Source: a virus. From it: a DNA stretch of 27,132 nt. The notes below the pieces were generated by a model. That model did no database searches, was not told the origin of the DNA, and saw only the letters and a list, made by a program, of their open reading frames with translations. Location of the stretch: the IMG/VR virus record IMGVR_UViG_3300033998_000297, positions 1 through 27,132 of that record, one strand, 5' to 3'. This document shows positions 1 to 27,132 of this stretch, one piece after another (the stretch's first letter is position 1; every line of letters starts with the position of its first letter). Position numbers and translations under genes: made by a program.

Positions 1-127
1 AATCGGTGTTTGTTGTTATCTCGTAGTCTTCAATAGTTGAAGGAGACGAAGTTCCGATTGTTGCATAATTTCTGAAAACAGCTATTTCATTATCAGCCAA
101 CCAGTCATTGGTTACGACACGTTTTAC
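1..127. repeat. Terminal direct repeat, left copy
   Basis: These 127 bases are identical to 27006-27132. The capsid reading frame stays open when the ends are joined. A 127-base overlap equals a common assembler k-mer length, so this most likely marks a circular or circularly permuted molecule and not a biological terminal repeat. Confidence 0.95.
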
Positions 128-1141
128 TTTTAATATTTTTGCCAACTCTTCATCTGACATATAGGTAACAATACCAGTAGTTGTGCTGATTTCTTGAAGC
201 TTGTTGATAGTTGTTGCGTTCGCTACCAAAATAGCTTCATACGACCTTTTTACATTTGCGACAATTGCAGCACGCACGCTTTTTACTGTCGGAGGTGCTG
301 TAGGATTAACAACGGTGCAAAAAGCATCGGATGCGCTTCTCTTAATTGGAGCTAAAGTGGTGATGTGTCTATCACTACTTGGGTCTCGTCCATCGCCTAC
401 CAAGATAGCCCTCATGTATTCCTCCCTCCAACGTCTTAATGCTGTAGCAACTCGATATTTAGGTAACATTCCGCCGTTTGTTTCTAGCTCTTCCCAGCTA
501 ATGCCAGCCAAAACATAGAGGGGCTGAGTGTTAATTCTTTTAGGCGCTAAGGATGCGACCATTTTCTTTTTTGCAGCACCACTGCCTGTCCATGCTCCAG
601 CCCTGTCAAGTTCTTCGTCGTCTTGATAATCGTCAATTGGAAAAACAGTTGAACGCACATTCCCTCGATAATCCAAGTCCGCTATAAAATCGGCATTTTC
701 AGGAATAGTGGAAATGACTTCTTGTTCGATGAAGGTTGGGATCAACTCTTCATCAATTGAGATGAGGTTTACAAGCTTGGTTCTTTCTCCAGCTCTGTAA
801 GGTGCTGCGTTTCTCATCTTTCCGGTTTTTGGTGGTTTTTGATTTGAGGCCAAATTTCTCACCGCCTTGTCGAGCATAACTTTCTGTAAATTCGCCAATT
901 GATTTTTTAGTTTTGCAAGTTCGCTTTTGTTTGCCACATTTTCAATTTTTGGCAGCAAGTTGTTTAGTTGCGCTTGGATTTTGTTTTCGAGCTCAACAAC
1001 CTCATCTTCTGATTTGGTTTCGTCTTCCAGCTCGTCAATCATTGACTTTAAGTCGGCAAGTGCTTTTGTCACTTCTTCTGACACATCGTCCCCGATGAGC
1101 CCTACTAAAAGTGCGTAGATAATTTCTAAGATACTTTTCAT
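1..1141 (-). CDS. Major capsid protein, N-terminal 380 residues (gene crosses the window ends)
   Basis: This is the first part of a 495-residue protein that starts with ATG at 1141 and continues past base 1 into 27005-26659 on the circular map; I translated it through without meeting a stop. Residues 1-95 are charged and helical with coiled-coil character, like the scaffolding (delta) domain of HK97-fold capsid precursors. Residues about 110-400 look like the HK97-type shell domain, for example the region around NGGMLPKYR and the ILVGDGRDPSSDRH segment. The gene directly follows portal and ClpP-type protease genes, the usual order for the capsid protein of this class, and the protease would be expected to remove the N-terminal part. 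Family assignment rests on context and general sequence character, not on a search. The C-terminal part is described under 26659-27132. Confidence 0.85.
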   Translation of the reverse strand, partial: MKSILEIIYALLVGLIGDDVSEEVTKALADLKSMIDELEDETKSEDEVVELENKIQAQLNNLLPKIENVANKSELAKLKNQLANLQKVMLDKAVRNLASNQKPPKTGKMRNAAPYRAGERTKLVNLISIDEELIPTFIEQEVISTIPENADFIADLDYRGNVRSTVFPIDDYQDDEELDRAGAWTGSGAAKKKMVASLAPKRINTQPLYVLAGISWEELETNGGMLPKYRVATALRRWREEYMRAILVGDGRDPSSDRHITTLAPIKRSASDAFCTVVNPTAPPTVKSVRAAIVANVKRSYEAILVANATTINKLQEISTTTGIVTYMSDEELAKILKVKRVVTNDWLADNEIAVFRNYATIGTSSPSTIEDYEITTNTD

Positions 1142-1170
1142 TTTACTTTTAATTTAAATTAAACATTAAT

Positions 1171-1827
1171 TTATTTACTCTCACTTTTATAAAAATTTTT
1201 AAATTTTTCCAAGTCAAAAGGTCGTTTATTTGGACCGCCATTTTTTAGCTTCTCAAACTTCGCCATCGTTTCTTTAAATATTGTATTATTTATTTTAAGT
1301 TTGTTTGCAATTTCTTTTTTAACTTCGATTAAGTTGCCTCCGAAATACTTCACAAAATCATCGGCGTTCAGCCACCATTCGTTTTTGATTAAGTCCTCAA
1401 GATTTTCAACTTCGACAATCAGGTTTTTTTTATAATTTTCGATTAATTCTGCGTCAAGTTTTTCCAGCAAAGCCAAAGTTTTGCGAAAATCATGCTGATT
1501 GCCATAATTTCCAGTCATTGCTGGGTGAAACATTACAAATGAGCCCTTAGTGATGTTGCGATTTTTAAACGCTAATAAAATTTGCGTTCCAGCGCTTGCA
1601 CAAATTCCAGACACTGTAACTGTTTTTTTGCAAGGCAATGATAATAAAAAATCTCTCACACATATCGACTCAAAAATTTCACCGCCGTACGTATTCATAA
1701 TTACGTGCAGTTCATCGGTTGTAGTTAAGTTATTCCCCACCTCTTTTTTTATTTTATCCAAAGTGCCCTCTGAGCCAAAAAAATCGCTCTCTATATCATA
1801 ATTTATATATAATTCCTTTTTTGCCAT
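1171..1827 (-). CDS. ClpP-like prohead maturation protease
   Basis: This 218-residue protein has the ClpP/crotonase-type serine protease fold used by many phages to trim capsid precursors. The oxyanion segment is seen as MNTYGGEIFES (residues 44-54), the nucleophile is Ser78 in SGICASAGTQ, and the base is His101 in VMFHPAM; Asp125 is a candidate third residue. The C-terminal 60 residues are lysine-rich and helical and lie outside the protease domain, as in other prohead proteases. It sits between portal and capsid genes, 29 bp before the capsid start and 5 bp after the portal stop, so it is almost certainly cotranscribed with them. Its likely substrate is the N-terminal helical domain of the capsid protein. 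There is no sign of truncation. Confidence 0.88.
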   Translation of the reverse strand: MAKKELYINYDIESDFFGSEGTLDKIKKEVGNNLTTTDELHVIMNTYGGEIFESICVRDFLLSLPCKKTVTVSGICASAGTQILLAFKNRNITKGSFVMFHPAMTGNYGNQHDFRKTLALLEKLDAELIENYKKNLIVEVENLEDLIKNEWWLNADDFVKYFGGNLIEVKKEIANKLKINNTIFKETMAKFEKLKNGGPNKRPFDLEKFKNFYKSESK

Positions 1828-1832
1828 TTTAA

Positions 1833-2813
1833 TTATTGCTCTAGTCCTATTTTTGGTTTGTTGTAAATCGTATAAGTAATTTCAATGTTTAACATTTTTG
1901 CTAATTCGATAAACGTAGATTGTAATAATCTTTCAAACGATTGATATTTTTGAAAATCACCCTCTTTCATTTCCGTGCCGTTTGCAAACGCTTTACTTGT
2001 GTTTGCGTCTATCAGGCCAATTTGATTTGCGGGGATTTTAATTTTATCTGCAATTGCTAAAACTGCAACTCGCATTTTTTCATTAAGCCCTAAGTTTTGC
2101 CCTGCTAAGTTTATAATCTCAAAATTCAAATCATCAGATAAAAAGTGTATGATTTTTTGAGTGTCTAAGGCTCCATAATTTTTCTCAACGCTTTTTTCGA
2201 GTTTTTCGATTTCGCTTGGCAGTAATTTCTGAACAGTGTTCATCCCGGGCGCTGTTCTTGGAGTGGCAAAAATTGTGACTCCCAATTTTTTAGTGATAGT
2301 ATTTGAGGCATTCAAAATGTTGTTAAGCATTTCAAGGAATGGTTTTAATTTTTCAAAATGGCTCATCCCGTAAATTCTGTGGTGCTCGCCTTCAAAAACG
2401 ATAATCTCCCCTTGCCAGTGCGGGTTGCGATGAACAAACTCTAATTTTTTGCCGTCAGTTTTTTTATAATACTCGTCAGTGTCTAAAATTTCAAACCTGC
2501 CATTCAAATATCCGATTACTACATATCCTTTTGCAAAAATGTCAACAAGCGTCCTTTTCCCGTCCCTGTAAAAAAAATTGTTAAAGGCGTTAAACGTTGT
2601 CGGATTTCCTGATTTCAGTATTAGCGTTGTGTCAGAAACTAAATCAACCAGCAAGTCGCATATATTTTCAAACACAATTGTCGCAAAATCTAAACTTCCA
2701 ATGTCTACGCTGTAACTCTTTTGCGATTTTATCGGGATATAGTTTAACGGTTTGAGCGAAAGAAAATAATTTTTTATTTTCGTAGCGGTTCTATATATAA
2801 AGCTGTTTTTCAT
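1833..2813 (-). CDS. Portal protein
   Basis: This 326-residue protein is called portal from its place between large terminase and prohead protease and from its sequence character. It would form the dodecameric ring at the packaging vertex through which terminase pumps DNA. The centre holds the long helical stretch expected of portals (residues about 150-225, around MSHFEKLKPFLEMLNNILNAS), followed by a segment with KIPANQIGLIDANTSKAFANGTEMKEGD that resembles the portion after the tunnel loop in HK97-type portals. It is shorter than most HK97-type portals (usually about 380-500 residues), so the wing region is probably reduced. The gap to the terminase gene is 64 bp and very AT-rich, and I see no promoter in it. 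Confidence 0.8.
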   Translation of the reverse strand: MKNSFIYRTATKIKNYFLSLKPLNYIPIKSQKSYSVDIGSLDFATIVFENICDLLVDLVSDTTLILKSGNPTTFNAFNNFFYRDGKRTLVDIFAKGYVVIGYLNGRFEILDTDEYYKKTDGKKLEFVHRNPHWQGEIIVFEGEHHRIYGMSHFEKLKPFLEMLNNILNASNTITKKLGVTIFATPRTAPGMNTVQKLLPSEIEKLEKSVEKNYGALDTQKIIHFLSDDLNFEIINLAGQNLGLNEKMRVAVLAIADKIKIPANQIGLIDANTSKAFANGTEMKEGDFQKYQSFERLLQSTFIELAKMLNIEITYTIYNKPKIGLEQ

Positions 2814-2877
2814 ATCGCAATAATAATAAATATTTTATTAAATTATTCAAAAAAACAAACGAATGTTAAAAACTTTT

Positions 2878-4095
2878 TTAATCACCAAAATCCCCACCCA
2901 AAATTTTATACAAACTTTTATAAGCGATTATCGCATTGTTTAAACAGTCAATATTATCATCGGGTATATTTTTCTTTTCGGCATCCTGCTTAAATTGATA
3001 AATTTGCTTGACAAAATTTCTATTGTTTACGTTGTCTTGAAAAAACACCCTGTTTGTAATTGTTTCATAATTCGCCATTATTCGCTCAAATTTATTATTG
3101 CGAGAATACCAACCGTCAACGGGGATTTCAGAATTTATACAATCGTTGTAAAACCCTTTTCCTATTTCTCCGTTTGTTTCAATAAATGTCCGCTCAACGT
3201 CATACTGTTTTTGCCAATTTTTGATTTGTTCTGCTACCAATTTACGATGTGTCTTATTCTCCGAAAAACTGTCAATTAAAATCATGTTGCCGTTTTTGTC
3301 AATTCCTGTTAAAGCTAAAGCGAAATAATCATGCCCTGTTGCTTTTGAGGGGTCTGCAAAAATAATAATATATTGAAGTTCGCTCACTTCCTTTTCGGTT
3401 AATTTTGTAAAGTGTATGTTTTCAGTTGTAAAAATTGAACCAACAAGCTCGCAGTAATTACCTTCACAAAGTACTTGCCATCGCCAATAATTGTATGAGC
3501 CGACCTCTGATGCCTTTCCGATTTTTGTCCACTCCCGAAAAACGTCCTTCTGCACTTCAGATAAAAATGGGTTGTCCTTCCAAGTTGTTTTCAGAAAGTT
3601 TGTTTTAGTAATATAATCATCAATCCAGAATTTAGCAACTGGATTAAAATCGAAATACATTTTTTCAGTGTTGGAAATAATGAGGTTTTCAACAGTTTTT
3701 TTGTCGAAAACATTGCACTCATTTAAAAACCTAATATTTGCTTTTCCAATATTTTTAGCATAGTCGAAGGCGCTTACGTTGTTGGGAATATTGATAAATT
3801 TTATTTGACTACCAGACTTTTTATTTATAAGTGGAGTTCGGCTGCTATGTTGTTCGTAATTGAATGCTTGCCAGATATCGTTAAAATCCCTAAAAAGTCC
3901 GCTTTCTTTTTGTTCTGGTCGTTCGCTGAATATTTGAATAATTTTGTTTTTGTTCAAATTAAAATAAAGTCCAAGCTCAATTAAAATTTGATAGGTCTTG
4001 CCAGAGCGTCGAGAACCTTGCAAAATTACAATCGGCTCGTTTTTTGTGTCGTTGAAAAAGTCGGCATATTTTTCGATGATTTGAATTCGTTTCAT
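2878..4095 (-). CDS. Terminase large subunit
   Basis: This 405-residue protein is the DNA-packaging motor. The Walker A motif is GSRRSGKT at residues 27-34, and a hydrophobic strand ending FLNECN is the likely Walker B with its catalytic Glu. The C-terminal half shows the RNase H-like nuclease used to cut the concatemer: IIIFADPSKATGHDYFALA carries the first acidic residue (about Asp248), and DDNIDCLNNAIIAY near the C-terminus carries the last. The start overlaps the stop of the upstream small gene by 4 bp, so translation is probably coupled. With a circular map and no obvious cos or pac signal, headful packaging is likely but not shown. The family assignment is firm from the motifs and the neighbours. 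Confidence 0.92.
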   Translation of the reverse strand: MKRIQIIEKYADFFNDTKNEPIVILQGSRRSGKTYQILIELGLYFNLNKNKIIQIFSERPEQKESGLFRDFNDIWQAFNYEQHSSRTPLINKKSGSQIKFINIPNNVSAFDYAKNIGKANIRFLNECNVFDKKTVENLIISNTEKMYFDFNPVAKFWIDDYITKTNFLKTTWKDNPFLSEVQKDVFREWTKIGKASEVGSYNYWRWQVLCEGNYCELVGSIFTTENIHFTKLTEKEVSELQYIIIFADPSKATGHDYFALALTGIDKNGNMILIDSFSENKTHRKLVAEQIKNWQKQYDVERTFIETNGEIGKGFYNDCINSEIPVDGWYSRNNKFERIMANYETITNRVFFQDNVNNRNFVKQIYQFKQDAEKKNIPDDNIDCLNNAIIAYKSLYKILGGDFGD

Positions 4096-4388
4096 TCTTT
4101 TGAATTAGGTTTTACGATTTCAAGTTTAATTAAATTGTCTGCATCAATCAAATCGTCGTTAATCAAAATATCGTAAATATCACGGTCAAACTTTTTTTTG
4201 TCTAATAACATTTCATTAAGGACCGAAGATTTATTAAAAGCAATTGCATTTTTAAAATGAATAGTGTCGTCTCGTTCGTCAAAATTTACGTCGGGAAAAC
4301 GCAGTTTTAAAATCTCGTAAGTCAGAATTACCTCCTCTGAAATTACTTCCAGAATATCTAAAGTCCTGTATTTTTTTTCTTCTGACAT
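4092..4388 (-). CDS. Small protein before large terminase, possible small terminase subunit
   Basis: This 98-residue acidic, mostly helical protein overlaps the large terminase gene by 4 bp. Small terminase subunits usually sit exactly here and bind the packaging start site, so that role is proposed from position. I do not recognise a clear helix-turn-helix. Most of the length (residues 15-90) can be drawn as helices broken by the short DVNFDERDDTIHF segment. It is the first gene of the late operon and borders the large intergenic region. The ATG lies only 4 bp from a TATTTTTG promoter-like box, so the message may be nearly leaderless. It could instead be an unrelated small protein. Confidence 0.5.
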   Translation of the reverse strand: MSEEKKYRTLDILEVISEEVILTYEILKLRFPDVNFDERDDTIHFKNAIAFNKSSVLNEMLLDKKKFDRDIYDILINDDLIDADNLIKLEIVKPNSKE

Positions 4389-4392
4389 TTGG

Positions 4393-4424
4393 CAAAAATA
4401 AACATTTTTTTAATTGTGGGTAAA
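4393..4424 (-). promoter_or_regulatory. Possible late-operon promoter before the terminase genes
   Basis: On the minus strand TATTTTTG (4400-4393) fits the Bacteroidota -7 box TAnnTTTG, with TTTA (4424-4421) 20 bp upstream in place of TTTG. The -7 box ends 4 bp before the ATG at 4388, so the transcript would have almost no leader. In such AT-rich DNA a chance match is possible. Confidence 0.3.
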
Positions 4425-4491
4425 ATAAACAAAAAAAACATTTATGCAATAGGTTTTTTAATTTTGTTAATAACTTTTTTCCGTAAAATTT

Positions 4492-4944
4492 TGTAACTTT
4501 TGTAACCTAAAAAAAGTTACAAAATGGTTACAGCCTGATTTTCAATAAGTTACGAAAAATTAAAATTTTATCTCTTTTATTTAACTTATTGATTTTCAAT
4601 TATTTATATATTTTTTTTAAATAAAATTTTATAAATATATAACTTATTGATTTACAATAAAATAAATATGTGTAACCTTGTAACCTAAAATTTACAGGGA
4701 GGAGCAAAAAGTGCATTTTTTGCCCCTATTTGGGTAAAAATTTAGTAGAAAAAAATTTTTTTACAAGGAAAAAGCGTTTTTACGGAGCGACCCCCCCCAA
4801 AAAACGGTTACAAAGTTACAGTCCTGATTTTCAAGCAGTTAAGAAATTGAAAAATGGAAGGATTTAAGTGCCGAAAGGCTTGCAGTGCAATGGTTTCGGA
4901 GGGTTGTAACCGTGTAACCTGAAATATTTGTAAAAAAGGTTACA
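4492..4944. repeat. Iteron-like array of TGTAAC / GTTACA hexamers in pairs
   Basis: TGTAAC occurs in direct orientation at 4492, 4501, 4671, 4679, 4905 and 4913, and inverted (GTTACA) at 4516, 4527, 4807, 4815 and 4939. Most are in pairs 8 to 11 bp apart, close to one helical turn, and many extend to TGTAACCT. Two longer units also match: GTTACAG then one or no base then CCTGATTTTCAA, starting at 4527 and at 4815. Such spaced pairs are what a dimeric DNA-binding protein would recognise. Confidence 0.8.
4583..4658 (+). repeat. Direct repeat in the AT-rich core
   Basis: AACTTATTGATTTTCAAT (4583-4600) recurs at 4641-4658 with one change (TTT to TTA), 58 bp apart. The reverse complement of its first part is found at 4543-4552. 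The copies bracket nearly pure A+T sequence, as in the unwinding element of an origin. Confidence 0.7.
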
Positions 4945-4948
4945 AAGT

Positions 4949-5003
4949 GGGTTTTTGGACAAAAAATGGGGATAAAGGGGCAAAAAATGGGTAAAAAAAT
5001 GGG
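4949..5003 (+). repeat. G-tract cluster with three AAAAAATGGG repeats
   Basis: G-runs lie at 4949-4951, 4968-4971, 4977-4980, 4989-4991 and 5001-5003. The decamer AAAAAATGGG starts at 4961, 4982 and 4994. Four or five G-runs with loops of 5 to 9 bases could form a long-loop G-quadruplex on the plus strand. No reading frame explains the pattern. Confidence 0.55.
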
Positions 5004-5058
5004 TTGAAAATTTGATTTTGTAAATTTTTGAAAACATGTTTTATAACATATTTTCAAA

Positions 5059-5090
5059 TTCGGAGATTGCAAAAATTTTTGCTATATTTG
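5059..5090 (+). promoter_or_regulatory. Promoter for a short transcript ending at a hairpin
   Basis: TATATTTG at 5083-5090 is a full match to the Bacteroidota -7 box, with TTCG (three of four bases of TTTG) at 5059-5062, 20 bp upstream. Transcription would start near 5097, just before the hairpin at 5106-5159. Confidence 0.5.
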
Positions 5091-5096
5091 TGGAAT

Positions 5097-5171
5097 CCTT
5101 CTTTTAACAGGTGGCAGCAATCAATTAACATTACCCTCTCATTAAAAAAGCCACCTGTTTCTTTTTTTATA
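5097..5171 (+). ncRNA. Candidate small RNA with 10-bp stem and U-tract
   Basis: A perfect 10-bp stem pairs AACAGGTGGC (5106-5115) with GCCACCTGTT (5150-5159), leaving a 34-base loop, and is followed by a T-rich tract to about 5171. A good promoter lies just upstream and a second promoter lies downstream, so a free-standing RNA of about 75 nt is likely. No reading frame with a start fits inside. It could instead act only as an attenuator before the gene at 5301. Confidence 0.45.
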
Positions 5172-5231
5172 TCTTTTCTTATTTAGATTTTTTATAAATT
5201 AAAGAAATATGCTTTAAAACATGCAAAAAAA

Positions 5232-5263
5232 TTTGCATTGTATTAAAAAAGTTATTATCTTTG
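5232..5263 (+). promoter_or_regulatory. Promoter of the plus-strand gene
   Basis: TTTG at 5232-5235, a 20-bp spacer and TATCTTTG at 5256-5263 match the Bacteroidota consensus at every defined base. The start point would be near 5270, giving a leader of about 30 bases before the ATG at 5301. Confidence 0.75.
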
Positions 5264-5300
5264 TTATGTTAATTGATTGTTAAATTTAAAACATAAGAAA

Positions 5301-5939
5301 ATGAAAACATTAGAAAAGATAATTGAAAAATACTCAAAATTAGACCACAATGAAAATAATTACGAAGTAGGTGGCGGGTTGGTTGAGTACAAAAGTGCAA
5401 GCAACAGGCACGAAGATGCTTTAAATGATGCTGGTAAATTGACCTTTGGCAAGGCAGCTGCAATGTTTAAAAAGGCAACAGGATGCTCCGTTGAATTTGT
5501 AAATGAAATCTTTTGGTATGCAGTACCAAATCCTGAATGGCACCATGCTGGCTTTTTGCCAAAAAGCTACGGTGGTGGAATGAAAAAGACTTATTTTTTA
5601 AATGCTAAGCAAATTGTTTACATAGCAAGCAATTGGGAGAAGCTGGCTCAAAGCCTCGAAATTTCAAAGCAGGAAAAAATGAATAAAGAAGAACTGAAAA
5701 AAGCAAAAGAAATGGAGATGCAACAATACCTTGAAGCTAATGCGACTTACCACATTCGAATTTTAAATGCTCCAAAATATTTTTACACAACAAAAAGAGA
5801 AATGAATGGCAAGTACGGATGGTTTGATAGTTCTGGTAAAACATATAAGCTCCCAGAATATTTAACAGGATGGGCTTTTGAAAGTGAAGAAAAATTTGAA
5901 CTCTTCAGAAAAATGTTGATGGAATACAGGACCTTGTAA
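5301..5939 (+). CDS. Hypothetical protein, the only plus-strand gene (moron-like)
   Basis: This 212-residue protein is not one I recognise. The ATG at 5301 is chosen over the upstream TTG at 5277 because it fits the promoter, which would start transcription near 5270, and gives an ordinary AT-rich leader. The N-terminal half holds a glycine-rich EVGGGLVEY segment and an aromatic stretch (FWYAVPNPEWHHAGFLPK). Residues about 115-145 are a highly charged helix (KQEKMNKEELKKAKEMEMQQ), and the C-terminus is rich in aromatic residues (KYGWFDSSGKTYKLPEYL). There is no signal peptide or membrane segment. Its own strong promoter, its own terminator and the reversed orientation make it look like an accessory (moron) gene, for example for host takeover, counter-defence or superinfection exclusion. 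That role is inference; it could also be an early regulator acting on the adjacent repeat region. Confidence 0.85.
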   Translation: MKTLEKIIEKYSKLDHNENNYEVGGGLVEYKSASNRHEDALNDAGKLTFGKAAAMFKKATGCSVEFVNEIFWYAVPNPEWHHAGFLPKSYGGGMKKTYFLNAKQIVYIASNWEKLAQSLEISKQEKMNKEELKKAKEMEMQQYLEANATYHIRILNAPKYFYTTKREMNGKYGWFDSSGKTYKLPEYLTGWAFESEEKFELFRKMLMEYRTL

Positions 5940-5981
5940 AGATAAAAAGAGCGGATTTTACTCCGCTTTTTTTTTATCTTT
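5938..5981. terminator. Bidirectional terminator between converging genes
   Basis: AGCGGA (5950-5955) pairs with TCCGCT (5962-5967) around a TTTTAC loop, and the flanking A-rich and T-rich arms extend the pairing to about 5938-5981. Each strand shows a stem followed by a U-tract, so it can stop both the plus-strand gene ending at 5939 and the leftward operon ending at 6005. Confidence 0.85.
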
Positions 5982-6004
5982 ATAAACATTCTTAAAAAAA
6001 CCGC

Positions 6005-8650
6005 CTACCATGTTAAGTTGATTTTAGTTTCATTATTATTATTCAATTCGGCATTCTCGCTCGCACCATTGTTAAAATCCGAAACAGCTAAAGTGTCATA
6101 TTTTGAAACTTCCCCATTGTACCTCACTGGTCTGTTGAATGTTAGGGTTTTATAATAAATAGACAAAACCTCTTTTATCCTTTTTATGGAACTCTCTTTT
6201 TTTGGAGAAAAAGTCTTATAGGGTACCGATTTTAAAAGTAAAACTTTTTCCGAGCCTATTGCTGTTGAAAATATTTTTTGTGAATACAAATTTTGGCCTT
6301 CAAGTTCGTTTTGAACGTATGCTTGAAAGTTTTCAATGACGATCATGTCGTCGTTGTTTAAATAGATAAGGTTGTCAACCATGTTGCAATTTTTTTGAAT
6401 AATAATGGCTTCTATCTCCCTCAAGATTTCCACGTTTTTGGCAAGTTCAAAACAATAAGTGAAAAAAAGTGAGTAAAAAGGATAAAAATTTTTTTCATTT
6501 GTCTTAAAAAAATGTAAGTAGTCGTCCGATTTGTTTCCGCTTAAGTAATTTATTTTAACATTTATATACCTCCTCGCTATAGCGTTTCTATCGACCTCTT
6601 TGCTGAACAAAATCCGTTCAAAATTTGAAGTAATGATTTTGTTAAACGAATTTTTAACAACTTTCATTTGAACGCCTTTGTTGTTTATATGATAGGTGGG
6701 TTTTGTTATATCATTTATTCCAGTCAAATTAGAAGCCTCTAAATCATCGGACACAATTGTGTACATTATTTTTTTTGCCATTTTTGGGGTTAAAGTTGTG
6801 AACTCGCCAGACTTTTGCTTTTCGGAAAAAATATGCTCATTGTCTATCGCATAACTGCCAACGAGCATAGACGGGAAGAACGTATCTTTGCCCACTCCAC
6901 TGTCCCCAGACAATACAAGCATTTTACCCCACTGAAATTCATCGTAAAATTTTTTTCGTATAGTCGCAGCGCAAAAAAATACCAATTGCGAAATGTCAAA
7001 ATCCGAAATTTTAAAAAGCCCTTGCAGTTTTTTGATAATATAAGGCAAAACGGTGTCTTCTTTATCAGCACTAAAGCCCAAAGCATCCATTTGCTCCTTG
7101 CCTTCATTTAAAATTTTTTCGTACTTTTGACCAAAAGTTTTTGCAAAATTAATGTTTGAAACCCTTTGATTTTCAGTTTCTTCACAAAATTTTGTTAAAA
7201 TTTGAGTTTTGGAAGGGGTTAAAAATTGTCGAATATTTCTTTCGTTTAAATTGCTGATTAAAAGCATCTCAATAGATTGCCTGATGTGAGCTTCCAGGTC
7301 AAAGTCGTTTATAATATTTTCTTTTTGCATAAACTGCTGACTCACTATGTCGTACTGCAAGTTGTCAAAAAATATATCATTAAAATCTTTTAGATATTTC
7401 AAAAATTCCTCATCTGAAAAACTAAACGAAAAGTTTTTAGTCCATTCAAACTTTGGAATGTGTTTGATTTTTAAAAAACGATAAAACTCCTCTTCTTTAT
7501 TTTCTTGTAAAAAAAGTTCAAAAAGCGTAACAGGTGCGTCATCTTTGATGATTTTAACTCCGCTTTTTGTTTTCGTGAATTGAACGTTTGTGATATCTAT
7601 ATTGTGAATTTCCAAAATTTTACGCAAATCAATGGTTGTTAGCAGCTTCGACAAAATGGAATCGTAAAATTGCACCTCAAAATTTGTTACAATGTGGGCT
7701 GAAATTTTTCGTTCACTTATTTCTGAATCAAACGCCTTTTCTATTTGATTATTTGTAATTTCAACAACTTCGGAGCCGTTGTTCGTGTTTAAGAAAATAT
7801 CCGCAATATCCTCTTTATCCTTCAGCTTTTCGCAATAATCTGAAATTATAAAATTCGGATTATTGTTTTTTTGAACAAAATCCGTCCAAGCCTTCAAACC
7901 GTCGGCATCAGGAAATAAAACAACCTTTTTATCATTTATGCCTTTCAGGTGCAATTTGCTAATATTCGCCTTGCTTCCAGTCGCTAAAAAAATCCAATCT
8001 TTGCCAAAAAAATAATTTGAAACGATAGCCGTTTTTTCACTCTCAACAACACCTATATATTTATAGTCTGTTGAAAAAATCAAATGCTCCCCAAAAAAAC
8101 AGTCAACAAATTCGGTTTTTTCGCTGTCATAAAGTTCAGGTTTCAGTGTGTGCAGCCAACTTATGTTCTTAACTTTTTTATCCCGCTTCCCTTCCTGTTT
8201 AAGTGTGTAAAAAGTAGTCTTAATATTTTCATCATATAAAAAGCATTTGACGCTTCTGATTTTTTGCGAAAAGTCAATTTTTGGAAAGCCCGTGAAGTTC
8301 CGCCATTTTTTATTTCCAGAAATCGAAGCGCAAACAACATTATATCTCTTCAGATAATAACCAATATCATTATATCGCCTCAACAATTCAGTGCTAAAAT
8401 TATCAACCAGCGGATTATCTTTCAACTTCTCTAGAAAATCAGGACTAATGTTGAAAGTTGGCTTAATCTCATATTCATAATCCTTTGGCTTAAAATTACT
8501 TTTACTTACAAAAAATTGACCGCAACTAAAACACTTGCCTGTTTCATAGTCAATTTCGCCATTTTTCTTGATAATTGGAAAAAAGGCGTCAGACGATGGA
8601 CAGCTCGGACACTTCATCCCCTTTTTTGAAAATTTAAATTTCTCTGCCAT
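6005..8650 (-). CDS. Primase-helicase with zinc finger, TOPRIM and P-loop domains
   Basis: This 881-residue protein combines the activities needed to start phage DNA replication. A zinc finger comes first (C14-x2-C17 and C40-x2-C43), as in DnaG-type primases. The TOPRIM catalytic core follows: VVESEKTA with Glu203, and LFPDADG with Asp248 and Asp250. After a long linker region, a helicase domain has Walker A GDSGVGKD (582-589), an acidic pair at VSDDLE (about 635), a KIITSNFE sensor-like segment (672-678) and the DRNAIARR arginine motif (687-694), which resembles superfamily 3 and VirE/DUF5906-type helicases of phages and plasmids. It is the last gene of the early/replication operon and ends near the bidirectional terminator. 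No phage DNA polymerase is present, so this enzyme probably loads host replisome parts. The domain order is firm; the exact family is not. Confidence 0.88.
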   Translation of the reverse strand: MAEKFKFSKKGMKCPSCPSSDAFFPIIKKNGEIDYETGKCFSCGQFFVSKSNFKPKDYEYEIKPTFNISPDFLEKLKDNPLVDNFSTELLRRYNDIGYYLKRYNVVCASISGNKKWRNFTGFPKIDFSQKIRSVKCFLYDENIKTTFYTLKQEGKRDKKVKNISWLHTLKPELYDSEKTEFVDCFFGEHLIFSTDYKYIGVVESEKTAIVSNYFFGKDWIFLATGSKANISKLHLKGINDKKVVLFPDADGLKAWTDFVQKNNNPNFIISDYCEKLKDKEDIADIFLNTNNGSEVVEITNNQIEKAFDSEISERKISAHIVTNFEVQFYDSILSKLLTTIDLRKILEIHNIDITNVQFTKTKSGVKIIKDDAPVTLFELFLQENKEEEFYRFLKIKHIPKFEWTKNFSFSFSDEEFLKYLKDFNDIFFDNLQYDIVSQQFMQKENIINDFDLEAHIRQSIEMLLISNLNERNIRQFLTPSKTQILTKFCEETENQRVSNINFAKTFGQKYEKILNEGKEQMDALGFSADKEDTVLPYIIKKLQGLFKISDFDISQLVFFCAATIRKKFYDEFQWGKMLVLSGDSGVGKDTFFPSMLVGSYAIDNEHIFSEKQKSGEFTTLTPKMAKKIMYTIVSDDLEASNLTGINDITKPTYHINNKGVQMKVVKNSFNKIITSNFERILFSKEVDRNAIARRYINVKINYLSGNKSDDYLHFFKTNEKNFYPFYSLFFTYCFELAKNVEILREIEAIIIQKNCNMVDNLIYLNNDDMIVIENFQAYVQNELEGQNLYSQKIFSTAIGSEKVLLLKSVPYKTFSPKKESSIKRIKEVLSIYYKTLTFNRPVRYNGEVSKYDTLAVSDFNNGASENAELNNNNETKINLTW

Positions 8651-8714
8651 TTTATCATTTTTGTTTTTGTTTTTTTTAAATTAAATTTTTAATTCAAAAT
8701 ACACGTATAATAAA

Positions 8715-8775
8715 GTTGTAAACAAGCTCTGCCCCGCTCAAGCCCGACGCTTAAAAGCCAATTTACAACACGGGG
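8715..8775. other. GC-rich structured element before the primase gene
   Basis: The 220-bp gap between the primase and methyltransferase genes holds a GC-richer patch. GTTGTAAA (8715-8722) pairs with TTTACAAC (8762-8769), the loop holds AAGC/GCTT (8740-8743 with 8749-8752), and CCCCG (8732-8736) can pair with CGGGG (8771-8775). The last pairing crosses the first and gives a pseudoknot-like layout. It may be a leader RNA structure, a remnant of an attC-like site or another mobile remnant. I see no gene here. Confidence 0.4.
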
Positions 8776-8870
8776 TGTAACCAATGCTAGGTGATTCGCT
8801 CGTATGATACTGTTTCGGATACTCGTCATAATTAAATATTTTTCCCTACCGCACCTTTGCCTATCGGCAA

Positions 8871-9512
8871 TTAGAATTTAAGAACGGTTTGCATTTTGTG
8901 TATATTAAAGCGTTTTTTGCCAGCATCGAAATACTCTTTGTCTATTTCGCAAATGTCAAGGTCAACGCCCATAGTATCACAGGCTATTGCGATACTCATA
9001 CTCCCCCCGTGGGTGTCTAATATTTTATCGCCTATTTTTGCATATCTGTTTAAAACCCATTTATATAAATCAACTGGCTTTTGCGTTGGGTGTATTTTAC
9101 CGTTATCTTTCTTGTTTAGTTCTTGAACTCGCTTTAAGTTAATTATTCTGACATTATCCATATTACTACACCAAGCAAGTTCGGCATCAGCAAAACGCCT
9201 GTCAGGGTTCTTTTTATCCCATATAAGCCAATGTTTTGTATTTTGGTAAGGTAGCATCTCTATAAAATAATTTGCACCCCATATAACTTGATTTTTGCTT
9301 ACTCTAAACAACTCTATAAAATACTCTTTATCTGGTGGGGCGTTATCCCATCCATATTGTTTTTCTGCAAATTGTTTACGACTCGCCCTATTTGTTCCCT
9401 GTTCTGCATTAATCCCATAAGGCGGGTCGACAATTGCAAGGTCATAGTACTTGTCGGGCTTTGACTTCATAAACTCGACACAATCAACATTAAAAAAATT
9501 AATATTTGCCAT
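8871..9512 (-). CDS. DNA adenine-N6 methyltransferase (beta-type motif order)
   Basis: This 213-residue enzyme transfers a methyl group from S-adenosylmethionine to DNA. The catalytic motif DPPY is at residues 29-32, and the AdoMet-binding half comes after it (HPTQKPVDLYKWVL then GDKILDTHGGSMSIAIAC), so the order is that of beta-class enzymes. Motif I reads DTHGGS where most family members have DPFxGSG, a variant I associate with phage methyltransferases of this group. The variable middle section is short. No restriction enzyme gene is next to it, so it is an orphan methyltransferase, most likely protecting phage DNA from host restriction; a role in replication timing is also possible. The two small upstream genes are probably cotranscribed from the promoter at 9986-10017. 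DPPY is used by adenine enzymes but does not rule out N4-cytosine. Confidence 0.9.
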   Translation of the reverse strand: MANINFFNVDCVEFMKSKPDKYYDLAIVDPPYGINAEQGTNRASRKQFAEKQYGWDNAPPDKEYFIELFRVSKNQVIWGANYFIEMLPYQNTKHWLIWDKKNPDRRFADAELAWCSNMDNVRIINLKRVQELNKKDNGKIHPTQKPVDLYKWVLNRYAKIGDKILDTHGGSMSIAIACDTMGVDLDICEIDKEYFDAGKKRFNIHKMQTVLKF

Positions 9513-9534
9513 CGCTTCAAAAAATATTTAATTA

Positions 9535-9738
9535 TTAACTGCATGCCCCATTTAAAGACCTCCGAACATTCAGCCGTTGTAACTTGAAATCTGAATGCTC
9601 GAATGGTTGTTTTTTACGAGACATTGCATAATCAATTTTACCTTTAAGTTCAGCATATTGCGGATATTGCTCAAAAAAAGGTTTAAGGCTTCCGTAAACC
9701 TCAAACCTATCTGTAAATATTGCAAGTATTATTCTCAT
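9535..9738 (-). CDS. Small hypothetical protein, 67 aa
   Basis: This small protein is not one I recognise. It overlaps the upstream 75-residue gene by 4 bp (ATGA), which supports both genes and coupled translation. It begins with a hydrophobic strand (MRIILAIF) and then a helix, and the C-terminal third is basic (FKLQRLNVRRSLNG). It has no signal peptide or known motif. It sits just before the methyltransferase gene in what looks like a three-gene unit behind the promoter at 9986-10017. Confidence 0.65.
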   Translation of the reverse strand: MRIILAIFTDRFEVYGSLKPFFEQYPQYAELKGKIDYAMSRKKQPFEHSDFKLQRLNVRRSLNGACS

Positions 9739-9962
9739 TTTATAATGTAAATATCAAGTCCGTATATCTTCATTTTTAACCCAGAATCTTTCAAATCACT
9801 CATTATTGCGGCTGTGTTTGATAATCCGAGTAATTCAATGTAAGCAATGCAATTTTCAACTTTTCCAAACCATCCGTTAATAACTGTTTTTGCTTCTGGG
9901 TAAATTTCTGAGAAACCTACTTTATTGTAGTGCTTTTCGATTATGTTTTCAAGTGCTTTCAT
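9735..9962 (-). CDS. Small hypothetical protein, 75 aa
   Basis: This is the first gene behind the promoter at 9986-10017. The ATG at 9962 follows an AT-rich leader of about 17 bases. The protein has an N-terminal amphipathic helix (ALENIIEKHYNKVGF), a central ELLGLSNTAAIMSDLKDSG segment and a hydrophobic beta-like end (KIYGLDIYIIK). I recognise no family. It overlaps the next gene by 4 bp. Its place beside attC-like DNA makes a recently acquired accessory gene plausible, but nothing in the protein itself shows that. Confidence 0.65.
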   Translation of the reverse strand: MKALENIIEKHYNKVGFSEIYPEAKTVINGWFGKVENCIAYIELLGLSNTAAIMSDLKDSGLKMKIYGLDIYIIK

Positions 9963-9985
9963 TTTCTTATCATTTAACTACTCTA

Positions 9986-10017
9986 CAAATATACATCAGA
10001 TTATTGTAATTTCCAAA
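9986..10017 (-). promoter_or_regulatory. Promoter for the small-gene/methyltransferase unit
   Basis: On the minus strand TTTG (10017-10014), a 20-bp spacer and TATATTTG (9993-9986) match the Bacteroidota consensus fully. The start point would fall near 9979, about 17 bases before the ATG at 9962. It lies just downstream of the attC-like site. Confidence 0.75.
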
Positions 10018-10077
10018 TAAAAAAACAATTATTTTTCATTTAATTGTAAATTTATAATGATTCTAAATAAAAACGGG

Positions 10078-10214
10078 GCATAACATCGGTTTTGCGTAAT
10101 GCCTTCTTTGGTGCTTGTTTTGAACTTTCGTTTTTCATTTAAACTTTATTTTAAATTTTGAGCGTTAGTTTTTCAATAACGGCACTAACGCAAAGCCGCC
10201 CGAACGTTAGCTGC
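10078..10214 (-). mobile_element. Integron attC-like recombination site (about 137 bp)
   Basis: Read on the minus strand, the site opens with an R''-type box GCAGCTAAC (10214-10206), which contains the stop codon of the DUF551 gene, and closes with an R'-type box G-TTATGCC (10084-10077). Between them two arms pair imperfectly: 10181-10205 with 10085-10103, sharing a CGG-pyrimidine-TTTGCGT core and a TGCC end with one- or two-base bulges. This imperfect inverted layout with extrahelical bases is the hallmark of attC sites, which recombine as folded single strands. No integron integrase is encoded here. Confidence 0.6.
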
Positions 10215-10596
10215 AAGCTGGTGGACATGGTATGTCCATCCAATGTGTTGGGTAATAGTTATCATCAAATATACCATCACCGTTTATACCGTCATATACA
10301 TAGCCCCATACCATTTTTACTTCTCCGTTTTCTTGAAATGAAAAGTATCTCATTATACATACTTGTCCATCCAATACAGCCAACACATTGTTTTCGTGTT
10401 CAGGCAATTTTTCGTTTACAGAAATCCAGCCAGCAGCTAACGGCGGTTTTGCCGCAGGCGGGGTGATGTTGGTTAAATTAACTGATTTCATATCCGTATT
10501 TTTATTATTTACTTTTCTTATTGATTTTTCACACGATATTGGCAGTATTAAAAATGTTAAGGCTAAGACTAAGACTGCCAAGCTCTTAGCCCTCAT
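10207..10596 (-). CDS. Lipoprotein (o-spanin-like start) fused to a DUF551 domain
   Basis: This 129-residue protein begins with a lipoprotein signal (basic MRAK, hydrophobic core, LPISC with Cys22). The start at 10596 overlaps the upstream spanin-like gene by 4 bp, so the first 45 residues look like an outer-membrane spanin subunit. From about residue 57 the sequence is DUF551: GWISVNEKLPE at the start and YYPTHWMDIPCPP at the end, with a tryptophan-rich beta core. DUF551 is a small domain frequent in phages and of unknown function. The link between the halves (PPAAKPPL) is encoded by attC-like DNA, and the stop codon lies inside an attC R'' box. I infer that a DUF551 cassette inserted into or next to the lipoprotein gene and fused in frame. 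Whether the product still works in lysis is unknown. Confidence 0.75.
   Translation of the reverse strand: MRAKSLAVLVLALTFLILPISCEKSIRKVNNKNTDMKSVNLTNITPPAAKPPLAAGWISVNEKLPEHENNVLAVLDGQVCIMRYFSFQENGEVKMVWGYVYDGINGDGIFDDNYYPTHWMDIPCPPACS
10433..10460 (-). mobile_element. attC-like right end inside the lipoprotein-DUF551 gene
   Basis: On the minus strand GCAAAACCG, two bases, then GTTAGCTGC (10441-10433) copies the layout of the site at 10084-10095 (GCAAAACCG, two bases, GTTATGCC) with identical spacing. GTTAGCTGC is also the exact 9-base complement of the R'' box at 10206-10214, as expected for the two ends of one integron cassette. A full left arm of this older site is not evident, so it seems truncated. 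Confidence 0.5.
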
Positions 10597-11207
10597 CTGT
10601 TAATTAAAATTGCCGTTGTTATCCCCGCTGCAACGATTGCACAGCCTGCTGTTATTATCTTATTTCGCTTTTTAATCTGGTCCTTGTAGGCCATTTCATT
10701 AATCAACAATTCGTTTTTTTCAGCGTGCAATTTTTCTATTTCATTACTTAATTTTTCGTTAGCAATTACGTATGATTGAATTACTTTTTCCTGCTTTTGA
10801 ATGATGCTATCTTTTTCCTCGAAAATTGTTTCATATGTATTTATAAGGTCATTTTGATTAGCCCTAACTTCATAAATATATAAAATAAGTGTACTATCTT
10901 GAGTTTTTTCAATATTTTCAACAATTTCGCTCTCTAATTTTTGCGTTAGTTTATTTAATTGTTTTTTTTGCTGCTCTTTAGTTTCTGTCAATTTTTCGAT
11001 GTTTTTTTTATGATCACAAATTTCGCTTTGTAGTTTTTGGACTTCGCTTTCTAATTTAGAATTAATCTCAATTAGTTTTGGATTTTCCTTATAAATTATT
11101 TGTACATCATTTTTGTTGCATTTTTGAAAAATAGTAACAAAAAGAATTATTAATGCAATAACTAATGCAATAGTTCCAAATTTATCATCTAAATTAAAAT
11201 TTTTCAT
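10593..11207 (-). CDS. Coiled-coil membrane protein, spanin-like
   Basis: This 204-residue protein has an N-terminal membrane segment (residues about 10-27, around FGTIALVIALIILFVTIF), a long coiled coil of some 140 residues rich in Glu, Lys and Gln, and a second hydrophobic stretch near the C-terminus (IITAGCAIVAAGITTAIL, ending INR). An N-terminal anchor with a periplasmic coiled coil, followed by an overlapping lipoprotein gene, is the arrangement of inner- and outer-membrane spanins that fuse the envelope at lysis. The C-terminal hydrophobic segment is unusual for a classical inner spanin. Amidase and holin lie elsewhere, in the late operon. A structural or membrane-remodelling role is the main alternative. 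Confidence 0.65.
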   Translation of the reverse strand: MKNFNLDDKFGTIALVIALIILFVTIFQKCNKNDVQIIYKENPKLIEINSKLESEVQKLQSEICDHKKNIEKLTETKEQQKKQLNKLTQKLESEIVENIEKTQDSTLILYIYEVRANQNDLINTYETIFEEKDSIIQKQEKVIQSYVIANEKLSNEIEKLHAEKNELLINEMAYKDQIKKRNKIITAGCAIVAAGITTAILINR

Positions 11208-11221
11208 AGCTTTTTTATTTT

Positions 11222-11782
11222 TTAATTTTTCAACAAATTAATCAAAACTCCTATGGGATTGTAATTTATATTTTTTGTAATTATAACAATATCAAAGACA
11301 CTTAACCCCTTAACAAAAATATGTTCATCGGCATAATTTTTACCTTGAATTGATAATGTATAATCACCATCAACCACATTACATTCAACCTCTATTTCAA
11401 CTCCATCAATTTTTTGAAAATAAATAAAATTATCCTCTCTTTCAAATCCATAAAACAATAAAAGTTCTGCATTAAAATTAATAGCTTCACAAATATTAAG
11501 AACATCATCAATTTGAGGCTCAAGATTTCTAAGATTTTCGATTTTTTTTATTGCAAACATAATAGTTCCATGTTGTCTGAGGCCAAAAAAATCAGAAATA
11601 TTTTTGTAATTAACTTTATAATATTTTTTGGCGAGGTAAGCAACCATTGCCTTAACATCCTCTAATTCTCTTTTTCTAGTCTTTTTAAAAACTTCTGATT
11701 TTTTTATTCCATTTATTTCACAAATTTTTGTTACATAAAAATCTAAAATAATGTTTGATATTTCTTTTTTGTACGCTTTCAT
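11222..11782 (-). CDS. DnaA domain IV-like DNA-binding protein
   Basis: Residues about 15-85 of this 186-residue protein follow the C-terminal DNA-binding domain of DnaA: a KTRKRELEDVKAMVAYLAKK helix matching the sRKR..v..aRqiamYLa pattern, then ISDFFGLRQHGTIMFAIKKIE matching the signature helix-turn-helix G.RDHTTV..A..KI, with H71 and T73 kept. The AAA+ ATPase domain of DnaA is absent. Residues 90-186 are a beta-rich extension I do not recognise (EVECNVVDGDYTLSIQGKN). It lies in the recombination/replication operon, 10 bp after the previous gene. The likely role is binding repeats at the phage origin or competing with host DnaA; the TGTAAC array at 4492-4944 is the obvious candidate target. 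The homology is clear by pattern, the target is inference. Confidence 0.75.
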   Translation of the reverse strand: MKAYKKEISNIILDFYVTKICEINGIKKSEVFKKTRKRELEDVKAMVAYLAKKYYKVNYKNISDFFGLRQHGTIMFAIKKIENLRNLEPQIDDVLNICEAINFNAELLLFYGFEREDNFIYFQKIDGVEIEVECNVVDGDYTLSIQGKNYADEHIFVKGLSVFDIVIITKNINYNPIGVLINLLKN

Positions 11783-11791
11783 ATATTTTTT

Positions 11792-12019
11792 TTATTTTTG
11801 GTTAATAAATTTGTTAAAAAACACTATTTCAAGGGGAGTTAATTCTTTGACCTCCTTAAGGTGCTGCAAATACATAATCCTGTATGCTTTCGGCATTTTC
11901 TTATATTTTTTCTTAATTGCAAGAGCGACTTGTTCTGCTTTTGCCTTTGAATTTTCGACCGTGTTTTTTTTCATGTCGGCCAAAATTTCGATTTTTGCTT
12001 CATTTTTTTTAGTTTTCAT
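11792..12019 (-). CDS. Small basic hypothetical protein, 75 aa
   Basis: I choose ATG at 12019 because it lies 4 bp after the stop of the upstream gene and behind a purine-rich AAAGGAAATTAAGAAA leader; an earlier ATG at 12103 would overlap the upstream gene by 80 bp. The protein is lysine-rich and helical (MKTKKNEAKIEILADMKKNT, then AEQVALAIKKKYKKMPKAYR) and ends with LTPLEIVFFNKFINQK. The charge and its position between a nuclease-fold gene and a DnaA-like gene suggest nucleic-acid binding, but I recognise no family. Confidence 0.7.
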   Translation of the reverse strand: MKTKKNEAKIEILADMKKNTVENSKAKAEQVALAIKKKYKKMPKAYRIMYLQHLKEVKELTPLEIVFFNKFINQK

Positions 12020-12023
12020 TTTC

Positions 12024-12758
12024 TTAATTTCCTTTAAATTTATGTTCAATATAGTAATAAGTTTTTGCAAATCCAAACGCTTCTCCAAATCGAGCGTTCC
12101 CAAGTCGGTTAAATAGTTGAATTTTTACCCAATCTGGCGGGCAAACTGTGCCGTTCCAACCTTTGTGCCCTTGCGTCCAATCGCCACGTTGCGAAGCATG
12201 AGTAGTGATAAAGTTGATGTTTGGTGCAATTTTTTTAAACATTTTCGCATACTTAAAAAACTCAACATCGGATAAATGGTGCTGCAAGCCAAATTTGCGA
12301 ATATCGTCCAATTTTTCGTATAAGTGTTGACAGTAGCTTAATTCCATTATAAACATTATTTTATAATTTCTTTTATATAAGTGTAGTAGAGTGTCTGTTA
12401 TTTTAATTAAACTGTCTACAGGAATATCATAAAAATCCGTCAAATAGTAGAACGCCTCTTTTGTTAATAAATTTGCAACCAAAAAGCCCTGAATTTCGAT
12501 GTTGTGTATAAGCGGGAACGTAAAAATTTCCAAATTTGCCCTTCTTTCCAACAGATGAGGAATTAAATGAGCATCTCCGGCATGGTCATCGTGAGCGTGC
12601 GAAATTAAAAATTGATCTACGGAATTAAGAACCAGTCCAGCATCAGTGCACTTTTTAAAGCAACCTTTTCCAAAATCAAACACCACTTTTTTTTCGTCCG
12701 AAAAAGTAGCAAGGGCACAATTACCCCCGCTGCCTGTTGCTATAATGTTATATTTCAT
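12024..12758 (-). CDS. Metallo-beta-lactamase-fold hydrolase, possible nuclease
   Basis: This 244-residue protein has the metallo-beta-lactamase fold: an opening strand and turn GSGGNCALATF (residues 9-19), FDFGKG (27-32), and the metal-binding motif H54-A-H56-D-D58-H59. Later histidines in GLQHHLSD and the ITTHASQRGDW segment are candidates for the remaining ligands and for the C-terminal edge of the site. The opening resembles YycJ/WalJ-type and other single-domain members that act on nucleic acids. The start overlaps the RecT-like gene by 11 bp, and an SbcC-like ATPase lies one gene further up. Such a cluster fits a recombination module in which this enzyme supplies the nuclease that makes single strands for annealing. 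That partnership is inference; the fold is secure. Confidence 0.85.
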   Translation of the reverse strand: MKYNIIATGSGGNCALATFSDEKKVVFDFGKGCFKKCTDAGLVLNSVDQFLISHAHDDHAGDAHLIPHLLERRANLEIFTFPLIHNIEIQGFLVANLLTKEAFYYLTDFYDIPVDSLIKITDTLLHLYKRNYKIMFIMELSYCQHLYEKLDDIRKFGLQHHLSDVEFFKYAKMFKKIAPNINFITTHASQRGDWTQGHKGWNGTVCPPDWVKIQLFNRLGNARFGEAFGFAKTYYYIEHKFKGN

Positions 12759-13728
12759 TGCTCAACCCTCCATTATTTTGTTCCGGATCCTGCAAATTTT
12801 TAGTTGCTGCATTTCGCAATTCAACAAGATCATTTTCGTCCACTTCAAAATTTGCAGTTATTTGTTCAATCGTAGCGGTTTTTTCGCTAAGTCTTTTTAT
12901 AGCAGTCTCCCAAAGTTTTGAATTTTTGTCCAACTTTTTTAATTTTTTAAAAGTTTGAGGCTCTGGGGTTTCAATTTGTTTGACTTCATCAACATCAATA
13001 GGAGCAAGACTGCTATAATCTTCCAATTTGTCAATGTCTGGCAACTGCACTTCGCCGTAATTTTTCAGAAATTCATAAGCCCTATTCAAGACAAATTTAA
13101 CAAACATGGTATCTTGAGCATTTGGGCTATTCAAAAAAACCTCATTGTTAAAATTCGCACGTGCCTTTATGTTTTCAGTGCTTTCAACGTACGAACAAAC
13201 GGGTTTTCCCGTCGCAATTTTCACAATTTCAACTCCGTAGAAAAGCACATCGTTGACGGCTTTCCCGTTCTCAATTTTTTTAACCAAATTGCTTTTCGGT
13301 TTAATGTCAAATCTGTGAACATAAGGTTTTAGCTCGACGAAGCTGTCCCCTTTTCGCAGATGATAAACATTGACCGTATAGCCTTTTTCGAGCAATATTT
13401 GCAAATTTTTTTTATAGCTAATGACCACTGATGGATAATATTGCTTAGTTGCGCTATCGAAAAAAGGCACTAAGACAAAATCGCCAGCAAGCAAGTCAAA
13501 GCCATTTCTTGCCATATCAATCATTTTTGCGAAAAATTGTCCTTTGTTGTAATTGATTTTTTTAAGTTCTCCTCTTTGTTTTGTCGAAATTATCACCTCG
13601 TCATCCGTAACTTCAACTCGATTAAGAAGAAAATAAGTAAATAAATTTTGTCCTAATTGTTGGCTCATTTCAGGGTCAAACAACGCAATTGTTTGGTTGA
13701 TTTGTTCTTTGAATTTTACGAGTTCCAT
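12748..13728 (-). CDS. RecT-like single-strand annealing protein
   Basis: This 326-residue protein fits the RecT family. Residues 63-90 (GQFFAKMIDMARNGFDLLAGDFVLVPFF) match the typical segment in which helix-forming residues lead to G-x-D/x-G-x-x-xLVPF, and the following YYPSVVISYKKNLQILL matches the conserved tyrosine-containing strand before an amphipathic helix. The C-terminal hundred residues are acidic and proline-containing, then helical, and probably serve as a protein-interaction tail. RecT proteins coat single-stranded DNA and anneal it to the complement during recombination-dependent replication. It lies 11 bp after the SbcC-like gene and overlaps the metallo-beta-lactamase-fold gene, which replaces the usual YqaJ or RecE exonuclease partner. 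A different annealase family is the main alternative. Confidence 0.7.
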   Translation of the reverse strand: MELVKFKEQINQTIALFDPEMSQQLGQNLFTYFLLNRVEVTDDEVIISTKQRGELKKINYNKGQFFAKMIDMARNGFDLLAGDFVLVPFFDSATKQYYPSVVISYKKNLQILLEKGYTVNVYHLRKGDSFVELKPYVHRFDIKPKSNLVKKIENGKAVNDVLFYGVEIVKIATGKPVCSYVESTENIKARANFNNEVFLNSPNAQDTMFVKFVLNRAYEFLKNYGEVQLPDIDKLEDYSSLAPIDVDEVKQIETPEPQTFKKLKKLDKNSKLWETAIKRLSEKTATIEQITANFEVDENDLVELRNAATKNLQDPEQNNGGLSNEI

Positions 13729-13739
13729 ATTTCTTATTT

Positions 13740-15710
13740 TTAAAAGTTAATAATTTTTAAATCGTCTGAATTTTTTTCGAGCAAAACAATGTTTTTGTAA
13801 TTTTCAAAAATGCAAATCAGTTTTTCACGATTAAAATCGTCAAGTATAACAATTTCATCACACCAAATCGGCAAAACAACTCCCTTTTTTTGTTGGAAAA
13901 AATTACAAAGATTGATTTTTTGGATGAAGGCTTCACCATTTGAGTTAAAAATACGGTCATTCAAGATTATTGAAAAGTCAGCTTTGTAATCATCACTTGA
14001 AATCAATTTACGGTAAAGTTGAAATTTTATTCCAAATTTTGACAATTCAGAATTTATTTGGTTTTCCATTTTTGCATAAAAATCCTGTTCCTTGTTCTTT
14101 TCAATGATGTAAGCTTGTTCAAAATCAACAAGAGTTGCAAGAAGTGAGTTTTTTTCACTTGTTAATCTTGTAATCTCTTTTTGAGCATTATCATAAACCG
14201 CCTGCAATTCTGTAAACCGCAAAAATAATTGTCGATTTTCTTCTTTTTCGGCTTCAAGCTTTGAAATTTCAGCTTCAATTTCCGAGTTGTCTATTTTTTG
14301 CGGATATTTTATCAAGGCTCTTAATTCTGCTAATTTTGCAGATTTTTCAGCCTCAAAAGTAGCTTTAATTTCTGCATTTTCGGACTTAATCCTTTCATTA
14401 TTGGCTCTGATTTGCTCATTTTTTGCGTTAATTTTTGCAACTTTTTCATTATGTAAAATTATTGCCTTGTTATTTTCGGCTTTAATTTCTGCATTTTGCA
14501 CTTTGATTTTTTCGTTTTCCGCCTGCATTTTTTTTAATTCAGCCTCTAATTCAGCAATTTTGTTACTTTTTTCAGCCTCAAATTCAACTTTTTCAGCCTC
14601 AAATTTTAGCTTTAATTCTTCAATATTTATATATTCCAAATCTTCATTTGCTTTTTGTAACTCCTCCAAGCTTTCAATTTCAACGCTTCTAACTTCACAA
14701 AATAAATCCGTGCAAACCGAGCATTTAGTGCATTTTAAACCCGCCTTAATTGATTCATAATTTTTTATTTTATCCTCAATTTCAGCTTTTTTTGCGTTCC
14801 TTTTTTCTGCAACTTCCAACGCTGCTAAAACCGAAACGCCATCATATTTTCTATTTTTCAGATTTTCAATCTCCGATTCAAGTTCTGAAACATCATTTAA
14901 AGGCAAAAATGATTTTTCAAGCAAAATTGGGAGACTAATTTCTTCTTCAAAATCTTTATATTTTGGCCGTTGTGCTTGAATTTCGGCAATTTGCTTTTCA
15001 ATTTTGGCGTTGTGCAAAACGTCAGCTTCAGACAAAGTAGGGGTGTTGATTTTTTTTCTTGCAGCCTCAATTTTCTTGTTGTAACTTTCAGTCAAATCTT
15101 CAACCTCAACAGGTTTCGGCGTTTTGCTGTATTCTGAAATTAGCAAATCCAACTTTGCAATTTCCGCTTTTTTTTCTGCGATTTTTGATTTTGCAACATC
15201 TTTGTTTTTCGTGTCAAATTCTGACAAATTCAGAAGTCTGAAAACAAAATCTTTTACATCAGCTTGTTTTTGAGCCTGTAAAAAATTAGGATTTGTAAAA
15301 TACCTCCAATTTTCAGGGAAATGAACAGAAATTTCATCATTCCACTCCTTTTGGGAGACAATGCTCCGTTTGCCGTCTTTTTCAATAATCAAAGTAGTGT
15401 TAATGTTGCGAACAAGCTCCACAATTGCCGTTCCAGCCTTGCGTTTTTCGCTACCTACGCAACGCCGGCAAAAAGTAACGTCGTTAATTTTTAACTGCAC
15501 TTCGGCAATTAAATCACTTTTTGATTTTGCAAATTGCGAGTAAATTTCACCGCCAAAAACGGTACCGTCTGCCTTTTTGCCATCCACAACAAAATAAAAA
15601 GCGTCTAAAATAGTGGTTTTACCTGCTCCATTTGCTCCAGAAATGATTGCTTGTGGAAGGTTAATTTCCTTTTCCACAAGCTCTTTAAATTTTTTAATTC
15701 TCAATTCCAT
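13740..15710 (-). CDS. SbcC/Rad50-like SMC-type ATPase with zinc hook
   Basis: This 656-residue protein is built like SbcC or Rad50. The Walker A motif is GANGAGKT at residues 25-32, close to the N-terminus. Two long coiled-coil arms (about 170-320 and 345-560) flank a cysteine cluster C327-x2-C330-x2-C333-x4-C338, which matches a zinc-hook position but has four cysteines in one chain where classical hooks have one CxxC. The C-terminal lobe ends with a hydrophobic strand and acidic residues (VVLPIWCDEIVILDD) that would be the Walker B region. The second arm is rich in imperfect KAEIEAEN-type repeats. It starts the recombination operon behind its own promoter, followed by RecT-like and nuclease-fold genes, and probably drives DNA-end processing with them. 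It is shorter than host SbcC (about 1,000 residues). Confidence 0.85.
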   Translation of the reverse strand: MELRIKKFKELVEKEINLPQAIISGANGAGKTTILDAFYFVVDGKKADGTVFGGEIYSQFAKSKSDLIAEVQLKINDVTFCRRCVGSEKRKAGTAIVELVRNINTTLIIEKDGKRSIVSQKEWNDEISVHFPENWRYFTNPNFLQAQKQADVKDFVFRLLNLSEFDTKNKDVAKSKIAEKKAEIAKLDLLISEYSKTPKPVEVEDLTESYNKKIEAARKKINTPTLSEADVLHNAKIEKQIAEIQAQRPKYKDFEEEISLPILLEKSFLPLNDVSELESEIENLKNRKYDGVSVLAALEVAEKRNAKKAEIEDKIKNYESIKAGLKCTKCSVCTDLFCEVRSVEIESLEELQKANEDLEYINIEELKLKFEAEKVEFEAEKSNKIAELEAELKKMQAENEKIKVQNAEIKAENNKAIILHNEKVAKINAKNEQIRANNERIKSENAEIKATFEAEKSAKLAELRALIKYPQKIDNSEIEAEISKLEAEKEENRQLFLRFTELQAVYDNAQKEITRLTSEKNSLLATLVDFEQAYIIEKNKEQDFYAKMENQINSELSKFGIKFQLYRKLISSDDYKADFSIILNDRIFNSNGEAFIQKINLCNFFQQKKGVVLPIWCDEIVILDDFNREKLICIFENYKNIVLLEKNSDDLKIINF

Positions 15711-15735
15711 ATTGTTTTTGTTTTTGTTAACAATG

Positions 15736-15767
15736 TAAAGATAATAAAAAAGGTAATAAAATCCAAA
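15736..15767 (-). promoter_or_regulatory. Promoter of the recombination/replication operon
   Basis: On the minus strand TTTG (15767-15764), a 20-bp spacer and TATCTTTA (15743-15736) match the Bacteroidota consensus except for the last base of the -7 box. It lies 26 bp before the ATG at 15710 and just downstream of the late-operon terminator. Confidence 0.6.
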
Positions 15768-15890
15768 TTTTTTAGCAACTTTTTTTCAAAAATTTTGCAG
15801 CGTCAAAATGTTTGCGTCTCAAGGCTTTCAGCGTTTTTATGTTGTAAAACATAAAATATTTTTAAAAAAATTAGGCATATTTTTAAAAAA

Positions 15891-15919
15891 ATACTCCAAA
15901 TTAAAAAAATTTGGAGTAT
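15891..15919 (-). terminator. Terminator of the late structural operon
   Basis: ATACTCCAAA (15891-15900) and TTTGGAGTAT (15910-15919) form a perfect 10-bp stem with a 9-base loop. On the minus strand it is followed by a run of seven T, 27 bp after the stop of the last tail gene. It separates the late block from the recombination block. Confidence 0.88.
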
Positions 15920-15945
15920 CAAAAACAAAAACAAAAACAAAGAAA

Positions 15946-17808
15946 CTAAGCAAAGCCTAACAGCTTAATATTCAAAGTATTAGGCTCTAAATTCAAAGAA
16001 TATTCAACAGGCAAATATATCTTATTGCCGATTCTTATTCTTTTGTATAAATTTAAAAGGTCAATAATTACAGCACTGTCGGCTGGTATTTTTATATTTC
16101 TATAGAATTTATCGAACATTTTGTTAGTAGTCAGGTTGTGTGTTATGACCTGATTGCTTTCATTTCTGTAACAAATAACTGGATCCGACATTGTAAATAA
16201 ACTGTTCAAAAGTAAAGCAAGGCGGTTGATGACATTTTGATTTGAATAACGTTGATTTAAAATGCTGCCAAAACTCCCGAAATTAAGTTGCTCAACTCTC
16301 AAAAAAAGCAAATCATCATCATATTTTTCCTTCAACACTTTGTTCAAAATTAGCTCTCCGGAACTAATTATTTTTGGCTTTATAGTATATGTGTCAAGGT
16401 TCGCAAACGTTTCAACTGCTAAAAAATACTTTCTTTTTTCAAAAAGTCTCGGCAAAATTTTAAATCCAACTTCAGCATCCTCGCCGATTTCAAAATCAAC
16501 AATCTGTTCAACAGGCTCGTAATTCACATCTGTGAAATTAGTCAATTCGATTTCTTCGGTAAACCAATTCAAAGCTTGCAGAGTTGTAAAGAAATACTTG
16601 CCATCTATTTCAACAAAAACAAAACCCTCTAAAATCGAAATTGCCTCCATTACGTCCATTATCTTTGCAGGTAAACGCTTGCTATTGTTAAGCATCATGT
16701 TTGTTGTCGTTATTATAATATCGTCGAAGATAAAAAGGGGGCTTTGGCCAAAAATCGGTTGCCCTGTCCCTGCCCCTGCCAAAATATTAATTTCACGAAA
16801 ATAATCGGAAAGTTTGACGCCTTTTACCACTTTATCTATCTGGATGAAATTGTGATTGATAAAAATTTTGTCGCAGGTAATTAAAATTGCGTTAATTAAT
16901 ATTGCTTGTGGTGCGTCCACTTGCATATATGTTGTTAAAAAAGCATCTGATAAGGTTTTATTTGGGTCTGATGGGAGATTGCTGTAACTAATTCTTTTTG
17001 GAAATGTACCAAAATTACGAATAGTCCCAACTTTATATAGCACAGAACTAGATATAATGTCTTGTTTAAGATTATAATATTTGTGTGTTCCATCTGTATA
17101 AAAAAATAAATAGTCTGTCCTTAATTTTATGTTGATTGTCCCGTTTAATTGCCACATTCTAATTTTCAAATCCTCAAATTTTATATCCAAATTAAAAAAC
17201 AAATCTTGTTGTCCTGTTTCTTTTCTAATAATTCTAAATAAGGCAATTGCCTGATTTTTGTCGGGAATGTTAACGTTATACTCCAATCCATCCGCATCAA
17301 TCAAGCCATCACTTTTAATTCCCGCAATTGTTACAGTGTTAACTGTCAATTGATTAATTCTAAATTTTGCGTCAATTTCTTGCGGTATAACGGTTTTAAG
17401 TTGGTAATTTTGAGGTATAAATGAAATGTATTCGTTTGTTTTTTCAAAATTGCGAACACGGTCAAGCAATGGGGTGATTTTAAATCCGATTTCCAGAGTC
17501 ACCGCATCGAAAGTAAAGTCGGTAAAATCAAGCGTTAAAGTTAACGTCCGTAAATCGAGGTTTTTGTAATAAATTACCAGTATCCAATTTGCCGAAGCCC
17601 CAAAATTTTGATAGTCATTTAGCAATAGCTCCCGTTCTTCTTTGACAAATTTCACCTTCTCCGCAGATATCCCTCTGTTGAATCCTAATGGAAATTTTAT
17701 GCTAAATTCGCCTTTTATTTGCAATTTTGAAATTTCAGCAGGCACGTTTTTTACGGGATAACTTTGGTTAGTCCGCATATTTCTCAAAAAAACACTAAAA
17801 TTAAGCAT
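15946..17808 (-). CDS. Tail protein after the tape measure, putative tail tip or hub
   Basis: This 620-residue protein is the last gene of the structural operon and begins 14 bp after the tape measure gene. It is strongly beta-rich with few charged helices. Its first 130 residues (MLNFSVFLRNMRTNQSYPV on to IGFKITPLLDRVRNF) resemble an N-terminal domain of the kind that docks on a tail ring, and the remainder alternates short beta strands with loops. In siphophages of Bacteroidota the gene after the tape measure usually encodes the distal tail or hub component, so that is the assignment; no enzymatic motif is visible. It could also carry receptor-binding function, since no other large fibre gene follows. 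Confidence 0.6.
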   Translation of the reverse strand: MLNFSVFLRNMRTNQSYPVKNVPAEISKLQIKGEFSIKFPLGFNRGISAEKVKFVKEERELLLNDYQNFGASANWILVIYYKNLDLRTLTLTLDFTDFTFDAVTLEIGFKITPLLDRVRNFEKTNEYISFIPQNYQLKTVIPQEIDAKFRINQLTVNTVTIAGIKSDGLIDADGLEYNVNIPDKNQAIALFRIIRKETGQQDLFFNLDIKFEDLKIRMWQLNGTINIKLRTDYLFFYTDGTHKYYNLKQDIISSSVLYKVGTIRNFGTFPKRISYSNLPSDPNKTLSDAFLTTYMQVDAPQAILINAILITCDKIFINHNFIQIDKVVKGVKLSDYFREINILAGAGTGQPIFGQSPLFIFDDIIITTTNMMLNNSKRLPAKIMDVMEAISILEGFVFVEIDGKYFFTTLQALNWFTEEIELTNFTDVNYEPVEQIVDFEIGEDAEVGFKILPRLFEKRKYFLAVETFANLDTYTIKPKIISSGELILNKVLKEKYDDDLLFLRVEQLNFGSFGSILNQRYSNQNVINRLALLLNSLFTMSDPVICYRNESNQVITHNLTTNKMFDKFYRNIKIPADSAVIIDLLNLYKRIRIGNKIYLPVEYSLNLEPNTLNIKLLGFA

Positions 17809-17822
17809 AATTTTTTATATTT

Positions 17823-20800
17823 TTAGTTTAATTTAAAATACTTTTTTATTCTTTCATTGTCAATTGTTACTGTTAAATTTACATTTGATTGCTTTTCATA
17901 AACATTATTTATCGTTTGTTTTTCTAAAATTTTATTTGTTTCGTAATTTGAAAAAATACGCATTCGTTCCGGAGCAACCAAAACACTTTTTTTATCAAAC
18001 AAATAAGATTTGCCGCTTTCGCCAACCGCCAATTCTTTACCACGTTCCGCAACACTTATAATTTGCCCCTCTTCTACTTCACCACCTTGCCAAAATTCTG
18101 GAATTTCAATTGCTTTTACTCTTGCAATTCCTGCAGTCACTGCCCCCACAACCGTCAAAGCAGCTGCTAAAGCAGCTGAAATTCGTGCAACAAGAGAATA
18201 AGGGTCTCCCGGCGCCGCCGTTGCAGTAGCAATCCCGATTAACTTTAGAGCCTCAACAAGTGCAGTTGCTGAACCTGCAGCTATTTCCATTTCTGCTTTC
18301 CTTTTTTCCAAAATTGCCCTCTTCTTTGCAATTTCCTGCTCCTTTGTAAATTTTTCATCCTCAATTTTTTTCTGATTTTCCAGCTTTTCTTTTTCAATTC
18401 GTGCAAGCGCCTCCGCCAGTTCTTCTTCATCATCGATAGTTGCTTTTAATAGGCTTTTTCTTTTCTCATAAGCGTCATCAAGAGTTGACACTTGTTTGTT
18501 GTACATTATGTTAATTGCGTCCAATTCCCGCTCTAACTGATTGCTCTGCATATCAATTATTTGATTATACAAATTAAAAGATTCATTTAGAACCGTTGTA
18601 ATGCTTTCTTTGAAAGTGTCTCGCCAATCTTCAATCGTCTCTGTCGCTCCGAAAAAGTCATTAAAGGCGTTTCTTAATTTGGCTGTGATTAATTCCATTT
18701 TTTCAAGTCCTGCAGCCGATTCGTTTAACGTTGGCGTAACGTCTCGCATATTCATTAAAATTTCGCCTGTGGCTTCGGCTGCACTTTCCAAAGTCTTAAC
18801 ATCTTGCCTTTTAAGTAGCTTTGGAGTGTTTAAAATGGCTTCGTTTATTTTTTCTATTTCATTACGGAGCTCTTTTAATTTTTTAACTTCCTCCTCTGTG
18901 TAACCACCTAATTCATAATATGCTTTTGTGGCTGCATAGATAGCTTCGGCTTCTTTTTTCTTTACTTCCAGATAATTTTCGCCAAGCAAAATAGATAATT
19001 TGGCTTCCTCATTTGCTTTTTTGATTGCTCCCAAATAATCTTGATAACGTTTCTTTGCTTCTTCTCTCGCTTTCTTTGCTTCTTCTCTCGCTTTCTCCTC
19101 TTCTTCTCTCGCTTTCTCCTCTTCTTCTCTCGCTTTCTCCTCTTCTTCTCTCGCTTTCCTTTCTTCTTCTGTAAGTTGATTTGCTAATACTATTTGCTCT
19201 CTGAAATATTCCTGAATGTTTTTAAGCTGTTGTTCTTGAGCCCGCAAACTAAATGTAATTGCGTCTAATTCTTTTTTTGCTTTGTCATAAAGTTGAATAT
19301 AAGATAATTGATTTTGCGATCCTGCTTTTATCGCATCATCTCTATCCTTTTCAGCTTTTGCAAGTTTTTGAGTAGCCTCCATTTCTTTTATTTTGAGGTC
19401 TCTCATTTTAGCAATGATTTCACTTATCGCTTTGTCTTGTGCTTGTATTGCTATTTTATTTTGCAATTCCACGTTACTTGCTTTTTGTGCAGCCACCAGC
19501 TCCTCCAATGTTGCTTTTTCTAAATCTAAATTTGGCAAATAGTCTTTGTAGTTTCTATTTAATTCATCAACTAATTTTTTCCTTTCCTCACTACCCGCAT
19601 TTGTTTTTTTAATCTGTTCAAATAGTGAGTTCATTGATTGTTTTTCTACTTCTAAATTTGCAAGATAACCTCCTTTTATATTAGCCATTTCCCTGTACAT
19701 CTTGTACTGTAGTTGCATTTCAGAAGTTTGGTCTTTCATGTATTTTACCAATAATACAATAGCCGTAACTGCTGCTGCTGCTGCTGTTGCAATCGCCGCA
19801 TACGGATTTGACTTCATTACTCTACCAAGTGCCCTAGTCGCCTTAGTTGCTCCATCTGTCGCCATTGCTTGACCTTTTGCAGCTACTGCATTTGCTGTCT
19901 TCGCTGCCGTATCCTTAATGGTCGCCAGCATTACTTTGATTGTACCTCTTTCCTGTAGTTCCTGAGCAGTCTTTAAGGCTTGCGAAACGCCAATAAGTTG
20001 AACCATTGCCTTGTCCAGCTTTTCGGTCTCAATTCCAAACATAGCAAGTGATCCAGTAACTCCCTGTGCAACGGCTACCAAGCCTTGCAAGCCATCCATT
20101 AAAGCGGGGATTTTATCAGCTGCCGCAGTTTTTATTTGAGCCTGAAAATCACCAATTGAATCGGTCAATTCCGCCATTCTATCCTTTATTTGTTTGATTT
20201 CTTCGGGGCTAAGACCCGCAAAAGACATATTGCGCAACGCTAACAATTCTTTTCTCATTTCTCCAAGCGACATATTGGCAGTGTCGATAGCCTCTTGATA
20301 ATTCCCTACATTTCTGCGCTGCTTATCTATAGCGTTGGTATATTCCTTTATTGTGTTCCTATTTTTCTCGATTTGAGCGTTGATTTTAGCATTAGCGTCA
20401 ATTCCTTCTTTGGTAGTCAAATTTAATTTGCGCTGAATTGCCTGCAAATCTGCATTTTGCTTGTCGAGGTCAGCAATTGATTTTGTCTCTCTTTGCAACA
20501 CCTTAATGAGGTCTTGCTCCCTCGTAAATCGGTCTTTAAGTTCTTTATTAATTTCAGCTACTTTTGCTTTTCGCTTTATTTCATTTTCGATAATTTTTTG
20601 CTCTTCCCTGCTATAATTTTCATAGTTAGCAATGATTTCAGCAGTAATTTTTACTTTCTTTTTATCAACTTCAAGTCCTGCCTGCTTAACATTAGCCAGC
20701 TCTTTCTCCGCAGTCATTACCGTTTTCAGATTTTGAGCCAAATCATCAAATTTTAAATCCTTGCTGCTTTTTGCAGCCATCGTAGTAATCAACTGCTCCC

Positions 20801-20876
20801 ACATTTTTTGCAGTTCCAACAAATTCGATTTAACTTTGTTAAGGTCAATTATTTCAGTGATTAAATTTTCATTCAT
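17823..20876 (-). CDS. Tail tape measure protein
   Basis: At 1017 residues this is the longest protein in the genome. It is dominated by coiled coil in the first 330 residues, then has hydrophobic segments at about 353-378 (SNPYAAIATAAAAAVTAIVLL) and 867-920, as tape measure proteins do. The region at about 573-606 is five near-identical REEEEKA/REEAKKA heptads. The C-terminal region holds the ISVAERGKELAVGESG motif often seen near the end of tape measures. It sets tail length and is delivered during DNA ejection. By the usual rule of about 1.5 angstrom per residue the tail would be roughly 150 nm, which suggests a siphovirus. The start overlaps the stop of the previous gene by 4 bp. Confidence 0.92.
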   Translation of the reverse strand: MNENLITEIIDLNKVKSNLLELQKMWEQLITTMAAKSSKDLKFDDLAQNLKTVMTAEKELANVKQAGLEVDKKKVKITAEIIANYENYSREEQKIIENEIKRKAKVAEINKELKDRFTREQDLIKVLQRETKSIADLDKQNADLQAIQRKLNLTTKEGIDANAKINAQIEKNRNTIKEYTNAIDKQRRNVGNYQEAIDTANMSLGEMRKELLALRNMSFAGLSPEEIKQIKDRMAELTDSIGDFQAQIKTAAADKIPALMDGLQGLVAVAQGVTGSLAMFGIETEKLDKAMVQLIGVSQALKTAQELQERGTIKVMLATIKDTAAKTANAVAAKGQAMATDGATKATRALGRVMKSNPYAAIATAAAAAVTAIVLLVKYMKDQTSEMQLQYKMYREMANIKGGYLANLEVEKQSMNSLFEQIKKTNAGSEERKKLVDELNRNYKDYLPNLDLEKATLEELVAAQKASNVELQNKIAIQAQDKAISEIIAKMRDLKIKEMEATQKLAKAEKDRDDAIKAGSQNQLSYIQLYDKAKKELDAITFSLRAQEQQLKNIQEYFREQIVLANQLTEEERKAREEEEKAREEEEKAREEEEKAREEAKKAREEAKKRYQDYLGAIKKANEEAKLSILLGENYLEVKKKEAEAIYAATKAYYELGGYTEEEVKKLKELRNEIEKINEAILNTPKLLKRQDVKTLESAAEATGEILMNMRDVTPTLNESAAGLEKMELITAKLRNAFNDFFGATETIEDWRDTFKESITTVLNESFNLYNQIIDMQSNQLERELDAINIMYNKQVSTLDDAYEKRKSLLKATIDDEEELAEALARIEKEKLENQKKIEDEKFTKEQEIAKKRAILEKRKAEMEIAAGSATALVEALKLIGIATATAAPGDPYSLVARISAALAAALTVVGAVTAGIARVKAIEIPEFWQGGEVEEGQIISVAERGKELAVGESGKSYLFDKKSVLVAPERMRIFSNYETNKILEKQTINNVYEKQSNVNLTVTIDNERIKKYFKLN
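19059..19158 (-). repeat. 21-bp tandem repeat in the tape measure gene
   Basis: TTCTTCTCTCGCTTTC starts at 19059, 19080, 19101, 19122 and 19143, an exact 21-bp period. It encodes one coiled-coil heptad per unit, so gain or loss of a unit keeps the frame and the heptad phase. Confidence 0.92.
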
Positions 20877-21343
20877 TTTGTCTTAAATTTTTTAATGAGA
20901 TTTAATAATATCGCTTGTTTAGTTGTTTTACTTTTTTTGAAGCTAAAAATATTTACGCCGTTCGCCTTTAAATTATTTACTATTTTTTGAGAATATGAAA
21001 CCTCACTTTTTACCGAAACGTCAAAAAGGTTTTTTTCAAATGTAATTCCTTCTCGGAAGTCGCCTGTTAAGTCTAATGTTTTATGCGTTCCTTTGAAGGC
21101 GGGATACCAAAATTTAAAAGATTTTCCACGCTTTGAAGTGTAAGGCGTTTTCCGCTTCTTGTAATCGCTCGACTGCCAGCCTATTCCCTCAAATGATTTG
21201 CCTTCAATATTTACGCCCTTGTCAAACGCATCCTCAAGCTCCTTTTTAGCAACTTCAATACTTTCAATGGCAGCATCTGCTGCGTGCTTCTCCAAATTTT
21301 GGGCAAAAATCTGTAATTTTTGTATATATAAATCGGCTCTCAT
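20873..21343 (-). CDS. Putative tail completion / virion morphogenesis protein
   Basis: This 156-residue protein starts on the stop codon of the previous gene (TAATG at 21345-21341) and overlaps the tape measure start by 4 bp. A first helix (residues 1-40) is followed by a loop with SFEGIGWQSSDYKKRK and then THKTLDLTGDFREGITFE. A basic loop leading to L-x-LTG-x-hR is the pattern of phage virion morphogenesis and tail completion proteins (Mu gpG / lambda gpZ-like and HK97 gp10-like). Such proteins sit at the head-tail joint. The call rests on that one motif and on the structural operon, so it is moderate. The C-terminus is very basic (KKSKTTKQAILLNLIKKFK). Confidence 0.5.
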   Translation of the reverse strand: MRADLYIQKLQIFAQNLEKHAADAAIESIEVAKKELEDAFDKGVNIEGKSFEGIGWQSSDYKKRKTPYTSKRGKSFKFWYPAFKGTHKTLDLTGDFREGITFEKNLFDVSVKSEVSYSQKIVNNLKANGVNIFSFKKSKTTKQAILLNLIKKFKTK

Positions 21344-23205
21344 TAGTAGTACTGGTATATATATTCAGGATAAGCAGCTTGTAACGCATTTCGCAACAAA
21401 TCATTAGGGTCATTGGTAATGACAATTTTTGTATCATTTTCAAATTTTAAAGAATTTTCGTTTCTAACTATTTCAAAATAATTAAAATCAGAAGGCAGGT
21501 CGTTGTGTATGCGCAATTTAAAATCACCTGCAGACGTCAAATATGTTGTAAAACAATTCTCGCACTTCAAAATCTCTAACAATTGGCTCGCTAAGATAAA
21601 AAAATCAGCAGGTTGCTTCATTTTCATTTTAAAAAATGAACCGTTTGTAAATTCTTTAATATATGATTTAAAATTAGACAGGTTGTATAAATATATAGTA
21701 GCTAAGTCCCACTGTGCAAAAGCAAAGTTCCCATTTTTCAAATTCCAGGGCTTGTAATTTGAGAATTCAATGATTTTAATTTTGGGAATTATTACGATTT
21801 CACCGTCAATTGTTAGACAGCTATTGCCCGAAAAATTTACGATATTTTCGTCATTAATTTGCAAAAAACCACCACCAGGACCAACAAGTTCTGGCAAGCT
21901 TCTGTTTTGGTTGGGCAAAACTTTATTAAGCGATCCACTATTTTCACCCGCATTTATAAATGAATTGTCATCAATTTCAAGCGAATAAGCTGCTGCATCG
22001 TCTATAACGTAACTCGCCTCCGCACTTTTGAAAGAATTTTCAATAATTATTTTGCCTTCAAATCCTGTAAAAGTAAACACTTGTGCACCTGTGCTTTGTT
22101 GGTTGCAATTTCTGATTGTTAAGGTCCGAGTTTCGGGATTGGCGTAAAAACTTTGGTTTACTGCAAAAGTACAATTATCAAAAATCACATTCGACATGTC
22201 TAAATTATTCAAGTCCTTAAAATCTTCCACGATTGTGCAATTTTTAATCTCGGCCAAAGCACCTCGCAAATGCCTTAAAGCATTGCAAGTGTCGTTTAGC
22301 AATTTTTTTGAACCAGCAAAAAAATCAGAAGCAATAATCAAGCCATCGATTTCCTTAACATCATTTGTTAAAACAATTCTTAAGCCATCGTACTTGACCA
22401 ACCCTAAAGGATTTTGGGTTGTGATAGCTCCGCCTGTTTTTGCGAATTGCACACCGCTCCCAAGCTCTCTAATCCCATTAAAATCCGCCTTAATATCTGC
22501 AAATCTGCTGCCAACAAAAGCGTTGTCTCCTATTTTCATAATGCCAACTGCATTTTTTATCCTCATGACGCAATTTTCATTCACAAAGTCTTTTAGAAAA
22601 TTTGCGGGAATTGAATTACCCGAAAATGTAATTGAAAATTCATTTAAATCACGCAAATCGACCAATTCTACAGGTGCCCCTGGATTTCCGGTTGGATAAT
22701 AAAAAGAGACAATCCCATTTGTCAAAACTTCTGCGTTTATTTGATACGTATTAGCAACTGTATTAATTCTAACAAAATTTTGCTCAATTCCAATCGCCCC
22801 AGCATCACCCTGACCCACATAAACTACATTTCTTGTTAAAAAATTAACATTATCTATTTGTTTACTCAGAAATTCCCCACTAATTTCGTAAAAATGAACA
22901 GTTGGACTTAAACCAATGTTGCCGATTTTTATTAAATCATATACGTCAAACGTTTGCTCAACAAAATTTACATTATTCACGACATCTAAAACCAATCCAA
23001 CTTCATCACTTGCAAGCAAAATACTCAAAGCCCTTGCTGTATATTCTCCAGCTTTAAATTTCAAGTTAAGACTATTATGATTATAATTCTGAAGCACTTC
23101 AGCAACTCCTCTGTCGTCATTATAAACAGTGTTATTTTCAATTACTGAAAAACTCGTTGTATCAAGGTAAGCGTAATGATACATGTATTTTTGTTGTGCT
23201 CCCAT
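21343..23205 (-). CDS. Beta-helix-like structural protein, possible receptor-binding protein
   Basis: This 620-residue protein has the look of a right-handed parallel beta-helix in its central half (about 190-430): short strands rich in N, D, I and F repeated roughly every 22-26 residues, such as IDGLIIASDFFAGS, LTIRNCNQQS, GKIIIENSFKSAE and SLEIDDNSFINAGE. The N-terminal 120 residues are a separate beta domain, and the C-terminal 120 have a different composition. Phage beta-helix proteins commonly bind or cleave surface glycans. I see no clear catalytic residues. It is unusual in lying before the tape measure gene and not after it. A head fibre or neck appendage is the main alternative to a tail fibre. 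Confidence 0.5.
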   Translation of the reverse strand: MGAQQKYMYHYAYLDTTSFSVIENNTVYNDDRGVAEVLQNYNHNSLNLKFKAGEYTARALSILLASDEVGLVLDVVNNVNFVEQTFDVYDLIKIGNIGLSPTVHFYEISGEFLSKQIDNVNFLTRNVVYVGQGDAGAIGIEQNFVRINTVANTYQINAEVLTNGIVSFYYPTGNPGAPVELVDLRDLNEFSITFSGNSIPANFLKDFVNENCVMRIKNAVGIMKIGDNAFVGSRFADIKADFNGIRELGSGVQFAKTGGAITTQNPLGLVKYDGLRIVLTNDVKEIDGLIIASDFFAGSKKLLNDTCNALRHLRGALAEIKNCTIVEDFKDLNNLDMSNVIFDNCTFAVNQSFYANPETRTLTIRNCNQQSTGAQVFTFTGFEGKIIIENSFKSAEASYVIDDAAAYSLEIDDNSFINAGENSGSLNKVLPNQNRSLPELVGPGGGFLQINDENIVNFSGNSCLTIDGEIVIIPKIKIIEFSNYKPWNLKNGNFAFAQWDLATIYLYNLSNFKSYIKEFTNGSFFKMKMKQPADFFILASQLLEILKCENCFTTYLTSAGDFKLRIHNDLPSDFNYFEIVRNENSLKFENDTKIVITNDPNDLLRNALQAAYPEYIYQYY

Positions 23206-23219
23206 AACGTCACTTTTTT

Positions 23220-23633
23220 TTAATAATTGTCTACCAAATCATTGTTTTTATTTCGAGAAATAATAGTGACAACGTCTTCGCTTGCCTCTACATATTCAAA
23301 AGGATTTGAAATCGCTGTTTCCTCTACAATTAGACTGCCTTCTAAACGTGTTGTAACTATTTTTAAAGTATAAGTTCCAAACCTCAGGCATTCTGGAATA
23401 GCCACATAGTGCATTCCATCAGCACTGAAAGCAGTGCCTTGAGTTATTTTTCCCGTTTTTTCGTTTATAAAAAACCATTCAATTGTTTGATAATTTTTTG
23501 GATTAATTTCCATTATTGAAATAACACCGCCTTTGGGGACAATTGGATTAAAAGCCTTCACCTTTTTTTGATTTTCAGTATGCAAATTTCTTGCTTTTGT
23601 AAAATCAATCGTACTGTATTTTGAAATTTTCAT
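23220..23633 (-). CDS. Hypothetical beta-rich protein, 137 aa
   Basis: I do not recognise this protein. It is predicted to be a small beta domain: residues 40-110 alternate strands (GGVISIMEINPKN, TIEWFFINEKTGKI, MHYVAIPECLRFGTYTLKIVTT), and ends are polar. The PECLRFGTYTLKI segment resembles an Ig-like strand pair. It overlaps the amidase gene by 4 bp and is followed 14 bp later by the beta-helix gene. Its place suggests a small virion or appendage protein, perhaps an adaptor for the beta-helix protein; a lysis-linked role cannot be excluded. Confidence 0.75.
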   Translation of the reverse strand: MKISKYSTIDFTKARNLHTENQKKVKAFNPIVPKGGVISIMEINPKNYQTIEWFFINEKTGKITQGTAFSADGMHYVAIPECLRFGTYTLKIVTTRLEGSLIVEETAISNPFEYVEASEDVVTIISRNKNNDLVDNY

Positions 23634-24415
23634 GATTTTAAATTTAAAAAATTGTTGTAATTTTTAAAAGCACGAACAATGGCAGCTACATAACGCTGCC
23701 TTATGTTTTTATCTGCAATTTTTACGCAATCTTTATATGTAGTCATAAACAGGAACTCAATCAAAATAGCAGGACAGTCCGTTTTTACCAAAACAGTAAA
23801 ATTTGCCTCCTTGTCTGCATCGCCGTCTGTCCAATCCGTTCGCATTTGAATTTCGGGAAATTCGTTCAAAAGTTCAAAATAAATAAAGCTGGCAATAACA
23901 TCCGATTTCGTTTGTCCCTTCGACGTGTATATCTCTACCCCCGATGCCCCTCCTTTCAAAAATCCCTTTAGTCCATATTTGTCGATATAGTCAGCGTTGT
24001 CTGTCGGCTGCGCGTTATGGTGGAGTGAAAGAAAAACGATGCGACTATCCAATCTAAAATATTTGTTTACTCTTTCTGTTCTCTCTAAATTTGAGTAGTC
24101 GTATAAATCAGAATTTAAGACAAAAGCATCGATGTCTTGTTCTTGCAATAACGACACAAGTTCATGAGCAAGCATCCCATTACTGTATCCTTCATATATT
24201 TTTAAACCATCAGGCCACTCAGGCGACTGTTTGCCACTTGTTTGGTAAACATTATTGATAATTTTGCCGTGCCCAGAATCAACCAAAACGCAAATATTAC
24301 TTTTTTCTCTTTTGCTTGAATGGACAAAAGACGCAGCTATTTCCATGCTGTTTATTAAAATTAAAATGGCTGCAATAATTGCAACTGTTGAAATCAAAAA
24401 AATATAACGTTTCAT
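23630..24415 (-). CDS. N-acetylmuramoyl-L-alanine amidase (endolysin)
   Basis: This 261-residue enzyme belongs to the Amidase_3 family, which cuts the bond between N-acetylmuramic acid and the stem peptide. The zinc ligands are seen as H49 in VDSGHG, E75 in KIYEGYSN and H132 in LSLHHNA, and the catalytic Glu is E220 in PAILIEFLF. Residues 5-21 form a strongly hydrophobic segment after MKR, a signal-arrest-release or signal-anchor type N-terminus, so export may not depend only on the holin. It overlaps both the holin gene upstream and the next gene downstream by 4 bp. The position in the structural operon puts its expression late. Confidence 0.92.
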   Translation of the reverse strand: MKRYIFLISTVAIIAAILILINSMEIAASFVHSSKREKSNICVLVDSGHGKIINNVYQTSGKQSPEWPDGLKIYEGYSNGMLAHELVSLLQEQDIDAFVLNSDLYDYSNLERTERVNKYFRLDSRIVFLSLHHNAQPTDNADYIDKYGLKGFLKGGASGVEIYTSKGQTKSDVIASFIYFELLNEFPEIQMRTDWTDGDADKEANFTVLVKTDCPAILIEFLFMTTYKDCVKIADKNIRQRYVAAIVRAFKNYNNFLNLKS

Positions 24416-24657
24416 TTTTTTACCCTGTTTTTAATTTTGCTAAAAATGTGCTCGGCGATTTTTTTACCAAAGAACCCCATAATTCCACCTATTAAAGCGA
24501 AAACGGCAGCGGTTATACACTTTAAAACAAAAATCTCCATCGCCGTTTTAAAATAAGTGGCAACGCTTGCAACAATTCCACTCCCAACGCTTATAGCTTT
24601 ATCTGCAGTGTCGTTCTTGTGAAATATTTGTCCTAAAATAAAAAAAATCATTTTCAT
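24412..24657 (-). CDS. Putative holin
   Basis: This 81-residue protein has a short amphipathic start, a central hydrophobic stretch (about residues 40-63, around LKCITAAVFALIGGIMGFFG) with possible weaker segments at 1-12 and 22-36, and a basic tail KIAEHIFSKIKNRVKK. Small size, membrane segments, a basic C-terminus and a 4-bp overlap with the amidase gene fit a holin that times lysis by making holes in the inner membrane. The family is not recognised. Confidence 0.7.
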   Translation of the reverse strand: MKMIFFILGQIFHKNDTADKAISVGSGIVASVATYFKTAMEIFVLKCITAAVFALIGGIMGFFGKKIAEHIFSKIKNRVKK

Positions 24658-24671
24658 AAAAACAAAATTAA

Positions 24672-25097
24672 CTATTTTTTGCTTTCATTCAACAACCTCG
24701 TTTTGTATTCATCATAAACTTGACTTTCTAAATTAAAAAAATCAAGCATCGAAATACTTTTGTCAATTTTTTGATTTGCTGCTCTAAAAATACTCACAAC
24801 ATAGCTGTTATATTCTTGCAACGTGACCGCCTTTAAATTTTTTGCCCTTTGTTCAATTTCATAATCCAAACCGATTATTTTTGCTTTTTTTGCTCCAGAA
24901 TAATTTTTTAAAATTTCACTTGTCAATTTTATCCGCCTTAACATCAACTCTTTTAAATCCTGCAAACTTGCCTCCCGCAAAACCTCATTTGCCTGCTTCG
25001 CCTTCATTGTCGGTGCATTTGTAAAAAAAGTAAGATACTCTTTTATAGAGCAATTCTCTAAAACAGTAGCCTCTTTGTCTGTCAGTGTTCTGTTCAT
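24672..25097 (-). CDS. Hypothetical protein after the tail tube gene, 141 aa
   Basis: This mostly helical, lysine-rich protein has no motif I recognise. It follows the putative tail tube gene, where siphophages usually encode the tail assembly chaperone that coats the tape measure protein, so that role is possible. Against it, I see no frameshift signal or second overlapping frame, and holin and amidase genes intervene before the tape measure. The hairpin at 25119-25140 lies in its leader, so its expression is probably reduced compared with the gene before it. The start at 25097 has an A-rich leader typical for this phage. Confidence 0.75.
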   Translation of the reverse strand: MNRTLTDKEATVLENCSIKEYLTFFTNAPTMKAKQANEVLREASLQDLKELMLRRIKLTSEILKNYSGAKKAKIIGLDYEIEQRAKNLKAVTLQEYNSYVVSIFRAANQKIDKSISMLDFFNLESQVYDEYKTRLLNESKK

Positions 25098-25118
25098 TTG
25101 TTTTTGTTTTTGTTAAAA

Positions 25119-25140
25119 GAGCCTGCTTTATAGCAGGCTC
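25119..25140 (-). terminator. Hairpin attenuator after the tail tube gene
   Basis: GAGCCTGCT (25119-25127) pairs with AGCAGGCTC (25132-25140), a perfect 9-bp stem with a TTAT loop, and on the minus strand TTTT follows at once. It lies 7 bp after the stop at 25148. The short T-run suggests partial termination, which would make the upstream genes more abundant. Confidence 0.75.
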
Positions 25141-25147
25141 CCTTATG

Positions 25148-25966
25148 TTACTTTACAACAGGGTCAACACTTAACATTCCGTCAATCGGCACTAATTGGG
25201 TGATTTTAATGCCTGAAGGAATAGACGGGGTGAAAACAATGCTGCCATTTGTAACAGTGGCGGTTTCAGGGGTGTAAGTTCCAGAAAATTCAAAAGCAGT
25301 CAAATCGACGATTGTGCCATCTGCAATTGAAATTTTTGGATCATTTGGATTGTAAGGCTTCGATGCAGAATAGAATGAAATGGCATTCTCAGACACCCCC
25401 ATTCTTACTATTTCAAACTCCTTGAGCGAGGTCGCCTCAAATTCTGAAATGCTGTTGGTTATTTCATCCATCAAATTCATCTTAAAAGAAATGGTGTTGA
25501 CGGGTAAAGTGGTCGTGTGTCCAAAACGTCCATTTGGCAATGCCGTGCTTATATTGTTCATAGCAAACGGCTTCGGCATTTGCTCCTGTCTTAAACCATA
25601 GACAGTATAAACGCCCTCTTCTTCATTCACCAAATATAAGCGGTTGCAATTCTCTTTGATTGCCTTTAGCTTTCTTGACCATTCGAGAGTTTCAGGAAAT
25701 TCAACAGTATAACCCTCAACTGCGCCCTCTATAGGAACAGTCACGCCGTTCGCTCTTGTGCCTTCGGTAGCTTCCGTGAAATTGGGTGTCATTACCAATT
25801 TCTTATCGCTGTTGATAAAGAACGCATCGCCATTGTCAATAAACGATTGAATTTTTTGCTCGGCAGTCTGCCCTTCAGTCAAAGTGAGATCTAAATTAGC
25901 TCTACAATGTATGGCTAAAATTCCCGTTACGGTTAGTATTTTATTTTTTTCGCATGCACTTTTCAT
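25148..25966 (-). CDS. Putative major tail tube protein
   Basis: This 272-residue beta-rich protein is assigned from its place after the head genes and from the attenuator hairpin directly behind it, a sign that it is needed in large amounts. The core (about 65-200) contains strands such as VTVPIEGAVEGYTVEF and TTTLPVNTISFKMNLMDEI. The last 65 residues (ISIADGTIVDLTAFEFSG on to the VDPVVK end) look like a separate beta domain, perhaps an Ig-like decoration of the tail surface as seen in other tail tube proteins. I see no enzymatic motif. A different virion protein is possible, but no better candidate for the tube exists in this genome. Confidence 0.6.
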   Translation of the reverse strand: MKSACEKNKILTVTGILAIHCRANLDLTLTEGQTAEQKIQSFIDNGDAFFINSDKKLVMTPNFTEATEGTRANGVTVPIEGAVEGYTVEFPETLEWSRKLKAIKENCNRLYLVNEEEGVYTVYGLRQEQMPKPFAMNNISTALPNGRFGHTTTLPVNTISFKMNLMDEITNSISEFEATSLKEFEIVRMGVSENAISFYSASKPYNPNDPKISIADGTIVDLTAFEFSGTYTPETATVTNGSIVFTPSIPSGIKITQLVPIDGMLSVDPVVK

Positions 25967-26002
25967 AATATTTTACTTTTTAATTGTTAATAATTTTTTT
26001 AG

Positions 26003-26407
26003 TTAATAATTTGAAAGTTTGTAATTTTCCCTGTAAAGTTCCCAGCCGTCAAGTTTAAATTTTTGCACTTCATTGTATGCGTGCACTTTTGCCTGCGCTA
26101 TTTTGTTACGTACCATTTCAAAAGCCAAAGTTGGATTAGCCTGCAAAATTTGTGCGTAATAGCTTTTTACATAGTTGGCAGAAAAATCGTTTGTAATGGC
26201 AACAAGCATTTCAATGAAAGCAAAAAATTTAAGGACGTCAACGAGCTGTTGTTGAGGGGGCGTTTCGACTTCGCCAATTTCCTCAAAAATCCTCTCTATA
26301 AGAGAGGATTCTATCTGACTTAAAAGATTGTCAATTTGCCCATTATTACAGACAAACGATAAATCTATGATATCACCTTTAAAAAATATAGCTGGGTCAA
26401 GAATCAT
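26003..26407 (-). CDS. Putative head completion / head-tail adaptor protein
   Basis: This 134-residue, mainly helical protein starts at the stop of the preceding small gene (TAATG overlap at 26409-26405). Head-tail adaptor proteins of siphophages are small helical proteins encoded right after the capsid gene, so this role is proposed from position. The middle carries a long helix (QQLVDVLKFFAFIEMLVAITNDFSAN) and the C-terminal third another (PTLAFEMVRNKIAQAKVHAYNEVQKF). I recognise no defining motif. It precedes the putative tail tube gene by 36 bp. Confidence 0.6.
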   Translation of the reverse strand: MILDPAIFFKGDIIDLSFVCNNGQIDNLLSQIESSLIERIFEEIGEVETPPQQQLVDVLKFFAFIEMLVAITNDFSANYVKSYYAQILQANPTLAFEMVRNKIAQAKVHAYNEVQKFKLDGWELYRENYKLSNY

Positions 26408-26625
26408 TACTTACTGTTTTTAACTTTAGTTTTAGCTTTAGGTTTAACTTCCGCTTGAGGCTTTATTACGGCTTTTGTAACTTCTTTTGGTTCGTTTAAT
26501 TCCTTCAGCTCTTCGCCAAATTCTTTCTCGATAGCCGTTTTGTCATAAACGATCCTCGTTTTGACATCTAAGAAGTTGCCCGAAGGCAACCTCTTTAAAT
26601 CTTTAACACTTTTAATTCTTTTCAT
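26407..26625 (-). CDS. Small lysine-rich protein after the capsid gene, 72 aa
   Basis: This protein begins 33 bp after the capsid stop. The first 45 residues form a compact domain (SVKDLKRLPSGNFLDVKTR, then IEKEFGEELKEL). The rest is a low-complexity tail of Lys, Pro, Ala and Val (PKAKTKVKNSK at the end). Small proteins with a basic tail after the capsid gene may bind packaged DNA or act in head assembly, but I do not recognise a family. The 1-bp overlap with the next start supports it as a real gene. Confidence 0.7.
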   Translation of the reverse strand: MKRIKSVKDLKRLPSGNFLDVKTRIVYDKTAIEKEFGEELKELNEPKEVTKAVIKPQAEVKPKAKTKVKNSK

Positions 26626-26658
26626 TTTTTATGAGTTTTTTAAGTGAATACTATTTTA

Positions 26659-27132
26659 TTATGCTGACAGTTGAGAGACCGCTAACGTTGCTGTTACAGT
26701 CGCATCGCTGACAAGTGTGAAAACTACTTGGCCAGTTCTATCGGCACCAGTGTTGTTGGCTTCTGCTGTTAGTGTTACCGTGTTTCCTTCAATTAATCCA
26801 GTTATCCATTCAGGTTTACTTGCGATTTCATAATAGCTAGATGCTGTTACGGTTATAATTTTAGTCTCGCCTGCTGCTGCAAATTCCACAGTTGCTGGGT
26901 CAATAGAAATTGTTTCAGGACCAGTAACTTCTGCTGGAGCGTTAATCCAAAGTGCAGAATGAGGACTATAAAGGTCGCCACCTACAAAACCAATAACCTC
27001 GAACCAATCGGTGTTTGTTGTTATCTCGTAGTCTTCAATAGTTGAAGGAGACGAAGTTCCGATTGTTGCATAATTTCTGAAAACAGCTATTTCATTATCA
27101 GCCAACCAGTCATTGGTTACGACACGTTTTAC
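26659..27132 (-). CDS. Major capsid protein, C-terminal part with BACON-like domain (continues at 1141-1)
   Basis: This is the end of the capsid gene; bases 27006-27132 repeat bases 1-127. Residues 381-402 finish the shell domain. Residues about 404-495 form a separate all-beta module that fits the BACON pattern: an opening ISIDPATVEF strand, a GETKIITVTAS strand, an aromatic pair then PEWI (W447), a GNTVTLTAEAN strand, the N-x-TGADRTG turn (residues 464-472), and a closing strand ending VSQ. BACON domains are Ig-like folds common in Bacteroidota glycan-active proteins and found in crAss-like phage tail proteins. On a capsid protein it would be displayed on the particle surface in hundreds of copies. 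The domain call is by eye. The next gene follows 33 bp downstream in the same operon. Confidence 0.85.
   Translation of the reverse strand, partial: VKRVVTNDWLADNEIAVFRNYATIGTSSPSTIEDYEITTNTDWFEVIGFVGGDLYSPHSALWINAPAEVTGPETISIDPATVEFAAAGETKIITVTASSYYEIASKPEWITGLIEGNTVTLTAEANNTGADRTGQVVFTLVSDATVTATLAVSQLSA
27006..27132. repeat. Terminal direct repeat, right copy
   Basis: This is the second copy of the 127-base sequence at 1-127. Removing one copy gives a 27,005-bp circular map. Confidence 0.95.

Follow-up and report, generated by a model that had tools for sequence, protein, structure and literature searches.

Integrons and CALINs have been described in phages, and IntI1 was active on five of the six phage sites tested (Qi et al. 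2023, PMC9892861). For the Bacteroidetes, integrons have been reported as near-absent, with In0 elements only from earlier work and one complete integron, in Salinibacter (IntegronFinder 2, PMC9024848). The Baltic Sea Flavobacterium phages of Nilsson et al. 2020 (PMC7077304) were described with no mention of integrons or cassettes, and differences in plating among them were tied to methyltransferase genes.

The DNA analysed here, referred to as the window, is a complete IMG/VR virus record of 27132 bases encoding, among other proteins, a terminase and a DnaA-type HTH protein. A segment of the window that encodes DUF551 is likely a degraded piece of a Bacteroidota-phage cassette array, of a kind that a recombinase would mobilize at folded attC-like sites. 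It belongs, in decayed form, to an integron variant that is non-canonical, partly encoded by phages and reversed in cassette polarity. A search of the open-licence literature, with preprints and most subscription papers outside its range, found no description of a system built on this site family.

The cassette unit and its flanks in the window

The minus strand carries two ends of the form GCAAAACCG-NN-GTTA, with their G at 10441 and 10084. This pattern has no other occurrence in the window and was seen in 0 of 400 dinucleotide-model simulations of it. The bases GCAGCTAAC at 10214-10206 complement GTTAGCTGC at 10441-10433 at 9/9 bases, and the TAA stop codon of the DUF551 ORF sits within the R'' box. 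The two ends of the same layout, the 9-base complement and the stop codon in the box had been described in the initial annotation, and all were found where it had placed them. The features of the unit are as follows.

10076..10214 (-): attC_A, a complete attC-like hairpin (covariance model R1, 95.9 bits)
10214-10206 (-): R'' box of attC_A, GCAGCTAAC, with a 7-nt spacer between R'' and L''
10198-10189 (-): L'' box of attC_A, CGGCTTTGCG, followed by the arms
10096-10087 (-): L' box of attC_A, CGCAAAACCG, 2 nt from R'
10084-10076 (-): R' box of attC_A, GTTATGCCC, from the box coordinates
10207..10441 (-): segment coding for DUF551, representing the gene of the cassette, with no start codon of its own here ahead of the domain
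10206..10207 (no strand): predicted cross-over at plus-strand G|TT, by homology to the AACGTTA breakpoints of mumin/snork phages

R1 is a family covariance model made from an alignment of 40 sites with the window left out. Because a model built without the window matches its hairpin (E=1e-23, covariance-model E-values being rough), the hairpin was confirmed. The proposal that a phage carries a cassette element of integron-like type was also upheld. Folding energy did not distinguish the window hairpin from shuffled sequences (z -1.3 and -0.8), and no Rfam family matched it. The identification of DUF551 also held, with a PF04448 profile match of 6.8e-11 over ORF residues 56-126 (43.3 bits against a gathering score of 22). 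As previously annotated, no integrase or other recombinase gene was found in the window.

Scans with single proteins of the window phage (the primase, the 204-aa gene described below and the terminase) returned no close relative. The region had no nucleotide relative among GenBank phages, the exact pattern with GTTAGCTGC matched no viral contig, and DUF551 was absent from the other sampled phage cassettes.

The flanks of the unit contain four further features.

10433..10500 (-): attC_B remnant, the 3' half of a second attC-like hairpin (5'-truncated R1 match)
10207..10596 (-): 129-aa fusion ORF from the ORF list, comprising a putative lipoprotein-like leader, an attC_B-derived stretch (ITPPAAKPPLAA) and DUF551
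10593..11207 (-): 204-aa gene upstream, overlapping the fusion ORF, with an N-terminal hydrophobic stretch and a coiled coil (ORF list)
8871..9512 (-): N6/N4 DNA methyltransferase (PF01555, 1.5e-13)

The R1 match to the attC_B remnant scored 26.3 bits (E=1.3e-7 in a search of 76 bases), and the half expected to hold the cross-over box is missing. Since the upstream flank is an attC remnant, the left border previously assigned to the cassette falls at the edge of that remnant. The idea of a single clean cassette at 10084-10440 is therefore not supported, the left flank being a truncated attC and the cross-overs of isolated phages lying at the other R box, which corresponds to 10206/10207 in the window. 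That 10433-10500 forms half of a second hairpin had been missed in the initial annotation. A chance or ordinary target was also considered for the upstream GCAAAACCG and was ruled out by the truncated R1 match at 10433-10500.

As attC_B is without its cross-over-box half, only one cross-over site is left to the DUF551 unit, which is probably locked in place and can no longer be excised. The leader of the fusion ORF appears lipoprotein-like from its sequence, and through an in-frame fusion the DUF551 cassette would now supply the C-terminal domain of a phage gene of lipoprotein-like type. Hairpins of this kind also encode N-terminal extensions, 48 of 114 phage cassette ORFs starting inside the preceding hairpin (for example at 9528 and 13101 of L227), so that site-encoded residues on the N-terminal side, such as ITPPAAKPPLAA, are normal. 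An array stretch with one and a half sites may have entered the phage or may remain from a former array, and its broken end would then have become joined to a reading frame of lipoprotein-like type. An assembly join near 10500 could also be present in the window.

The 204-aa gene is possibly an i-spanin. Judged by eye, and without a family match, the layout may be that of a spanin pair (Rz/Rz1-like), in which a coiled-coil membrane-type ORF overlaps a small lipoprotein-like ORF; profile searches with the 204-aa gene gave no informative family match. The window methyltransferase shares 44% identity with one carried on a cassette in the phage record G043, and no hairpin remains next to the window gene. 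The window gene may be former cassette cargo, a point that the argument does not need.

Site family, cassette arrays and cassette exchange

A search with GCAAAACCGNNGTTAGCT returned 79 genome contigs, many of them from Bacteroidota, where about 7 were expected by a simple count, and a search with GCAAAACCGNNGTTAG returned 119 viral contigs. Many of the matches had a common architecture, consisting of nnnTAAC, 6 nt, CGGCTTTGCG, variable arms, GCAAAACCG, 2 nt and GTT. Covariation was present in the 40-site alignment, with two-sided changes at 14 of 21 pairs and the observed values reached in 0 of 500 shuffles. A C/A mismatch in the L stem was near-constant (39/40 and 40/40 sites), and the site spacers were 6 and 2 nt. 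The R-box consensus GTTRRRY / RYYYAAC was found at 0/40 boxes on the 2-nt side and 2/40 on the 6-nt side, the conserved part of the R box being GTT plus a purine alone. At E<=1e-6, R1 matched 93 of 198 sampled Bacteroidota genomes. Neither the surroundings of two canonical IntI genes nor Polaribacter phage P12002L, one of the phages of Qi et al. 2023, contained a match, indicating that R1 is specific to its own site family.

The sites were organized in arrays in which the variable bases of successive boxes were complementary unit by unit, in bacteria (Flavobacterium sp. AS60, F. covae and others) as well as in phages. Complementarity at 6/6 bases was observed for 25 of 29 adjacent box pairs in bacterial genome arrays and for 85 of 111 in phage arrays, the latter with a mean of 5.3 compared to a shuffled mean of 2.7 (maximum 3.1, 2000 shuffles). 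The 50-kb viral record G018 contained eight sites at E<=0.001 with small genes between most of them; its array ends in a recombinase gene, and a terminase is encoded elsewhere in the record. The viral record G043 contained 13-14 sites, and isolated Flavobacterium phages contained 10-16 each. Phage cassette cargo was mainly unknown small proteins; DNA methyltransferases were the commonest recognized products, and there was one Mom-like protein. For single contigs, viral status is taken from IMG/VR, a terminase being detected with one profile in 9 of 26 records. The arrays of the isolated phages provide independent proof, beyond that status, that such arrays are carried by phages.

Exact gain or loss of cassettes at G|TT was observed in isolated phages. 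The lytic Flavobacterium phages mumin6-1 and mumin6-3, which are 99.9% identical, differed by exactly one 506-bp cassette with AACGTTA at either breakpoint, and further indels in other isolate pairs involved units bounded at the same AACGTTA point. In gene-sense orientation this cross-over is on the R'' side of the site, and it corresponds to the 10206/10207 junction of the window. Cleavage on the 2-nt side was also considered and was ruled out by the isolate breakpoints. The isolated phages with cassette gain or loss encode no tyrosine recombinase of their own.

The neighbouring box also differed between the two mumin6 phages, being GCCTATAAC in mumin6-1 (L238 5350-5358) and GCGGTTAAC in mumin6-3 (L239 4844-4852). 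Of these versions, only the GCGGTTAAC of mumin6-3 complements the other end of its unit. The difference is possibly the product of box correction or of a second exchange.

Linked recombinases and gene polarity

Seven of the bacterial regions that were retrieved have an IntI-like tyrosine recombinase located about 1-2 kb or less from sites. The linked recombinases scored 145-210 bits against TIGR02249, below its cut-off of 265 and compared to 371-467 for canonical IntI controls, and lacked the IntI-specific insertion, with TIGR02249 positions about 178-240 unmatched. Bare TIGR02249 matches were dropped as evidence because control genomes match as well, and linkage and a tree were used instead.

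The phage recombinases are about 266 aa in length, the first two examples being 54% identical, and 223 stretches of the viral collection encode relatives. Among the kept viral recombinase loci with at least 600 bp upstream, R1 sites were found at 45 of 64. Plus-strand R1 matches were all on the strand of the recombinase gene and nearly all 5' of it, while the few minus-strand matches at these loci were weaker mirror matches to the same sites. A host integron had been named in the initial annotation as the necessary source of the enzyme, a requirement that is removed by the many related phage records encoding a recombinase beside the array. The other 19 of the 64 loci with enough flank had no R1 site and may use a divergent attC family outside the reach of R1.

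The viral recombinases formed one clade in the tree (support 100/99) and XerC/D another, with canonical IntI outside. The best NCBIfam match was NF040815 at 181-217 bits (cut-off 220), and the best solved structures were XerA (5hxy) and IntI4 (2a3v). The structure model of the phage recombinase was mediocre (pTM 0.60) and supports only the designation of a tyrosine recombinase nearest XerA/IntI4. Bacterial recombinases of the family have N-terminal extensions, giving total lengths of 347 to 580 aa (L208 8744-10486; L212 9373-10416), and these extensions hold repeated W..K.WHLPD-like segments; the 266-aa phage versions are without them.

Gene polarity was determined using the asymmetry of the site as reference. 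Upstream genes had one direction in bacteria (40/40) and the opposite direction in viral contigs (36/36). Independent samples in which both flanks were used agreed with these directions at 44/50 for the bacterial CM sample, 62/65 for the recombinase-chosen viral loci and 75/75 for the isolated phages. Bacteria and viruses do not differ in the flank of the sites on which the recombinase lies, so the flip leaves cassette genes directed away from the recombinase in bacteria and toward it in phages. Phage-type polarity was seen at 3 of 26 sites of the bacterial CM sample (L325-L354), which could be prophages.

Proposed mechanism, alternatives and comparison with known systems

We consider it likely that Bacteroidota phages, ranging from lytic isolates of ~37 kb to contigs of several hundred kb, have an integron class of their own, characterized by a recombinase clade confined to viruses, an attC family in common and a cassette pool in which every gene faces the recombinase, in the direction opposite to bacterial ones, and that this class swaps anti-restriction and other small genes cassette by cassette. 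The cassette unit consists of a small gene and one asymmetric attC-like hairpin. A recombinase of the IntI/XerA-like family would do the cutting, acting on the site as folded single-stranded DNA at G|TT in the R box of the 6-nt-spacer side, and single cassettes would thereby be inserted or removed. The enzyme is encoded at the array end in some phages; in others, including that of the window, it would act in trans, supplied by the host or by a co-infecting phage.

Among the alternatives, exchange that needs no dedicated recombinase and proceeds by homologous or microhomology recombination of one hairpin with a similar one survives best and is nonetheless unlikely. It would be in keeping with the resemblance among hairpins within an array, with the lack of a tyrosine recombinase in the isolated phages and with the truncation of attC_B in the window, which looks illegitimate. 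However, exchange by homology sits poorly with isolate indels that fall at one 7-bp AACGTTA point, with box complementarity that is specific to the unit and with the genetic linkage of a recombinase to the arrays in both bacteria and viruses.

Less probable still is one canonical cassette (10084-10440) for which a host IntI carried out a clean insertion at a phage target. The half site forming the left flank and the isolate breakpoints at the other R box both argue against it, even though the complementary 9-base ends, the one hairpin past the gene and the stop codon in the box have the expected form and IntI1 does recombine some phage attC sites (PMC9892861). In addition, a GTTRRRY fit was found in only 0 to 2 of 40 R boxes, and the linked recombinases were under the IntI cut-off and without the IntI-specific insertion. 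The initial annotation had the unit obeying cassette rules; the R-box consensus, spacer asymmetry and recombinase of this system all depart from canonical integrons.

It is very improbable that the hairpins are RNA-level elements (terminators or start-codon-supplying 5' leaders) rather than recombination sites, as the 48 of 114 phage cassette ORFs beginning within the preceding hairpin might suggest, given that the strand of the genes with respect to the hairpin is switched between bacteria and phages, which is hardly compatible with an RNA function, that no Rfam family matches, and that the exact cassette indels and unit-specific complementary ends would be left unexplained.

Integrons have been reported as incidental in phages, whereas many of the phage records here combine arrays with a dedicated recombinase. 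The site family was present in about half of the sampled Bacteroidota genomes, compared to the near-absence of integrons reported (PMC9024848). The opposite polarity of bacterial and phage cassettes makes the old question of how a gene joins its attC directly testable. Methyltransferase cassettes vary among near-identical lytic phages of a group in which plating efficiency has been reported to track methyltransferase content (PMC7077304), which suggests a mechanism of rapid restriction escape; cassette differences in Muminvirus and Lillamyvirus, including DNA methyltransferases, may explain the plating differences observed by Nilsson et al. 2020.

The system shares with canonical integrons (class 1 and Vibrio chromosomal) a unit of one gene and one imperfect hairpin, complementary boxes within the unit, cross-over at G|TT, small accessory genes and a tandem arrangement with a tyrosine recombinase on one end of the array. 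It differs from them in a recombinase below the IntI cut-off without the IntI-specific insertion, in R boxes that are seldom GTTRRRY, in spacers of 6 and 2 nt, in sites of ~135 bp with a conserved CGGCTTTGCG/GCAAAACCG core, and in phage genes that point toward the recombinase, with their polarity at the site reversed. Archaeal XerA and IntI-type recombinases are the nearest matches to the enzymes described here, which are linked to attC-like arrays and form viral and Bacteroidota groups of their own.

The phage elements of Qi et al. 2023 (PMC9892861) likewise include integrase-less attC arrays in virulent phages and DNA methyltransferase cargo, but they are from other phages, their sites were found by canonical models, and the R1 family, the virus-specific recombinase clade and the polarity rule do not appear among them. 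Muminvirus and Lillamyvirus (PMC7077304) have 10-16 R1-family sites and the phage polarity; their arrays are entire, in contrast to the one and a half sites left in the window.
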